Source: Hyunsoonleella aquatilis | Lineage (GTDB): Bacteria > Bacteroidota > Bacteroidia > Flavobacteriales > Flavobacteriaceae | Length of the DNA stretch: 64,000 bases | Reading direction: 5' to 3' | NCBI RefSeq assembly: GCF_014270105.1 | Contig: NZ_JACNMF010000001.1 | Span: forward strand, 434,001 to 498,000 | Part shown: positions 1 to 64,000 of the stretch, piece after piece | Layout of the letters: every line of letters begins with the position of its first letter | How positions within the stretch are numbered: the first letter of the stretch is position 1 | Program-made: the position numbers and the translations under genes | The notes under the pieces: generated by a model | Told to the model about the DNA's origin: nothing | Seen by the model: the letters and a program-made list of their open reading frames with translations, nothing else | Databases searched by the model: none

Positions 1-1302
1 AAGCCTTTTGCTGAGGTTGCCGAGCATGAAAGTTATATCAATTTGGTTGGTGATTCGGATGAGAAATTCAATGATGGTTTCGTGTTTAAATCAAGTTTGC
101 CCGCTTCAGTGGCAGATAGCATTTATAATTTGAAACAAGGCGATGTTTTTGGGCCTTACAAGGACAATGGTATGTTTAAGTTAACCAAGCTTATTGAAAC
201 CAAAAATCTTCCAGATTCGGCTAAAGTGAGACATATTTTGGTCCCTTTTATTGGAGCACAAAGTGCTGGCCCGGATGTTACGAGAACTGAAGACCAAGCA
301 AAAGCTTTGGCGGATAGTTTACTATCGGTTATTAAGCGAGATAAATCCAAGTTTCCAGAATTGGTTACTGAGTTTTCTTCGGACCAAGGAAGTGTTGCTA
401 ATGAAGGCCGTTATGATTGGCACCCTTACGGACAGATGGTTCCGGAGTTCAACGCTTTTGAGTTCGAAGGCAAGGTTGGTGATATTGGTGTGGTGAAGAC
501 TATTTTTGGATTCCATGTGATTGAGGTTGAAGGCCAAAGTGACAAAAAGAAGGCCGTTAAAGTTGGTACTATTGCCAGGAAAATTGAGCCATCAGAGACA
601 ACCATTAATGCCATTTTTAGGGATGCTTCCAATTTTGAAATCAAAGCTGGCGAGGGCGATTTTGAAGCTGTGGCTAAAGAAAATAATTATACCATTCGTC
701 CAGTAAACGGTGTAAAGGCTTTGGATGAGAATATTCCAGGAATCGGTAATCAAAGACCAATAGTGCGTTGGGCATTTGAGGAGGATGTCAAAGTGGGAGA
801 TGTAAAGCGTTTCACGACTTCAAACGGTTATGCTATTGCGCAGTTGGTGGCTGTACACGAGGAAGGCTTAATGTCTGTTGAAGATGCTTCAGCAACGGTA
901 TTACCAAAAATAAGAAAAGAGAGAAAGGCAGCTTTGATTAAAGAGCGTGTGTCAGCATCTACTTTAGACGATGTGGCTGCTGCAGAAAACACAACGGTTA
1001 GAACTGCATCTGCAATAAACATGAAAAACCCAACTATTTCGGGAGCAGGAAGGGAGCCAGTGGTTGTTGGAGCAGCTTTTGCTTTGAATGAGGGGGAAAC
1101 TTCTGGTCTTATAGAAGGCGAAAAGGGTGTGTATATGATTGAGGTGACCAAGAAAACACCGGCAGTAGAGTTAGATAACTATCAAGCGGCAGCCAATAGG
1201 ATTGAGCAACAAAAATCTGGAGCGGTAAACTCGAAACTCTACAATGCGCTAAAAGATGCCGCAGATATTGAGGATAATAGGGCGAAGTTGCAGATTCAAT
1301 AG
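1..1302 (+). CDS. Peptidylprolyl isomerase, PpiD/SurA type (5'-truncated)
   Basis: C-terminal part (about 433 residues) of a periplasmic folding chaperone with PpiC/parvulin isomerase domains. The reading frame is open from the first base of the window, so the real start lies to the left; an internal TTG at 43 is not the start. A parvulin core is visible around window residues 75-180, with the family signatures VRHILVPF near its start and GFHVIEV near its end; the segment before it looks like the end of another isomerase or chaperone module. The rest (about 190-433) is the helical and strand-rich tail seen in PpiD-like proteins of Bacteroidota. Family role: catalysis of prolyl cis-trans isomerisation and help with folding of outer-membrane and secreted proteins. 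The gene ends 65 bp before a strong bidirectional terminator. Confidence 0.88.
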   Translation, partial: KPFAEVAEHESYINLVGDSDEKFNDGFVFKSSLPASVADSIYNLKQGDVFGPYKDNGMFKLTKLIETKNLPDSAKVRHILVPFIGAQSAGPDVTRTEDQAKALADSLLSVIKRDKSKFPELVTEFSSDQGSVANEGRYDWHPYGQMVPEFNAFEFEGKVGDIGVVKTIFGFHVIEVEGQSDKKKAVKVGTIARKIEPSETTINAIFRDASNFEIKAGEGDFEAVAKENNYTIRPVNGVKALDENIPGIGNQRPIVRWAFEEDVKVGDVKRFTTSNGYAIAQLVAVHEEGLMSVEDASATVLPKIRKERKAALIKERVSASTLDDVAAAENTTVRTASAINMKNPTISGAGREPVVVGAAFALNEGETSGLIEGEKGVYMIEVTKKTPAVELDNYQAAANRIEQQKSGAVNSKLYNALKDAADIEDNRAKLQIQ

Positions 1303-1311
1303 TGCCCACCT

Positions 1312-1329
1312 TCCCGATAGCTATCGGGA
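1312..1329. repeat. Perfect 18-bp palindrome TCCCGATAGCTATCGGGA (copy 1)
   Basis: Perfect palindrome just after the ppiD-like stop codon. The identical 18-mer recurs at 24751-24768 and 58744-58761, and a degenerate copy lies at 58830-58846, always between genes. It looks like an interspersed palindromic repeat and not a gene-specific terminator, because no T-run follows it. Confidence 0.85.
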
Positions 1330-1366
1330 CTCCTTATAGGGCAGGAAGTCTGATTCAGATAAAAAG

Positions 1367-1410
1367 AAAACCATATGGCTCTGGAATTTCCAGAGCCATA
1401 TGGTTTTTTA
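1367..1410. terminator. Bidirectional intrinsic terminator
   Basis: A perfect 18-20 bp inverted repeat (arms 1367-1386 and 1388-1407, core CCATATGGCTCTGG) is flanked by an A-run on the left and a T-run on the right. It can therefore end transcription both from the ppiD-like gene (plus) and from the converging mevalonate operon (minus). Confidence 0.9.
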
Positions 1411-1438
1411 GTTTCTCACGTTTGAGTGAACACATTCC

Positions 1439-2413
1439 CTATAGGGAGGGCGGGAAGGGCTTTACCATATCGCTGTAGGGTATCACGGTTTTAAACCCCT
1501 TTTCATTAAAATAAGCGGTTGGATTACTTTCAGAACAGGCCAAAACAAAATCTCCACCCCACGCACCTAGACTTTTTATAGCTCCATTAAAATCATTGAA
1601 GTAAATGGACTTTACGGTTTCCATCTTATTTAAGTTTGAAATAATAGCTTCGTGACTCGAAACTAAGTGTTGAAATGCATTCAACTCCTTACAGGTAATC
1701 ATTCGTGAAGTGATGTCATTTATTTCAGAAATAATAGGTTTTAAACCTGTATTTAAGGATTTGTAATGTGCAATACCCTCTCGGCTATTTTGTTTTTTAT
1801 TTAGGTAAACAAAATAAAGATGTTCTTTAAATGGAGGATTGAAACCAGCTATTTGAACTTCTGGTTTTCCATCAACTAATTGAAAGGTAATGGACGAATT
1901 GTGCTGCGCACAGGCAATATCATAACCGCTACCACCAAAGGTCATTTCTAAGAGTTTATAGGCATCTATGTTTGTCCATTGAGCAATATTATTGATTAAC
2001 GTTGAAGACGTTCCCAATCCCCAATTCCTTGGGAAATCCAAATGTGTTTCGACATTAAAACCTTTTTGGTCGTCAAAAAACCGAGGATTTAAAGTTTTAA
2101 CGGCATATAAAATCTGAAGCAGTCGTTTTGAAGTCTCATCCTTTTGAAGCGCATTTAATTCGCCATCTTTCATTATTTCGAAAGTGCCGTCGAACCAAGA
2201 ATTCCCTTTTTCGTCAAAGCTTTTCCAATGGAGTAGAGGGTCTTCATGGCTTTCAACGGTTAATGATTGCCCATATTTAGTTGGTATAGCTAGGCTTTTT
2301 GCACCGTCAAGTACTACATACTCGCCTGATAATAATAATTTCCCGTTACTTCTAAATATTTTCAAAAGGAAGGTGTTTTGAGTAATACTTTGTGCCTTTG
2401 CGCGACTAATCAA
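1439..2413 (-). CDS. GYDIA-type GHMP kinase (probable mevalonate-pathway kinase)
   Basis: GHMP-superfamily small-molecule kinase of 324 residues. Visible motifs are an N-terminal SNGKLLLSGEYVVLDG segment, the phosphate-binding loop GLGTSSTLI in the middle, and the GSGYDIACAQ motif that names the GYDIA family. By family knowledge it phosphorylates mevalonate or phosphomevalonate with ATP in the cytosol, feeding isoprenoid synthesis. Its partner gene, HMG-CoA reductase, lies immediately upstream and overlaps it by 4 nt, which supports this role. The frame opens with TTG at 2413; a second TTG at 2365-2363 sits right before the conserved KIFRSNGKLL stretch and matches the usual family start better, so the first 16 residues may not be translated. 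No ATG is available. The exact substrate is inferred. Confidence 0.85.
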   Translation of the reverse strand: MISRAKAQSITQNTFLLKIFRSNGKLLLSGEYVVLDGAKSLAIPTKYGQSLTVESHEDPLLHWKSFDEKGNSWFDGTFEIMKDGELNALQKDETSKRLLQILYAVKTLNPRFFDDQKGFNVETHLDFPRNWGLGTSSTLINNIAQWTNIDAYKLLEMTFGGSGYDIACAQHNSSITFQLVDGKPEVQIAGFNPPFKEHLYFVYLNKKQNSREGIAHYKSLNTGLKPIISEINDITSRMITCKELNAFQHLVSSHEAIISNLNKMETVKSIYFNDFNGAIKSLGAWGGDFVLACSESNPTAYFNEKGFKTVIPYSDMVKPFPPSL

Positions 2414-3726
2414 TTTCGTAACTTATTCAAAGCCTCCACCACCGCACCATGGGTAACGGGAGTACTTTTAAAATGTTCTGTCAAAGTCTGTTTTTCTTTA
2501 TCGTTGGCGCCAAATTGATTTAATATATTCAACAAATGCATTTTCATATGGCCTTGTTGTATTCCCGTAGTCGTCAAAGAGCGCAAAGCGGCGAAGTTTT
2601 GTGCCAAACCTGCAACAGCCACGATTTGCATCAATTCTTTGGCAGAGGGTTGATGAAGAAGTTCCAAGGACAATTTCACCAATGGATGCAAGCCAGTAAG
2701 CCCGCCAATAGTACCCAAAGCCAGAGGAATATCCATCCAAAATCTAAAAATGCCATCCTTGATTTCGGCATGGGACAAACTGCTGTATTTCCCATTTCTA
2801 GAAGCATAAGCATGTACCCCTGCCTCAATAGCTCTAAAATCATTTCCAGTAGCCAGAACCACAGCATCCACACCGTTCATAATACCTTTATTGTGGGTTA
2901 CGGCACGATAGGGCTCAACTTCAGCAATATTAACTGCCTGCACAAACTTTTTGGCAAAAGCCTCCCCAGAAATGGATGCGTTCTCGCTCAAATTTTCTAC
3001 AGGACAACTTACTTCTGCCCTAACCAAACACTCAGGCACATAATTGGACAAAATGCTCATCACAATATCAATTTGTCGCTCTTCATCAGTAAACGCTTCA
3101 AAGTTAAAGGCTTCTTTCTTAAATGTCTGCGCAAATTGTTCCAAACAGGAATTGATAAAATTAGCACCCATGGCATCTAGGGTTTCAAAGGAAGCGTGCA
3201 ATTGGTAATACCCTTTGATATCATTGGTTTTATCGCGAAGTTCAATATCGAAAATACCACCACCGCGTTTTTCCATATTGGCAGTAATATGTCTGGCGCC
3301 AGCAATGAGTTTGGGTTTTACAATGTCAAAAAAACGTTTCAAGGCTTCAAATTCACCATAAAACATAAAATGTACTTGCCCGATTTTTTTGGTCGAAATC
3401 ACTCTAGCCTTAAAGCCTCCTCTGTCCAACCAAAATTTGGCCGCTTTACTAGCCGCAGCCACAACCGAACTCTCTTCAATAGCCATCGGAATAGTATACA
3501 TTTTCTCATTAATCAGAAAATTAGGAGCTACCCCAAGCGGTAAATAATAGTTGGTGATGGTGTTTTCAATAAACTCATCATGAAGCTGTTGCAGTTGTTC
3601 GTCTGTATTCCAATACTGTTTCAAGATGCCTTTGGCATATGAGGCATTTGAAAAACAGGAACTCACTATCCAATCAATTTTTTCGGACTTTGACAGCTTT
3701 GAAAAGCCAGATATGGTTTTACTCAT
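2410..3726 (-). CDS. mvaA: Hydroxymethylglutaryl-CoA reductase, class II
   Basis: Class II (bacterial) HMG-CoA reductase, 438 residues from ATG 3726; a GTG one codon upstream is less likely. Characteristic stretches are MNGVDAVVLATGNDFRAIEAG with cofactor and substrate-site residues, the glycine-rich IPLALGTIGGLTGLHP, and a C-terminal THGAVVEAL segment. The enzyme interconverts HMG-CoA and mevalonate with NAD(P)H. Class II enzymes are often annotated as degradative, but in Bacteroidota this gene sits with a GHMP kinase and normally serves mevalonate synthesis for isoprenoids. A TATCTTTG -7 element lies about 20 nt upstream of the ATG, so the two genes form a short leaderless-like operon. The length is normal for the family and the residues I can check are intact. 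Confidence 0.93.
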   Translation of the reverse strand: MSKTISGFSKLSKSEKIDWIVSSCFSNASYAKGILKQYWNTDEQLQQLHDEFIENTITNYYLPLGVAPNFLINEKMYTIPMAIEESSVVAAASKAAKFWLDRGGFKARVISTKKIGQVHFMFYGEFEALKRFFDIVKPKLIAGARHITANMEKRGGGIFDIELRDKTNDIKGYYQLHASFETLDAMGANFINSCLEQFAQTFKKEAFNFEAFTDEERQIDIVMSILSNYVPECLVRAEVSCPVENLSENASISGEAFAKKFVQAVNIAEVEPYRAVTHNKGIMNGVDAVVLATGNDFRAIEAGVHAYASRNGKYSSLSHAEIKDGIFRFWMDIPLALGTIGGLTGLHPLVKLSLELLHQPSAKELMQIVAVAGLAQNFAALRSLTTTGIQQGHMKMHLLNILNQFGANDKEKQTLTEHFKSTPVTHGAVVEALNKLRN

Positions 3727-3745
3727 CACCCTTTATGTTAAAGTG

Positions 3746-3753
3746 CAAAGATA
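3746..3753 (-). promoter_or_regulatory. Bacteroidota -7 promoter element for mvaA
   Basis: On the minus strand this reads TATCTTTG, an exact match to the TAnnTTTG -7 consensus of Bacteroidota sigma-A promoters, 20 nt upstream of the mvaA ATG. I see no clean TTG -33 element at the expected distance, so the assignment rests mainly on the -7 match and its position. Confidence 0.6.
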
Positions 3754-3965
3754 CCACTCTTGCTACGAATATTGAATGGCTTTGGAAAAGAGGTGATTTA
3801 TCTGTTAATAATTTCGTTTAATTACATAATTTTTAGTAAACTTGACAACTCTTTATAAAATAGGTAGTTTTTTTATTCAAAAGCCCATAATTTGTAATAT
3901 TTTTTCAATAAAATGATAAGATGTGGAAGTTAGAAACTACTATTGAATAAGCTAGCGATACGTGT

Positions 3966-6185
3966 ATGAAATATTTGAAAATCTCCCTTTTAATTTGTCT
4001 TTTTCTTTCTTTTTCATTCAATGCTCAAACTAAAAACATTACCCTTGAAGAGATTTGGAGCGGAGCGTTTAGCACCGAAAGTATGGATGTTCTCCATTCC
4101 ATGAAAGATGGAAAACAGTATTCCGTTTTCAATTTTGAAAGAAGCATTCCTGCCACTATGGTGGATATCTACGACTATAAAACCTTAAAAAAAGTTAAGA
4201 CCTTGGTGTCTTCCGCAGATATTCCAGAAATAAACTACTTTACGGATTATACTTTTAGCAACGATGAATCCAAATTACTTTTAGTAACCGAGGAGGAACA
4301 AATCTACAGGCATTCCTCAAAGGGGATTTATTTTGTTTATGATATTAGTACAAAAAGCGTTCAAAAAGTTTCAGAAGAGAAAATACAGGAGCCTACATTT
4401 TCTCCGGACGGGACAAAAGTAGCTTTTGCCTTAAATAACAATTTGTACGTTAAAGATTTAAATTCCGGTGAAACCAAGCAAATCACTTTTGACGGCGAAA
4501 CCAACAAAATTATCAATGGGATTACGGATTGGGTTTACGAAGAGGAGTTTTCCTATTATTCCGCTTTAAAGACCTTTCCTTTTGTAAGGGCTTTTGAATG
4601 GAATTCGGCTGGTGATAAAATCGCGTTTATCAAATTTGATGAAACTGATGTCCCTGAGTTTTCCATGGATATTTATGGTAAAACATTGTATCCAAACCAG
4701 CAAGTGTTTAAGTACCCAAAAGCTGGTGAGGCCAATTCAAAAGTGTCGTTGCACATTTATGATTTGGGTGATGAAAAGACAGAAGATGTAAAGGTAGATA
4801 AGCACTATAAAGATTTCTATATCCCAAGAATGAAGTGGGCCAATAATCCTGATATCTTGAGTATTCAGTTCATGAATCGCAGGCAGAATGAATTGGATTT
4901 ATGGTTCGTTAATGTCAAAGAAAACAGGCCAACTTTAGTGCTCAAAGAAAGAGATGAGGCATATGTAGATATCACTTATAATGTCACCTTTTTAAAGGAC
5001 GACAGCTTTATTTGGACTAGTGAAAAGGATGGCTATAATCATATTTACCATTATTCAAAAAGCGGGGATTTGATTAATCAAATTACCAAGGGAAATTGGG
5101 AAGTCACTGCTTATTATGGGTATAACCCCAAAGCTAATTTGGTGTACTATCAATCTACCGAAAATGGGTCCATCAACAGGGATGTGTACAGCATAAAATT
5201 AAACGGCCGACATAAAAAACAATTGACCCAAAAGGAGGGTAATAATGATGCGGACTTTAATGCGGATTTTTCATATTTCATCAATAAATTTTCGAATGCT
5301 TCAACGCCTCCGGAATATACGCTGAACAGTGCTTCTAATGGAAATTTACTCAAAGACATTTTGGATAATGACCAATTGTCCAAAAAGTGGTCGACATATC
5401 AAACTTCAAAAAAAGAATACAGTACCATCAATGTCAATGGAAACGACCTAAATATGTGGATGTTAAAGCCTGCGGATTTTGATGCCTCAAAGGAATATCC
5501 GTTGTTGATGTTTCAATATTCAGGGCCTGGTTCTCAAAGAGTGGTAAATTCTTGGCATGGTTATAACGATTATTGGTTCCAGTTTTTGGTCCAAAAAGGC
5601 TATGTCATGGTTTGCGTGGATGGCCGAGGGACAGGGTTTAAGGGCGCAGATTTTAAAAAGGTCACTCAAAACAATTTGGGGAAATTTGAAGTTGAGGACC
5701 AAATTCAGGCCGCTAGGCAATTGGCAGATTTGCCGTATATTGACAAAGATAGAATAGGTATTTGGGGATGGAGTTTTGGCGGTTTCACGAGCGCCAATGC
5801 ATTGTTTAAAGCGAATGACGTTTTTAAAATGGCCATTGCCGTTGCGCCCGTTGCCAGTTGGCGTTTTTACGATTCCATTTATACTGAGCGATATTTGGGC
5901 AAACCGCAGGACAACCCGGAAGGGTACGATGATAACTCCCCCATCAGCTACGTGAGTAAACTAAAAGGAGACTTTTTGCTAGTACACGGTTCGGGCGATG
6001 ATAATGTGCATGTGCAAAACACCATGCGTTTGGTAGAGGCTTTGGTGCAGGCCAATAAGAAATTTGATTGGGCCATTTACCCAGATAAAAACCATGGAAT
6101 TTATGGAGGGAATACCCGATTACATCTATTTCAAAAAATGACTGACTTTATTGACGAAACCTTAGGCAATAAAACCGAAGAATAG
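3966..6185 (+). CDS. Dipeptidyl peptidase IV family serine peptidase (S9B)
   Basis: Secreted prolyl dipeptidyl aminopeptidase, 739 residues. An N-terminal signal peptide (about 1-21, ending FNAQ) precedes a DPP4 beta-propeller (about 50-470) carrying the double-Glu motif YEEEFSYYS that anchors the substrate N-terminus. An alpha/beta-hydrolase domain follows, with nucleophile Ser603 in GWSFGG, an Asp at 678/679 in GSGDDNVH and His710 in KNHGIYGG. It releases X-Pro or X-Ala dipeptides from the N-terminus of peptides in the periplasm. The two POT peptide symporters directly downstream (46 and 24 bp gaps) would import the products, so the three genes form a peptide-scavenging operon. Length and catalytic residues are complete. 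Confidence 0.95.
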   Translation: MKYLKISLLICLFLSFSFNAQTKNITLEEIWSGAFSTESMDVLHSMKDGKQYSVFNFERSIPATMVDIYDYKTLKKVKTLVSSADIPEINYFTDYTFSNDESKLLLVTEEEQIYRHSSKGIYFVYDISTKSVQKVSEEKIQEPTFSPDGTKVAFALNNNLYVKDLNSGETKQITFDGETNKIINGITDWVYEEEFSYYSALKTFPFVRAFEWNSAGDKIAFIKFDETDVPEFSMDIYGKTLYPNQQVFKYPKAGEANSKVSLHIYDLGDEKTEDVKVDKHYKDFYIPRMKWANNPDILSIQFMNRRQNELDLWFVNVKENRPTLVLKERDEAYVDITYNVTFLKDDSFIWTSEKDGYNHIYHYSKSGDLINQITKGNWEVTAYYGYNPKANLVYYQSTENGSINRDVYSIKLNGRHKKQLTQKEGNNDADFNADFSYFINKFSNASTPPEYTLNSASNGNLLKDILDNDQLSKKWSTYQTSKKEYSTINVNGNDLNMWMLKPADFDASKEYPLLMFQYSGPGSQRVVNSWHGYNDYWFQFLVQKGYVMVCVDGRGTGFKGADFKKVTQNNLGKFEVEDQIQAARQLADLPYIDKDRIGIWGWSFGGFTSANALFKANDVFKMAIAVAPVASWRFYDSIYTERYLGKPQDNPEGYDDNSPISYVSKLKGDFLLVHGSGDDNVHVQNTMRLVEALVQANKKFDWAIYPDKNHGIYGGNTRLHLFQKMTDFIDETLGNKTEE

Positions 6186-6231
6186 GAGCAGGAATCACAG
6201 TTAAAAAGATAAAACACTAACATCATATTAT

Positions 6232-7821
6232 ATGGCAACTTCAACAATTGCAAAACAAAAAGAACTATTTGGGCATCCGGTAGGGCTGTACATTTTGTTT
6301 TTAACTGAAATGTGGGAGCGCTTCTCTTTTTACGGAATGAAGGCGCTTTTAATTTTTTATTTGGTTAAATATCATTTGTTTTCTGATGAGGCCGGAAATT
6401 TGTTAGTTGGAAGTTACGCCGCATTGGTTTATGCCATGCCAGTAATTGGGGGCTACCTAGCGGATAAATTTTTGGGTTTTAGAAAGGCAGTTACTTTCGG
6501 AGGAATTATGCTGGTTCTTGGTCATTTAGGTATGGCATATGAGGGCAACGCCGCAACGGAAATGGCTAATGGTATTATTGAAAGAGATGATTTTGCTTTA
6601 CAGGTGTTTTACTTTTCATTGGCTCTGATCATAGTAGGTGTGGGTTTTTTAAAAGCCAATATTTCATCGATTGTAGGTGAGTTATATAGAAAAGGCGATA
6701 AACGCAGGGACTCTGGGTTTACAATATTCTACATGGGAATAAATCTGGGTTCTGCACTTGCTACTATTATATGTAGTTGGTTGGGTGAAACTTATGGTTG
6801 GAGTTATGGCTTTGGGGCAGCGGGCGTTGGAATGTTGTTTGGTTTGGTGACCTTTATTTATGGCAAAAAATATTTTTATGGTAAAGCCGAGCCAAAGGAT
6901 TTAAATTTATTGGAAAAAAAGTCTGTTCTTGGAATTAATAATGAGTGGACGATTTACATCCTTGCCATTTTAGGAACCGTTGTGGTTTGGCAAATGGTCC
7001 AAAACCATAGTGTTGTTGAAGTTTTATTGATGATTGCAGGGGCTGGTTCGTTGATTTATATAATTTGGTATGCCACTTCAAAAGCGACGAAAATTGAAAG
7101 AGACAGGCTGTTTGCGCTAACGGTTTTAATTTTATTTTCGGTAATTTTTTGGGCACTTTTTGAGCAAGCATATACTTCCTTGAATTTGTTTGCAGACAGG
7201 GCTTTGGATAGGGAAACCTCTATGTTTGGGGAGATAGCCCCTGGAGCATTTTTAAGTCTCAATGCCATATTTATTATTCTTTTAGCTCCCGTTTTTGCAT
7301 GGCTGTGGATTAAACTTGATAAGAGGGGGTTGAACCCCAATGCGGCAGTTAAGTTTTCTATTGGTATTTTGTTAGTAGGTTTAGGATTTGGCGCATTGGT
7401 TTTCGGAGGCGAAATTTCAGGTGCTGGTAAGGTGGCAATGATATGGCTAGTATTAGCCTATTTTTTACATACATGTGGGGAACTTTGTTTATCACCAGTT
7501 GGCTTGTCTTATGTGACTAAGCTTTCACCTGGAAAAATAGTTGGGTTCATGATGGGGGTTTGGTTTTTGGCAACCGCTGGGTCGGAGTATATTGCATCAT
7601 TATTGGCTAATTTGGCAAGTATTGATACATCAGGTGGTAAGGCTACAGATTTGGCTGGGGCCAAGGCAAGCTACTTAAGTCTGTTTGAAAGCTTATTTTA
7701 TACGGGTCTTATTTTTGGAGTCATCTTATTGATATTATCACCTTTTGTGAAAAAAATGATGCATGGAATAGATTCTGATGAAAGTGGCGAAGATGAAGTT
7801 TTGATGGAAAAAAAGCACTAA
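6232..7821 (+). CDS. POT family peptide:proton symporter (first copy)
   Basis: Inner-membrane proton-coupled oligopeptide transporter (MFS, POT/PTR2), 529 residues with the 12-14 hydrophobic segments expected. The signature ETWERF-like motif appears as TEMWERFSFYGMKALL near residue 25, and the second PTR2 signature around FYMGINLGSALATIICSWLGE. The C-terminal part carries the conserved GELCLSPVGLSYVTKLSP. It imports di- and tripeptides with protons. It lies between a dipeptidyl peptidase and a second POT gene in the same direction, which fits uptake of peptidase products. The extra hydrophobic helices between the two six-helix bundles are normal for bacterial POTs. Confidence 0.93.
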   Translation: MATSTIAKQKELFGHPVGLYILFLTEMWERFSFYGMKALLIFYLVKYHLFSDEAGNLLVGSYAALVYAMPVIGGYLADKFLGFRKAVTFGGIMLVLGHLGMAYEGNAATEMANGIIERDDFALQVFYFSLALIIVGVGFLKANISSIVGELYRKGDKRRDSGFTIFYMGINLGSALATIICSWLGETYGWSYGFGAAGVGMLFGLVTFIYGKKYFYGKAEPKDLNLLEKKSVLGINNEWTIYILAILGTVVVWQMVQNHSVVEVLLMIAGAGSLIYIIWYATSKATKIERDRLFALTVLILFSVIFWALFEQAYTSLNLFADRALDRETSMFGEIAPGAFLSLNAIFIILLAPVFAWLWIKLDKRGLNPNAAVKFSIGILLVGLGFGALVFGGEISGAGKVAMIWLVLAYFLHTCGELCLSPVGLSYVTKLSPGKIVGFMMGVWFLATAGSEYIASLLANLASIDTSGGKATDLAGAKASYLSLFESLFYTGLIFGVILLILSPFVKKMMHGIDSDESGEDEVLMEKKH

Positions 7822-7845
7822 TGAATTAAATTAAAACCAAGTTAT

Positions 7846-9627
7846 ATGACAACCGAAATAGAAGATCTATTTAAAGACAAGGTGTTAGGGCATCCAGCGG
7901 GATTATTTGTTCTGTTTTTTACCGAAATGTGGGAACGCTTTTCGTACTATGGTATGCGAGCCTTATTAATATTATTTTTTACGGCTTCCATAATGGATGA
8001 AGGCGGTTGGGGTTGGCCTCCAGAATGGGCATATGCTATTTTTGGGACCTACACATCCTTGGTATATCTCTCTACCATGTTGGGAGGCTATTTTGCCGAC
8101 AATGTTATTGGAATCCGAAAGGCAGTTGTGCTTGGGGCGTTATTAATGACGCTTGGTCATGCCTGTATGGCCGTAGAAACGACTTTTTTCATCTATTTGG
8201 GATTGACGCTTTTGGTTTTTGGGAGTGGTTTTTTTAAACCTAACATGACCTCGATAATTTCAGAAATGTATAAGACAAAGCCGGAAAAAAAGGATGGCGC
8301 TTATACCATTTTTTACATGGGAGTAAATGCGGGTGCATTTTTAGGAATTTTACTTTGTGGTTATTTAGGCGAAAAGGTAGGTTGGTCATGGGGTTTTGGC
8401 GTTGCTGGAATTTTTATGCTTTTTGGCTTACTCCAATTTTGGTATGCTCAAGGTATTTTTGGGAATATTGCGTTAAAACCTAAAAATAAAAATGAAGATG
8501 TTATTGATATAATTGCAGATACCTCACCTGAAGTTCCAGATGACCTATCCGAAAATAAAAGAAACCCTTTTACACTGTTTCAAAGGATTATTATTGTTGT
8601 GGCTGCATCATTAGGCTTGGCATGGGTTCTCAATGATCCTATTTCCAAAATCTCAGAAGGGGTGATAAATTTATTCCGATTTGAATTATTTGGTTTGCAG
8701 GGGCCAACCGTGGCTATTTTATTTGCATTGGCCTTATTCGTTTTATTGTTAATTATAAGAATTCCAAAATACGTTAAAACAACGAGGGAAAAGATGATAG
8801 CAATAATATTCTTTGCGTTTGTAACCATGTTTTTTTGGGCTATTTTCGAGCAGTCTCCTAGCTCTTTAACTGTATTCGCTAGAGATTATACGCAACGCAC
8901 ATTAGAAGGTAGTGCAGGGCTAACTTTCAAAATTGTCAATTCATTAATGACGATTATTCCTTTGGGGCTAATTACCTGGGTTTTAGTAATGTTATTTAAA
9001 AAGACCTTTGCGAAATATGCGCTATCAAATATATTTTTATCCTTAAGTTTTCTAATTGTTTGGGGTATTGCCATTTGGATGTTGACAGCTGAATTCCAAA
9101 AAGACCAGACCGAAGTCCCTGCGTCATGGTTTTCCGTTTTAAACTCACTTTTTATAATTACTCTAGCACCATTGTTTTCTAAATGGTGGGAGAGTAAATA
9201 CAATCCTAATGCTAACATGAAATGGGCTATAGGTATGGGACTTTTAGGTTTAGGTATGGCATGCGTGGCATTCGGAGCGGGCGGTATAGAACCAGGTGCA
9301 AAATCAGCATCAGTAAGTATGATTTGGCTGATATTGGTTTATCTGTTTCATACAATGGGCGAGTTGTGTATTTCTCCAGTTGGTTTATCCTATGTTAGTA
9401 AGTTGGTGCCGGCAAGAATGATTGCCACAATGTTTGGTATTTGGTATTTGGCTATAGCAATTGGTATGAAAATGGCAGGAATGTTTGCTGAATCTTCTGA
9501 AGCTATTGCAGAAGAGAACGGGATCAGTCATTTTTTCTGGATACTAACCGGGGTGTCTTTTGCATTGGCGGTATTATCAGCAATACTTTATCCAGTTATT
9601 AAAAAGCTAATGCACGGCGTACGTTAA
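7846..9627 (+). CDS. POT family peptide:proton symporter (second copy)
   Basis: Second POT/PTR2 transporter, 593 residues, starting 24 bp after the first. It shares TEMWERFSYYGMRALL near residue 27, FYMGVNAGAFLGILLCGYLGE and GELCISPVGLSYVSKLVP with its neighbour, so the two are paralogues. This copy is about 60 residues longer; the extra length lies in the charged central loop (about 215-245) and between helices. Differences in the loops suggest different peptide preference, but that is inference. A perfect 10-bp stem terminator follows 25 bp after the stop, closing the dpp4-POT-POT operon. Confidence 0.93.
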   Translation: MTTEIEDLFKDKVLGHPAGLFVLFFTEMWERFSYYGMRALLILFFTASIMDEGGWGWPPEWAYAIFGTYTSLVYLSTMLGGYFADNVIGIRKAVVLGALLMTLGHACMAVETTFFIYLGLTLLVFGSGFFKPNMTSIISEMYKTKPEKKDGAYTIFYMGVNAGAFLGILLCGYLGEKVGWSWGFGVAGIFMLFGLLQFWYAQGIFGNIALKPKNKNEDVIDIIADTSPEVPDDLSENKRNPFTLFQRIIIVVAASLGLAWVLNDPISKISEGVINLFRFELFGLQGPTVAILFALALFVLLLIIRIPKYVKTTREKMIAIIFFAFVTMFFWAIFEQSPSSLTVFARDYTQRTLEGSAGLTFKIVNSLMTIIPLGLITWVLVMLFKKTFAKYALSNIFLSLSFLIVWGIAIWMLTAEFQKDQTEVPASWFSVLNSLFIITLAPLFSKWWESKYNPNANMKWAIGMGLLGLGMACVAFGAGGIEPGAKSASVSMIWLILVYLFHTMGELCISPVGLSYVSKLVPARMIATMFGIWYLAIAIGMKMAGMFAESSEAIAEENGISHFFWILTGVSFALAVLSAILYPVIKKLMHGVR

Positions 9628-9652
9628 TCGAAAAAAACGTTAAAAATCAACG

Positions 9653-9680
9653 AAAATGCACCGACTTAGGTGCATTTTTT
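9653..9680 (+). terminator. Intrinsic terminator after the peptide-uptake operon
   Basis: Perfect 10-bp stem (AAAATGCACC at 9653-9662 with GGTGCATTTT at 9669-9678), a 6-nt loop and a T-run. It lies between the second POT gene and the thioredoxin gene, so the latter has its own promoter. Confidence 0.88.
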
Positions 9681-9714
9681 GTAAGTTGGGCACAACATTT
9701 GCAACAAATTTACC

Positions 9715-10263
9715 ATGAAACGAATAGTATTTATTGTAGTCATAACGCTTCTAACTTCATTAAGTGGCGTAGCACAAAAGATAAATTGGGTGTCCTTTGA
9801 CGAGGCTTTAGAGCTTCAAAAAAAGAATCCTAAAAAAATAATGATGGACGTGTACACCAAATGGTGCGGGCCGTGTAAAATGTTGGATAAAAACACCTTT
9901 CACAACCCGGATGTTGTGGATTACGTCAACAAACATTACTACGCTGTAAAGTTTAATGCCGAAGGGGAAGATGTGGTAACTTATAAAGGCAAAACCTATT
10001 CAAACCCTAATTACAATCCAGCAAGGGCGAATACTAGAAACAGTGCGCATCAATTGTCGAGATATTTACAAGTAAATGCTTATCCAACCATTGTGTTTTT
10101 TGATGAAAAGGCCGATGTGCTTGCACCGATTAGAGGCTATCAAAAACCTACACAATTGGAGCTATACCTGAAGTTGTTTAAAAACGACGACCATAAGGAA
10201 ATGGATACTCAAGAAAAATTCAATGAATATTATAAGGCGTTTAAACCCGAGTTCAAAGGTTAA
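9715..10263 (+). CDS. Exported thioredoxin-fold protein
   Basis: Thioredoxin-like protein of 182 residues with a signal peptide (about 1-20, cleavage near GVAQ) and the redox motif WCGPCK (Cys51 and Cys54) inside KIMMDVYTKWCGPCKMLD. A conserved AYPTIVFFD segment holds the cis-proline. It resembles the DUF255/thioredoxin_7-like periplasmic thioredoxins of Bacteroidota, expected to reduce or exchange disulfides in the periplasm; the partner is unknown. An insertion between the redox motif and the cis-proline (about residues 85-110) enlarges the usual fold. It converges on comEC with only 9 bp between stop codons. Confidence 0.88.
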   Translation: MKRIVFIVVITLLTSLSGVAQKINWVSFDEALELQKKNPKKIMMDVYTKWCGPCKMLDKNTFHNPDVVDYVNKHYYAVKFNAEGEDVVTYKGKTYSNPNYNPARANTRNSAHQLSRYLQVNAYPTIVFFDEKADVLAPIRGYQKPTQLELYLKLFKNDDHKEMDTQEKFNEYYKAFKPEFKG

Positions 10264-10272
10264 ACGAAGGCA

Positions 10273-12312
10273 TTAGTAATTAATAATATAGGCTCCCCTT
10301 TCTAAAGTATAGTGAAACGGGAGTTTTTTCTTTATACAAATCGCTTTCCACCGTTCCGCATAGGATTTATAATTACTGCCATCAGCAATGATCTGCTTGG
10401 GCTGTATTGAATCAATCAAACGGTTTAGATTGATTCTCGGGGATTGGCGTAACAATACATAATCCGGTTGCATTGATTTTAGATTATAAATCCCTAAGCT
10501 GTCCACCACCAGTAGTTTTTTGCTCTTCAAATTGTAAAAATCCTTTAACCCATCTGTTTCAACCGTTCTAATATGGTTGGCCACGCGATAGTTGGTAATA
10601 GTGTTGTTTTTTGCCCAAGTGAGGCTGTCCATATCATGGTTGACTATAATGGTATTGCCGAGAGTGTTTCCAATCAAACTGTTTCGGCTTTTATGAAAAA
10701 CGATGAATTCGTCGTCTGGTTCTGAAAGGTTCGAATAGATAAATGTGCACTGGGCAAGAATCACGACTACTAAAAACAATCGGAGGTTAGCATAGTTCTT
10801 TCTAAAAATCCATTTAAATAAGGCCATAAAAACGGTATAGGCCATAATGACATATAAAAGGCTAAACGGAATGTCCTTAAACAAAAAAGTATCCTGTTGT
10901 GCCACCCATCCAATGAAATCATTCATCCATCCAATAATTTGACCAAATGTTGAAGCCAAAAGGTTCGGTAAGGCATTAATGGTAGCTAGGAATATTACCA
11001 AAATGCCACAACCAAGGATGAGGCCTAAAAGTGGAATAATCACCAAATTCGACACAAAAAATAATCCCGGGAATTGGTGGAAATAATACAGGCTAACAGG
11101 AATAATCCCCAATTGGGCGGCAAGCGTTACGGTAAGGGTATGCCAATATAAATCCAAAATTCGATTTTTGGGTCGCCAAAGTCTGTACAAAAGCGGGTCG
11201 ATGGTTACAATAGAGAACACAGCCAGATAGCTTAGTTGAAAGCCCACTTCAAAAATAAATAGCGGTTTAAAAAGTAGGATGATAAACATTGAAATAGCCA
11301 GCGTGTTATAGGTATTTGCAGGCCGATTCAAATTCATCCCTATGGCCACCACGCTAAACATGGTCACTGCCCGAGTAACCGAAGGAGATAAGCCAGCAAT
11401 AATTGCAAAACACCAAAACAAGAACACCAAAAGGGAAGCCTTAATGAGTTTGCCTCGTTTTAGCCGTTCCAAAGGCTTAAGCCCCCAACTTAAAATCAAA
11501 AGGATAATCCCAACATGGAGCCCGGAAACCGCCAAAATATGAACGGCTCCGGCATCAATATAATTGGAATAGACTTCCTCGCTAATGTCCTGCCGTTGTC
11601 CCAAAAATAGCGCGTTGATGATGGCAAGTTCATCCGGTTTGAAGTTGTATTGTACCAGTTTTAAATTGATAAAATCCCTGATGCTGTTTGCAATGCCGAG
11701 AATTGTAATTTCTTTTGAATCCGCTTTCAGCAATAAATCATTATCGACCACAATTTGATGGTAGATGTACTTTTTCTTTAGGTAGTTTCTATAATCAAAT
11801 TGCCCAGGATTTAAGGGAGGGTTGATGCTTCTAAATTGAGTTTCAACAATGTAAATGTCGTCTACTTTCAAAGTCGAATATGTGCTGCCTTTTTCAATAT
11901 TCAAAAGCGTTTTTCCGGTGACTTCTTGGTCGTTTAGTTTTAATACATCAACCACATATTTGTCGTGATAAAAGCCAGGTTTCAAAACTTCACGTATTCT
12001 AAACGAAATCGTATGCAAACTATCTTTTGAAAGGTCAACATGATGGGAATAATGGTAGTCAAAATTGGTTTCGTCATGAAGATTCACGGTTAGAATTCCA
12101 ATGGAAATCATTGATAGATATGTGACTAATCCAAACCAAATGGTTTTGGTGAACTCTTTTTTTGCAATGAAATATAATAGCAATAAAAGGAGAAGAAAAA
12201 CAGCGACAATACCAATTGAGAGATGTAATTCAACATCCAGAAAATACCCAAGTAAGATGCCAGCAACAAGGCAAATGGTAAGTTTGATAATGGTGAAATT
12301 GAGTAGTTTCAT
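10273..12312 (-). CDS. ComEC/Rec2 family DNA-uptake channel protein
   Basis: Polytopic inner-membrane protein, 679 residues. An N-terminal membrane and soluble region (about 1-220, DUF4131-like) precedes the ComEC competence core with its hallmark GAVHILAVSGLHVGIILL near residue 250 and further helices to about 510. The C-terminal 170 residues are soluble but lack the HxHxDH metal ligands of the metallo-beta-lactamase domain present in Bacillus ComEC, as is common in Bacteroidota. Family role: passage of single-stranded DNA across the inner membrane in natural transformation. It is the last gene of the surE-lpxB-C40-comEC run (24-bp gap from the C40 gene). Confidence 0.9.
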   Translation of the reverse strand: MKLLNFTIIKLTICLVAGILLGYFLDVELHLSIGIVAVFLLLLLLLYFIAKKEFTKTIWFGLVTYLSMISIGILTVNLHDETNFDYHYSHHVDLSKDSLHTISFRIREVLKPGFYHDKYVVDVLKLNDQEVTGKTLLNIEKGSTYSTLKVDDIYIVETQFRSINPPLNPGQFDYRNYLKKKYIYHQIVVDNDLLLKADSKEITILGIANSIRDFINLKLVQYNFKPDELAIINALFLGQRQDISEEVYSNYIDAGAVHILAVSGLHVGIILLILSWGLKPLERLKRGKLIKASLLVFLFWCFAIIAGLSPSVTRAVTMFSVVAIGMNLNRPANTYNTLAISMFIILLFKPLFIFEVGFQLSYLAVFSIVTIDPLLYRLWRPKNRILDLYWHTLTVTLAAQLGIIPVSLYYFHQFPGLFFVSNLVIIPLLGLILGCGILVIFLATINALPNLLASTFGQIIGWMNDFIGWVAQQDTFLFKDIPFSLLYVIMAYTVFMALFKWIFRKNYANLRLFLVVVILAQCTFIYSNLSEPDDEFIVFHKSRNSLIGNTLGNTIIVNHDMDSLTWAKNNTITNYRVANHIRTVETDGLKDFYNLKSKKLLVVDSLGIYNLKSMQPDYVLLRQSPRINLNRLIDSIQPKQIIADGSNYKSYAERWKAICIKKKLPFHYTLERGAYIINY

Positions 12313-12336
12313 CAGGTTGTAAGTTACTAAAATAAC

Positions 12337-12885
12337 TTACAAAACCCGTCTCACTTCTGTGAAAGCCGATTTCCAGTACTCTTCATTTAAAGAAGAAATA
12401 ATGACCCCTTTTTTAGTGGTGGCATGGATAAAATAAATGGCATTGTCACGAATATCCACTACCAAGCCTACGTGATTAATGGCGTTACGTCGAGACCTTC
12501 CGGTTTTAAAAAATAGTAAATCGCCTTTTAATGTTTCTTTTAATTTGATTGATTTTCCCTTTTTGGCCATGTCGCGCGAAATCCTCGGCAGATAAATTTG
12601 ATGAGCCTTAAAGGATTCATGGACTAGACCTGAACAGTCCATTCCCGATTTTGTGGTGCCACCCCATTTGTAGCGTACCCCCAAAAACTGTTTGGAGTAA
12701 TCGATAATATGAGAAGATTTGGAAATTGGGGGTTCTTCTTTTTTGACGCCCACAGAGTTTTTGGTTGAAATAGTCGATTCCCGTTTTTCAACTTTGGATT
12801 TTTTGGTGACTACTTTAGGCCGTTTTGAGGATTTGCAATTTGAAAAACCAACTAATAGAAGCAATAAAAGCAGGGTTTTTTTCAT
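12337..12885 (-). CDS. NlpC/P60 (C40) family lipoprotein peptidase
   Basis: Putative cell-wall peptidase of 182 residues. A lipoprotein signal ends in GFSNC (Cys17), followed by a basic, low-complexity linker (about 18-55) and an NlpC/P60 domain (about 60-182). Catalytic residues are visible: Cys84 in MDCSGLV, His138 in NHVGLV and His154 in FIHA. Enzymes of this family cut gamma-D-Glu-diaminopimelate bonds in peptidoglycan stem peptides. It would be anchored to an envelope membrane. It lies 7 bp downstream of lpxB, so it is probably cotranscribed. Confidence 0.92.
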   Translation of the reverse strand: MKKTLLLLLLLVGFSNCKSSKRPKVVTKKSKVEKRESTISTKNSVGVKKEEPPISKSSHIIDYSKQFLGVRYKWGGTTKSGMDCSGLVHESFKAHQIYLPRISRDMAKKGKSIKLKETLKGDLLFFKTGRSRRNAINHVGLVVDIRDNAIYFIHATTKKGVIISSLNEEYWKSAFTEVRRVL

Positions 12886-12892
12886 GTAGGGA

Positions 12893-14005
12893 TTATGATT
12901 TTAGGGACTCGTAAATCAATTTTGCGGTTTTTTCACTGGCACCTTTACCACCAAGTTTTTGTTCCAGTTCGTAGTAATCGCTGAACATTTTAGTACGGTT
13001 ATCAGATTCTAAAATGCGTTCCAATTCGGATTTCAGTCGTTTTTTGTTGAAATCGTTTTGAATCAATTCGGTCACAACTTCTTTATCCATTACCAAATTC
13101 ACTAACGAAATAAACTTTAAGGTTATTATCCGCTTTGCGATATGGTATGAGATAGAGTTCCCTTTATAACAAACCACCTGTGGCACTTTAAACAGAGCGG
13201 TTTCCAAAGTGGCTGTGCCCGAAGTGACCAATGCAGCATAGGAAACGCTAAGTAAATCGTATGTTTTGTTAGCAATAAAACTGACGTTTTGGTCTTTTAT
13301 AAACGATTTATAAAACTCATAATCCTGACTTGGAGCGCCAGCAATTACAAATTGATAATCAGTAAAATCATCCACCAAACTCAGCATCACAGAAAGCATT
13401 TTAGTGATTTCCTGTTTACGGCTTCCCGGCAAAAGGGCGATAATCGGTTTACCGCTCAATTTATGTTTTTGCCTAAATTCAAACTCATCTGCCTGCTCCC
13501 GATTAGCAATAGCATCAATTAAAGGGTGTCCCACAAAAGTAACCTCGTAGCCATATTTCTTATAAAAAGGTTTTACAAAAGGAAGGATAACATACATGGC
13601 ATCAATATCCCTTTTGATATCTTTAACCCTGCTGGCCCGCGATGCCCAAACTTGTGGTGAGATATAATAATTGGTTCTGAAATTATTGGCTTTGGCCCAT
13701 TTCGCAATGCGAAGATTAAACCCAGAGTTGTCAATAAAAATGATAACATCGGGATTGTAAACCTCAATATCGCTCTTGCAAAACGCAATCATTTTATAGA
13801 TTTTCCGGATGTTTGCCAGTACTTCGGCAAAGCCCATAAACGCACGTTCTTTGTAGTGTTTTACCAAATGCCCGCCAACTTGTTCCATCAAATCTCCACC
13901 CCAAAACCTGAAATCCGCTTCGTTATCTACCTGTTGTAGCGCTTTCATTAGGTTAGAGCCGTGCAAATCGCCTGATGCTTCTCCAGCAAGTATATAGTAT
14001 TTCAT
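12893..14005 (-). CDS. lpxB: Lipid-A-disaccharide synthase
   Basis: GT19 glycosyltransferase, 370 residues, starting MKYYILAGEASGDLHGSNLM, the standard LpxB N-terminus. Also visible are IDNSGFNLRIAKWAK, YYISPQVWAS and LLPGSRKQEI, all LpxB hallmarks, with the sugar-nucleotide region TSGTATLETALFKVPQVVCYK near residue 260. It joins UDP-2,3-diacylglucosamine and lipid X to form the lipid A disaccharide at the inner face of the cytoplasmic membrane. Full length. In Flavobacteriia it commonly sits downstream of surE and a small membrane protein, as here. Confidence 0.97.
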   Translation of the reverse strand: MKYYILAGEASGDLHGSNLMKALQQVDNEADFRFWGGDLMEQVGGHLVKHYKERAFMGFAEVLANIRKIYKMIAFCKSDIEVYNPDVIIFIDNSGFNLRIAKWAKANNFRTNYYISPQVWASRASRVKDIKRDIDAMYVILPFVKPFYKKYGYEVTFVGHPLIDAIANREQADEFEFRQKHKLSGKPIIALLPGSRKQEITKMLSVMLSLVDDFTDYQFVIAGAPSQDYEFYKSFIKDQNVSFIANKTYDLLSVSYAALVTSGTATLETALFKVPQVVCYKGNSISYHIAKRIITLKFISLVNLVMDKEVVTELIQNDFNKKRLKSELERILESDNRTKMFSDYYELEQKLGGKGASEKTAKLIYESLKS

Positions 14006-14065
14006 TTTTTATTTGATAGAGATCTTGAAATCTATTGTCATTAAGATTACTATTTGTATTAATTT

Positions 14066-14178
14066 GACACACCCCTAAATCCCCTCTTAATAGAGGGGAC
14101 TGGTGTCGATTATTTAATTTAAGTTCAGTTTAACCTCAACAGTTTCCCTCCTAAAAAGGAGGGAGTAAGGGAGGTGTA
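14066..14178. repeat. Composite palindromic intergenic element
   Basis: Two hairpins lie side by side in the gap between the small membrane protein gene and lpxB. The first has CCCCTCT (14081-14087) pairing with AGAGGGG (14092-14098), nested in GACAC/GTGTC (14066-14070/14103-14107). The second has TCCCTCCT (14145-14152) pairing with AGGAGGGA (14157-14164). The two ends (ACACCCCTAAATCCCCTC and GAGGGAGTAAGGGAGGTGT) are also imperfect inverted repeats, so the whole element can fold as one large structure. Such elements are scattered between genes in many flavobacteria. Confidence 0.75.
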
Positions 14179-14203
14179 AAGCATATTTTTTTTTAAAATT
14201 AAA

Positions 14204-14485
14204 TTAAATCATTTTAATCACAAAGGTAAAAACAGCTATCAATACCGTTATCAAAAGCACGCCTCTAGCGCGATAATCTTGTCTTTTTCTTATGAAAAAG
14301 AAAAATACCAACAAGTTAAGAATGGCTCCAAGGCTAATCATTTTTCCCAAAAATCCTTCGCTGTAAGCAGCCATAATAACTGTCACCACATCGTCACCAT
14401 TGCCTAAAAATGTGGCGGCCAAAAATAATCCAATCGCATTAGCTATTAAACCCACAACCATTCCAATTCCTAAATCTTTATTCAT
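14204..14485 (-). CDS. Small three-helix membrane protein, unknown function
   Basis: Ninety-three residues with three hydrophobic segments (about 5-28, 50-65 and 73-92) and a short basic loop (RKRQDYRARG). I recognise no characterised family. The gene is tightly placed 15 bp after surE and in the same direction as lpxB, a position in which a protein of this kind is often found in flavobacteria, so it is most likely real and not a chance frame. Role unknown; a link to envelope assembly is only suggested by the neighbours. Confidence 0.75.
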   Translation of the reverse strand: MNKDLGIGMVVGLIANAIGLFLAATFLGNGDDVVTVIMAAYSEGFLGKMISLGAILNLLVFFFFIRKRQDYRARGVLLITVLIAVFTFVIKMI

Positions 14486-14500
14486 AGATGCTTTTGATAA

Positions 14501-15280
14501 TTAATTATCGTTTAAATTCCAATCGTTTAAATTTTGAATACAATGATGCGCCGTTAAATCAAACTGCACGGGTACAACCGAGACATAATTATGCTCCAAA
14601 GCCCATTCATCGGTGTCCTCGCCTCCGTCTAAATTAACAAATTTACCTGTCAGCCAATAATAGTCGCGTCCCGATGGGTTTTTACGTTTGTCAAATTCCT
14701 CCACCCAGTTCGCTCGTGCTTGTCGGCAAATCTTGATGCCTTTAATTTCATCCTCTGGAAGGTCGGGGATGTTCACATTCAGTACAACCCCTTTTTGCAA
14801 TCCATGTTTCAGCACATTTTCGGTAATGGTTTTTACAAAAGTCTTACAGTCGTAAAACTTGGCACTCCATTTATAGTTCAAAAGCGAAAACCCAATGGCT
14901 GGAATCCCCTCGATGCCTGCTTCGATTGCTGCACTCATAGTTCCAGAATAAATCACATTAATAGATGAATTGGAGCCATGGTTGATTCCCGATACGCAAA
15001 TATCTGGTCGCCTATCCAAAATTTCCCTAACAGCAAGTTTCACGCAGTCTGCCGGTGTGCCAGAACAAGTGTATTCTAAATGATTTCCCGTGGTCGATTC
15101 TACCTGTTCAACGTATAAAGTGGAATCTACAGTGATGGCATGTCCCTTGCCGCTTTGTGGACTGTCCGGTGCTACTACTACCACCTCGCCAATAGAGGCC
15201 ATCACTTCAATTAAAGTGCGAATTCCCGGAGCGGTAATGCCGTCGTCATTGGTCACTAAAATCAGGGGTTTTTTCGCCAT
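14501..15280 (-). CDS. surE: 5'/3'-nucleotidase SurE
   Basis: SurE phosphatase, 259 residues. The metal-binding NDDG motif (residues 11-14, in LVTNDDGITAPG) and the SGINHGSN segment near residue 95 that completes the divalent-cation site are intact, as is YSGTMSAAIEAG. It dephosphorylates 5'- and 3'-nucleoside monophosphates and is a survival/repair protein in the cytosol. It is the first gene of the minus-strand run through comEC. Confidence 0.96.
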   Translation of the reverse strand: MAKKPLILVTNDDGITAPGIRTLIEVMASIGEVVVVAPDSPQSGKGHAITVDSTLYVEQVESTTGNHLEYTCSGTPADCVKLAVREILDRRPDICVSGINHGSNSSINVIYSGTMSAAIEAGIEGIPAIGFSLLNYKWSAKFYDCKTFVKTITENVLKHGLQKGVVLNVNIPDLPEDEIKGIKICRQARANWVEEFDKRKNPSGRDYYWLTGKFVNLDGGEDTDEWALEHNYVSVVPVQFDLTAHHCIQNLNDWNLNDN

Positions 15281-15309
15281 AATTCGGTTAAGATTTGTGT
15301 TAGGCTAAA

Positions 15310-15603
15310 ATAAACAAATTCTTAGAGGCTGTTTAGAAATATGTGGTTAGAATTTTTATTGGTGATTTTTGATGACCTTTTAGGCCAAATTTTCTAGCAT
15401 AGCCATAGCTACGATATAAAATTTTAACGACAAAGGGCGCAAAAAGAAGCATAAAAAAATAATTGACATATTTTTAATCAACCGCTTTGCAACGCCTCAA
15501 TTTGTTTGGTTTAACAAAAAATTAGCGGCCCGTCCGTTCAATGGCACGGTTTTTTCAGTAATTTAGTAAATTCAAAGCTCATAAAAATTGCTTTAGTAAA
15601 GAC
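15310..15603. other. Intergenic region, possible repeat relic
   Basis: About 300 bp between the divergent surE and tail-specific protease genes. No gene frame is convincing. The segment 15330-15480 (from GAGGCTGTTTAGAAATATG to the AT-rich run near 15470) has the look of an interspersed flavobacterial repeat with the inner palindrome-like GCATAGCCATAGCTACG, but with one copy in the window this cannot be shown. Promoters for both flanking genes should lie here; I find no exact TAnnTTTG match. Confidence 0.4.
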
Positions 15604-17751
15604 ATGAAGGATATGATGAAAAAGAATTTTAAAGCCCTATTACTTGTACTACTGCTGGCATTTGCGTCCTGCAGTTTCACCTCAAAAACTTTTGATAACC
15701 CCGATAAGGACAAATTATTGGTCCAGGTGATTACTTATGTTTTACAACAAGGTCATTTTGATCCGATTCAAATTAATGACCAATTTTCAGAAGAGTTATT
15801 TGAGGATTATTTAGAGCGCATCGACCCGGTAAAGCGGTATTTTTACCAATCAGATTACAAGGAATTTCAAAAGTATAAAACCGAAATTGACGATCAGCTA
15901 AAAGCCTTCGATATTACATTTTTTAATGTAGTGCACGAACGCATGTTGCAACGCATCGACGAGGCCAAAAGTATTTACAAAGAAGTACTTGCAAAGCCTT
16001 TTGACTACAATATCGATGAAACTTTTGATACGGATTATGAGAATATGGGTTTTGTTTCAAACAAAAAACAAATGAAGGAGCGTTGGAGAAAGCAATTGAA
16101 ATTTTCTACGCTTTCCAATTATGATGATATTCACGAAGGGGAAAAAAGGGCCAAGGAAAATGACCCCTCCTATGTGATGAAAACCGAAGCCGAAATTGAA
16201 AAACAGGCAAGGGAAGCAACACTGAAATCCTTGAATATTTACTTCAATGACAATGTTGATGATTTGACCCGAGAGGATTGGTTTTCTACTTATGTAAATA
16301 CTATTGTTGAGGAATTTGACCCGCATACTTACTATTTGGCACCTAGAAGCAAAGAGGATTTTGACCAGCAAATGTCCGGGAAATTGGAAGGTATCGGGGC
16401 GCGACTTCAAAAGCGAATGGACTACATCAAGATTGTAGAATTAATTTCCGGTGGCCCCGCTTGGCGAAGTCAATTGTTGGAGGTTGAAGATGTTATTTTG
16501 AAGGTGAAGCAGGAAGATGATGAGCATCCGATTGATATCGTGGGTATGCGTATCAATGATGCGATCAAGTATATCAAAGGTCCAAAAGGCACAAAAGTAA
16601 CGCTTACTATTAAGAAAGTGGACGGTACAATAAAGGACGTTACCATAGTTAGAGATGTGGTAGAATTGGGTGAAACCTACGCCAAGGCATCTTTGGTGGA
16701 AAAGGGAGATAAAAAGTTTGGTATCATCAACTTGCCACGTTTTTATGTGGATTTTCAAGACTATAAAAATTTGAATGCCGCAATTGACGTTAAAAAGGAA
16801 ATTGAACGTTTGAAGGATGAAGGGATGGAAGGTTTGATTTTGGATTTGCGTAATAACGGAGGAGGTTCATTGCCTGCTGTTGTGGACATGGCAGGGCTGT
16901 TTATCAAGGATGGACCAGTGGTTCAAGTACGTTCTACGGGACAGCCAAAAGAAGTGTTGAAGGACAGGGACCGCTCGATTGTGTGGGACGGCCCATTGGT
17001 GATTTTGGTGAATGAACTATCCGCGTCGGCTTCTGAAATTATGGCCGCCGCTATGCAGGATTACAAACGTGCCATTGTCATCGGTAGCAAACAAACTTAT
17101 GGAAAAGGAACAGTTCAAAATGTATATAATTTGAACAACTTGGTTCGAAATAACACCAGTGGCGATTTGGGTGCTTTAGCTTTTACCACCCAAAAGTATT
17201 ATAGGATCAACGGCGGTTCGGTGCAATTGGAAGGTGTGAAAAGTGATGTGCAGGTGCCAGGGCGTTATAGTTTTATCGACGTAGGTGAAAAGGAAAAGGA
17301 AAACCCATTGCCATACGATGAAATAGACCCGGCTGATTATGAAATTTGGGATAATTATTTTGATTATGATAATACCATTAGCAAAAGTAAAGAGCGCATG
17401 AGTGGCAACGACCAGTTGAAGTTGATTGAGGAAAATGCAAGATGGGTAAAAAGTAAAATTGACGAAACCGTGTTTTCTCTGAACTACAAAACCTATAAAA
17501 ATCAGTTGGAATTGAATGAAGAGGAGGCCAAACGTTTTGACGCCATTTCAGATTATAAAACGGATTTAACATTCGCGCCCACAAAGTTTGAAAAGCAACT
17601 GTTTGAAAGCGATACCACCAGCTTGCGGGAAAAACGAGAGCGTTGGTATGAAAACTTGAGCAAGGATGTATATGTTGAAGAAGCAGTCCATGTACTTGAG
17701 GATCTTAAAATGGCTTACAGTATTAAAAAGGTGGCGAAAGTAAAAGATTAA
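15604..17751 (+). CDS. prc: Carboxy-terminal (tail-specific) processing protease, S41A
   Basis: Periplasmic Prc/Tsp protease, 715 residues. A lipoprotein-like signal (LLLAFASC, Cys23) is followed by an N-terminal helical domain (about 35-245), a PDZ domain (about 255-345) and the S41 catalytic domain (about 360-540) with NELSASASEI (catalytic Ser at 473 or 475) and Lys501 in YGKGTVQ. A C-terminal DUF3340-like region completes the Prc layout. It degrades or trims periplasmic proteins from their C-termini and in other bacteria controls peptidoglycan hydrolases. Start could be ATG 15604 or the second Met codon at 15613. The oppC-type gene begins 6 bp after the stop, so the two are probably cotranscribed. 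Confidence 0.94.
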   Translation: MKDMMKKNFKALLLVLLLAFASCSFTSKTFDNPDKDKLLVQVITYVLQQGHFDPIQINDQFSEELFEDYLERIDPVKRYFYQSDYKEFQKYKTEIDDQLKAFDITFFNVVHERMLQRIDEAKSIYKEVLAKPFDYNIDETFDTDYENMGFVSNKKQMKERWRKQLKFSTLSNYDDIHEGEKRAKENDPSYVMKTEAEIEKQAREATLKSLNIYFNDNVDDLTREDWFSTYVNTIVEEFDPHTYYLAPRSKEDFDQQMSGKLEGIGARLQKRMDYIKIVELISGGPAWRSQLLEVEDVILKVKQEDDEHPIDIVGMRINDAIKYIKGPKGTKVTLTIKKVDGTIKDVTIVRDVVELGETYAKASLVEKGDKKFGIINLPRFYVDFQDYKNLNAAIDVKKEIERLKDEGMEGLILDLRNNGGGSLPAVVDMAGLFIKDGPVVQVRSTGQPKEVLKDRDRSIVWDGPLVILVNELSASASEIMAAAMQDYKRAIVIGSKQTYGKGTVQNVYNLNNLVRNNTSGDLGALAFTTQKYYRINGGSVQLEGVKSDVQVPGRYSFIDVGEKEKENPLPYDEIDPADYEIWDNYFDYDNTISKSKERMSGNDQLKLIEENARWVKSKIDETVFSLNYKTYKNQLELNEEEAKRFDAISDYKTDLTFAPTKFEKQLFESDTTSLREKRERWYENLSKDVYVEEAVHVLEDLKMAYSIKKVAKVKD

Positions 17752-17757
17752 CCTTGA

Positions 17758-18852
17758 ATGGGTAAAACATCAAACTCATTAAAACAACTGGCGCTCCAAA
17801 AGTTTAAACGCAACTTTTGGGGCGTTTTCAGTTTCTGCTTTATTGTTTTGGTTGGGCTGATTTCTATTTTCGCTTATGCGTTTGCCCCGGATAATTCGCA
17901 ATATGCCAACCAGATGCATTTGTCCATTCATTCGAAACCGCCCGGTTTTAAGATAACCATGCTAACCATCCCTTCACAAGTCCAAAACCAACAAAATGGA
18001 TTGAGCAAGCTTTTTTTTGGGGTAAAGAATACGGACACGGAGGTCCCCATTTCGGATTACAACATTGAGGGCAATCATCTAACTTATACAGAATATGCCT
18101 CAGACGGATTGAAAGGTGTAGAAAAAAACATTCCATTAAGCAGTTTTTCAAACAATGATGCCAATGCTTTTATAAAGGAAAAAACCTTTGTATTTGGAAC
18201 CGACAAATACGGTCGGGATTTGTTGAGCAGGGTGTTGGTGGGCGCCAGAATTTCATTTTTTATTGGCTTTGTGGCCGTATTTATTTCGTTGGTCATTGGA
18301 ATTTTCATGGGCAGTTTGGCCGGTTATTTCGGGGGAAAAGTAGATGCCGCTATCATGTGGATTATTAATGTCACTTGGTCTATTCCAACATTATTGTTGG
18401 TAATCGCCATTACCTTGGCCTTGGGCAAAGGCTTTTGGCAAGTGTTTATTGCGGTGGGCTTAACCATGTGGGTAGAGGTGGCTCGTGTCGTACGGGGCCA
18501 AATTATCAGCACCAAGGAAATGCAATATGTTACCGCAGCAAGAGCCTTGGGCTACAATGATTTTAGAATCATTACCAAACATATTCTACCCAACATTATG
18601 GCTCCAGTCATTGTGATTTCTGCAGCCAATTTTGCGGCGGCCATATTAATTGAAAGCGGCCTCAGCTTTTTAGGGATAGGTGCGCAACCACCTATGGCCA
18701 GTTGGGGTGCGATGATTAAAGACCACTACAATTACATAATTCTAGGAAAACCTTATTTGGCAATGATACCCGGGCTATGCATCATGAGTTTGGTAATGGC
18801 TTTTATGCTGATAGGGAATGCGCTGAGGGATGCTTTGGATGTTAAGGGGTAG
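17758..18852 (+). CDS. Oligopeptide-type ABC transporter permease (OppC/DppC)
   Basis: Inner-membrane permease of 364 residues. A short OppC_N region with the first helix (about 20-42) is followed by an unusually long periplasmic stretch (about 43-150) and five further helices. The EAA loop is present as ESGLSFLGIGAQPPMASWGAMI near residue 300, and FGTDKYGRDLLSRVLVGARIS marks the OppC family. It would form the membrane pore with an OppB partner and take up peptides. No OppB, ATPase or binding-protein gene lies in the window, so the rest of the transporter is encoded elsewhere. Cotranscription with the upstream protease suggests peptide salvage, which is inference. Confidence 0.9.
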   Translation: MGKTSNSLKQLALQKFKRNFWGVFSFCFIVLVGLISIFAYAFAPDNSQYANQMHLSIHSKPPGFKITMLTIPSQVQNQQNGLSKLFFGVKNTDTEVPISDYNIEGNHLTYTEYASDGLKGVEKNIPLSSFSNNDANAFIKEKTFVFGTDKYGRDLLSRVLVGARISFFIGFVAVFISLVIGIFMGSLAGYFGGKVDAAIMWIINVTWSIPTLLLVIAITLALGKGFWQVFIAVGLTMWVEVARVVRGQIISTKEMQYVTAARALGYNDFRIITKHILPNIMAPVIVISAANFAAAILIESGLSFLGIGAQPPMASWGAMIKDHYNYIILGKPYLAMIPGLCIMSLVMAFMLIGNALRDALDVKG

Positions 18853-18863
18853 GGGGTGTTTAC

Positions 18864-19373
18864 TTAGCCCTTTGTTGTCAATTCTCTGGCAAAGTCAATA
18901 AATAGTTTATAAGCCTTAGTAAATGAATATTTGTCATCAGAATGTTTTATTGCTATGTTTCTTTTTACCATAGTCGAACCAACTAATCTTTTGATGCTTT
19001 CACCATCATTTAATTGTTTGTTCGCTTTTACGACATCTATCCAAGTACTGTTTTTTATATATTCTACTATCTCTTCAATATGGAAGTCTGAAAAACCTAG
19101 TTCATCCATAAAGTTTTTCCCATCCTTGTCTAATTCGTAGCATAGAACCGAGAAGAAGATGCTAATATCACGAGAAGTGTTCTCGTTTGTTTCATCTGAA
19201 ATTAGATAATAAAATTCTTGAGTGTTTTTAAGTTCAAATCCAAATGATTTGTCAAAAAACTCAACATAGAAGTCTTGATTTTCCTTTAGAATATCAAAAT
19301 AAGATTCATCAATTGTGATAAATCTACCATCCATTAAAGATGTCACTATTTGCTTATGTTTATTCGGATACAT
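18864..19373 (-). CDS. MksE/JetB-like KITE subunit of an SMC defence complex
   Basis: 169 residues, last gene of the four-gene SMC operon, overlapping the preceding gene by 14 nt. It opens with a winged-helix-like segment ending in GRFITIDESYFDILKENQDFY and continues with FFDKSFGFELKNTQEFYYLIS, the pattern of MksE/JetB proteins (DUF4194-like KITE proteins with tandem winged helices). A second winged-helix region follows (about 110-165). KITE subunits bind the kleisin and regulate SMC loading on DNA. The assignment rests on pattern, size and operon context; a profile search would be decisive. The converging permease gene ends 11 bp away. Confidence 0.72.
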   Translation of the reverse strand: MYPNKHKQIVTSLMDGRFITIDESYFDILKENQDFYVEFFDKSFGFELKNTQEFYYLISDETNENTSRDISIFFSVLCYELDKDGKNFMDELGFSDFHIEEIVEYIKNSTWIDVVKANKQLNDGESIKRLVGSTMVKRNIAIKHSDDKYSFTKAYKLFIDFARELTTKG

Positions 19374-20571
19374 TCTCTTTTTTGCTGATTTTTAGTTTGG
19401 GCATAATAAATTCTCCTTGTTTTGTTTTCAAGGAAATATTCTCCCTTTCTTTATCTTGTTCAATATCGTATTCTTCCTCAAATATTAGACTTGTTAACAT
19501 AAAATAGTTGTTAATGTCAAAATCTTTATTTTCATTTTCAATTGCTTTCTTGCACCAAGAGAAGAAATCAGTTACTGGAAGCTTTGAGTTTAGTTGGGAT
19601 TTATACTCCCTCTTATTGAAAATCCATTGTTTAATATCGTAGGCTTCTTCTTCAACAAAAACATCTTCTTCATTTTTGAATTGCTCAAAATACTCCTTTG
19701 TGTTTTCGTAGATATACTGATTGTATAGATTATCTCTGGACGTACTGAATAGTCTTGGTGGCTTTATTCCTTTGTAACAATTCATATTTGTCAGATACAA
19801 ATGAAAACCTTGAAGATATTCACTTTCGGTTCTAATCCTGTCCAATAAAGGCAAAAGCTCGTTGCTTAAGACTGTCGATTGTTGACTGATGTCCTTAACG
19901 ACTTGTCGTAAAAGATTGTAGAGTTTTTCAAATTGTCTTCTGATACTTTCGTCTGAATAATCAAATCGTTTATTGTTAGAAAATTGGGAAATCGCAAGTA
20001 GTTCGTTATAAATCGATTGTGAGTGATTAATATCCAAAATTGTATTCAAAGGAATAATGTAGTATTCAATTAAATATCTGGCATTTTGAACTTTTTCCTG
20101 ATATTCAATCTTTCGGGTATTGGCCTTTAATTCTCTTGATTCATTTAAAAGGCTAACCGTATTGTTCGTTACAGCATTTCGGAACTTTTTGATTTCATTG
20201 GATAAAGCTTCAATTCTGTCCAACAAAATGTTCTTGTCTTGATTGATACCTTCTTTTATGTTCAAAAACAAGGTTCTAATTGACTGACCAAATTTTTCAA
20301 TTTCTTCTGGAAGCAAAGGTTTAAATTGTTGCAGAACAAACTCAAATAGCACAAAATAGGGTTCATAAATCACAAAGTCATTATTCTGTTCAACGAGTAT
20401 TTTGTGCTCAAAAAGTTGATTTTCAATATCGCTTCCGAATTCTTTTAGTGTTTCATCAACTTGACTTTTTAGGATGATTTCATTCTTAACTTGAATGTCA
20501 AAGAGTTGGCGTAGCAAGTCAAAATGAGTTGCTAAAAATTGTACTATGCTCTTTGGTTCTGACTTAAACAT
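19360..20571 (-). CDS. MksF/JetA-like kleisin subunit of an SMC defence complex
   Basis: 403 residues, predicted mostly helical. The N-terminus (SIVQFLATHFDLLRQLF, then LKSQVDETLKEFG) looks like the winged-helix start of MukF/MksF/JetA kleisins. The middle (about 110-270) is a long helical, coiled-coil-rich region, and the C-terminal acidic and aromatic stretch (about 320-403) could be the domain that docks on the SMC head. It overlaps the Toprim gene upstream by 8 nt and the KITE gene downstream by 14 nt. Sequence similarity to known kleisins is too weak to see by eye beyond the N-terminus; the call depends on the operon. Confidence 0.66.
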   Translation of the reverse strand: MFKSEPKSIVQFLATHFDLLRQLFDIQVKNEIILKSQVDETLKEFGSDIENQLFEHKILVEQNNDFVIYEPYFVLFEFVLQQFKPLLPEEIEKFGQSIRTLFLNIKEGINQDKNILLDRIEALSNEIKKFRNAVTNNTVSLLNESRELKANTRKIEYQEKVQNARYLIEYYIIPLNTILDINHSQSIYNELLAISQFSNNKRFDYSDESIRRQFEKLYNLLRQVVKDISQQSTVLSNELLPLLDRIRTESEYLQGFHLYLTNMNCYKGIKPPRLFSTSRDNLYNQYIYENTKEYFEQFKNEEDVFVEEEAYDIKQWIFNKREYKSQLNSKLPVTDFFSWCKKAIENENKDFDINNYFMLTSLIFEEEYDIEQDKERENISLKTKQGEFIMPKLKISKKENVSE

Positions 20572-21358
20572 TGATGAGCGTTTCTTGTTCTAAAAATCTA
20601 TTGGTTCGGGCAACTTGTTCTCTGATTTTTACGACTGTTGAATCATCTGATGTCTTAACAGCCTTACTCATTTTAGCTTTGTTTCCTTTTAAAGATGCCG
20701 AATGCTTTTTAAAGAGTTCACTGTAATTATTTGGCAGATACAATTCTGCATTTCCAAACACTTCTTTGATTCTCAAATATTCGTCAAGTCCGTTAAAGTC
20801 ATAGTCAACAAAAACCAAAACCTCCTTTGCTTTAATCATTGAAATGGATTCTTTGCCTATTCGTCCGTATTTGTGGGCAAATAGAAATTCGTTGCCCAAT
20901 AATTTTTCCGCATTCAAAAAGGTTTCCAAATTCTCGACAAAACATATTTTATCAGCTATAACAGAAATAGGGATTACAGAGAACAATCCAAAATCACGAG
21001 TTAGTTTTTCTAAATCAATTATCTTCTCATTGATTTGATAAGCAGAAAATCCTCTGAATAAAAAAATGGGGTTGCTATCAACTTTTGTAGCCTTTGAGTT
21101 TCTGTATTTTTTGATGTTTCCCGATTTGGATTTGGAAACGTCTTGTTCCGGAAATGACGTTTTGAAGAATTTTTCAAATTCAGTTTCTTTGGAAATTTCA
21201 ATCTTAAATCCTCTGCCAAGTTTTGAAGATTTAAGAATTTCAGCTTCAAGCAGATTTTTAAACGTATCGGACTGCAAAACACTTTTCGGAACAGCCGATT
21301 TTGAAATAGATTTGTTTTCAAGCAATAATTTATATGTTTTGAAATCGACTTCTTTCAT
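20564..21358 (-). CDS. Toprim-domain protein, JetD/MksG-like putative nuclease
   Basis: 264 residues, overlapping the SMC gene by 4 nt. The C-terminal half has a Toprim core: Glu142 in ICFVENLETFLN, then Asp185 and Asp187 in EVLVFVDYDFNGLDEY, and a closing RFLEQETLI like the C-terminal segment of JetD and topoisomerase VI A-type proteins. These acidic residues would bind Mg2+ and cut DNA. In Wadjet systems the Toprim subunit cleaves small circular plasmid DNA once it is extruded by the SMC motor. The protein is short for JetD (usually nearer 400 residues), so the N-terminal arm or CAP-like region is reduced. The N-terminal part (1-95) is basic and unrecognised. Confidence 0.74.
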   Translation of the reverse strand: MKEVDFKTYKLLLENKSISKSAVPKSVLQSDTFKNLLEAEILKSSKLGRGFKIEISKETEFEKFFKTSFPEQDVSKSKSGNIKKYRNSKATKVDSNPIFLFRGFSAYQINEKIIDLEKLTRDFGLFSVIPISVIADKICFVENLETFLNAEKLLGNEFLFAHKYGRIGKESISMIKAKEVLVFVDYDFNGLDEYLRIKEVFGNAELYLPNNYSELFKKHSASLKGNKAKMSKAVKTSDDSTVVKIREQVARTNRFLEQETLINV

Positions 21359-24018
21359 TGGGTTTCAACGGGTTTTCTTAAAATAACATTTCCATTTTTC
21401 TCACTTACCACTATTTTCCCTTTACTTCTCCTCACCAAATAGTATTTGTCAAAACCATCATAAGGATGCAATGGTGCCGCTGAAATCGGTATGAAGTTAT
21501 GTTCTTTACAGAAGTTCAAAATTTCAATTCTATTTGCCTCGTCAATGGTTCCGATTTCATCAACAAATATCACAATTTTGTTTTCATGATCTTTCACAAC
21601 GATTTGATTGATAATTGACATAATCAGAACCAAGCGTATCATTTTGTCTGTTCCGTCCGATTCGATTTGGTTTTTTAGGTCTACGACTTTGTGCTGTCCT
21701 TTTTTATGTAGATGAAGTTTAATGTCAAATAAATCATTAAACGAAATTGTGGTTTGACTATCCAAATATTTGTTGAGTGTATTTAGGTTTTCAGATTGGT
21801 CGTCAAAAATCAGTTCAGAAGTTAAATCTCTAATTTGGATGATTTTGTTTAAGTCCTTAATGAGTTTTTCATTCTCAATGATTTCTATCTTCAAAGTATC
21901 GATATCCGAAATCTTTATCTTCCGAATTTTAGAATTGAACTGATTGGTTATAAAAGAGTTAAATTCTGCAAACCTTGTATATAGTGTGCGACAAGGATTT
22001 GCAAATTGGGTGGAAATATTTTTTAATAAGCCATCAATGGCTTTTTGTTTGTCGTCTAAGGTTACAAGCTCAGACTCAACGTATCGGATAAATTCATTTT
22101 CGTCTGCTTCTAATCTCTCAGTTTTGTTTTTTAATTTTTCAAAAAGTTTAAACTTATCATTTTTAATTTGCTCTCGTTCTTGAAAATTTCTTCTTATGTT
22201 GGCATAAATATTATCTAATGAATCTGTTGATTGATAATCTTTAGGTTTGATTCCAAATTGCTCAAGCTCAACTTTCCATTTTTGTATATCATTTATTCTT
22301 TGTTCCTTTTGAATTATTTCAGAATTAGTTTTCTCAATTGTTTCTGAAAGCTTCCTGACTTCTTCTTCAATTAACCTAATGTCTTTAGCAGATTGCTCTT
22401 TTTGTTTGAATAAACTTTCAAATTCTAATTTTAAAGACTCAAGTTCCTTCTCAAGTTTTGGAAGTTGTTTTAGCTTTTCTATTTTATCGGTTACACCCTT
22501 GATTTTCTTCTTTATTTCTAGTAAATCCTTTTGATGTTTCTCTAAATCCTTGGCTATAGGAAGTAGCTTTTCATTAAAGCTTTTTTCCTTTTCAAATTCC
22601 TTGATCTGTTTTTTCAACTCTTTAATGGATTCTATTGGTTTTCCTTTCAAGTCATTTGGCAACATTATAACTCCGTCAAAGAGTTTCATCAAGTTTTCCG
22701 TTCGCTTGATTTTCGTAGAAATGTTTTCAAATGGCAGACTTGAAATATCAGTTGACAGAATCCTGTTCAGTAATTCCTTGTTATCTTGATTATCTGAAAT
22801 TTGATGAATCAATTGATTGGAATAGGTATCAACTTGACTCGTGATTCTTCTGATTTGAGATTCGGCTTTTTCAATCTTGCTATCAATTGCTTTACTATTT
22901 AGATTTTGATTTTCAATTTGGGTTAGTTGGCTCTCAATGGTTTTCCTTTCGGCATCTAAATTTTGAAAGGATTGCTCTAAAAACTGTAAACTTTCATAAG
23001 ACTTGATTTCTTTTACCAATCCATCTTTTTGGTCTATGTCTTCCTGTTTTTGTTCCAATAGGGTTTCTATTTTACCAAATTCTTGGTTTAGTTTATCTTT
23101 TTTTGGATTGAGCGTTTCGTTTAAATGGGTTCTATTTTTGTCTCTTTCTGTTTTTATTTTTGAAACAGAAGTTCCCAATTCTGAATAAAGCGATGAATAT
23201 TGATGGTCAAAAGCAAATATCAACTCTGAAAGTATCGTACTTTTTCCAGCATACTGATTTACCAATTCTTTAAAGCCATTAAAGCTACGCTGGATACTTT
23301 TGATAACTTTTATATCCCGATTGTGCTTCAATAAGGTTTGTATGTCCTTTTGGTTTTTCTTTGAGAAAGAAACTCTTTCGTTTTCTTTATTATCTGCAAT
23401 TATCAATGACTCTTTTAGCGAGTTGTTGTTTATAAGCTGTGAGTTTATCAGGTACTTATAGATTTTGGAAAAATTGTTGCTAATTCCCCGTCCATCTTGG
23501 TTTACATTTTGGTTTAACCAAACAACCGCATTGTTTCGTTTCCCTTTCTGATAGACAAAGTTGAAAACTTCCCTGCGGTTTGGGAATTTACTGTGTTCAA
23601 TTCCATTTGTGGCAAATTCGGAAAGTAATGAATCAAACTTTTTTAGTTTTTGGCCTTTCGCTGTGTCGGTAAAATAGTGTTCTTCTTTATATTCACTATC
23701 GATTTTATAATAGTTGAGATTGCCTTCGGCATTTCTTTTGACCAAAATAGAGTAGTAGCGATTTTTGAAAATCTCAAAGACAATAAAACTTGAATTTATA
23801 GAAGGGAAATAGTGATTGAATGTGGTTTTGTCTCCCGTTCTGTTTCCACTAAACGTCATTTCTCGCCCGTCAATTATAAACAAGAAATTAAGTGCATAAA
23901 TTAGCGTACTTTTTCCGATATTGTTTGGTCCAACAATTTGAAGTGAATTGCAGTCGTCAAGCTCAATATCAGCTTTCGAGTAAATGTCAGAATTCAAAAT
24001 TATCAGTCTTTTCAGCAT
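21355..24018 (-). CDS. SMC-like ATPase, MksB/JetC-type
   Basis: 887-residue ABC-type ATPase of the SMC/Rad50/MukB fold. Walker A is GPNNIGKS (residues 30-37), the signature-like SDG is at 787-789, and Walker B is VIFVDE (816-821, Asp820 and Glu821). Between the two head halves lie long heptad-like coiled coils (about 250-480 and 490-680) with a break in the middle that would be the hinge. It would act as the DNA-loop-extruding motor of the complex with the three downstream gene products. It is shorter than JetC (about 1100) and close to MksB in size. The ATG at 24018 is clear. The gene follows engB in the same direction with a 93-bp gap. Confidence 0.82.
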   Translation of the reverse strand: MLKRLIILNSDIYSKADIELDDCNSLQIVGPNNIGKSTLIYALNFLFIIDGREMTFSGNRTGDKTTFNHYFPSINSSFIVFEIFKNRYYSILVKRNAEGNLNYYKIDSEYKEEHYFTDTAKGQKLKKFDSLLSEFATNGIEHSKFPNRREVFNFVYQKGKRNNAVVWLNQNVNQDGRGISNNFSKIYKYLINSQLINNNSLKESLIIADNKENERVSFSKKNQKDIQTLLKHNRDIKVIKSIQRSFNGFKELVNQYAGKSTILSELIFAFDHQYSSLYSELGTSVSKIKTERDKNRTHLNETLNPKKDKLNQEFGKIETLLEQKQEDIDQKDGLVKEIKSYESLQFLEQSFQNLDAERKTIESQLTQIENQNLNSKAIDSKIEKAESQIRRITSQVDTYSNQLIHQISDNQDNKELLNRILSTDISSLPFENISTKIKRTENLMKLFDGVIMLPNDLKGKPIESIKELKKQIKEFEKEKSFNEKLLPIAKDLEKHQKDLLEIKKKIKGVTDKIEKLKQLPKLEKELESLKLEFESLFKQKEQSAKDIRLIEEEVRKLSETIEKTNSEIIQKEQRINDIQKWKVELEQFGIKPKDYQSTDSLDNIYANIRRNFQEREQIKNDKFKLFEKLKNKTERLEADENEFIRYVESELVTLDDKQKAIDGLLKNISTQFANPCRTLYTRFAEFNSFITNQFNSKIRKIKISDIDTLKIEIIENEKLIKDLNKIIQIRDLTSELIFDDQSENLNTLNKYLDSQTTISFNDLFDIKLHLHKKGQHKVVDLKNQIESDGTDKMIRLVLIMSIINQIVVKDHENKIVIFVDEIGTIDEANRIEILNFCKEHNFIPISAAPLHPYDGFDKYYLVRRSKGKIVVSEKNGNVILRKPVETQ

Positions 24019-24111
24019 TTTTAGAGTAAAAGGGGTTAAACCTTAAATAAAGAGTAAAAAGATAAGAGAATTTTTCTACAAAAGGATGCTGTAAATGAGA
24101 AATCATCTTAG

Positions 24112-24714
24112 TCAATGATGAACATTTCCATTCAACCCCTCAACATACCCCAAAACCGCTTCCTTCCCCATCCCATTCGATGAAGAAGTCACAAAATAAT
24201 TGGGCATTTCTTCCCAAAATTCAAGCATTGCATTTTGATATTCGGAAACATGCCGTTCAATGGCCTTGGGTTTTAACTTGTCGGCTTTTGTGAAAATGAT
24301 GGAAAACGGGATGCCGTTTTCACCCAACCATTGCATAAAATCCAAATCAATGGGCTGTGGTTTGTGGCGGATATCCACTAAAACAAAGGCTGTCACTAAT
24401 TGTTCCCGATGACTAAAATATTGGGTGATAAACTTTTGAAAGGTCTTTTTATCCCGTTTGGACACCTTGGCATAACCGTACCCCGGCAAGTCCACCAAGT
24501 GCCAATTTTTGTTGATTAAAAAGTGATTAATAAGCTGCGTTTTTCCAGGTTTTCCAGAGGTTTTGGCCAAGCTTTTACGTCCTGTAAGCATATTGATGAG
24601 CGATGACTTTCCTACATTACTACGCCCGATAAAGGCATATTCGGGCAGACTGCTCTTTGGGCATTTTGCCACATCGGAATTGCTTACCACAAATTCAGCA
24701 GACTTTATCACCAT
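24112..24714 (-). CDS. engB: Ribosome-biogenesis GTPase EngB (YihA/YsxC)
   Basis: Small TRAFAC GTPase of 200 residues needed for 50S subunit assembly. Walker A GRSNVGKSS (residues 30-38), the G3 motif DLPGYGYAKVSKRDK and the G4 TKAD in IIFTKADKLKP are visible. Full length, cytosolic. It lies 68 bp downstream of an alpha/beta hydrolase gene in the same direction, beside the mraZ-led dcw cluster, an arrangement common in flavobacteria. The SMC-type operon interrupts the region just downstream. Confidence 0.97.
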   Translation of the reverse strand: MVIKSAEFVVSNSDVAKCPKSSLPEYAFIGRSNVGKSSLINMLTGRKSLAKTSGKPGKTQLINHFLINKNWHLVDLPGYGYAKVSKRDKKTFQKFITQYFSHREQLVTAFVLVDIRHKPQPIDLDFMQWLGENGIPFSIIFTKADKLKPKAIERHVSEYQNAMLEFWEEMPNYFVTSSSNGMGKEAVLGYVEGLNGNVHH

Positions 24715-24750
24715 AATTTTGGAATTTTAAGCTTTGGAGTTGTTATTTAG

Positions 24751-24768
24751 TCCCGATAGCTATCGGGA
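24751..24768. repeat. Perfect 18-bp palindrome TCCCGATAGCTATCGGGA (copy 2)
   Basis: Identical to the copy at 1312-1329, here in the 68-bp gap between the alpha/beta hydrolase gene and engB. Confidence 0.85.
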
Positions 24769-24782
24769 TTGGAATTTGACGC

Positions 24783-25547
24783 TTAAAGATCACGCTTTGT
24801 GAGCCAAGCATCCATTAATTCGTTAAAGGTGTCTGGGTGTTCCATCATTGCAGCGTGCCCACATTTATCGATCCAAAACAGTTCGGAGTCTGGTAGTAGC
24901 TCATGGAATTCCTCCGCAACCTCTGGAGGGGTAACGTTGTCGTTCTTGCCCCAAATAATGCAAGTTGGGGTTTGCATTTTTGGTAAATCTTTCGCCATGT
25001 TGTGTCGGATGGCGCTTTTGGCTATGGCCAAAGTTTTTACCAGTTTGTTGCGATCGTTAACGGATTTATAAACTTCGTCAACAATTTCCTTAGTTGCCAC
25101 TTTAGGGTCGTAAAATACATCTTGGGCCTTCTTTTTAATTACTTCGTAGTCGCTACGTTTGGTATAGCCACTGCCCATGGCACTTTCATAAAGCCCTGAA
25201 CTTCCAGTAATTATAAGACCTTTAACTTTTTTGGGATATAACTTGGTGTGGTATAATCCAATATGGCCTCCTAAGGAATTCCCAAGCAGAATAACTTCCT
25301 TAAACCCTTTAAATTCAATAAAATCATGCAGGTATTTGGCAAAGTTTTTAACGTTGGTTTTAAGCAACGTCATCGTGTAGATGGGCAGTTCAGGAATAAC
25401 TACCTTGTAGCCCTTGGCACTGAAATAGTTCTTTACGGAATCAAAATTACTCAAGCCCCCCATTAAACCATGCAACACAATAATTGGCGTGCCTTCGCCA
25501 ACTTCAATATAACTGTAATTTTTTTCTTTCTTTAAGCTATCCCCCAT
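24783..25547 (-). CDS. Alpha/beta-fold hydrolase
   Basis: 254-residue cytosolic hydrolase. The oxyanion region is VLHGLMGG (about 24-31), the nucleophile elbow GNSLGG holds Ser91, the acid is Asp203 in GKNDNVTPP and the base is His231 in CGHAAMMEHP. It resembles 2-hydroxymuconate-semialdehyde hydrolase and MhpC-like esterases, but the substrate cannot be read from the sequence. A well-formed promoter lies upstream. The gene is a regular neighbour of engB and mraZ in flavobacteria, which hints at a housekeeping role. Confidence 0.9.
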   Translation of the reverse strand: MGDSLKKEKNYSYIEVGEGTPIIVLHGLMGGLSNFDSVKNYFSAKGYKVVIPELPIYTMTLLKTNVKNFAKYLHDFIEFKGFKEVILLGNSLGGHIGLYHTKLYPKKVKGLIITGSSGLYESAMGSGYTKRSDYEVIKKKAQDVFYDPKVATKEIVDEVYKSVNDRNKLVKTLAIAKSAIRHNMAKDLPKMQTPTCIIWGKNDNVTPPEVAEEFHELLPDSELFWIDKCGHAAMMEHPDTFNELMDAWLTKRDL

Positions 25548-25577
25548 GTATTTCGGTTCATCCTTTTCCTAATAAAA

Positions 25578-25606
25578 CAAATATAGGCAAATCATTCAAA
25601 TTTCAA
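25578..25606 (-). promoter_or_regulatory. Promoter for the hydrolase-engB operon
   Basis: On the minus strand TTG (25606-25604), an 18-nt spacer and TATATTTG (25585-25578) match the Bacteroidota TTG-N(17-21)-TAnnTTTG promoter. The -7 element ends 31 nt before the ATG of the hydrolase gene. Confidence 0.7.
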
Positions 25607-25773
25607 GGGGTTTAATATGTTATGGGCAAAACTTGCATTTTCGATTCATGTCAACACATGTTAACAAACATTTATCCCACTTTATAACCTATTGAAAATC
25701 AGAATTCATCATATTGAATTTATATAAAAACTAAAGCAAAAGACACACTTCATCGAAAACTTATCAACAAAAA

Positions 25774-25799
25774 GTGGTAGGAAGTGGTAAATGGTGGTA
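25774..25799 (+). promoter_or_regulatory. Three GTGGTA boxes at 10-bp spacing, likely MraZ operator
   Basis: GTGGTA occurs at 25774-25779, 25784-25789 and 25794-25799, each exactly one helical turn from the next, just upstream of a TATATTTG -7 element and the mraZ gene. MraZ of other bacteria is a ring-shaped regulator that binds several short G-rich boxes (TGGGN type) upstream of its own operon. The position and repetition fit autoregulation of the division and cell-wall cluster. Confidence 0.75.
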
Positions 25800-25808
25800 A
25801 ATTTTCGA

Positions 25809-25816
25809 TATATTTG
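25809..25816 (+). promoter_or_regulatory. -7 promoter element for the dcw cluster
   Basis: TATATTTG matches TAnnTTTG, 32 nt upstream of the mraZ start. The place of a -33 element is taken by the GTGGTA boxes, so binding there could block or activate RNA polymerase directly. Confidence 0.6.
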
Positions 25817-25848
25817 AAACTTAAAGTTCTAAATCTAGGGTCGCCTCA

Positions 25849-26313
25849 TTGCATTCATTAATAGGAACATACAGTTGTAAAGTAGATGTCAAAGGACGTT
25901 TGATGATTCCTGCTGGCATGAAAAAACAGTTGATGCCAATTCTTGATGATGGTTTTGTATTGAGGCGGTCCGTGTTTCAGCAGTGTCTAGAATTGTACCC
26001 TATGGCAGAGTGGCAATTGCTAATGCAAAAGATGAACAAGCTTAACCGATTCAAGAAAAAGAACAACGATTTTATCCGTCGGTTTAGCGCGGGTGCTAGA
26101 ATTGTGGAAGTAGATAGCAATGGAAGATTGTTGATTCCTAGGGATTTAATGGGAATCGCGAATATTTCTAAAGACATCGTGCTATCACCATCGATAAATA
26201 TTGTTGAAATCTGGGATAAAGATTTGTACGAAAAGGCTATAGATGATGCGGCGATGGATTTTGCAGATTTAGCTGAAGAGGTAATGGGTCAAGATGACGA
26301 CGATGTATCATAA
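25849..26313 (+). CDS. mraZ: Transcriptional regulator MraZ
   Basis: 154-residue double AbrB-like DNA-binding protein; first gene of the division and cell-wall cluster. The two DXXXR-type motifs of the fold are seen as CKVDVKGRLMIPAGMK (about 9-24) and VEVDSNGRLLIPRDLM (about 84-99). The start is TTG at 25849, giving LHSLIGTYSCKVD, which matches the usual MraZ N-terminus; no ATG is available in the right place. It controls the mra/dcw operon by binding boxes upstream of itself, here probably the GTGGTA repeats. It overlaps rsmH by 20 nt. Confidence 0.96.
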   Translation: MHSLIGTYSCKVDVKGRLMIPAGMKKQLMPILDDGFVLRRSVFQQCLELYPMAEWQLLMQKMNKLNRFKKKNNDFIRRFSAGARIVEVDSNGRLLIPRDLMGIANISKDIVLSPSINIVEIWDKDLYEKAIDDAAMDFADLAEEVMGQDDDDVS

Positions 26314-27196
26314 TCCTGTGCTTTTGAAAGAGACTGTGGATGGTTTGGCGATAAAGCCTGATGGAGTTTACGTTGATGTGACCTTTGGAGGCGGAGGCCA
26401 TAGCCGCGAAATTCTTAACAGATTGGGAAATGAAGGCAGGTTGTTGGCTTTTGATCAGGACGAGGATGCATTGGACAACGCTATTGATGATCAGAGATTT
26501 GTTTTGATACATGAAAACTTCAGATACGTAAAGCGCTTTTTGAGGTTTCATGGGGTTCGGGAGGTCGATGGGGTTTTAGCTGATTTCGGGGTGTCGTCCC
26601 ATCAATTTGATGTAGCTGAGCGCGGGTTTTCAACGCGATTTGATGCCAAATTGGATATGCGAATGAACCAGCAAAATGAATTATCGGCATACCAAGTCAT
26701 AAACGAATACGAAGAAGAACAGTTGAAACAAGTGCTTTTGCAATATGGGGAATTGAGGTCGGCACCAGCCATGGCACGGTTGATTGTGGTCCACAGGCAA
26801 AATGAAAAAATTGTAACAAGCGTACAGTTAAAAGAAGTGCTTAAGAAGTTTTTGTCTCCCAAGCATGAGAATAAAATTTTGGCGCAAATCTATCAAGCGA
26901 TTCGCATTGAGGTGAACCAAGAAATTGAAGTACTGAAGGAGTTTTTATCTCAAACACCTAAGATTTTAAAGCCAGGTGGGAGGTTGAGTTTTATTTCGTA
27001 CCACTCATTGGAGGATAGGTTGGTAAAACGTTTTATTAGAAATGGATTGTTTGAAGGGGAGCCGGAGCGCGATGTATTCGGAAATTTTGAAGTGCCGTTG
27101 AAAAAAGTGGGCGGTTTAATTGTGCCAACGCAAGAGGAAATCAAAAATAACAATCGGGCACGCAGTGCCAAATTAAGAATAGCCGAGAAACTGTAA
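26294..27196 (+). CDS. rsmH: 16S rRNA (cytosine-1402-N4)-methyltransferase
   Basis: RsmH/MraW, 300 residues, an S-adenosylmethionine-dependent enzyme acting on C1402 of 16S rRNA. The SAM-binding motif is VDVTFGGGGHS (about 28-38), and DGVLADFGVSSHQFD and GGRLSFISYHSLEDRLVK are family signatures. The start is ATG 26294 or 26303, inside the end of mraZ, which couples translation of the two. The C-terminus NNRARSAKLRIAEK is intact. Confidence 0.97.
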   Translation: MTTMYHNPVLLKETVDGLAIKPDGVYVDVTFGGGGHSREILNRLGNEGRLLAFDQDEDALDNAIDDQRFVLIHENFRYVKRFLRFHGVREVDGVLADFGVSSHQFDVAERGFSTRFDAKLDMRMNQQNELSAYQVINEYEEEQLKQVLLQYGELRSAPAMARLIVVHRQNEKIVTSVQLKEVLKKFLSPKHENKILAQIYQAIRIEVNQEIEVLKEFLSQTPKILKPGGRLSFISYHSLEDRLVKRFIRNGLFEGEPERDVFGNFEVPLKKVGGLIVPTQEEIKNNNRARSAKLRIAEKL

Positions 27197-27198
27197 AA

Positions 27199-27516
27199 GT
27201 GAAGGATAAATTCTATAACATACTTAAAGGGACCTTTCTGGTAAGTGACGATTCGTTCAAAAATTGGCGTGTCATCATTTTTATTTCGGTGTTGGCCGTT
27301 ATAATGATAGCGAGTTCCCATAGTGCGGATAAAAAGGTATATGAGATTGCGAGGTTGGAAAATGAAGTTAAAAAAATGCGCTCCGAATTTGTGGAAGGGC
27401 GTTCAAAATTGATGCGCTTGAAAATGGAATCGGCAGTGGTTTTAAAAATGAAAGAAAAGGGGTTGGAGTCATCCGTTATTCCACCCAAAAAGATAATAAT
27501 AAAAACACAAGAGTAA
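27199..27516 (+). CDS. ftsL: FtsL-like cell-division protein
   Basis: Small bitopic membrane protein of 105 residues with a GTG start 2 bp after rsmH. One transmembrane helix (about 29-46, IIFISVLAVIMIASS) is followed by a periplasmic heptad-rich coiled coil (about 50-90). Sequence is poorly conserved in this family, but size, topology and position between rsmH and ftsI identify it as the flavobacterial FtsL (FtsL-like/DUF) subunit that works with the FtsQ-type divisome proteins and activates FtsWI. Confidence 0.88.
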   Translation: MKDKFYNILKGTFLVSDDSFKNWRVIIFISVLAVIMIASSHSADKKVYEIARLENEVKKMRSEFVEGRSKLMRLKMESAVVLKMKEKGLESSVIPPKKIIIKTQE

Positions 27517-27524
27517 AACAGTAA

Positions 27525-29534
27525 GTGGCGGTAAGCGAGAAGAACATATTGAACAGATTGTATTTCGTAGCAGGTTGTATGTTCATCCTTGGTGTGACGG
27601 TAATGGTAAAATTGGCCAACGTGCAATTTGTGCAGGGCGATAAATATCGCGCCAAAGCCAGCAAACGCATAGTTAAGGATTTTGTGGTGCCCGCCAATCG
27701 GGGGAATGTCTACTCGGCTAATGGAAATTTGTTGGCCACAACCATTCCAAAATACAATGTCCGTCTGGATTTAAAAACGCCCAAAACCAATGTTTTTGAA
27801 GAGCATTTGGTGGGTCTATGTGATTCTCTTTCTGATTTCTTTGGCGAACATTCTTCGGGTTATTATCAAAAGAAACTGAGGAAAGCAAGGGCGAACAAAA
27901 ACAGAGGGTTTTTAATCGCCCGGGATTTAAGTTACTCAGATTATTTGAGGATTACCAGTTTCCCTTTGCTTAGCGAAAAACCTTTTATTGGAGGGTTGGT
28001 CGTGGAGCAAAAGGCCAAACGTGAACACCCGATGGGCGGTATTGCTCAGCGGACTATTGGTTATGAAAGGATTGACGACCAGGGTCACGTTACCCGACCC
28101 GGAATTGATGGTGCTTTCGGTGTGCCTTATTTAAGGGGGAAAGACGGCAAAAGTACCATGCAACAGATTTATGGTGGTAAATGGAAGTTGATTGAGCACA
28201 ATCAAATAGAACCAGAAGATGGCTATGATGTATATACCACGATTGATGTCAATATTCAAGATATCGCCCATCATGCATTACTGAAACAGTTGGAGCATTA
28301 TAAAGCAGACCATGGTTGCGCTGTGGTCATGGAAACCAAAACGGGAGAGGTAAAGGCGATTGTAAACCTTGGCAGAAATTCAGAAGGTAAATATTATGAA
28401 CGCCGAAATTATGCAGTGTGGGAGTCGCACGAACCGGGGTCAACCTTTAAACTGATGGCTGTTACCGCAGGTTTGGAGGACAAAGTGATTGATACCAGTG
28501 ATGTAGTGGATACCGAGAATGGTCGTATAACTTTTTACGGCAAACATGTTAGGGACTCCAACCGCAGAGGTTATGGCAAGATTTCGGTTTCTAAAGCTTT
28601 CGAACTCTCATCCAATACGGGGATTGTTCGGGCTATTCATGATGCTTATAAGGATAAACCTGAAAAGTTTGTGGATAGACTATATGCCATGAATCTCCAT
28701 GACAGTTTGGAGCTTCCCATTAAGGGGGAAGGGAAAGCTATAATTCCAGACCCGCGTATCAAAAATGGACGATGGAGCGGTATCGCTTTGCCATGGATGG
28801 CGTTTGGCTATGGCGTGTCCTTTACGCCTCTGCAAACCTTAACGTTTTATAATGCCATTGCCAATAATGGCGAAATGGTGAAGCCTCAATTTTTAAAGGA
28901 GGTGAAGCAGTTTGATAAAACCATTGTGCCCTTCAAAAAGGAGGTCATTAATAAGAGAATATGTTCTAAGGAAACGGTAAGCAAGGTAAAGCAATTACTC
29001 AAAAACGTGGTAGAAAAGAAACATGGAACTGGTCACAGACTATATTCCAAAAACTTTTCAATGGCCGGAAAAACAGGCACCTGCCAAAAGGATTATAGGG
29101 ACAAGGAGAAGCTGAATTATATATCGTCATTCTCTGGGTTTTTTCCGGCTGATGACCCAAAGTATTCTTGTATCGTGGTCATTCATGAGCCTGATAAAAC
29201 TGTGGGTTACTATGGAGCTGATGTATCTGGGCCTGTATTCAAAAGCATCGCTCAAAAGATATTTATTGATACCCCGATTGTAGACGAACTGGATTCAATG
29301 GAAGTGAAGCATGGTGCTGTCATTGAAGAATATGATGGGTATTATCAATTGGCTCAAAAGCATAAAACCATTATGCCAAATGTAGTCGGGTTGCCAGCCA
29401 TGGATGCTGTGGCCTTACTTGAAAATATGGGGCTGAAAGTGGATTTAAGAGGGGCTGGATTGGTAAAAAGACAATCCATTTCAAAAGGACAAAAAATAAA
29501 GAAAAATCAAAAAGTTGTTTTAGAAATTTCGTGA
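27525..29534 (+). CDS. ftsI: Penicillin-binding protein 3, septal transpeptidase (FtsI) with PASTA domain
   Basis: Class B PBP, 669 residues from a GTG start. One N-terminal transmembrane helix (about 12-32), a dimerisation domain (about 50-225) and the transpeptidase domain with Ser306 in EPGSTFK (306-309), the SSN motif in ELSSNTG and KTG in MAGKTGTCQ. A C-terminal PASTA domain (about 615-669, MPNVVGLPAMDAVALLENMG) is present, a feature of many Bacteroidota FtsI proteins but not of E. coli. It crosslinks septal peptidoglycan in partnership with FtsW. It overlaps murE by 4 nt. Confidence 0.96.
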   Translation: MAVSEKNILNRLYFVAGCMFILGVTVMVKLANVQFVQGDKYRAKASKRIVKDFVVPANRGNVYSANGNLLATTIPKYNVRLDLKTPKTNVFEEHLVGLCDSLSDFFGEHSSGYYQKKLRKARANKNRGFLIARDLSYSDYLRITSFPLLSEKPFIGGLVVEQKAKREHPMGGIAQRTIGYERIDDQGHVTRPGIDGAFGVPYLRGKDGKSTMQQIYGGKWKLIEHNQIEPEDGYDVYTTIDVNIQDIAHHALLKQLEHYKADHGCAVVMETKTGEVKAIVNLGRNSEGKYYERRNYAVWESHEPGSTFKLMAVTAGLEDKVIDTSDVVDTENGRITFYGKHVRDSNRRGYGKISVSKAFELSSNTGIVRAIHDAYKDKPEKFVDRLYAMNLHDSLELPIKGEGKAIIPDPRIKNGRWSGIALPWMAFGYGVSFTPLQTLTFYNAIANNGEMVKPQFLKEVKQFDKTIVPFKKEVINKRICSKETVSKVKQLLKNVVEKKHGTGHRLYSKNFSMAGKTGTCQKDYRDKEKLNYISSFSGFFPADDPKYSCIVVIHEPDKTVGYYGADVSGPVFKSIAQKIFIDTPIVDELDSMEVKHGAVIEEYDGYYQLAQKHKTIMPNVVGLPAMDAVALLENMGLKVDLRGAGLVKRQSISKGQKIKKNQKVVLEIS

Positions 29535-30994
29535 ACATACTAAGGGACATATTATATAGAGTGAATCTGAATGCCGTTGTTGGGAGCACGAGCGTCAAAA
29601 TAAATGCTATTCATTTCGATTCCCGAAAAGTGGAAGAGAACGATGCATTTGTCGCTGTGCGAGGCACCGTTTCAGATGGGCACGATTATATAGATGTCGC
29701 TATAAAACAGGGCGCAATTGCGATTATTTGCGAAGCTTTACCTACTTCTTTAGTTGATGGGATAACTTATATAGAGGTTGACTACTCAAACAAAGCGCTG
29801 GCAATTATGGCTTCAAATTATTATGATTCCCCATCTGATAATTTGAAGCTTGTCGGTGTGACGGGTACCAATGGAAAAACTACCATTACAACTTTGCTTT
29901 ATCAGCTTTTCAAAAATGCGGGCTATAAAGTAGGATTGTTGTCCACCGTGAAAATTTTGGTTGACGATACTGAATATAAAGCCACCCATACCACACCCGA
30001 TTCAGTCACCATCAACAAATATTTGAAACTGATGAACGAGGCCGGAGTGGAGTATTGCTTTATGGAAGTGAGCTCTCATGGGATTCATCAGGGAAGAGCC
30101 GAAGGTTTGCGATTTGAGGGCGGTGTCTTCACGAATTTGTCACACGACCATTTGGATTATCATAAAACATTTGCGGAGTATCGGGATGTGAAAAAATCTT
30201 TTTTTGACGGTCTATCGCCAAGGGCATTTGCATTGGTAAATACGGATGACAAAAACGGTTTGGTGATGTTGCAAAATACCGTTGCCAAAAAGTACACCTA
30301 TGCGCTTAAAGGCTATGCCGACTACAAAGCGCAAATTCTAGAAAATGAATTTAGTGGATTGTTGCTATCCATAGATGGGAGTGAGGTTTGGACGAGACTC
30401 ATTGGAAATTTTAATGCCTACAACGTATTGGCGATTTATGCCACGGCGGAATTGTTAGGGCTTGAAAAGGTTGAAATCCTCAAGCTGATTAGTGATTTAC
30501 AGAGTGTTAGTGGCCGGTTTCAATATTTTATTTCAGACGAAAAGATTACGGCCATTGTGGACTATGCCCATACACCCGATGCATTAAGGAATGTATTGGA
30601 GACCATCAACAGTATTCGCACCAAAAATGAATCGTTGATTACGGTGGTAGGTTGCGGTGGCGACAGGGATAAAACCAAACGCCCCAAAATGGGACATATT
30701 GCTTCCGAACTGAGTACCAAAGTGATTTTCACGAGCGATAATCCAAGAAGCGAAAAGCCAGAAACAATTATTGAAGATATTGAAAAAGGTGTTGAGCCTC
30801 AGAATTTCAAAAAGACATTATCCATAGTCGATAGAAAACAAGCTATAAAAACGGCCTGCCAATTAGCAGAGCCGAACGACATTATTTTGATTGCGGGCAA
30901 AGGCCACGAAACCTATCAGGAAGTCAACGGCAAGCGTTTCGATTTTGATGATTATAAAACGGTAGAAGAATTTTTAAAACAATTGCAAAAGTAA
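29531..30994 (+). CDS. murE: UDP-MurNAc-tripeptide ligase, meso-DAP adding
   Basis: Mur ligase of 487 residues. ATP-binding GTNGKTT is at 112-118, and the DNPRSE stretch near residue 400 carries the DNPR signature of enzymes that add meso-diaminopimelate, so the peptidoglycan is of the usual DAP type. It starts at GTG 29531 within the ftsI stop (GTGA overlap). Cytosolic step three of stem-peptide assembly. Complete length. Confidence 0.96.
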   Translation: MNILRDILYRVNLNAVVGSTSVKINAIHFDSRKVEENDAFVAVRGTVSDGHDYIDVAIKQGAIAIICEALPTSLVDGITYIEVDYSNKALAIMASNYYDSPSDNLKLVGVTGTNGKTTITTLLYQLFKNAGYKVGLLSTVKILVDDTEYKATHTTPDSVTINKYLKLMNEAGVEYCFMEVSSHGIHQGRAEGLRFEGGVFTNLSHDHLDYHKTFAEYRDVKKSFFDGLSPRAFALVNTDDKNGLVMLQNTVAKKYTYALKGYADYKAQILENEFSGLLLSIDGSEVWTRLIGNFNAYNVLAIYATAELLGLEKVEILKLISDLQSVSGRFQYFISDEKITAIVDYAHTPDALRNVLETINSIRTKNESLITVVGCGGDRDKTKRPKMGHIASELSTKVIFTSDNPRSEKPETIIEDIEKGVEPQNFKKTLSIVDRKQAIKTACQLAEPNDIILIAGKGHETYQEVNGKRFDFDDYKTVEEFLKQLQK

Positions 30995-31001
30995 ATGTAA
31001 C

Positions 31002-31027
31002 TGTCACCCTGAGCGCAGTCGAAGGGG
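31002..31027. repeat. Interspersed repeat CACCCTGAGCGCAGTCGAAG
   Basis: A short element in the 52-bp gap between murE and mraY contains CACCCTGAGCGCAGTCGAAG plus a few flanking bases. I recognise this type (CCTGAGCG-AGTCGAAG) as a common interspersed intergenic sequence in Bacteroidota genomes. One copy is seen in the window. Confidence 0.65.
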
Positions 31028-31046
31028 TCGCAAAATTTAAGGTTGA

Positions 31047-32288
31047 ATGTTATACTACCTATTTGAATATTTAGAAAAGCAATTCCAGTTTCCTGGGGCT
31101 ACACTCTTTGGGTTTTTAACCTTTAGAGGTGCCTTGGCGATGATTTTGTCATTGTTGATTTCTACCATTTACGGAAAGCGCATCATCAAATTTTTGCAGA
31201 AAAAGCAGATGGGCGAGACCATCAGGGACCTAGGCTTGGAAGGGCAGGCTGAAAAAGCAGGAACGCCAACGATGGGTGGTATCATCATTATTTTGGCAAC
31301 GCTTATCCCCGTATTGCTGTTGGCAAAATTGGAAAACATTTATATCATTCTACTCATTGTTACAACACTTTGGATGGGGGTTATCGGTTTTTTGGATGAC
31401 TATATCAAAAAATTTAAAAACGATAAAGAGGGTCTAAAAGGACGCTTTAAGGTTTTAGGGCAAATTGGTTTGGGTCTTATCGTCGGAATCACTCTTTATG
31501 TGAGTAGTGATGTCACCGTGAAGGAAAAACTGCCAGAGGCACAGCAAGAAATTTTGTTGGCCGAAAATCCAGATTTACCAATAACGAAATTATTTCAAGA
31601 CGAAGAGAAGTCTACTAAAACTACGATTCCATTTTTCAAAGCAAATGAGTTTGACTATGCCGATTTAATCACTTGGATTAGTCCAGATTTGAAAAAATAT
31701 ACCTGGATTATTTTCATCATTGCAACGATTTTTATTATCACAGCGGTGTCCAACGGTGCCAACCTTACAGATGGTATTGACGGTTTGGCTGCAGGAACCT
31801 CTGCCATCATTGTGCTAACCTTGGGCATTTTTGCTTGGGTGTCTGGTAACATCATTTTCTCCGATTATCTCAACATTATGTATATCCCCAGAGTGGAGGA
31901 AATCACTATTTATATAGCTGCCTTTGTCGGGGCTTTGATCGGATTCTTGTGGTACAATACTTTTCCTGCCCAAGTATTTATGGGGGATACGGGAAGTTTG
32001 ACTATTGGAGGGATTATCGCAGTTATCGCCATTGCGGTTCGAAAGGAATGGTTGATTCCATTGATGTGTGGCATTTTCCTTGCAGAAAATTTGTCTGTAG
32101 TGATGCAGGTGAGCTGGTTTAAATACACAAAGAAAAAATACGGTGAAGGACGTCGCATTTTCAAAATGTCGCCCTTGCACCACCATTACCAAAAATTGGG
32201 CTATCACGAAAGTAAGATAGTTACCCGTTTTTGGATTATAGGTATCCTATTGGCCATCATTTCAATAGTAACATTGAAAATCAGATAG
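31047..32288 (+). CDS. mraY: Phospho-N-acetylmuramoyl-pentapeptide transferase
   Basis: Ten-helix integral membrane enzyme, 413 residues, that moves phospho-MurNAc-pentapeptide onto undecaprenyl phosphate (lipid I). Signatures: [34 protein letters not shown] with catalytic Asp residues, and [13 protein letters not shown] near the C-terminus. Compared with the 360 residues of E. coli MraY it has an insert (about 150-205, soluble and acidic) usual in Bacteroidota. Start is ATG 31047. Confidence 0.97.
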
Positions 32289-32289
32289 C

Positions 32290-33621
32290 ATGAAAAGGCT
32301 AGTGGTTTTAGGTGGCGGTGAAAGTGGAGTTGGTACTGCACTTTTGGGAAAGGCAAAAGACTATGAGGTATTCCTTTCTGATAAAGGAATCATTAAAGAC
32401 AATTATAAAAAAGTTCTTATACATAATGAGATTGAATGGGAGGAGGAACAGCATACCGAAGCCAAAATTCTAAATGGGGATTTGGTGATGAAAAGCCCGG
32501 GGATTCCTGATAAAGTGCCTTTGGTAAAACGAATCAGTGAAAAAGGAATTCCGGTGGTTTCTGAAATTGAATTTGCCTCAAAATTCACATCAGCAACTAT
32601 TGTTGGTATTACGGGTAGCAATGGGAAAACAACCACGGCAACTTTGACGCATCACCTATTGAAGGATGAATTAAATGTCGGTTTGGCAGGAAACATTGGC
32701 GACAGTTTTGCGAAGCAGGTTCTCGAGGAGGATTTCAACAATTACGTGCTGGAAATCAGTAGTTTTCAGTTGGATGACATTGTTGATTTCAAACCGAAAA
32801 TCGCTGTGATTACCAATATTACGCCTGACCATTTGGACAGATATGACTATCAATTTGAAAACTATATCCGGGCCAAATTCAGAATTGCGATGAATCAAAC
32901 CTCGGACGATTATTTGATTTATGATGCGGATGATGAAGCAATCACGAATCATTTAAAAAGCCACCCAGTTCAATCCACATTATTGCCATTTTCATTGGAA
33001 AAGAAAATTGAAAATGGGGCTTATTACGAAAACGAAAAACTAATTATAACTATAGACAATAACCAAATTATTATGCCAACAACGAATTTAACTTTAGAAG
33101 GAAAACACAACATTAAAAATGCCATGGCCGCGTCGACGGTCGCGCATTTGTTGAAAATTAGAAAGCAAACGATACGGGAAAGCTTGGAAAATTTTCAGGG
33201 GGTGGAGCATCGTCTTGAACATGTGCTGAAAATTAACAAAGTGCAGTATATCAACGACTCCAAAGCTACCAACGTAAACGCAACGTATTATGCTTTGGAG
33301 AGCATGGATGCGCCTACTGTCTGGATTGTTGGGGGCGTGGACAAAGGCAACGATTATAGTGAACTTTTTCCTTTTGTAAACGAAAAGGTAAAAGCTATTA
33401 TTTGTTTAGGCGTGGACAACCAAAAGTTAATGGAAACCTTTGGGGGCATGGTCGATATAATAATAGAAACGCAATACATGAGCGAGGCTGTGAAAATAGC
33501 TTACAAGGTGGCTGATGCTGGTGAAAATGTATTGTTATCACCCGCCTGTGCAAGCTTCGATTTGTTCGAAAATTACGAGGACCGTGGACGTCAATTCAAA
33601 AATGCAGTAAGAAACTTATAA
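32290..33621 (+). CDS. murD: UDP-MurNAc-L-alanine:D-glutamate ligase
   Basis: Mur ligase of 443 residues, 1 bp after mraY. An N-terminal Rossmann-like UDP-binding domain (LVVLGGGESGVG, 4-15), ATP-binding GSNGKTTT (109-116), NITPDHLDRY and the C-terminal Mur ligase domain with INDSKATN are visible. It adds D-Glu to UDP-MurNAc-L-Ala in the cytosol. Complete. Confidence 0.97.
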   Translation: MKRLVVLGGGESGVGTALLGKAKDYEVFLSDKGIIKDNYKKVLIHNEIEWEEEQHTEAKILNGDLVMKSPGIPDKVPLVKRISEKGIPVVSEIEFASKFTSATIVGITGSNGKTTTATLTHHLLKDELNVGLAGNIGDSFAKQVLEEDFNNYVLEISSFQLDDIVDFKPKIAVITNITPDHLDRYDYQFENYIRAKFRIAMNQTSDDYLIYDADDEAITNHLKSHPVQSTLLPFSLEKKIENGAYYENEKLIITIDNNQIIMPTTNLTLEGKHNIKNAMAASTVAHLLKIRKQTIRESLENFQGVEHRLEHVLKINKVQYINDSKATNVNATYYALESMDAPTVWIVGGVDKGNDYSELFPFVNEKVKAIICLGVDNQKLMETFGGMVDIIIETQYMSEAVKIAYKVADAGENVLLSPACASFDLFENYEDRGRQFKNAVRNL

Positions 33622-33633
33622 AATATAATAACT

Positions 33634-33684
33634 CCTTCCCTTTTTGAAGGGAAGGTGGATTTTGGTTTTCTAATAAACCAAAAT
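33634..33684. repeat. Double hairpin between murD and ftsW
   Basis: Two perfect inverted repeats follow each other: CCTTCCCTT (33634-33642) with AAGGGAAGG (33647-33655), and ATTTTGGTTT (33659-33668) with AAACCAAAAT (33675-33684). An outer CTCCTTCC/GGAAGGG match encloses both. No T-run follows, so it is probably a palindromic intergenic element and not a terminator, although it could stabilise or process the dcw transcript. Confidence 0.7.
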
Positions 33685-33701
33685 TCGGAAGGGTTAAAAA
33701 C

Positions 33702-34871
33702 ATGGGAAGTATTTTCAAAAACATAAAGGGCGATCGATTAATCTGGGCGATAGTAGCATTGTTGGCGATACTATCGTTTTTGCCTATTTATAGTACGGCA
33801 AAGGGGGCAAACACCTTCTCTTCTTTTGTGACCCATTTTGTGCACTTGGCCCTTGGCTTTTCCATTATGTACGGCATTCACAAGATCCCATATCGTTATT
33901 TTAGGGGCTTGTCCTTGGTGATGATTCCAGTGGTTTTGGTGTTGCTGGTAATCACTATTTTCCAAGGTGAAGTGCGGGATGGTGCGGCCGCAAGCCGATG
34001 GATAACCGTGCCCATCGTGAATAAATCCTTTCAGCCTTCGGCATTGGCATCAGTTGTCTTGTTAATATATGTGGCGCGGTATCTGTCGAAAATGAAAGAG
34101 GAGGTTATTACCTTTAAAAGCTCATTGTTGCCGCTTTGGTTGCCCATGTTTTTGGTTCTGGGATTAATACTGCCGTTTAACTTTTCCACGGCGGCCATCA
34201 TTTTTAGTATGGCTTTGGTGCTGATGTATTTTGGGGGGTATCCATTGAAATACCTCGGTGCTATTTCTGGTATAGGCTTATTGGGCTTATGTCTTTTCGT
34301 GGCGGTAGCCAAAAATACGGATGGCGCACTTCACGTTAAAGTAAATACCTGGGAAAATCGAATCAAGAGTCATTTTTCAGGCGAAGAGGAAACAGGTTCT
34401 CAAATTGAAAAAGCTAAAATAGCCATCGCTTCAGGCATGGTAAATGGTGTTGGGCCGGGAAAAAGCATTCAAAAGAACTTTTTGTCCCAATCGGAGTCCG
34501 ATTTCATTTTTGCCATAATCGTTGAGGAGTACGGCTTTATTGGCGGATTTATTGTGATGTTGCTGTATTTGTGGCTGTTGTTTCGGGTGGTTATTGTAGC
34601 ACAAAAGGCCGATACTATTTTCGGGAAATTATTGGTGCTGTCAGTGGGCATTCCAATTGTGTTTCAAGCTTTGGTGAATATGGGAGTCTCCGTTGGGCTG
34701 TTCCCCGTAACGGGGCAAACGTTGCCGTTAATCAGTTGGGGAGGTTCCTCTATATGGATGACTTGTTTGGCCATCGGTGTGATTTTAAGTGTGAGCGCAA
34801 AACGCGAAGAAATAAAAGAACAGGAGATTAGGGAAGATAATCCGTTGGAGATTTTATCAGAAACGATATGA
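33702..34871 (+). CDS. ftsW: Septal peptidoglycan glycosyltransferase FtsW (SEDS)
   Basis: SEDS-family polytopic protein, 389 residues and about ten helices, polymerising lipid II at the septum with FtsI. The conserved GVGPGKSIQKNFLSQSESDFIFAIIVEEYG and GQTLPLISWGGSS segments are present. Location between murD and murG in a dcw cluster marks it as FtsW and not RodA. Start ATG 33702 follows the double hairpin. Confidence 0.96.
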   Translation: MGSIFKNIKGDRLIWAIVALLAILSFLPIYSTAKGANTFSSFVTHFVHLALGFSIMYGIHKIPYRYFRGLSLVMIPVVLVLLVITIFQGEVRDGAAASRWITVPIVNKSFQPSALASVVLLIYVARYLSKMKEEVITFKSSLLPLWLPMFLVLGLILPFNFSTAAIIFSMALVLMYFGGYPLKYLGAISGIGLLGLCLFVAVAKNTDGALHVKVNTWENRIKSHFSGEEETGSQIEKAKIAIASGMVNGVGPGKSIQKNFLSQSESDFIFAIIVEEYGFIGGFIVMLLYLWLLFRVVIVAQKADTIFGKLLVLSVGIPIVFQALVNMGVSVGLFPVTGQTLPLISWGGSSIWMTCLAIGVILSVSAKREEIKEQEIREDNPLEILSETI

Positions 34872-34919
<48 letters not shown>

Positions 34920-34962
34920 TGAAGTTTTGGAATTTAGTATTTGAAAATTGGAATTTTAATAA

Positions 34963-36066
34963 TTGGCTAGAGCGAAAACATATCGAATTATTTTATCAGG
35001 AGGTGGCACAGGTGGCCATATCTACCCTGCTATTGCTATTGCCAATGAATTGAAGTCGCGATACCCCGAATCTAAATTTTTGTTTGTGGGCGCAAAGGAC
35101 AGAATGGAGATGGAAAAAGTGCCACAGGCCGGATATGATATCAAGGGACTTTGGATTTCAGGGATCCAAAGGAGATTGACCCTCAAAAATCTGATGTTTC
35201 CATTGAAAGTGATGAGTAGCCTATGGAAAGCTCGCAAAATTATTAAATCGTTTAGGCCTGATGTGGCTATTGGAACCGGAGGTTTTGCAAGCGGTCCGTT
35301 ATTATATGTGGCGGCTCAAAACAAAATTCCAAGTTTGATTCAGGAACAGAACTCCTATCCGGGAATTACCAACAAACTATTGTCAAAAAAAGCGCAAAAA
35401 ATCTGTGTGGCTTACGAAGGTTTAGAGCGTTTTTTTCCAAAGGAAAAGATTAAAATAACGGGTAACCCTGTACGTCAGGATTTGCTCAGTGTAGAGGATA
35501 AAATAGTGGAAGCCAAAAACCATTTTGAGCTGAAACATGGGAAATATACCCTTTTGGTACTGGGAGGCAGTTTGGGGGCCCGACGGATTAATGAGCTCAT
35601 AGAAAAAGAACTGGATTTTTTAGATACCCAGAACGTTCAAGTGATATGGCAGTGTGGTAAGTTGTATTATCAGCAGTACAAGCTCTATGGTAATATGAAT
35701 AATGTTCAGGTGTACGAATTTTTAAATCAAATGGATTTGGCATATGCGGCGGCAGATATCATTATTTCCCGAGCCGGGGCAAGTTCGGTTTCGGAATTGT
35801 GTATCGTTGGGAAACCTGTGATTTTTATTCCGTCACCAAACGTAGCGGAAGACCATCAAACGAAAAATGCCCTGTCAATAGTGAATCAAGATGCCGCCAT
35901 AATGATAAGGGAAAGTGATTTGGATGTGGATTTCGAAAACAAATTTTCTCAGCTGGTAAGTTCACAGGAAAAGCAAAGAGAGTTTGGTAAAAATATCAAA
36001 AAATTAGCCCTAGTGAATGCTACAAAAGATATTGTGGATGAAGTGGAATTATTGTTGAAAAAATGA
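34963..36066 (+). CDS. murG: Lipid II synthase (UDP-GlcNAc transferase MurG)
   Basis: GT28 glycosyltransferase, 367 residues, adding GlcNAc to lipid I on the inner face of the membrane. [16 protein letters not shown] is at 12-27, and the C-terminal [12 protein letters not shown] and EDHQTKNA carry the donor-site signatures. The start must be TTG 34963: an in-frame TAA directly precedes it and the next Met is well inside the conserved domain. Non-ATG start and a repeat-bearing leader may keep its translation low. It overlaps murC by 4 nt. Confidence 0.95.
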
Positions 36067-37415
36067 ATTTAAATAGTATAAATAACGTGTTTTTCATAGG
36101 TATCGGCGGTATCGGAATGAGTGCGTTAGCGCGTTATTTTAAGTCCATTGGGAAACATGTTTCGGGCTATGACAAAACGGCTACTGAAATTACGGAAGCT
36201 TTGGGAGATTTGGGGATTTCGGTTCATTTTGAAGACGATTTAAATCGTGTAGATAAGGCATTTCTGGAAAAGGATAAAACACTTGTTATTTATACCCCAG
36301 CAATTCCAAAACAACATTCACAATTAAACTATTTTAAGGAAAATAGTTTTACGGTACTGAAACGTTCTCAGATATTGGGGACGATAACAGAGAACACCTT
36401 TTGTTTGGCTGTGGCTGGAACCCACGGAAAAACTACCACGACCAGTATTTTGGGGCATTTACTGTATGAATGTGACGTAAAATTAACGGCCTTTTTGGGA
36501 GGTATCAGCGAAAATTACAATTCAAATTTGATTTTAAATGGTGATGCCGTTTCAGTAGTTGAAGCAGATGAATTTGACCGCTCCTTCTTGACCCTGTCGC
36601 CAAATTTTGCATGTATCACTTCCATGGATGCCGACCATTTGGATATTTATGGAGATGCTTCGGAATTGAAAAAATCCTTTGAGGACTTTTCGAAAAAAAT
36701 TAAAAAGGAGGGAAAGCTTTTTGTGAAAAACGGGTTGCCTTTAAATGGCATTTCCTATGGTATTGAAGATGGTTCGGATTATGAAATTTTAAATATCAAA
36801 ATTAAAAATGGAACCTACATTTTCGATGTAAAAACGCCACAAACGGCAATTAAAAATATTGAATTCAATCTTCCGGGAAGGCACAATTTGTCCAATGCTT
36901 TGGTGGCTTTCGCTATGGCTTTGGAATATGGTTGTGAGGCTCAAAGATTGGTTTCTGCATTAGCGAGTTACAAAGGTGTAAAACGCAGGTTCACGTATCA
37001 AATAAAAACCGAAGATTTGGTATTTATTGATGATTATGCGCATCATCCAGAGGAAATCAATGCGGTACACAGTGCAGTGCGCGAAATGTATCCCGCCAAA
37101 AAAGTGCTGGCCATATTTCAGCCACATTTATTTAGCCGAACGAAAGATTTTGCCGATGGTTTTGCCGAAAGTCTGTCGCAATTTGATGAGATTTTATTAC
37201 TGGATATTTACCCAGCGCGGGAGCTTCCTATTGAGGGAATTACCTCGGAATGGTTAATGGGAAAAGTAAATAATCCTAATAAGAAGTTGATTCAAAAAGG
37301 GGAGATTTTAAGTGCTATAAAAGCCAGTGAGGCCACGGTGATACTGGTCATCGGAGCAGGAGATATTGGGGAAGAAGTTAAACATATTAAACAAGGATTG
37401 AGCATTGCGAGTTAA
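36063..37415 (+). CDS. murC: UDP-MurNAc:L-alanine ligase
   Basis: Mur ligase of 450 residues. [11 protein letters not shown] (about 13-23) binds the UDP substrate, GTHGKTTT (119-126) is the ATP loop, and [10 protein letters not shown] in the C-terminal third is a MurC signature. It adds L-Ala to UDP-MurNAc. Overlaps with both neighbours (4 nt with murG, 11 nt with ftsQ) show tight translational coupling. Confidence 0.97.
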
Positions 37416-38124
37416 GTGGAAACATATAAAAATGGTGCTGTTGCTGATGCTAGTCGTGGGTCTTTTTGCATTCTCGTCAGTCAGAAATGAAGAGCGAATA
37501 ATTTCCAAACCTGAGGTCTCTTTTTTGGGCGGGGACAACCTTTTTATCACCCAAGAGACTGTTAGTAAATTGTTAATACAAAATCAAGAGGGCGTTAAAA
37601 ATGTGCCTAAAGAAACTTTAGATTTGAATACGTTAGAAAATGCCCTGAATTCTAATCCCATGATTAAATCGGCCGAGGTGTATGTTGCTGTAAATGGAAC
37701 ACTTAAGGCCGAAATTAAACAAAAAAGACCCCTTGCGAGAGTAAGTACAAACGCATCATATTATATAGATGATGAAGGTCAATATATGCCTTTGTCTCCT
37801 AATTATACCGCGCGCGTACCCTTGGTTACGGGTTATGTTGAAAAAAACAATTTGAAGCACATTTATACGGTGGCGAAAAAAATTGAGGACGACCAATTTT
37901 TGAAACATCATGTGGTGGAAATCCATCAAAGTCTAAATGGAAATATGGCCTTGAGGTTGCGAAAATGCAAGTTTATGGTAAACCTTGGGGATTTGACATT
38001 TTTAGAAAAGAAGATCAGCAATTTTAAAGCTTTCTATAAAAAGAGCTTAAAAGAGAACACATTGGATGCGTATAGTAAAGTGAATTTACAATTTGAGAAT
38101 CAGGTGGTTTGTACCAAAACATAA
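37405..38124 (+). CDS. ftsQ: Cell-division protein FtsQ
   Basis: Bitopic divisome protein, 239 residues. A short basic N-terminus (RVKWKHIK) and one transmembrane helix (about 10-24) are followed by a periplasmic POTRA-like domain (about 35-105) and a beta domain. Start is TTG 37405 within the end of murC; the next candidate, ATG 37432, would remove the positively charged cytoplasmic tail, so TTG is preferred. It links early and late divisome proteins. Confidence 0.9.
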   Translation: MRVKWKHIKMVLLLMLVVGLFAFSSVRNEERIISKPEVSFLGGDNLFITQETVSKLLIQNQEGVKNVPKETLDLNTLENALNSNPMIKSAEVYVAVNGTLKAEIKQKRPLARVSTNASYYIDDEGQYMPLSPNYTARVPLVTGYVEKNNLKHIYTVAKKIEDDQFLKHHVVEIHQSLNGNMALRLRKCKFMVNLGDLTFLEKKISNFKAFYKKSLKENTLDAYSKVNLQFENQVVCTKT

Positions 38125-38127
38125 GCT

Positions 38128-39450
38128 ATGGAACATAATTTAGCGGTAGGATTAGACATAGGGACCACAAAAATTGTGGCAATGATTGGTCGTAAAAATG
38201 ATTACGGCAAGCTCGAGATTTTGGGAATAGGCAAATCTAAAAGTTTGGGGGTGCACCGCGGTGTAGTAAACAATATTACACAAACCATTCAGTCCATCCA
38301 GCAGGCTGTTCAGGAAGCTGAAGCTGCCGCTGAAATTAAGATTGAAGATGTTACCGTTGGTATTGCCGGTCAGCATATCCGCAGTTTGCAACACAGCGAT
38401 TACATCACTCGCCCTAATTCTGATCAAGTAATAGATGAAGGGGATATTGATAGGTTGATTAACCAGGTTCATAAGTTGGTGATGTTACCCGGTGAGGAGA
38501 TCATCCACGTTTTGCCGCAGGAATTTAAGGTTGACGGTCAAGCTGAAATAAAAGAACCCATTGGCATGTACGGTGGCAGGTTGGAAGCCAATTTCCACGT
38601 GGTGGTAGGGCAAGTGTCTTCCATCAGAAATATCGGTAGGTGCGTACAAAGTGCCGGACTTAGTTTGGAAGGGATCACACTTGAACCCTTAGCTTCCGCG
38701 GAAGCCGTTTTAAGTCAAGAAGAAAAAGAAGCTGGAGTAGCCTTGATTGACATCGGTGGTGGTACTACGGATTTGGCCATTTTTAGGGATGGCATCATCC
38801 GGCACACTGCGGTAATCCCTTTTGGAGGGAACGTGATTACCGAGGACATCAAAGAAGGCTGTTCCATCATTGAAAAACAAGCCGAGCTTCTAAAAATAAA
38901 ATTCGGTTCTGCATGGCCCGGTGAAAATAAAGACAACGAAATCGTGTCTATTCCCGGTTTAAGAGGGAGGGAGCCAAAGGAAATTACTTTAAAAAACCTT
39001 TCAAGAATTATTCATGCTCGCGTAGTTGAGATTGTGGAGCAAGTGTACGCCGAGATTAAAAACTATGGCCACGAAGAGCGTAAAAAGAAGCTGATTGCTG
39101 GCATTGTGTTAACAGGTGGTGGTAGCCAGTTGAAGCATTTAAAGCAGTTGGTGGAGTACATCACGGGGATGGATACCCGTATTGGTTACCCCAATGAACA
39201 CTTGGCAGGGGATAGCGATAGTGATGTTACCAGTCCGTTATACGCGACGGCCGTAGGATTGGTGCTGGACGGACTAAAACGCCAAGAACGAAACAGGGCG
39301 GAAGAGCAAGAGCAAATTGTCGCTGATGAGCAAACAGAAACAAATGAAGAAAACGGACAAGAAACAGTTGAAAAACCTCTTAAGGAGCGCCGTTCCTTTT
39401 TAGATAAATTAACCGAACGCGTTAAGGATTTTTTAGATAACGCGGAGTAA
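38128..39450 (+). CDS. ftsA: Cell-division actin-like protein FtsA
   Basis: Actin-fold ATPase of 440 residues that tethers FtsZ to the membrane. GLDIGTTKIVAMIG (about 8-21), DIGGGTTDLAIF near 208 and TGGGSQLKHL near 330 are the nucleotide-binding motifs. The SHS2/1C domain lies between. An acidic, glutamine-rich stretch (about 390-420) precedes a C-terminal amphipathic helix (SFLDKLTERVKDFLDN) that would insert in the membrane. It lies 3 bp after ftsQ. Confidence 0.97.
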   Translation: MEHNLAVGLDIGTTKIVAMIGRKNDYGKLEILGIGKSKSLGVHRGVVNNITQTIQSIQQAVQEAEAAAEIKIEDVTVGIAGQHIRSLQHSDYITRPNSDQVIDEGDIDRLINQVHKLVMLPGEEIIHVLPQEFKVDGQAEIKEPIGMYGGRLEANFHVVVGQVSSIRNIGRCVQSAGLSLEGITLEPLASAEAVLSQEEKEAGVALIDIGGGTTDLAIFRDGIIRHTAVIPFGGNVITEDIKEGCSIIEKQAELLKIKFGSAWPGENKDNEIVSIPGLRGREPKEITLKNLSRIIHARVVEIVEQVYAEIKNYGHEERKKKLIAGIVLTGGGSQLKHLKQLVEYITGMDTRIGYPNEHLAGDSDSDVTSPLYATAVGLVLDGLKRQERNRAEEQEQIVADEQTETNEENGQETVEKPLKERRSFLDKLTERVKDFLDNAE

Positions 39451-39508
39451 TTGAATAGAAGATTTAACCATTGAATTAAAAATAAAACCCCAAAAAAAGA
39501 AAAAATTT

Positions 39509-41467
39509 ATGAGCAGCAAAAACGAATTCCAAAGCATTGATTTTGATATGCCTAAAAATCAATCCAATGTGATAAAGGTTATTGGTGTCGGTGGAGGTGG
39601 TAGCAACGCCATTAACCACATGTTTCAGCAGGGCATTAAAGGTGTGGACTTTTACGTATGCAACACCGATGCTCAGGCCTTAAAAAGCAGTGGCGTTCCC
39701 AATAAAATCCAGTTAGGTGTTAACTTAACTGAAGGATTGGGCGCGGGGGCCAACCCCGATGTTGGCGAGCAATCGGCCGTTGAGAGTTTCGATGAAATCT
39801 CCCAAATGTTGGATACCAATACCAAAATGGTATTTATCACTGCCGGTATGGGTGGTGGTACCGGTACTGGTGCGGCTCCTATCATCGCGAAGATGGCCAA
39901 GGATAAGGATATTTTAACGGTTGGCATCGTTACTATGCCGTTTCAGTTTGAGGGCAAAATGCGTTTGCAACAATCGCAAAAGGGTATTGAGCGTTTAAGG
40001 GCTGTTGTAGACTCATTAATTGTTATCAACAATAATAAACTGCGCGAGGTATATGGCAACCTTGGGTTCAAAGCCGGTTTTTCAAAAGCTGATGAAGTGC
40101 TGTCCACAGCTGCTCGTGGAATAGCCGAAGTAATTACAAATTATTACACACAAAATATCGATTTGCATGACGCCAAAACGGTATTGAGCAATAGTGGAAC
40201 CGCTATTATGGGGTCCTCGTTAGCATCGGGTCAGAATAGAGCCCAAGAAGCTATTCGCAAGGCATTGGATTCTCCTCTGCTGAACGATAACAAAATTACG
40301 GGAGCTAAAAATGTGCTACTGCTTATCGTATCCGGTTCCCAAGAAATTACCATTGATGAAATAGGTGAAATTAATGACCACATTCAAGATGAGGCCGGTC
40401 ATGGTGCCAACATTATTATGGGTGTTGGAGAGGATGAGGCATTGGAGGAATCTATTTCGGTCACTATCATCGCTACTGGTTTTAATGTAGATCAACAGGA
40501 TGAAATTTCGAATACCGAAACGAAAAAAGTTATCCATCCTTTAGAAGATGAAGTAGAGGCAAAGCAAAAGGCAGACCCCGTAATTATTGCGCCCGTAGTT
40601 GAACTAGAAAAAAAACAACCGACTCCTGTGGTACGCCATACTTTGAACTTAGAGGATAATGAAGAAGAGTTGAGTTCAACAGAGAATTCATTTGTTGATA
40701 AACAAAAAATAAGTGCCGCTCCAAGGGATATAAATTTGATTCCTACATCAGAATTGATTAAAAATATTGATGTGGTATATGAAGAGGTGACGCCTAATGT
40801 CAAGGACGAGGAGGAATTTATCATCACTCCAGTTGCAACAATAGAAGAAAAGAAAGAGGAAATTATCGAAGATGATGATGAACAACAAATTACCTTGACT
40901 TTTGATTTGCCGTTATCCGAGGAAACTGCAGAGGAGAAATCTGAAGATGCCATAACCTATAGTTTAGAAGATGAAGAGGTGAAAAAGATTCCAGTCAATG
41001 ATTACGTGGAATTAATAACGGTAACCGAGTCCAATGAGGAGGGCGATGTGCGCTATGCTCTGGACGACTATATTGAAGCAGAGTCTTCAATGAACAAAAA
41101 ACAAGTGGCTGAAGAGGTTTTAGAGGAAATAGATGAAGATGTTGTTTTTGAAAAGAAGACCGTTCAGGAAGAACAGGTTGAAGAAGAAGCTGAAGAATTG
41201 GATCCAATGGATATGCCAATTTCTGAAGTTTTAAAAGAGCGTGCTGCAGAGCGTCGGCTAAAGATGAAAGATTTCAACTATCGCTTCAACAGTGCAAAAA
41301 TTGACGATATAGAAAAGATACCGGCCTATAAAAGAAAGGGAATAGATTTGGATGAAACCAAACATTCTTCGGAAACCGATATATCAAGAACAAGTATCAG
41401 TGTAGACGATAATGACGATATACAAGTAAGAAGTAATAACTCTTTTCTGCATGACAATGTAGATTAG
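39509..41467 (+). CDS. ftsZ: Cell-division tubulin-like GTPase FtsZ with long acidic tail
   Basis: FtsZ of 652 residues. The GTPase core (about 20-330) holds GGGTGTG (115-121) and NTDAQAL; the second domain ends about residue 330. The remaining 320 residues form an acidic, Glu-rich linker with a conserved-looking basic segment (LKERAAERRLKMKDFNYRF, about 575-595) and a short tail. E. coli FtsZ has 383 residues, so the linker is several times longer, a known trait of Bacteroidota. An intrinsic terminator 36 bp downstream closes the dcw cluster. Confidence 0.97.
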   Translation: MSSKNEFQSIDFDMPKNQSNVIKVIGVGGGGSNAINHMFQQGIKGVDFYVCNTDAQALKSSGVPNKIQLGVNLTEGLGAGANPDVGEQSAVESFDEISQMLDTNTKMVFITAGMGGGTGTGAAPIIAKMAKDKDILTVGIVTMPFQFEGKMRLQQSQKGIERLRAVVDSLIVINNNKLREVYGNLGFKAGFSKADEVLSTAARGIAEVITNYYTQNIDLHDAKTVLSNSGTAIMGSSLASGQNRAQEAIRKALDSPLLNDNKITGAKNVLLLIVSGSQEITIDEIGEINDHIQDEAGHGANIIMGVGEDEALEESISVTIIATGFNVDQQDEISNTETKKVIHPLEDEVEAKQKADPVIIAPVVELEKKQPTPVVRHTLNLEDNEEELSSTENSFVDKQKISAAPRDINLIPTSELIKNIDVVYEEVTPNVKDEEEFIITPVATIEEKKEEIIEDDDEQQITLTFDLPLSEETAEEKSEDAITYSLEDEEVKKIPVNDYVELITVTESNEEGDVRYALDDYIEAESSMNKKQVAEEVLEEIDEDVVFEKKTVQEEQVEEEAEELDPMDMPISEVLKERAAERRLKMKDFNYRFNSAKIDDIEKIPAYKRKGIDLDETKHSSETDISRTSISVDDNDDIQVRSNNSFLHDNVD

Positions 41468-41502
41468 TAAAGACCTTCTGTGTTTAACCTTATTATGTTA
41501 TC

Positions 41503-41543
41503 ATCCCGAAAAGTTTCCCTCAAGCTTTTCGGGATTCTTTTTT
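41503..41543 (+). terminator. Intrinsic terminator after ftsZ
   Basis: Perfect 11-bp stem (ATCCCGAAAAG at 41503-41513 with CTTTTCGGGAT at 41525-41535) followed by TCTTTTTT. It ends the mraZ-ftsZ transcript. Confidence 0.9.
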
Positions 41544-41602
41544 GATGTCGTCTAAGGACATATTTTCTTCAAACTTCCGATGTGGGGCATTCAACTTTTT
41601 TT

Positions 41603-41610
41603 TATCTTCG
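41603..41610 (+). promoter_or_regulatory. Likely -7 element for the GatB/YqeY gene
   Basis: TATCTTCG differs by one base from TAnnTTTG and lies 24 nt upstream of ATG 41634. Its position inside the longest open frame supports the downstream ATG as the real start. Confidence 0.45.
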
Positions 41611-41633
41611 CATCGCTTTTTAATTTAGAGGAT

Positions 41634-42086
41634 ATGAGTTTACAACAGGAGGTAATGGTCGCCTTAAAAAATGCAATGAAAGCAAAGGATCAAATTGCTT
41701 TAACTGCGTTGAGAGCTGTAAAATCTGCCATTCTTTTAGCCAAAACTGAAAGTGGCGCAGGTGATGAATTGACAGAGGAACAAGAACTTAAGTTGTTACA
41801 GAAACAAGTAAAACAACGCAAGGACAGTGCCGCTGTTTACATTGAGCAGGGCAGAGAAGATTTGGCGGCGCCTGAATTAGCAGAAGCAGAGATAATCAGC
41901 CAATTTTTGCCAGAAGCCCTGAGTGAAGAAGAAATTGAAAAAGTAGTTGTAGCTACAATCGACCAAATCGGAGCAGAAGGCATGAAGGATATGGGGAAAG
42001 TAATGGGTATGGTGAGTAAGGAGTTGACGGGACAAGCTGATGGTAAAACTATTTCAACCATTGTAAAAGCAAAATTAAGTAATTAA
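41634..42086 (+). CDS. GatB/YqeY domain-containing protein
   Basis: YqeY-family protein, 150 residues from ATG 41634 (SLQQEVMVALKNAMKAKD). A longer frame from ATG 41580 adds 18 hydrophobic residues not typical of the family and overlaps the promoter-like element, so it was not used. The family has a helical domain related to the tail of GatB, which in the amidotransferase helps recognise tRNA. The stand-alone protein has been linked to aminoacyl-tRNA metabolism but its reaction is not established. A tRNA-Arg gene lies directly downstream. Confidence 0.9.
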   Translation: MSLQQEVMVALKNAMKAKDQIALTALRAVKSAILLAKTESGAGDELTEEQELKLLQKQVKQRKDSAAVYIEQGREDLAAPELAEAEIISQFLPEALSEEEIEKVVVATIDQIGAEGMKDMGKVMGMVSKELTGQADGKTISTIVKAKLSN

Positions 42087-42095
42087 TATAAAGAG

Positions 42096-42115
42096 ATTCC
42101 TGCTTTCGCAGGAAT
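42096..42115. repeat. Small hairpin repeat between the yqeY-like gene and tRNA-Arg
   Basis: ATTCCTGC (42096-42103), a 4-nt TTTC loop and GCAGGAAT (42108-42115) form a perfect hairpin. This ATTCCTGCTTTCGCAGGAAT sequence is a widespread intergenic palindrome in Bacteroidota; it has no T-run here. Confidence 0.75.
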
Positions 42116-42119
42116 GAAC

Positions 42120-42193
42120 GGCCACGTAGCTCAGCTGAATAGAGCACTGGATTTCGGCTCCAGCGGTCGGGGGTTTGAATCCCTCCGTGGTCA
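42120..42193 (+). tRNA. tRNA-Arg (anticodon TCG)
   Basis: A 74-nt cloverleaf. The acceptor GGCCACG (42120-42126) pairs with CGTGGTC (42186-42192), the anticodon stem CTGGA/TCCAG encloses the loop TTTCGGC with anticodon TCG, and the T arm is GGGGG-TTTGAAT-CCCTC. The discriminator is A and CCA is not encoded. It decodes CGA (Arg). A 14-bp perfect hairpin follows 8 nt downstream. Confidence 0.95.
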
Positions 42194-42201
42194 CGAATAA
42201 A

Positions 42202-42257
42202 TGAAAAATTCCAGCGTCAAATCAAGCTTGTTTGAATTTGTAAGCTGGAATTTTTCA
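42202..42257 (+). terminator. Terminator-like hairpin after tRNA-Arg
   Basis: Perfect 14-bp inverted repeat: TGAAAAATTCCAGC (42202-42215) with GCTGGAATTTTTCA (42244-42257), separated by 28 nt. It would stop or mark the 3' end of the tRNA transcript. Confidence 0.65.
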
Positions 42258-42264
42258 TTTTCAA

Positions 42265-42390
42265 AGTGGAGTTTTGAGGGATATGCAATCCCTCCGTGGT
42301 CACGAGTAGCTAGTTCAATAAGAAAAAATGCCAAGTTTACTTGAGCATTTTTTTGTTTGAATTGTTTTCAAGACGGAGCTTTGAGGGATC
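42265..42390 (+). repeat. Decayed tandem copies of the tRNA-Arg 3' end
   Basis: The 19-mer AATCCCTCCGTGGTCACGA of the tRNA 3' end (42178-42196) recurs exactly at 42287-42305. It is followed again by a hairpin (AAAAAATGC at 42323-42331 with GCATTTTTT at 42345-42353). A third, weaker unit begins at about 42371 (GGAGCTTTGAGGGAT, compare GGAGTTTTGAGGGAT at 42269-42283). The units are about 105 nt apart. No complete tRNA fold exists in the second or third unit. The remaining stretch to 42483 holds no gene. Confidence 0.8.
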
Positions 42391-42483
42391 TACAATCTTA
42401 ATATGTGCAAAATTCGAAAAGAAAATATTAATCTAAATAATCGTTGCCAAAAGGTATTTCGGGTAATTTTGCAGGATTAATTA

Positions 42484-45135
42484 TCAATTTAATTGAAACG
42501 CTTTTCCTGTGATTATCAGTTTTTCAGAAAGCACAGACCCATTTTTTATTCTTTCCTCAGAAGGCTGGGATCCACCAACAGATATTTGATATGCTCCCGG
42601 TTTAACAATTTTTTCTCCTTTGTTATTTGCAATGGATAACTGCTCCTTCTTGATTTTAAACTTTAAAGTTTTCTTTTCATCAGGCTCAAAAGAAAGGCGT
42701 TCAAAAGCCACTAATGTTTTATGAGGATTGTATTCATCTGCATTGGGATTCTCAATATATAATTGTATCACTTCTTCACCTTTTAAAGGGCCAACATTTT
42801 CAACTTCAACTTCAACAGTAAAATCAGTGCCAGCTTCAAGGTTTTTCGGTATTATAAAGTTGCTATATTTAAATTTGGTAAAGCTAAGGCCGTAGCCGAA
42901 TTCATATAATGGGTCTCCTTTAAAATAACGATACGTTTTACCTTTCATTTTATAATCACTAAATGCAGGTATGTCGTTTATATCTTTATAAAAAGTTACA
43001 GGTAATCTTCCGGCGGGGTTGTAATCTCCAAAAATAACGTCAGCAATGGCAGTGCCTCCAGCTTGCCCAGGATACCATGCCTCAATAATTGCTGGAATAT
43101 TTTGATTTTCCCAATTTATTGAAAGTGCGCTACCATTTAGTAATACTAAAATAGTAGGCTTACCAAGTGACTGAATTTTTTTAATTAAATCTGTTTGTGT
43201 CTTTGGTAATTTGGTGTTAACGCGATCTCCTCCTGAAAACCCATCAACTTTTACCTTCATTTCTTCACCTTCCAGCAACGGACTAATACCCATACATAAA
43301 ACAACAGCGTCAGCATCTTTTGCAATGTTTAGTGCTTCTTGTTCTAAATTATCCTTAGGTGATTCCCAAAGCAAATGCATTAGGGAATGCTCTGTATTAT
43401 CTTGAACACATTCAAATCGAATTTTATAATTCTTTCCAGCTTGTAGTTTTACATATTCATATAATTTTTTTGGGTGATGTACATCTTTTCGTTCTATCAA
43501 AAGCTTATCATCTAAAAATAGTTGAATGGATGAAAAAGCTTCACCGCCTAGGGCATAATTTCCTGTCTTGTTAACAGAAAGTATACCAGACCACCTTACG
43601 GAGTAGGCGTCATAAGCTATATCAGGAAAAGGAGGTGTAGTTCCCCATGTAAAATCTACGGTTTTGTCAATTCGAGTGTGTTTTGGTGTGCCTTCAAAAG
43701 CAATATTGTCATAATATTCAGCTTTTAAGCCTGCAATGCTCTTTGTTTTATCTGTAAATAATACTGTGCTTGGAATAGCTTCAAAAACAGGTAGTCCTTC
43801 AGCTAATTTACATCCTGTAGCGTAAACCACTTCAGCATTAGGTAATTTATTTTGTAACCCCTCTAGTGGTGTAATTGGTTCTTCGGGATAGCCATTGTAA
43901 TTACCGAGTAATACCTCTAAGTCGTTTGCATTTGATCCAATTACTGCAACTTTTTTAATCTTATTTTTATCAAGTGGAAGTACGTTGTTATCGTTTTTTA
44001 ATAACACCATAGATTTACGAGCAGTTTCAAGCGCGGCAAGCCTATGCTTTTCAGAGTCTACAGCGTCATAAGGGATGCTCTCATATTTAACGGCGCCTTC
44101 AGGTGCAAATAAGCCAAGTTTCAGTCGCGCTACCAACAGTCTTTTCAAAGAAACATCAAGTTCTGCTTCTGTAATTAGTCCATCTTTTACCGCTTGTACT
44201 AAAGCAGGGTATGAACTGCCGCAGTTTAAATCCGTTCCCGCTTTTACTGCGACGGCTGAGGCTTCTTTCGCATCGGCACTAATTTCGTGTGCCCCTTCAT
44301 CATAAAAATCCCTGATAGCCCAACAATCGGAAACAATATAACCTTCAAAGCCCCAATCATCCCGTAATAGACTGCTTAATTTTTTGTTCCCACAACATGG
44401 TTCGCCATAGAAACTGTTATAAGCACACATAATTGAATATACATCGGCTTCTTTTACAACTTTTTCAAAATGAGGACTATAAGTGTTTAAAAAATCCTGA
44501 ACACTTGGCTCCGCATTGAACCTATGCCGATCAACTTCAGGACCGCTATGCACAGCGAAGTGTTTTGCTGTTGCTACAAGCTTTAAATAATTAGGGTCGT
44601 CACCTTGAAGTCCTTTTATAAATCTTACTGCCAGTTCGCCGGCCAGGTAGGGGTCTTCCCCATAGGTTTCCATGCCCCGTCCCCATCTGGGATCTCTGAA
44701 AATATTAATATTCGGTGTCCAATATGTAAGGCCTTGATAGATGCCTCTTTTGCCTCGTGATGCAAATTCATGGTGTTTTGCACGGGCTTCATCTGAAATA
44801 ATTTCAGATATTTTACTCATTTGATTTTTGTCAAACATGGCTGCCAAACCTATGGCTTGAGGAAAAACCGTAGCTTTTCCTGCACGGCCAACACCATGCA
44901 AACACTCGTTCCACCAATTGTATTCTGGTATCCCAAGTCTTTCAATGGCAGGAGATTCATAGCTCATTTGCCCAACCTTTTCTTCTAGGGTCATTTGAGC
45001 AATGAGCTCTTTGGCCTTTTTTTCAAAAGTTGGGGCTTCTTTATTTTCTTGGGTATTAGTTTGAGACTTGTCGTTAGAGCATGCTGTTATAATGCTCAAA
45101 ACAAAAAGGAGCAGAATACGATTGTGAAAATTCAT
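42484..45135 (-). CDS. GH3 glycoside hydrolase lipoprotein with PA14 insert (beta-xylosidase type)
   Basis: 883-residue lipoprotein (IITAC, Cys19). An N-terminal GH3 domain (about 35-350) holds the nucleophile Asp270 in GYIVSDCW and the PEYNWWNECLHGVGRAG motif typical of the beta-xylosidase/arabinosidase branch of GH3. A GH3 C-terminal domain (from about 375) is interrupted by a PA14 domain (about 466-595, LKAEYYDNIAFEG), a carbohydrate-binding insert, and resumes with LEGEEMKVKVDGFSGGDR, which includes the likely acid/base Glu. A fibronectin III-like domain (about 780-860) ends it. Predicted to release xylose or related sugars from oligosaccharides in the envelope. Second gene of a two-gene operon. 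Confidence 0.93.
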   Translation of the reverse strand: MNFHNRILLLFVLSIITACSNDKSQTNTQENKEAPTFEKKAKELIAQMTLEEKVGQMSYESPAIERLGIPEYNWWNECLHGVGRAGKATVFPQAIGLAAMFDKNQMSKISEIISDEARAKHHEFASRGKRGIYQGLTYWTPNINIFRDPRWGRGMETYGEDPYLAGELAVRFIKGLQGDDPNYLKLVATAKHFAVHSGPEVDRHRFNAEPSVQDFLNTYSPHFEKVVKEADVYSIMCAYNSFYGEPCCGNKKLSSLLRDDWGFEGYIVSDCWAIRDFYDEGAHEISADAKEASAVAVKAGTDLNCGSSYPALVQAVKDGLITEAELDVSLKRLLVARLKLGLFAPEGAVKYESIPYDAVDSEKHRLAALETARKSMVLLKNDNNVLPLDKNKIKKVAVIGSNANDLEVLLGNYNGYPEEPITPLEGLQNKLPNAEVVYATGCKLAEGLPVFEAIPSTVLFTDKTKSIAGLKAEYYDNIAFEGTPKHTRIDKTVDFTWGTTPPFPDIAYDAYSVRWSGILSVNKTGNYALGGEAFSSIQLFLDDKLLIERKDVHHPKKLYEYVKLQAGKNYKIRFECVQDNTEHSLMHLLWESPKDNLEQEALNIAKDADAVVLCMGISPLLEGEEMKVKVDGFSGGDRVNTKLPKTQTDLIKKIQSLGKPTILVLLNGSALSINWENQNIPAIIEAWYPGQAGGTAIADVIFGDYNPAGRLPVTFYKDINDIPAFSDYKMKGKTYRYFKGDPLYEFGYGLSFTKFKYSNFIIPKNLEAGTDFTVEVEVENVGPLKGEEVIQLYIENPNADEYNPHKTLVAFERLSFEPDEKKTLKFKIKKEQLSIANNKGEKIVKPGAYQISVGGSQPSEERIKNGSVLSEKLIITGKAFQLN

Positions 45136-45165
45136 TAATTCTTTTTTAATTAGAGATGAATATAA

Positions 45166-46065
45166 TTAAGGGCAAACACCCACATCGTCAAGATAGAATG
45201 TACCGGATACATCATCGCCGGGACTAATAAACATTTGAAACCTTATATACTGCCCTGTAGGAGTAAAAGGTGTAAAATCAGGGATGCCTAAAGCGCCCGA
45301 ACCTGTAAAGCCGGCAGTGGCTGTTGCAAAATCAAACCTTAATTCCTCCCATCCTGTTCCTGTATGTATAAGATTAACTTCCGCTTCGCGCTCTGTGTTG
45401 TTGTTGGGATCCTGTTGTACGGTTAATCTCACTGGTATTTGTGTGTCTGACCAAAACTTGAGTCTTACAATTTTATCATCATTTTCACCATCACTGCTAA
45501 AATCTATTGGGCCATTCATTTGCACACCAAAACCATCAAAGTTTCCTCCACCGTCTTGCGTAATTTGTAAAACGTTGGAAACCTCGGGGTTTGCTCCTGA
45601 TGGATCAGGGTTTTGAACTGTTGCAAGATCTACACCATTAAATCCAAAAGAGAACGCTATATTACCATTATCCCACGTGGCTGGCATGCTGAAAATTTGA
45701 GTACAGGGGTCAGCAGGTGGTATAACTTCAAAGAGTTGTTCAGTTACTTTACCATTTGGTGCAATTGCCCTAATTGTGACAAAAAAAGTTTCGTCAGATT
45801 CTGGGTATAGGTACATAACTTCTTTTTGAATGCCAATAAGAATGGGCGTGTTGTCACCAGGAAGTCCCGAAAGTACTTCAAAAGCCGTGGCTCCTATTGC
45901 AGTAGGACTTACAGTTACCTCGAATGGAGGTTCTGAATTATTGAAGGCTATATTTGCTTGAACACTTTGAGGGGCAGGCCCTTCCACGAGTATGGCATCA
46001 AATTCAACTTCTCTATTACAAGAGAATAATAATAAAGTTAGAACTATTAATAAAAACGGTCGCAT
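45166..46065 (-). CDS. Surface lipoprotein, putative glycan-binding protein
   Basis: 299 residues with a lipoprotein signal (LLFSC, Cys16). The N-terminal part (about 20-110) resembles a PKD/Ig-like beta domain (GKVTEQLFEV). The C-terminal part (about 115-299) is a beta-sandwich of the CBM4/CBM-like type, with FSFGFNGVDLATVQNPDPSG, VRLKFWSDTQIPVRLTVQQ and a closing GTFYLDDVGVCP; two cysteines (about 117 and 298) could form a disulfide joining its ends. I know no exact family name. Context (operon with GH3, beside an HTCS and SusCD) suggests an outer-membrane polysaccharide-binding protein, which is inference. Confidence 0.7.
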   Translation of the reverse strand: MRPFLLIVLTLLLFSCNREVEFDAILVEGPAPQSVQANIAFNNSEPPFEVTVSPTAIGATAFEVLSGLPGDNTPILIGIQKEVMYLYPESDETFFVTIRAIAPNGKVTEQLFEVIPPADPCTQIFSMPATWDNGNIAFSFGFNGVDLATVQNPDPSGANPEVSNVLQITQDGGGNFDGFGVQMNGPIDFSSDGENDDKIVRLKFWSDTQIPVRLTVQQDPNNNTEREAEVNLIHTGTGWEELRFDFATATAGFTGSGALGIPDFTPFTPTGQYIRFQMFISPGDDVSGTFYLDDVGVCP

Positions 46066-46235
46066 AGTTATGGTTTATTTAAATTTATAGAACAAGATAG
46101 CCTTTTACTTGTTTTTAAAGGCATTTAAGCATTTGCGAATAATGTTTTTGCAACATTTGAGGTTTAAAATGCTACATATTTTATTGTAATTAGTTTTAAA
46201 TTACATTTATTTCACCACTAAATGCAACAAAATTT
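46066..46235. promoter_or_regulatory. Divergent control region between lipoprotein-GH3 operon and HTCS gene
   Basis: 170 bp hold the promoters of both divergent transcripts. TGCAACATTTGA (46149-46160) and TAAATGCAACA (46219-46229) both recur upstream of susC at 50446-50457 and 50441-50452 (overlapping). They are candidate binding sites for the AraC domain of the hybrid regulator. Confidence 0.55.
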
Positions 46236-49200
46236 ATGATAATCATGAAAAGTCATTTTCTGAAATTTTATAGAAATATACTGTTAGTCATATTCATTTT
46301 AAATATGATTGATAGTTATTCCCAAATTGACTTTACTACTTTGGAGTTCAATATGGTTGAAAAAAATATATTTCAACGCCCAATCACTTCAATAGTTCAT
46401 GACAGGCATGGCTTTTTATGGATAGGTACCGATGGTGCTGGCTTGTATAAATATAATGGTTTCTCTTATACCTATTTTGGTCATCATATAGATGACCAAA
46501 ATAGTATTAACAGTAATTCTATAACGGCGATGTTTCTGGATAGTGCTGGGCAATTATGGATAGGAACGGATGCCGGATTGTGTGCATATAACGAAAAGCA
46601 GAATTCATTTAAGCGGTTTAACTCTGTGTATTTTAACAGTTCAGAAAACGCTTATGTTAGTGTCTTGAGTTTCGCTGAATACGAAAACAGGTTTCTTGTA
46701 GGTACTTATGATGGTATCATGGTGTTGGATGTGGAGAGTGGTCTGTTAAAGGATTACGGATTAGAAGGACATGGGGTTTTGGATTTACAGTTTTCTGCGA
46801 AGGGGAATTTGTACGCAGCTACAGATCTCGGGTTAAAAGTGGAGCGATATCATCAATTGGGGGGGTTTGAGGAAGTAAATCTGGTTGATGGTGTTTTACA
46901 GGAACATGTAACGAGCCTGCACGTTGATAAACGCGAGGTTCTGTGGGTCGGAACATTAAAAAGTGGGACATTTAAAGCTGATTTGAAAAAATCACTTATT
47001 GCTTTTGATAAGTTAGATATACCTAATAGTGCCACCATGGACATTATAAGTGGCTTAGACCAGGTTTTTGTGTCCGTAGAAAATGAAGGTCTGTTCGTTT
47101 TGGATCAAGCAGGAGAATTAGTAAAGCACTATTGGTATAGCGTTAAGAATAGAAATGGCGTTGGTTCAGATTCTGTTTGGTCTATGTTTTTAGATAATGA
47201 AAATAGGCTATGGCTGGGTTATTACGAAAATGGCTTAGGCTTTTTCGATGAACACTATAATAAGTTTGAGTCTGTCGTAAGGAAGGAGGAGGGAAATAGC
47301 ATTCATACCAATGAAATAAAGGCTTTTGCTAAAACAGAGGAAGGGAATATATGGATAGCGCAAATAAATGGAATTGATATTTTAAATGCTACTACTGGTA
47401 CTATAACCAATGTTTACGGTAATGAAAGCTCAGAATATACGGGCCTGAAAAAAGGGCTGTATATTGAGGATGTTTTTATCGATAGCAGAGGTAATATTTG
47501 GGTGGCAACCTGGGGAGATGGGCTTTTTTTTCTAAAAAAGGGGGGTAAAACTTTTGTAAACTTCAATAAAGTAAATACTTCTGGAGTTCTAAAAACCAAT
47601 AAAGTGAGGTGTTTTGCTGAAGATGGTAGCGGTAAGGTTTGGATAGGTTCTTTTTTGGAGGGTGTATTTTACTTTGATTATAGTACAGGAAAAATTCATT
47701 CGCCAAGTGGGGAGTTTTATGCTGGTTCAGAAGTTGTAAACAAGGATGTTAAGGTAATGCACAACGATAGTTCTGGTTATATATGGGTAGGAACATCGTC
47801 AGGGCTTTATCACATCGAAAACCAAAACAATAGTGAATACCTTGTTACAGCCCATAACGACTCCATTTCATCTAAATTTGCTGGTCATCCAAGTTCTAAT
47901 AGGATTTTAGATATCTATGAAACACAAGATGGAACGCTATGGTGTGGCACAAATGGAGGGGGTTTATTTGAGTTTAAAAGAAACAAGAAACGTTTTGAGT
48001 CCTTTCAACTCGAAGGGTTCGATCTTTCATTTGTAAATACCATTTTTGAACCTGTAAAGAACGAATTGTGGGTTAGTAGTAAACAGGGAGTTCTGAAAAT
48101 TAATCGAGAAACCAAGGATGTTGTCCAGTTCACTACAAATGATGGGTTGCTTGAAAACTTTTTGACAGATCGAGCGGCAATATTAGATAATAATAACAAT
48201 TTATACTTAGGAACAAAGAGTGGTGTTAATATTATAAATCCACAAAATATAGCCTACAACCCTTATTTAGCTAAGCCCTATCTTAAAGGTGTAAAATTAT
48301 TTAATAAACGTGTAAATAAAAGCGATAAGGATAGCCCTTTAGCTATTAAAAGTGATACTAACATAATATCCTTAAAGCATGATCAGCGTGTTGTTACCAT
48401 AGACTATGGTGCCATTAGTTTTACCAGGCCAGAAAAAAATCAATATGCCTATCTTTTAGAGGGTTTTGAAGAAGATTGGAATTACGTTGGGTCTAAAATG
48501 AACGCTACTTACACCAACCTTGAGCCAGGAGATTATACATTTAAGTTAAAAGCTTCAAACAATGACAATGTATGGAATGATGCCTCTGCCATTCTCAAAA
48601 TACAGGTGCAATCTCCATGGTGGAAAACGATATGGGCCTACATTGCGTACGTTCTTTGTTTAGGTTTTTTAGTTTTCATTGGGATGTATTATTACCGCAA
48701 ACGCGTAAATGAAAGAAACACTTTTAGGCTTGAAAGAGAGCGAAGAAAACAAAAAGTGGAACTGCAACAGCAAAAGCTTCAATTCTTTACAAATATTTCA
48801 CACGAGTTTAGAACACCACTTACCTTAATAATAAACCCTATAAAGGAGCTTATAGAAACGCAAAACTCAGAGGTATCAAAACCTGTCCAACAAAAATATC
48901 ATATCATTTATAAAAATGCTGAACGCCTTTCCAGATTAATTAATGAGCTAATGGATTTTAGAAAGCTGCAATCCAACAAGCTTCAATTAAAAGTAAGTCA
49001 ATTCAATATTGTAAAAAGCACCAAGAATATTCTTAGTTTTTTTAACGAAGAATCCAAGAGAAGGTCAATTCAACTAGATTTAAAATACGAAAATGTAGAA
49101 TTTAATATTTGGGCGGATAAAGGGATATTGGATAAGGTATTATTTAACTTGTTATCAAACGCCTTTAAGGTTACGCCCAACAAGGGAAAAATCAGAGTAA

Positions 49201-50357
49201 GGATTGTTTCTGTAAATAAAAAGGTACTGCCTTTGATAAATAAAGATGTGCCTGTACCAGTTGTAGAAATTAGTGTAAAGGATAATGGTCCGGGGATAGA
49301 CCAAAAAGATTACAATAGAATTTTTGAAAGATTTTATCAAGTAGGAGAACTAAATAAGTCATACTATGGAAGTACTGGCGTTGGTTTAGATATGGTTAAA
49401 GATTTTATTAAGCTCCATAAGGGTTTGATAGAGGTAGAGAGCGAATTGGGGAAAGGATCTATTTTTAAGGTATTCTTACCTTATGGAAAAGAGTATTTTG
49501 AAGCTGATGAATTTTCTTTGAGGCAAACAGATAGAATCATGCCATTACCTGCAAACTTAGAACCTAAAACCTATAGCATTGAAGATATTCTTTCAGAAAA
49601 AGAGTTGAAAAAAAAGTTGCTTATTGCAGAGGATAATGTGGATCTTCAAGATTACCTGGTATCAATTTTAAAAGAAGAATACGATTTGGTTGTTGCATCA
49701 GACGGTCAAGAAGGGTGGCTTAAAACTATGGAGCATGCCCCCGATATAATTATTTCAGACTTGATAATGCCGATTATGGATGGTATCGAGTTTTGTAAAA
49801 AAGTTAAGAATGACCCTAACCTAAGCAGGATACCTGTAGTAATACTTACAGCAAAAAACCTTAGCGAAGATAGGATAAAGGCAATAAAAGGAGGTGCCGA
49901 TGCCTACGTTGTTAAGCCTTTTGATAATAACGAGCTAATGGTGATTCTAGAGGAGCTTCTGTCAAAAAGCGAAAAACTAACCGAGAAAAATGCTCATACA
50001 GCTTCTTTAAATGAAGACAAGAAGGAGGCAGATTTAGATAATGACTTTATTCAAAAAGTTCTAGGATTTATATCTGAAAATATTGAAAACCCTGCTTTAA
50101 ACGTAGAAAAACTGTCTTCTCACCTTTGTTTAAGTAGGAGTCAGGTTTATCGAAAGATAAAATTATTAACGGGCTTGTCGCCTATACAGTTTATCAGACG
50201 GGTAAGGTTAGAAAGGTCTAAGGTGATTTTTCAAAATGATAAAAATATAAATGTGAGTGAAGTGGCCCATAAGGTAGGTTTCCTGTCTGCATCATATTTT
50301 ACAGTATGTTATAAAAAGCAGTTTGGAGAGTTGCCCAAGGGCAAGAAAATTGACTAA
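46236..50357 (+). CDS. Hybrid two-component system regulator (HTCS)
   Basis: 1373-residue single-chain sensor and transcription factor. Signal peptide (about 1-30); periplasmic propeller of Reg_prop repeats (about 45-690, recurring LWIGT/IWVGT); Y_Y_Y domain (about 735-795); transmembrane helix (about 799-820); HisKA with phosphoacceptor His856 in SHEFRTPL; HATPase (about 960-1085, DNGPGI and STGVGL); receiver domain (about 1125-1245) with Asp1175, and Lys in VVKPF; AraC-type HTH (about 1270-1373). All key residues are present. Such proteins bind oligosaccharides released from a specific glycan and switch on the adjacent utilisation genes. The ATG may be 46236 or 46245. Confidence 0.96.
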   Translation: MIIMKSHFLKFYRNILLVIFILNMIDSYSQIDFTTLEFNMVEKNIFQRPITSIVHDRHGFLWIGTDGAGLYKYNGFSYTYFGHHIDDQNSINSNSITAMFLDSAGQLWIGTDAGLCAYNEKQNSFKRFNSVYFNSSENAYVSVLSFAEYENRFLVGTYDGIMVLDVESGLLKDYGLEGHGVLDLQFSAKGNLYAATDLGLKVERYHQLGGFEEVNLVDGVLQEHVTSLHVDKREVLWVGTLKSGTFKADLKKSLIAFDKLDIPNSATMDIISGLDQVFVSVENEGLFVLDQAGELVKHYWYSVKNRNGVGSDSVWSMFLDNENRLWLGYYENGLGFFDEHYNKFESVVRKEEGNSIHTNEIKAFAKTEEGNIWIAQINGIDILNATTGTITNVYGNESSEYTGLKKGLYIEDVFIDSRGNIWVATWGDGLFFLKKGGKTFVNFNKVNTSGVLKTNKVRCFAEDGSGKVWIGSFLEGVFYFDYSTGKIHSPSGEFYAGSEVVNKDVKVMHNDSSGYIWVGTSSGLYHIENQNNSEYLVTAHNDSISSKFAGHPSSNRILDIYETQDGTLWCGTNGGGLFEFKRNKKRFESFQLEGFDLSFVNTIFEPVKNELWVSSKQGVLKINRETKDVVQFTTNDGLLENFLTDRAAILDNNNNLYLGTKSGVNIINPQNIAYNPYLAKPYLKGVKLFNKRVNKSDKDSPLAIKSDTNIISLKHDQRVVTIDYGAISFTRPEKNQYAYLLEGFEEDWNYVGSKMNATYTNLEPGDYTFKLKASNNDNVWNDASAILKIQVQSPWWKTIWAYIAYVLCLGFLVFIGMYYYRKRVNERNTFRLERERRKQKVELQQQKLQFFTNISHEFRTPLTLIINPIKELIETQNSEVSKPVQQKYHIIYKNAERLSRLINELMDFRKLQSNKLQLKVSQFNIVKSTKNILSFFNEESKRRSIQLDLKYENVEFNIWADKGILDKVLFNLLSNAFKVTPNKGKIRVRIVSVNKKVLPLINKDVPVPVVEISVKDNGPGIDQKDYNRIFERFYQVGELNKSYYGSTGVGLDMVKDFIKLHKGLIEVESELGKGSIFKVFLPYGKEYFEADEFSLRQTDRIMPLPANLEPKTYSIEDILSEKELKKKLLIAEDNVDLQDYLVSILKEEYDLVVASDGQEGWLKTMEHAPDIIISDLIMPIMDGIEFCKKVKNDPNLSRIPVVILTAKNLSEDRIKAIKGGADAYVVKPFDNNELMVILEELLSKSEKLTEKNAHTASLNEDKKEADLDNDFIQKVLGFISENIENPALNVEKLSSHLCLSRSQVYRKIKLLTGLSPIQFIRRVRLERSKVIFQNDKNINVSEVAHKVGFLSASYFTVCYKKQFGELPKGKKID

Positions 50358-50440
50358 AAACTTTTTTGGTTTACACTTTATGTTGAGCCTGTGTCCTTTT
50401 TTAAAAAACGCTATAAAACATAACTATTTCTAGAAAATGT

Positions 50441-50513
50441 TTAAATGCAACATTTGAAATATTTATTGCATCAAATAAAATGCTCCTATTGCAATTACTA
50501 AATATAACTTGCA
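50441..50513 (+). promoter_or_regulatory. susC upstream motif cluster, candidate HTCS operator
   Basis: TAAATGCAACA/TGCAACATTTGA (50441-50457) matches the sequences before the HTCS gene. ATGCAA at 50445-50450 faces TTGCAT at 50466-50471, an inverted repeat across 15 nt. TTGCA recurs at 50466, 50489 and 50509, roughly two helical turns apart. It lies 87-160 bp before the susC start. Confidence 0.55.
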
Positions 50514-50599
50514 ATCAACAAAAGTTTTAGACGTCAATAACTTGATTTTTGTCAAGATAAAAACCACAAACTAAAGCTATCTAATCTAAACTAACTAAC

Positions 50600-53500
50600 A
50601 TGAAATTAAAGAACTTATGTGCTGTTTTCTTTTTGGCTATTGCAGGTCAGATGTTTGGCCAAACGGTTACTGGATCAGTTACTTCAAATGGAGGTCCATT
50701 ACCTGGCGCTAATGTTACAGTAAAAAATCAATCTAAAGGTGTTGTTACGGATTTTGACGGAGCGTACACGCTCGATAATCTTAGTAATGGCGATGTTATT
50801 TTGTATTCTTTCGTTGGATTTATTTCTAAAGAAGTAACATATTCAGGTCAAAAAGAGATAAACGTTTTTCTGGATGAAGACTTGGTCGGTCTGGATGAGG
50901 TGGTAATTGTAACCTACGGGAAGCAAAGAAACACACCTGTTTCTGTTGTAAAATCTGAAGACCTTAGTGAATTTCCAACGGCAGATTTGGGTCAAGCGTT
51001 GCAAGGTCGAGCCGCTGGTGTAACCATTACAAATGGAGGTTCTCCAGGATCACAAACCCTGATACAAATACGCGGGGTTAACACATTTGGAGATGGTACG
51101 CCACTGTATGTTATTGACGGTGTTTTTACCAATAGCATCAATAGTTTGGATATGTCAAGTGTAGAGAAGGTTGATATTTTAAAGGATGCAGCCTCTCTAG
51201 CCGTTTATGGTTCAAGAGGAACTAATGGTGTAGTTTTAATAACAACCAAAAAAGGTAAGGTAGGTAAGGCATCCTTTACAGTGCAGGCCTCTACAGGAAT
51301 TCAGGAATTTAACAGAAGGTACGACCTTATGAATACTGCGCAGTATATTCAATTCTTGAGAGAAGTAAATGCACTAGCAGGACAAAATGGAGGGCCAGAT
51401 TTTCCGATAGAGAGAGTAAATGATGATCCCTTATTTGATGGTAATGGTATAGATACCGATTGGCAGGATGCCTATTTTAGACAAGCACCTATGTATAACA
51501 TTAGTGCTAATATAAATGGGGGTAGTGAAAAAGCTAAATTTAATGTAGGCATTTCAAGGCTTAGTCAGGACGGTGTGTATATAGACACCGGTTTTGAAAG
51601 AACAACAGTGAATATTAATACAGATGCGAGCATTGCAGACTGGATGGATATTGGGCAAACCTTGGCTTTAGCGCAAAGCGAAACCATCTTTCCTGAAAGA
51701 GCGGAAGGTAGAGACCCTTTGCAGAACATTATCGGGCAGGCACCTTATGTACCTATTATTGACGAAAATGGTCTTTTTGGTGGAACTGATTCAGGAGATC
51801 TAAACGATTCAAGAAATCAAGTGCGAATTCAGAATACAAATGATAACTTAAATAGGTTTTCTTCTGTTATTGGTAGTATATACGCCAATATTAAATTAGC
51901 CAAAGGACTCACATTCAGAACTCAGTTTGGGCTTAATGCTAATTTAACGCTCGTGGATGCTCAGAATAGAAGTTTTGCAGAATCGGGAGGTAGATTTGAA
52001 AACCCCATAAATTTTATTTCCAAGACCAGACGAACAGTTGTTCAGACGGTACTTACTAATACTTTAGCTTATGATAGGGATTTTGACAAACACTCTGTCA
52101 ATTTTTCGGCTGTTTCAGAGCGAATGCAAATTAAAACAGAATCGGCATCTATTTCTGATAATAATATAGAATCGCCAAACCTTACCGAGGTGTTTTCTCC
52201 TAACGCTAGGGCTACATCCTTATTATTGGAAGATAATTTGAATTCTATACTGTTTCTTGGAGGTTATGAGTTTGATAATAGGTATTCTGTAAGTGTTTCT
52301 GGACGAAGAGATACATTTTCCCGTTTCGCACCCGGAAATGCGTCCCAATGGTTTTTTTCTGGATCTTTAGGTTGGGATGTAACCAAAGAGTCCTTTTTTA
52401 AGGTGGATTGGATTAATAGTTTAAAGTTAAGAGCCAGTTACGGCGAAACTGGAAATAACAGAACAGGAAACACCTTAAATCCATTCACATCTACGCTAGG
52501 TGTAAATCAACCTTATGTTATAGGAAATGAGACAGTTACAGGTATTACTCCCAATAATTTACCAAACCCCGATATCTTATGGGAAACTCAAATTAAGCAA
52601 AATTATGGTTTTAATCTTGGCCTATTAAACGACCAGATCCAAATTGGTGTTGATTATTATAAAAACAAAAGTGAAGATCTTTTAGTTCCAGTAGACACAG
52701 AGCCTAGTTCTGGAGTCCTTGGTAATAATTTAACAGGTGTTTCTGTAACGCGTAATATTGGAATTGTAGAAGTTGATGGTTTTGAAGTTACGTTGGGTTA
52801 CAATGATTATGAAGGCGAGTTTAAATGGAATTTTTGGGCTAATGTAACAACAAACCAAAGTACTGTGACAAGGTTAGACGGCGTTAATAATGAACCAGTA
52901 GAAAGAGCAAGACTTAATCCTCCGTTTGCTGCACCTCTGAATAGATTGGCGCTTAATGAAGCACCTTTTCACTTTTTTGGTTTAGTGGCAGATGGAGTAT
53001 ATTCTACACAAGATGAGGTAGATGCGTATTTGCCTAATAACAACGATACTGCCGTACCAGTACAACCAGGCGATGTTAGGTATGTAGATATTAATGAAGA
53101 TGGAAAAATTGACTTGGAGGACAGGGCAGTGATTGGAGATCCCAATCCTGATTTTACTTATGCTATTAATCTTAGGGCAGAATATAAAGGTTGGGATTTT
53201 AATGTGTTGTTCAATGGCGTACAAGGAGTTGATGCCTTCAATAGTAATATTTACTATTTAGAAGGGCTAGATAACGGATTGAATTACGGTACTCGTGTAA
53301 TGCGCAGATGGCAAAATGAAGGAGATGTTACGGACATACCGAGGTTTAGGTTTGGTTCAAACGTCAATAACGAAATTTCATCCCGTTATGTTGAAGATGC
53401 TTCCTACCTTAGATTGAGAAACGTTACCATTGGTTATAACCTTCCCAGTAATTGGATAAATAAATCGGGCAATGGCATAATTAAAAAGCTAAGGATTTAT

Positions 53501-53662
53501 GTACAAGGTCAGAATTTGTTAACTTTTACTGATTACACAGGTCTCGATCCAGAAATAGCGCCTTTTTATAATGCCCAAGGTCTTGTAGATGGGTTAGGAA
53601 TTGATAGAAGTGCACAACCGAGACCAATTACCGTGTTGAGCGGCATTCAAATAGAATTTTAA
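50600..53662 (+). CDS. SusC/RagA TonB-dependent outer-membrane transporter
   Basis: 1020-residue SusC homologue that moves oligosaccharides through the outer membrane using TonB energy. Signal peptide (about 1-22, ending MFGQ); carboxypeptidase D-like domain (about 23-100, GPLPGANVTVKNQSKG); TonB plug (about 110-225, with VEKVDILKDAASLAVYGSRGTNGV); beta-barrel (about 230-1020) ending in the outer-membrane signature with terminal Phe (LSGIQIEF). Together with the SusD homologue 18 bp downstream it forms the uptake pair of this locus. Intact length. Confidence 0.97.
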   Translation: MKLKNLCAVFFLAIAGQMFGQTVTGSVTSNGGPLPGANVTVKNQSKGVVTDFDGAYTLDNLSNGDVILYSFVGFISKEVTYSGQKEINVFLDEDLVGLDEVVIVTYGKQRNTPVSVVKSEDLSEFPTADLGQALQGRAAGVTITNGGSPGSQTLIQIRGVNTFGDGTPLYVIDGVFTNSINSLDMSSVEKVDILKDAASLAVYGSRGTNGVVLITTKKGKVGKASFTVQASTGIQEFNRRYDLMNTAQYIQFLREVNALAGQNGGPDFPIERVNDDPLFDGNGIDTDWQDAYFRQAPMYNISANINGGSEKAKFNVGISRLSQDGVYIDTGFERTTVNINTDASIADWMDIGQTLALAQSETIFPERAEGRDPLQNIIGQAPYVPIIDENGLFGGTDSGDLNDSRNQVRIQNTNDNLNRFSSVIGSIYANIKLAKGLTFRTQFGLNANLTLVDAQNRSFAESGGRFENPINFISKTRRTVVQTVLTNTLAYDRDFDKHSVNFSAVSERMQIKTESASISDNNIESPNLTEVFSPNARATSLLLEDNLNSILFLGGYEFDNRYSVSVSGRRDTFSRFAPGNASQWFFSGSLGWDVTKESFFKVDWINSLKLRASYGETGNNRTGNTLNPFTSTLGVNQPYVIGNETVTGITPNNLPNPDILWETQIKQNYGFNLGLLNDQIQIGVDYYKNKSEDLLVPVDTEPSSGVLGNNLTGVSVTRNIGIVEVDGFEVTLGYNDYEGEFKWNFWANVTTNQSTVTRLDGVNNEPVERARLNPPFAAPLNRLALNEAPFHFFGLVADGVYSTQDEVDAYLPNNNDTAVPVQPGDVRYVDINEDGKIDLEDRAVIGDPNPDFTYAINLRAEYKGWDFNVLFNGVQGVDAFNSNIYYLEGLDNGLNYGTRVMRRWQNEGDVTDIPRFRFGSNVNNEISSRYVEDASYLRLRNVTIGYNLPSNWINKSGNGIIKKLRIYVQGQNLLTFTDYTGLDPEIAPFYNAQGLVDGLGIDRSAQPRPITVLSGIQIEF

Positions 53663-53680
53663 ATCAATAGAATTGTTAAG

Positions 53681-55225
53681 ATGAAAAAAATTAGTAATTA
53701 TTGTTTAAAGTGCGCAACGTTATTCTCTTTAGTTTTACTTGTGGCATGTGAAGACTATGTCGCTGTAGAGAATACTAACGCATTAAACCCTGAGATTTTC
53801 TTTGAGTCTCGAAGTCAAGTTGAAGCGGCGGTAAATGCAAGTTATAACCAATTCCAGACCTTATATCAACGGGTAGGTTATATTTTTCCAGACGCAATGT
53901 CTGATGAGGTGGTCTCTAGTGGAGATCCTAACTTTGCGCCTTATAATAGATTTGAGTTTAATGCAACCCTTGATAATATAGCATTGTATTGGACGGCTTG
54001 TTTTAATGGTATTGGCGCGTCTAATTTTGTTATACTCAATGAAGACAGGATGCGGGCTAATGCAGCAACTTCAGATTTTTCGGATGAAGATGTTGATAAT
54101 GCCTTAGGGCAGGCCTATTTTTTAAGAGCACTATATTATTATTACCTAGTAAAGCGTTTTGGTGGGGTTCCTATCAAATCTGATGCTGTAAATACATTGT
54201 CATCTCAGCCAAGAGCTACAGCTGATCAGGTGTATAACCTAATTATAACAGATTTACAAGTGTCAACCAGATTAACCCTGCCAAAAGGAAGAACTGACGT
54301 AGGGCGAGTGACCAAAGAAGCCGCTTTTGCAATGCTGGGAAAAGTGTATTTACATAGGGAGATGTATCCAGAAGCAAAGGAAGCCTTTAGTAATGTTGTA
54401 AATCATAGTTTGCTTCCCATAGAGAATTATCGTGATAACTTTAGTGAAACTGGAGAGTATAATGATGAATCTATGTTTGAAGTAGGTTATAATGGAGAAG
54501 TAGGTACTGAAACAGAACGATGGGCTCAAACAGGTGTAGGCACATCAGAAGTAACGTTCCGATCTCAAGATTACACAGGTTGGGCTAATGCAAGGCCCTC
54601 TACTAAAATTATTGAAGAATTTGAAGAGGACGACCCTAGATTGGATGTTGCCATTCTTGTGGATGAAGAAAACACGTATGGTCCTGGTGATGCCCTTCAA
54701 TTCCCGTGCCCCGGATGTGTCGGGGGACCAGTTTGGTATAAATTTTCACAATTATATGACAATCAAAATGTTTCTGAAAACAGCGGTGTTAACGTAAGAA
54801 TATTGAGATATGCGGATGTTGTACTAATGCAAGCAGAAGTTGAAATGAACCTAAATAATAATGCGGGAGCTGTAGATTTCCTAAATCAGATAAGAGATAG
54901 AGCAGGCATGCCAAGATATGGCACGGCAACTATGGATGCGCGAGGTTATCCAGTAAACACAAAAGAACAAATTTTTAATGCTATTGTACATGAAAGATTT
55001 GTTGAACTGTGTGGAGAGCAGGTACGATTTGATGATTTGGTAAGATGGGATTTGGACGATCAGGAACTGTCCGTTTTCCCGGATGAAAACTTTGATAATC
55101 CAGATCCATCACTGCGAGTCACCAGAAATTATGATCCTTCAGTACACCGTGTTATGCCAATACCTCAGAATGAAATTGACGCCAACCCGGAAATAAGTGG
55201 AGGGGATCAAAATACAGGGTATTAA
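53681..55225 (+). CDS. SusD/RagB outer-membrane glycan-binding lipoprotein
   Basis: 514-residue SusD homologue. Lipoprotein signal ends LLVAC (Cys23); the mature protein has TPR-like helices (FLRALYYYYLVKRFGGVPI near 145) and the conserved C-terminal SusD domain (RDRAGMPRYG, HERFVELCGEQVRFDDLVRW, then PIPQNEIDANPEI). It covers the SusC barrel and captures oligosaccharides at the cell surface. Two cysteines in CPGC (about 346-349) may form a disulfide. A hairpin 33 bp after the stop may lower transcription into the next gene. Confidence 0.96.
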   Translation: MKKISNYCLKCATLFSLVLLVACEDYVAVENTNALNPEIFFESRSQVEAAVNASYNQFQTLYQRVGYIFPDAMSDEVVSSGDPNFAPYNRFEFNATLDNIALYWTACFNGIGASNFVILNEDRMRANAATSDFSDEDVDNALGQAYFLRALYYYYLVKRFGGVPIKSDAVNTLSSQPRATADQVYNLIITDLQVSTRLTLPKGRTDVGRVTKEAAFAMLGKVYLHREMYPEAKEAFSNVVNHSLLPIENYRDNFSETGEYNDESMFEVGYNGEVGTETERWAQTGVGTSEVTFRSQDYTGWANARPSTKIIEEFEEDDPRLDVAILVDEENTYGPGDALQFPCPGCVGGPVWYKFSQLYDNQNVSENSGVNVRILRYADVVLMQAEVEMNLNNNAGAVDFLNQIRDRAGMPRYGTATMDARGYPVNTKEQIFNAIVHERFVELCGEQVRFDDLVRWDLDDQELSVFPDENFDNPDPSLRVTRNYDPSVHRVMPIPQNEIDANPEISGGDQNTGY

Positions 55226-55257
55226 AGAGTTATTTGTTTAGTTTAATTTAGTTTAAA

Positions 55258-55293
55258 ATGGGCGAAAGTTTTTCTTTTCGCTCATTTGTCTTT
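55258..55293 (+). terminator. Attenuator-like hairpin between susD and the FG-GAP gene
   Basis: ATGGGCGAAA (55258-55267) pairs with TTTCGCTCAT (55276-55285), with one G-T wobble, and TTTGTCTTT follows. It lies between susD and a gene read in the same direction, so it could act as a partial terminator that keeps the downstream gene lower than susCD. Confidence 0.6.
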
Positions 55294-55332
55294 AATTTAA
55301 ACATCTTAATAAAGGTTATTAAAGTGAAGATT

Positions 55333-58300
55333 ATGTTGCGAGCAATTTTGATACTGCTTTTTGTGTCAACTGCACTAGGTTGTAGAGAAAATGATACTAA
55401 TGAGCAAAACTTAAATAATGCTGTTAAGGAAAAGGTTTTTACTAAGCTTTTATCTAAGGATACGGGAATAACTTTTAAAAATCAGTTAGTTGAGAATGAC
55501 ACCATCAATTACTTTACTTATCCATATATATACATGGGTGGTGGTGTTTCTGCAGGGGATATTAATAATGATGGCCTTACCGATTTGTTTTTCACGGGCA
55601 ATATGGTGGATAATAAGCTGTATCTCAATCAAGGAGGCCTCAAATTCAAAGATATCACTCTAGAATCTGGCCTTTCCGGAGATAGACGATGGTACACGGG
55701 TACAACCATGGCAGATGTTAATGGTGATGGCTTAATGGACATATATTGTTTGGCCTCAGGTCTTTTAGGAAACAAAAAAAACCAGCTTTTTATCAACCAG
55801 GGGGATAATACATTTATAGAAAGTGCAGCTAATTTTGGTTTAGATGACGCTGGAAATAGTGTTGACGCCACATTTTTTGATTTTGATAATGATGGTGATC
55901 TTGATGTTTACGTTGCCAACTATCCGATTACCCCATTTGAATACAATAGCTATCATTACAAGATGCGCATGGATAGGGTAACAGATTTAGAAACCGATAA
56001 TTTGTATAGAAACGATGGTGGAAAATTCACTAAAATTACAAACAGTGCGGGTGTTAGGTTATATAGCCTTTCCTTGAGTGTAACAGCATCTGATATAAAC
56101 AACGATGGCTGGATCGATCTTTATATTTCTAATGATTTTGGCACACCGGATTGCTTATATATCAACCAAAAAGATGGTACGTTTAAGGACGAAATCAAAA
56201 GCGCGACGGCACATACCTCGTTTTATGGTATGGGGGTAGATATAGCTGATTTTAATAACGATGGCCATGTAGATATTATCCAAATGGATATGGATGCTGC
56301 CCTAAACAGACGCTCCAAAGCGAATATGGCTAGTATGAATCCTGAGCTTTTTGCTAATATTGAACGCGTCGGGTTTCAGTACCAATTTATGCAGAATACG
56401 CTTCAACTTAATACAGGGTTTAATCATCAAGGGATTCCAAAATTTAAGGATATTTCGCGTTTAGCAGGTGTGTCTTCTACAGATTGGAGTTGGGCACCGC
56501 TGTTGGCCGATTTTGATAATGACGGCTATAAAGACCTGTTTGTTTCGAACGGTACGCGAAGAGAGATAAACAATAAAGACTATTTTGAGAGCCTTCGAGG
56601 TGAAAAAAAACATAAGGATAGTTTATTGATTAAAAGCCTTAACATCCCAACAGAACCTATCGATAATTATATTTTTAAGAATAATGGAGATCTTACATTT
56701 TCCAAAAGTAGTGCAGATTGGGGTATTGAAGGCAAGGGCTTTTCTAATGGTGCCGTTTATGTGGATTTGGATAATGATGGCGATTTAGAATTAGTTACGA
56801 ATAATATTGATGATTATGCGTCTCTATTTGAAAATCATAGTGCACGCATTAACAACCATGTTACAATAGCGTTTAAAGGTAGTGCTAAAAACACCCATGG
56901 TATAGGCGCTAAAGTGCATCTTTACCATAACAACAAGCATCAAGTTCAGGAAGTGTCTCTAAGTCGCGGATTTCAGTCATCGGTTGCGCCAAAACTTCAT
57001 TTTGGATTGGGTAAAGATGATACAATTGATAGTTTGATTGTGGTATGGCCGAATCAAAAAAGCCAAAAAATAACAGATGTCAAAATCAACACTGCAATAT
57101 TCCTGGATGAGAATCAGGCCGAGGGAAGCCTTGAGAAAAATAATAGAAACATTGCGGGTCAGTTGTTTAAGAGCTACATGGACACTTTAGCTTTGTATAA
57201 GCACAAAGAAAATATTTATGACGATTTTAAAAAGGAAATCCTTTTGCCACATAAAACGTCTCAATTTGGTCCCGGTTTATCAGTGGGTGATTTAAATGGT
57301 GATGGTTTGGATGATTTTTATGTTGGCGCCGCATCAAAATACCCAGGAGGCTTATTTTTTCAGAAAGCTGACGGCACTTTTGAACAACAAAAATTTAAGA
57401 TACTACTTGAGGATAGAAAACATGAAGATATTGGTTCGTTAATTTTTGACGCGGATAACGACGGCGATAATGACCTTTACATTGTTAGCGGTGGAAATGA
57501 ATTTAAGAGTGGATCGCCGATGTTACAGGATAGACTTTATGTAAATAAAGGTAACGGTGAATTTATCAAAAGTTACAATGCATTACCGCCGATAAGCGAG
57601 AGTGGCAGTAGAGTTTACGCTTTTGATTTTGATAAGGATGGCGATCAAGATTTATTTGTGGGCGGCAGGCTTGTGCCTTCAAATTATCCGTACCCAGCTT
57701 CTAGTTATATACTCGAAAACATTAGTGAAGTGGATCAACCTAAATTTAGGAATATAACTCAGAAGGTTGCTCCTGAGTTAAGTAGAATTGGTTTAGTAAC
57801 GGCTGCGCAATGGTTTGATTACGATAATGACGGTTGGGAGGACCTTGCTGTTACGGGGGAATGGATGAAGGTTAGGGTTTTTAAAAATGATAAAGGACAG
57901 CGTTTTACTGAATCTACTGAAAAACTCGGCTTGGATAAAACAAGAGGTTGGTGGTTTAGTTTAGTGGCTGATGATATTGATAATGACGGTGATATTGATT
58001 TAGTTGGAGGAAATCTTGGAGATAATTACAAGTACAAAGCTTCGGATGAGGCTACTTTTGATATCTACCTAAACGATTTTGATGGTAACAGAACTAACGA
58101 TATCGTGTTAAGTTATTATAATGAAGGGAAACAGTATCCCGTTAGAGGTAGGGAATGCTCTTCTCAACAAATGCCATCAATTAAGAAGAAATTTAAAAAT
58201 TACAATGAGTTCTCAACAGCAACGCTGGTAGATGTTTACAATGAGAAAAAACTTGAGAATGCGATACACTATCAAGTATCTTCATTTAAAAGTGCCGTAT

Positions 58301-58647
58301 TTGTAAACGACAATGGTAAATTTGTTAGGCGCGACTTGCCCTTAAGGGCGCAAATTGCACCAGCCAATCAAATTTTGGTTAAAGACTTTGATGCAGACGG
58401 CATTAAGGATATGGTCCTTGCCGGTAATTTATATGCTTCGGAGGTTGAGACGCCTAGGGCAGATGCCGGTTATGGTACGTTTTTAAAAGGCGGAAAAGAT
58501 TTAGGTTTTAAAACATTAAGTGCTGAAAAAACGGGACTTTTTATAGATGGAGATGTAAAGGACCTTGCCATGATTCAGGTACAAGGGAAGCCTTATATTA
58601 TAGTGGCAAAAAACAATGATTTTTTGAAGTTTGTTGCTATACTCTAA
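55333..58647 (+). CDS. FG-GAP/VCBS repeat lipoprotein with ASPIC/UnbV domain
   Basis: 1105 residues from ATG 55333 (MLRAILILLFVSTALGC, lipobox Cys17). An upstream ATG at 55258 lies in a hairpin and would place 25 residues before the signal peptide, so it was not used. FG-GAP/VCBS repeats with calcium-binding DxNxDG loops (DINNDGLTDL, DVNGDGLMD, DFDNDGDLD, DLDNDGDLE) fill residues about 60-500 and again 680-1000, with an ASPIC/UnbV domain between (about 540-610, GIGAKVHLYHNNKHQ). Such proteins often follow SusC/SusD in flavobacteria. Function is unknown; a surface-exposed, calcium-stabilised propeller that binds or processes sugar is a reasonable guess only. Confidence 0.88.
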   Translation: MLRAILILLFVSTALGCRENDTNEQNLNNAVKEKVFTKLLSKDTGITFKNQLVENDTINYFTYPYIYMGGGVSAGDINNDGLTDLFFTGNMVDNKLYLNQGGLKFKDITLESGLSGDRRWYTGTTMADVNGDGLMDIYCLASGLLGNKKNQLFINQGDNTFIESAANFGLDDAGNSVDATFFDFDNDGDLDVYVANYPITPFEYNSYHYKMRMDRVTDLETDNLYRNDGGKFTKITNSAGVRLYSLSLSVTASDINNDGWIDLYISNDFGTPDCLYINQKDGTFKDEIKSATAHTSFYGMGVDIADFNNDGHVDIIQMDMDAALNRRSKANMASMNPELFANIERVGFQYQFMQNTLQLNTGFNHQGIPKFKDISRLAGVSSTDWSWAPLLADFDNDGYKDLFVSNGTRREINNKDYFESLRGEKKHKDSLLIKSLNIPTEPIDNYIFKNNGDLTFSKSSADWGIEGKGFSNGAVYVDLDNDGDLELVTNNIDDYASLFENHSARINNHVTIAFKGSAKNTHGIGAKVHLYHNNKHQVQEVSLSRGFQSSVAPKLHFGLGKDDTIDSLIVVWPNQKSQKITDVKINTAIFLDENQAEGSLEKNNRNIAGQLFKSYMDTLALYKHKENIYDDFKKEILLPHKTSQFGPGLSVGDLNGDGLDDFYVGAASKYPGGLFFQKADGTFEQQKFKILLEDRKHEDIGSLIFDADNDGDNDLYIVSGGNEFKSGSPMLQDRLYVNKGNGEFIKSYNALPPISESGSRVYAFDFDKDGDQDLFVGGRLVPSNYPYPASSYILENISEVDQPKFRNITQKVAPELSRIGLVTAAQWFDYDNDGWEDLAVTGEWMKVRVFKNDKGQRFTESTEKLGLDKTRGWWFSLVADDIDNDGDIDLVGGNLGDNYKYKASDEATFDIYLNDFDGNRTNDIVLSYYNEGKQYPVRGRECSSQQMPSIKKKFKNYNEFSTATLVDVYNEKKLENAIHYQVSSFKSAVFVNDNGKFVRRDLPLRAQIAPANQILVKDFDADGIKDMVLAGNLYASEVETPRADAGYGTFLKGGKDLGFKTLSAEKTGLFIDGDVKDLAMIQVQGKPYIIVAKNNDFLKFVAIL

Positions 58648-58876
58648 AGAATTGCAGTTCCTGATACTTACGACAAGTGCTTCTGGCAAAAATGCTTAGT
58701 GATGCAAAAAATAAGTATGCCAGCGGATTTGCCCGCGTTAGGGTCCCGATAGCTATCGGGAGTAGTGGAAAGCCCACGGCGAAGGCCCGATAGGGCTACG
58801 CGAGGACTTGTAGCGGATAGCCCGACCCGCCCGATAGCTATTGGGAGGGTAACGCCCAAATATTTATAAAAGGTTG
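58648..58876. repeat. GC-rich palindromic intergenic element
   Basis: Between two converging genes lies a stretch far richer in G+C than its surroundings. It holds the 18-bp palindrome at 58744-58761 (third exact copy in the window), its degenerate copy CCCGATAGCTATTGGGA (58830-58846), and repeated blocks such as GCCCGATAGGGC and GGATAGCCCGACCCG. It has no reading frame of note. This resembles composite repeats that recur between genes in flavobacterial genomes, and it may end both transcripts. Confidence 0.75.
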
Positions 58877-60034
58877 TTATTGTTGGTAGGCTTTTGTAAT
58901 AACATCGGCTATATCATCGAAGGCCCAAGCTAAGTTTCGTCTGTTAAAGATGCCTAAATCGTCTTTAGATACTCCAATTTTACCATTGTCCCACCAAACA
59001 CAGGGCATGCCTCTTTGTGCCGCGGCATTGGCGTAATATGCAGCATGCGTGATACGGTCAGATAAATTATTTAAGTTTCCTGAGCTCCATTCACCAAGTA
59101 CTACAGGGATGCCACTATCGATAAACTTAGCTTTTATTTTATCCATTTCTGCATCCAAGGCTTGTTTGTCACTGTTGGTGCCCCAAGTTGTATCAGTGCC
59201 CCCCAATGTGAAAGGAAAAGGGAAATAAGAATGCAGAGAAACTATAGCCTTATCATCGTTATTAGGTATTTTTAAAGCATTTATGGCGACAGGGAAGGTA
59301 CTTGCTGCGTATGTCGATATCATAACGTGTCTTGAAATATTATTCCCCCCGGTAGCTCTTATGGCGTCGAGACATACTTGGTGGTATTGGTTTACCACAT
59401 CCCTGCCCTCTGCAGTCCCGCCCGTCCATTCCTGTGGGGTGTTTTCGTAACGGGGTTCGTTAAGTGTTTCAAAAATGAGATAATCACTATAATTTCTAAA
59501 TCTAGTTGCAATTTGGGTCCATAATTTTGAGAGTCTATTTTTTACTTCGTTAGCTTTGGTATAGGTAGGAATGATCCAAGTATCTTCATGATGTGTGTTG
59601 AGGATAACATACATATTATTGGCCCTTGCATAATTAACGACCTCTTCCACACGATCTAACCACGCTTTGCTAACGGTATAATTTGGACTAGGCCCTTGGT
59701 GAAATCGCCATGTAACAGGTATTCTTATGGTTTTAAACCCCCTGTTTGCAATTGCATCAATCATATCCTTTGTGGTAACTGGGTTGCCCCAATGGGTTTC
59801 GGTGGGGCCTTCAGCATCAAGGCTGTTTCCTAAATTCCAGCCTATTTTCATTTCCGAAACGATTTCAAAAGAGGATATATTTCTCATCTCCCCATCATCA
59901 AATTCACTCGCAAAACCGTCATTTGTTTCAGGCGTTGTTTCCTCTTGTTCAGGTACAATGGTTATATTCATCCTAGGTTTTTCACAAGAAAGTATAATTG
60001 GAAAAACAAAAAAGACAATAAAATAGAACTTCAT
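58877..60034 (-). CDS. GH5 endo-beta-glucanase-like lipoprotein
   Basis: 385-residue cellulase-family enzyme. Lipoprotein signal ends IILSC (Cys17); an acidic Thr/Glu-rich linker (about 25-50) precedes a GH5 (beta/alpha)8 barrel (about 55-385). MKIGWNLGNSLDA (62-73), IRIPVTWRFH, the acid/base Glu193 in ETLNEP and the nucleophile Glu315 in VVLGEW are all present. The pattern is like subfamily GH5_4 or GH5_25 (endoglucanase, xyloglucanase, mixed-linkage glucanase); the exact subfamily needs a profile search. It is encoded opposite to the flanking genes of the locus. Confidence 0.9.
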   Translation of the reverse strand: MKFYFIVFFVFPIILSCEKPRMNITIVPEQEETTPETNDGFASEFDDGEMRNISSFEIVSEMKIGWNLGNSLDAEGPTETHWGNPVTTKDMIDAIANRGFKTIRIPVTWRFHQGPSPNYTVSKAWLDRVEEVVNYARANNMYVILNTHHEDTWIIPTYTKANEVKNRLSKLWTQIATRFRNYSDYLIFETLNEPRYENTPQEWTGGTAEGRDVVNQYHQVCLDAIRATGGNNISRHVMISTYAASTFPVAINALKIPNNDDKAIVSLHSYFPFPFTLGGTDTTWGTNSDKQALDAEMDKIKAKFIDSGIPVVLGEWSSGNLNNLSDRITHAAYYANAAAQRGMPCVWWDNGKIGVSKDDLGIFNRRNLAWAFDDIADVITKAYQQ

Positions 60035-60445
60035 AGCATTGTTTTTTCATCACAAAGTTAGTTAAACAAAAGAATGGTTATCATCTGTAATGATGTAAAT
60101 AGTGCTAGAAATGGCGCATATTTTTAAAATAAGAGTGTAGAGTGGTGACACGTAACTTACATATAGGAATATTTTTGTTGTTCAGAGGAAGCATTTGTAA
60201 GCAATTAACCTTAGCTTTAGAGGAATTAGTACCGCTCGGTTTAAATGTGTTAATTGGTTGCTGTTTTTTTCTCAACACTACGGTCTAAGTTGTTTTAAAT
60301 TATATTTTGCACGTGAAATGTTGATACGCATCATTTGTTATATAAGTTGCGTTATATGGAATGGTAATTTTATTTGGAATACGATTAATTTCGATGTTTA
60401 CTAATATGATGTTATAACTGAAAGTTATAAATGAATTGAAAAAGA
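60035..60445. other. Intergenic region between divergent GH5 and GH3 genes
   Basis: 411 bp, AT-rich, with no credible gene. It should hold the promoters of both flanking genes. AAATGTTG at 60316-60323 is a partial reverse copy of the TGCAACATTT motif found upstream of susC and the HTCS gene. GTTATAT occurs twice (around 60337 and 60351), and GTTATAAC/GTTATAA lie near 60412-60430. No clear TAnnTTTG element was found. Confidence 0.4.
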
Positions 60446-62758
60446 ATGAATTATTTAAATTTAAAAAATGAAATGGACAAATTTTTAAAGCACACTTTAA
60501 AATTTCTTATGATGGTAGTTATAACTGGAAGCTATGCGCAATCAAAGTCGCATTTGGACCAAAGTAAACCTATTGAAGAGCGTATCTCGCTTTTAATGAA
60601 CCAAATGACTTTAGACGAGAAGGTAGGGCAAATGAATCAGTATAACGGGTCTTGGGATTTTACGGGGCCATTGCCAGAATCAGGGTCGGAAGAAGAAAAG
60701 TACGAGCACCTTAAAAAAGGCTGGGTAGGCTCCATGCTTAGTGTAAGAGGCGTAAAAGAGGTAAGGGCTGTACAAAAAATAGCTGTGGAAGAAAGTCGTT
60801 TGGGCATTCCGATTATTTTTGGTTTTGATGTGATTCATGGTTATAAGACACTGAGTCCTATTCCGTTGGCGGAAGCCGCTAGCTGGGATTTGGAAGCCAT
60901 AAAAAAATCGGCTAGTGTTGCGGCTCAAGAAGCTTCGGCATCAGGTTTAAACTGGACTTTTGGGCCTAACGTTGATGTCGCCAATGACGCCAGATGGGGG
61001 CGTGTTATGGAAGGTGCGGGAGAAGATACCTATTTAGGAAGTAAAATTGCTACGGCCAGAGTTACAGGATTTCAAGGTGAAAACTTAGATGATACCAATA
61101 CCATTGCCTCTTGTGCAAAGCATTTTGCTGCCTATGGTTACGCAGAAGCGGGTAGGGAGTATAATACCGTTGATATGAGTAGGTCAAAATTATATAATAC
61201 TGTTTTGCCTCCTTTTAAAGCTGCCGTAGATGCTGGGGTTCGCACACTTATGAACTCTTTTAATACACTAAATGGTATCCCTGCAACCGGACATGTTTTT
61301 TTGCAAAGAGATATTTTGAAAGGCGATTGGGGTTTTGATGGATATGTAGTTTCAGATTGGGCTTCAATTTCTGAAATGATAACGCATGGTTACGCATTCG
61401 ACGGTGCAGATGCTTCTGCCAAGGCAGTTATTGCAGGATCCGATATGGATATGGAATCGCACTTATATGTGAAAGAATTAGTGGGGTTAGTTGAGAATGG
61501 AACGGTTAAGGAAGCACTTATTGATGATGCGGTTAGAAGAATACTTCGAGTAAAATTTGAACTGGGGCTATTTGATGATCCTTACAAATATTGTGATGAA
61601 GCCAGAGAAAAAGCTACAATTGGTAACAAAGCGATTAATGAAGCTGTTTTGGATATGGCCAAAAAATCTATTGTGTTATTAAAAAACGAGGATAACCTAT
61701 TGCCTTTAAAAAAATCAGGACAAAAAATAGCATTAATTGGAGCGTTGGCCGCCGATAAAAATAGTCCTTTAGGTAGTTGGAGAATTGCTGCTGATGATAA
61801 TACTGCGGTATCTGTTTTAGAAGGTATGCAGCAATATAAAAATAACGAACTTGTGTACGAAAAAGGAACCGATGTGTCAATTGGTGCACAATTATTTGTT
61901 CAAGAAGTCAAGATAAATACCAATGATTTCTCTGGATTTGAAGCTGCAAAAAACGCTGCAAAAGATGCTGACGTTGTGGTGATGGTTTTAGGAGAAGTAG
62001 GTTTTCAAAGTGGTGAGGGCAGAAGTAGAACAGAATTGGGTTTACCAGGAAACCAACAGCAATTGCTGGAGGCTGTTTTTGAGGTGAATAAAAATATCGT
62101 TTTAGTATTGAATAATGGTCGTCCATTAGCTTTGCCTTGGGCTGCAGAACATATACCTGCCATAGTGGAAGCTTGGCAATTAGGCACACAGGCAGGAAAT
62201 GCGGTGGCGCAAGTATTATATGGCGATTATAATCCAAGCGGTAAATTACCAATGTCTTTTCCAAGAAATGTGGGGCAATGCCCAATTTATTACAATAACC
62301 TAAGCACGGGTAGGCCGGTTAACTCGCAGGACAATGTATTCTGGTCACATTATATAGATGTTGAAAATAGCCCTCTTTTTCCTTTTGGTTTTGGGTTGAG
62401 TTATACGAATTTTGACTATAAGAACTTAAAACTAAGTAAATCTGAGTATAATAAAGGAGAAACTGTGGAGTTGAGTGTGGACGTCACAAATGTTGGTGAT
62501 TTGGATGGAAAGGAAGTAGTGCAATTGTATATTAATGACCCTGTGGCGAGTATTGTAAGACCTGTTAAGGAATTAAAAGGTTTTGAATTAGTGGAGTTAA
62601 AAAAAGGGCAAACAAAAACCGTAACATTTACCTTAACCAATGAAGAATTAGGTTTTTACGATAATAATGGTGCTTATTTAGTTGAACCTGGAACCATTAA
62701 TGTTATGGTAGGTAGGAGTTCAGAAAAAGGGCTGAAAGACAAATTTGAGTTAAAATAA
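60446..62758 (+). CDS. GH3 beta-glucosidase, BglX type
   Basis: 770 residues. The signal peptide runs to about GSYAQ (residue 32); a start at ATG 60473 (MDKFLKH) would fit a normal signal peptide better than ATG 60446. GH3 N-terminal domain (about 40-370) with the nucleophile Asp304 in GYVVSDWAS and KHFAAYGYAEAGREYNT; GH3 C-terminal domain (about 410-620) with the acid/base region GEVGFQSGEGRSRTELGLPG; fibronectin III-like domain (about 680-750). Periplasmic exo-hydrolase releasing glucose or xylose from beta-linked oligosaccharides. The GH10 gene starts 19 bp downstream, so they form an operon. Confidence 0.94.
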   Translation: MNYLNLKNEMDKFLKHTLKFLMMVVITGSYAQSKSHLDQSKPIEERISLLMNQMTLDEKVGQMNQYNGSWDFTGPLPESGSEEEKYEHLKKGWVGSMLSVRGVKEVRAVQKIAVEESRLGIPIIFGFDVIHGYKTLSPIPLAEAASWDLEAIKKSASVAAQEASASGLNWTFGPNVDVANDARWGRVMEGAGEDTYLGSKIATARVTGFQGENLDDTNTIASCAKHFAAYGYAEAGREYNTVDMSRSKLYNTVLPPFKAAVDAGVRTLMNSFNTLNGIPATGHVFLQRDILKGDWGFDGYVVSDWASISEMITHGYAFDGADASAKAVIAGSDMDMESHLYVKELVGLVENGTVKEALIDDAVRRILRVKFELGLFDDPYKYCDEAREKATIGNKAINEAVLDMAKKSIVLLKNEDNLLPLKKSGQKIALIGALAADKNSPLGSWRIAADDNTAVSVLEGMQQYKNNELVYEKGTDVSIGAQLFVQEVKINTNDFSGFEAAKNAAKDADVVVMVLGEVGFQSGEGRSRTELGLPGNQQQLLEAVFEVNKNIVLVLNNGRPLALPWAAEHIPAIVEAWQLGTQAGNAVAQVLYGDYNPSGKLPMSFPRNVGQCPIYYNNLSTGRPVNSQDNVFWSHYIDVENSPLFPFGFGLSYTNFDYKNLKLSKSEYNKGETVELSVDVTNVGDLDGKEVVQLYINDPVASIVRPVKELKGFELVELKKGQTKTVTFTLTNEELGFYDNNGAYLVEPGTINVMVGRSSEKGLKDKFELK

Positions 62759-62777
62759 TTGCTGTAGATCCAATGCT

Positions 62778-64000
62778 ATGAAAAATATAATAACTTTTTA
62801 CAAGGTTGTTTTGCTTTTTGCAATAACAATTACAACTCTTGCTTGCTCCACCGATGACGACAGTGTGCCTCAAGACACGCCAACACCTATTGTTTTGTCT
62901 TTTGATGTATTAATATCAGAGCAAAATCCTTTTAGAGTCGCAGTAAATAATACCTCCACAGGAATAAGCGGATTAAGGACTTACTGGCAGTTTTTTTCAA
63001 ACGGCCCCATAGTTGAAGACCAAGCAGGTCCTGAGACTTATGTTTACGATGCATCAGGCGATTATACAATAACGCTTACTGCAGAAGCACCAAACGGTGA
63101 TGTTAGCACTAGTCAAGTAGTTTCTATTACTGGAGTGGCTCCTACGGATCCTGTACTTAAAGACGCTACTGATAAATTTTCAATAGGTATGGCGGTTAAA
63201 TCAAATCTATTAGATGGAAGCCATGGTGAGATTTTAGTTCGAGAATTCAACAACCTTACTGCAGAATATGAAATGAAAATGAATATCATGTATCCTTCTC
63301 AGGGTAACTATGACTTTACAGCAGCTGATGCCATTGTGGACTATGGAATTGCCAACAACATGGATATTCATGGACATACGTTAATTTGGCATACTGCAAC
63401 ACCAGAATGGGTAGAAAATTTTGCTGGTACGGATGAGGAGTTTGAAACTATGATTAAAGATTATATTACAACGGTATTAACCCGTTATGCTGGTAAAGTA
63501 AGGTCTTGGGATGTTGTAAACGAAGCAGTAGAGGATGGCACTAATCAATTGAGAAATTCTGTCTTTAGAAGACGTATGGGGGATAACTATATTGAAAAAT
63601 GTTATCAGTTTGCGAGGGATGCAGATCCGAACGTACTCCTCTTCTATAATGACTATAACATAACATTTGATGCAGGTAAGCAAGCTGCAATGTTTGCTAT
63701 TGTAGATGATCTGTCCTCAAAAAATCTAATTGATGGGGTTGGTGCTCAAATGCACATATCTTATAATTTTCCATCTGCTGCCCAGATACAGAGTGTAGTT
63801 AATGGGACTGTGTCAAGAGGACTAAAAATGCATTTCTCTGAGCTTGATATCAGGGCAAACCCAAATAATGATATTACCTCCTTAACCGATGCAAGAGCGA
63901 CAGCACAACAAAACAAGTATAGAGAGGTTGTTGAAATTTATGATGCTATGCCTGATGCCAATAAATTTGCATTAACCATTTGGGGTATGCGAGACAACGA
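62778..64000 (+). CDS. GH10 endo-beta-1,4-xylanase lipoprotein with PKD-like domain (3'-truncated)
   Basis: Open frame from ATG 62778 to the window edge, 407 codons so far. Lipoprotein signal ends TTLAC (Cys23). A PKD-like beta domain follows (about 38-120, YVYDASGDYTITLT), then a GH10 barrel from about 128: TAEYEMKMN, DIHGHTLIWH, the acid/base Glu249 in WDVVNEAV and the nucleophile Glu355 in HFSELDIR. The frame is cut after LTIWGMRDN, which is the conserved GH10 WG segment, so most of the catalytic domain is present. It cuts xylan chains at the cell surface and is the clearest substrate clue for this locus. Confidence 0.95.
   Translation, partial: MKNIITFYKVVLLFAITITTLACSTDDDSVPQDTPTPIVLSFDVLISEQNPFRVAVNNTSTGISGLRTYWQFFSNGPIVEDQAGPETYVYDASGDYTITLTAEAPNGDVSTSQVVSITGVAPTDPVLKDATDKFSIGMAVKSNLLDGSHGEILVREFNNLTAEYEMKMNIMYPSQGNYDFTAADAIVDYGIANNMDIHGHTLIWHTATPEWVENFAGTDEEFETMIKDYITTVLTRYAGKVRSWDVVNEAVEDGTNQLRNSVFRRRMGDNYIEKCYQFARDADPNVLLFYNDYNITFDAGKQAAMFAIVDDLSSKNLIDGVGAQMHISYNFPSAAQIQSVVNGTVSRGLKMHFSELDIRANPNNDITSLTDARATAQQNKYREVVEIYDAMPDANKFALTIWGMRDN

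Follow-up and report, generated by a model that had tools for sequence, protein, structure and literature searches.

A compact SMC–Toprim operon in Hyunsoonleella aquatilis, probably a Wadjet-like plasmid-restriction system with nuclease-less relatives in Bacteroidota

Results

The window analysed here, a 64,000-nucleotide stretch of a Hyunsoonleella aquatilis contig (NZ_JACNMF010000001.1), carries four overlapping minus-strand genes at positions 18864–24018, in the order SMC, Toprim, kleisin-like and KITE. Consecutive genes overlap by 4, 8 and 14 nt, and the open reading frame listing bore out the strand, coordinates and overlaps given for all four in the initial annotation. The products are a JetC/MksB-like SMC ATPase of 887 amino acids (21355..24018), a putative JetD/MksG-like Toprim nuclease of 264 amino acids (20564..21358), a MukF/JetA-like candidate kleisin of 403 amino acids (19360..20571) and an MksE-family KITE protein of 169 amino acids (18864..19373). 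A complete four-gene set in identical order occurs in 16 other genomes (L006=L040, L009–L013, L015, L018, L052, L055, L065, L125–L127, L178 and L179). All four genes are under purifying selection: pairwise comparison of seven closely related copies (21 pairs for each gene, part of the dS values saturated) gave every gene a median dN/dS of 0.05–0.09, with maxima in single pairs of 0.40 in the KITE gene and 0.18 in the Toprim gene. Given these medians and the 16 further copies, the arrangement is more than chance. A promoter scan of the sequence was no richer than one of shuffled sequence (19 versus 20.7).

The SMC matches Pfam DUF3584 (PF12128), a MukB/MksB-type profile, at 8.8e-17 (60.4 bits, over the cut-off of 31), which supports its original identification. 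Its best PADLOC model was LmuB (2.5e-7, residues 2–513), with weak JetC matches (0.003–0.76). At 25.4 bits against the TIGR02168 cut-off of 567 it is not a canonical Smc, and a PDB search with the SMC profile returned mainly coiled coils, MukB reaching only E 0.094 among the 60 of 132 matches listed. The predicted Walker A (GPNNIGKS) and Walker B (VIFVDE) motifs are both there. Residues N33, G35, K36, S787, G789, T790, D820 and E821 are invariant across 78 aligned SMC rows, and the sole variation among the Walker A, SxGT signature and Walker B residues is S37, replaced by threonine in three of the 78.

The KITE protein matches Pfam MksE (PF21980) at 2.8e-23 over residues 5–162, above the cut-off; a PDB sequence search with its profile gave nothing relevant. 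The 403-residue protein had no significant sequence match in Pfam, NCBIfam or PDB (the last searched with a profile), and its kleisin-like character is supported by predicted fold, less strongly than the SMC and KITE calls are by profiles. For its AlphaFold2 model (pLDDT 78.3, pTM 0.48), Foldseek placed MukE–MukF or MukBEF entries at ranks 1–4 of 350,542 chains, as weak matches (E 2.2e-3 to 1e-2, TM about 0.2). Of the two folds initially proposed for these proteins, the KITE fold has a firm match and the kleisin fold a weak one.

The Toprim protein combines a winged-helix-like N-terminal part with a C-terminal Toprim domain carrying E142, D185 and D187. These residues, whose conservation the initial annotation had staked its reading on, are identical in 23 of 23 full-length Toprims, counting the window copy and leaving out the broken Toprims of L016 and L034. 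In the AlphaFold2 model (pLDDT 83.8, pTM 0.62), strands 133–141 and 175–183 directly precede the acidic residues; in the Toprim fold these residues sit right after these strands. Foldseek ranks 1 and 2 were JetD (7til), at weak E-values of 2.5e-3 and 3.6e-3. PADLOC JetD1 also matched weakly (6.8e-5), Pfam JetD_C matched 8 of 12 Toprim members (best 4.4e-4) with the window copy below the cut-off at 0.014, and a PDB sequence search with the Toprim profile gave nothing relevant. The assignment as a JetD/MksG-like nuclease is supported by fold rank, as for the kleisin, at a level below that of the profile-based SMC and KITE calls.

The window operon is foreign. Its GC content is 0.30–0.33 versus 0.36–0.44 in the surroundings, and its SMC is 92–94% identical to those of Nonlabens, Arenibacter, Mesonia and Flavobacteriaceae bacterium 14752. 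Its two neighbours, a gene for an OppC-like permease and a yihA-like GTPase gene, are convergent, and in two genus-mates (G397 and G401) matches to both end only 67–68 bp apart, leaving a near-empty site. We place the inserted low-GC stretch at approximately 18855..24130. The initial annotation had described defence-type cargo in a housekeeping setting, and a foreign stretch among housekeeping genes is what the GC content and near-empty site reveal. All six flanking genes scanned are housekeeping; the lack of any mobile-element or defence gene among them counts against a mobile-defence reading.

The Toprim gene occurs in only 5 of 397 genomes of the family, and integrase and resolvase genes lie near the Toprim-bearing (armed) operon of L055. 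No close pair of four-gene operons shares a flanking gene (0 of 29, counting loci flanked by 5 kb or more of sequence). The armed pair L009–L055, at the lower identity of 47%, has one flanking gene family in common, which counts against mobility.

The Toprim gene is missing from 56 of the 80 relative loci fetched. The nearest of these unarmed relatives are MksBEF-like three-gene operons whose SMC, kleisin and KITE genes belong to the families seen in the window operon and keep its order, with SMCs 44–48% identical to that of the window; they differ in lacking the Toprim gene that separates SMC from kleisin in the window and in often having conserved flanks. Common flanking genes were found in 98 of 338 close unarmed pairs versus none of the 29 armed pairs, and the nuclease-less relatives look like core chromosomal genes. 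Neither Smc nor ScpB was found in any of 39 genomes with a three-gene operon, and in one family 52 of 64 genomes have an SMC of this type and none has Smc. Most fetched members of this Bacteroidota SMC family, lacking the nuclease, probably serve as chromosomal condensins. Smc absence alone is no proof that the three-gene complex replaces Smc, because congeners of the window's host that do not carry the operon (G397, G399 and G400) also have no MksE, no Smc over the cut-off and no ScpB. The window's own genome likewise has no Smc over the cut-off and no ScpB, and both proteins occur in 7 of 17 armed genomes tested, the seven including two with usual-order operons and one with a broken Toprim. 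L052 and L065 combine an intact Toprim and a single MksE with a genome without Smc or ScpB. Their operons and that of L178 lie among housekeeping genes, so an armed operon may in some cases have a role other than defence.

Within this single machine the Toprim gene is a detachable component. In L178, an intact copy sits in an operon between parA-parB-dapB-signal peptidase genes and a chorismate synthase gene, and the close relative L073 is missing it. A scan of the gaps of loci detected a Toprim relic in the unarmed locus of L034 (=L205; tblastn E 6e-17, against 2 chance matches at E ≤0.01 in 520 shuffled gaps), the only unarmed genome with one; L016 has a broken Toprim. From the L178–L073 difference and the L034 relic, which proves one loss only, the nuclease was lost at least once. 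On an SMC tree built by a quick method, with SH-aLRT support only and a root that we placed on L007/L008/L140, weighting gains and losses equally gave 6 changes, and one loss with several regains would fit; a history of losses only would take 13. Gain and loss are not told apart by the Toprim tree, in which L052, L065 and L178 are long branches of uncertain placement. Just 1 of 35 mixed pairs (one armed, one unarmed, SMC identity at least 60%) had a common flank, and the sister pairs L065 with L083 and L084, L052 with L034 and L038, and L055 with L057 had none; the L178/L073 pair came to light after this count.

The system resembles type I Wadjet/MksBEFG (JetABCD, EptABCD) in uniting SMC, kleisin, KITE and Toprim in one operon, the kleisin and Toprim calls here being fold ranks with weak profile matches, and in its MksE-family KITE, its Toprim acidic residues and a Toprim model nearest to JetD 7til. 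Compactness, part of the original description, is borne out: the SMC has 887 residues versus 1111 in Corynebacterium glutamicum MksB as given in one account (PMC10123090), and the Toprim 264 versus 365–374 in JetD chains. The gene order also differs, as initially noted, from the usual mksFEBG of that account (PMC10123090), and the Wadjet order kleisin-KITE-SMC-Toprim is neither that of the window nor that of the 16 other complete operons. It is not, however, a random swap of two halves, since it is the SMC-kleisin-KITE order of three-gene Bacteroidota operons, the Toprim gene lying between SMC and kleisin. Curated PADLOC models of Wadjet types I–III gave no JetA or JetB match to the operon proteins.

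Compact four-gene operons of usual order do exist (L007, L008, L140 on a Salinibacter plasmid and L141 on a Polaromonas plasmid), with SMCs of 939–966 residues (longest ORF; L140 is annotated shorter) and Toprims of 288–318 residues bearing the same triad. They differ in their kleisin-KITE-SMC-Toprim order and in SMCs about 17–23% identical to that of the window; in L140 and L141 the kleisin, SMC and Toprim are matched by profiles of this family. A search of plasmid records with the SMC found four distant relatives, for three of which the region was inspected; phage records and viral contigs, queried with the Toprim, contained none. Likeness to MukBEF lies in the kleisin fold ranks, MksE-type KITE and DUF3584 SMC; the window SMC, at 887 residues, is far smaller than the MukB chain of 1482, and the operon has a nuclease.

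Discussion

We propose that the window operon is probably a compact, Wadjet-like system that restricts plasmids and moves horizontally. Favouring this are the MksE and DUF3584 matches, the JetD and MukEF/MukBEF structural ranks, the constant Toprim triad, the low dN/dS, the rarity of the Toprim in the family together with close SMC copies in other genera, the unshared flanks of close armed pairs, the near-empty site, the low GC, the integrase and resolvase genes near L055 and the homologous compact four-gene operons carried by plasmids. By homology with Wadjet/MksBEFG, the SMC-kleisin-KITE motor of the operon would load onto DNA and extrude a loop; if the DNA is a small closed circle, the motor would exhaust it and stall, and the stalled motor would switch on the Toprim subunit, which would cut the circle. 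Complex formation, loop extrusion, size sensing, plasmid cutting and plasmids as the target are what we infer for this system. Counting against it, the sequence link from Toprim to JetD is weak, that from kleisin to JetA is absent, and Foldseek E-values are only about 2e-3 with low TM-scores.

Alternatively, the operon might encode a chromosomal condensin whose Toprim partner does chromosome work, such as freeing tangled or dimeric DNA, and not defence. The housekeeping setting of the intact L178 Toprim would suit such a role, as would L052 and L065 and the lack of Smc and ScpB in the window's own genome. We nevertheless regard it as unlikely, because the operon in the window is of patchy occurrence and foreign origin, G397, G399 and G400 show that such a complex is not needed in the window's genus, and Smc and ScpB accompany seven of the armed operons.

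A plain type I–III Wadjet whose genes were merely rearranged would share all four subunit types and explain the JetD1 and JetC matches; these are weak, though (6.8e-5 and 0.003), JetA and JetB models are unmatched, and the three-gene operons of the same order (44–48%) are nearer than any usual-order system encountered (17–23%), so we consider it improbable. More improbable still is a Lamassu/Rad50-type anti-phage system, despite LmuB being the top PADLOC match of the SMC: the DUF3584 match is far stronger, and neither the MksE KITE nor the kleisin-like gene is among the Lamassu components as described (LmuA/LmuB, with or without LmuC; PMC10586767). The MksE match largely refutes Lamassu identity.

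Beyond the plasmid-restriction reading of the window, we tentatively raise a broader scenario, which we hold to be possible but somewhat doubtful: Wadjet-like cutters of Bacteroidota would have become the sole chromosome-organising SMC more than once through nuclease loss, replacing Smc-ScpAB, with the window operon still armed and mobile, and L052, L065 and perhaps L178 representing an armed sole condensin.

Judged from PADLOC profile scores, a compact Wadjet-like system such as this would probably escape current defence models. A Hi-C study states that homologues of known condensins were not found in its two Bacteroidetes species (PMC10197239), and we propose the three-gene complex as a condensin for part of Bacteroidota. 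Within the family, close relatives with and without the nuclease occupy one chromosomal site, one locus retains a remnant of the nuclease gene, and the armed form also exists as a mobile operon, which opens the step between defence and condensin to comparison and to the addition or removal of one gene. Because its unarmed close relatives resemble everyday chromosome organisers, the family may show how a plasmid cutter and a chromosome organiser convert into one another.

The window operon and its proteins

The window operon (18864-24018) consists, as the initial annotation described, of four consecutive overlapping minus-strand genes (overlaps of 4, 8 and 14 nt), encoding an SMC protein (887 aa; Pfam DUF3584, 8.8e-17), a Toprim protein (264 aa), a kleisin-like protein (403 aa) and a KITE protein (169 aa; Pfam MksE, 2.8e-23, residues 5-162). 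Of the two folds proposed for the last pair, KITE was recovered by this profile match, and kleisin by structural ranking and not by family profile, with no significant family match in Pfam, PADLOC or other profile searches. The expected JetD-type matches of the Toprim protein were present but weak (PADLOC JetD1, 6.8e-5; Pfam JetD_C, 0.014, and DUF7281, 0.0085, each below its own cut-off).

AlphaFold2 models built from aligned relatives (kleisin, pLDDT 78.3 and pTM 0.48; Toprim, pLDDT 83.8 and pTM 0.62) were compared with 350,542 PDB chains using Foldseek. MukE-MukF or MukBEF chains took ranks 1-4 for the kleisin model (best E 2.2e-3) and Pseudomonas aeruginosa JetD took ranks 1-2 for the Toprim model (E 2.5e-3 and 3.6e-3); the top ranks of these predicted structures name the expected families, though no match reached E 0.001 and TM-scores were low. 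The acidic Toprim residues E142, D185 and D187, named in the initial annotation, are identical in 23/23 full-length Toprims aligned, and the SMC residues checked are invariant across 78 aligned rows, save S37T in three. Over the 21 pairs that seven close copies give for each gene, median dN/dS was 0.085 for SMC, 0.087 for Toprim, 0.054 for kleisin and 0.087 for KITE.

The sequence data show the operon's genes, motifs, selection and mobility; its action is read by analogy. In Wadjet, circular DNA is recognised and the nuclease then activated (PMC10512200, PMC10586767). The window operon quite probably works likewise: the motor complex would act on DNA and stall, and the stalled motor would lead the nuclease to cut.

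Gene order across relatives

One scan of genome contigs yielded 170 relatives, the best 80 of which were analysed. The complete SMC-Toprim-kleisin-KITE order occurred in 11 of these 80 loci, and 56 were SMC-kleisin-KITE loci with no Toprim recognised within the locus (hereafter unarmed, as opposed to armed). Three were incomplete (L016, Toprim broken; L017, cut by the contig end; L088, SMC fragmented), and in ten SMC alone was visible, nine having <1.4 kb downstream and the tenth (L060) having 8 kb with no kleisin recognised. Further armed operons beyond the best 80 are the window's own, L125-L127, L178 and L179. Among the 56 unarmed loci, the SMC-kleisin junction is an overlap or a gap of <=30 bp in 35 and spans 31-430 bp in 19, the other two holding longer unrelated inserts. 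Since the Toprim-less majority shares the SMC-kleisin-KITE order, the 'rotated' arrangement of the initial annotation is present, but it is the nuclease-less operon's order with a Toprim gene placed after SMC and before kleisin.

The usual order, too, occurs in compact systems: those of L007 and L008 (same phylum, another class) and of Salinibacter and Polaromonas plasmids. DUF7281 matches Toprims of compact plasmid-borne systems (L141 5575-6525, 1.2e-6; L142 9690-10547, 1.5e-5, the latter below cut-off) and may be a Toprim family of compact Wadjets. One genus-mate of the window (G405) has a four-gene operon (L182 6417-12568; proteins of 467, 229, 1057 and 306 aa) that looks like a usual-order Wadjet; one of its proteins is an MksE (7.4e-26), and JetD_C matches weakly (0.0079). 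A divergent armed operon (L179 4325-13897; Walker A AENNVGKS) is directly followed by SbcD/SbcC-like genes and shares its genome with an unarmed operon, L050. MksE was found in 59/395 phylum-sample genomes, 44 of them in family f18, with longer MksE frames. The search for armed operons covered the surroundings of SMC loci and samples of the family, the class and the phylum. Some MAG bins may hold DNA of more than one organism (L081 carries the name Competibacteraceae), and the titles of lake MAGs are an unreliable guide to species.

The window operon is foreign and mobile

GC content of the operon is 0.30-0.33, against 0.36-0.44 in its surroundings. It lies between convergent yihA-like GTPase and OppC-like permease genes, a neighbourhood that we read within 1.5 kb of yihA in 11 other genomes of the genus: the permease gene faces yihA in six and is absent from this stretch in five. 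In two of the six (G397 and G401), only 67-68 bp separate the matches to the permease and yihA genes; in the remaining four this space holds some other sequence, about 690 bp in two and 1.2-1.4 kb in two. Because different stretches fill this gap among the six readable genus-mates, it (18853-24112 in the window) is a permissive insertion site. Toprim was found in 5/397 genomes of the window's family and SMC in 4/395 of the phylum sample, and SMCs 92-94% identical to the window's occur in Nonlabens, Arenibacter, Mesonia and Flavobacteriaceae bacterium 14752. Toprim matches in the class numbered 7/395, including G126, a false match (the protein is RecJ), and G1111, a distant Toprim in whose neighbourhood no SMC, kleisin or KITE was recognised. 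In Pontibacter, integrase and resolvase genes (1237-4155 in L055) lie upstream of the armed operon.

Loss of the Toprim gene

The nuclease comes off: at least once, the Toprim gene was lost from the operon. The intact four-gene operon L178 (genome G1094) has ParA-like, ParB, DapB and signal peptidase genes upstream and chorismate synthase downstream; the DNA of L073 is 82-83% identical along this stretch, except that about 28 bp stand where L178 has about 808 bp containing the Toprim gene. L062, too, has chorismate synthase and the same four genes upstream, but no Toprim. In f65, the family of G1094, we examined 30 loci from 52 carriers: in two (L185, the same locus as L178, and L204, the same as L052) a complete Toprim gene separates SMC from kleisin, one has a Toprim fragment (L205, the same as L034), one ends too early (L207) and 26 have kleisin without Toprim; a third armed member, G1077 (L065), lies outside these 30. 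The L034 fragment, in a 430 bp SMC-kleisin gap, corresponds to residues 209-260 of the L052 Toprim, a protein of 261 residues (58% identity, E 6e-17), and lacks counterparts of E142, D185 and D187; the two SMCs are 90% identical. The rest of the gap is repeat-like and common to L038 and L203, whose gaps gave no Toprim match; in all three loci, short repeat-like sequence occupies the lost Toprim's place. On the SMC tree, armed operons make up the outgroup (L007, L008, L140) and the branch that follows it (L125, L179), and Toprim state needs six changes, the same count on well-supported branches alone.

Armed and unarmed operons live differently

Among pairs with SMC identity >=60%, at least one flanking gene was common to 98/338 unarmed pairs versus 0/29 armed pairs from 10 loci (Fisher p 1e-4, the pairs not being independent). 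A survey of 61 genomes (those of 50 among the 80 loci and 11 others) found canonical SMC over the cut-off and ScpB in exactly the same eight. By our own sorting, both occurred in 0/39 genomes with an intact unarmed operon (one of which, G808, is also armed), 7/17 armed genomes, 1/1 genome with a fragmented SMC (L088) and 0/4 genus-mates of the window. When the eight armed genomes that belong to the window's family or bear the name Flavobacteriaceae are set aside, 7/9 of the armed genomes have both, versus 0/39 unarmed (Fisher p 5e-7, kinship ignored). Within the window's genus, G000, G397, G399, G400 and G405 gave no Smc over the cut-off and no ScpB, and MksE too is missing from three of the last four. 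L016 (10662-11437, broken Toprim) and L088 (8001-10430, fragmented SMC) are decayed armed-type operons, both in genomes with Smc and ScpB.

Family f65 carries the operon's SMC in 52/64 genomes (38/45 of good quality, 12/14 genera) and canonical SMC in 0/64; absence of the former from 7/45 good-quality genomes counts against essentiality. A par locus lies nearby in at most 3/39 unarmed genomes (L062 and L073 among them), so it is distribution and neighbourhood that suggest a condensin role for unarmed operons. Earlier reports describe MksBEF as a condensin alongside SMC in P. aeruginosa (PMC7485682) and MksB alongside Smc, without MksE and MksF, in Borrelia (PMC10406323), so an Mks condensin as such is not new. 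They likewise give Wadjet types I-III and a conserved mksFEBG order (PMC10586767, PMC10123090). Titles and abstract openings listed from the open-licence literature on Wadjet and Mks contained no description of this operon or its unarmed relatives, although papers outside that set may describe them. Within the scope of these searches, the novelty lies in a compact Bacteroidota family, with its gene order, its pattern of Smc absence and its armed and unarmed pairs.
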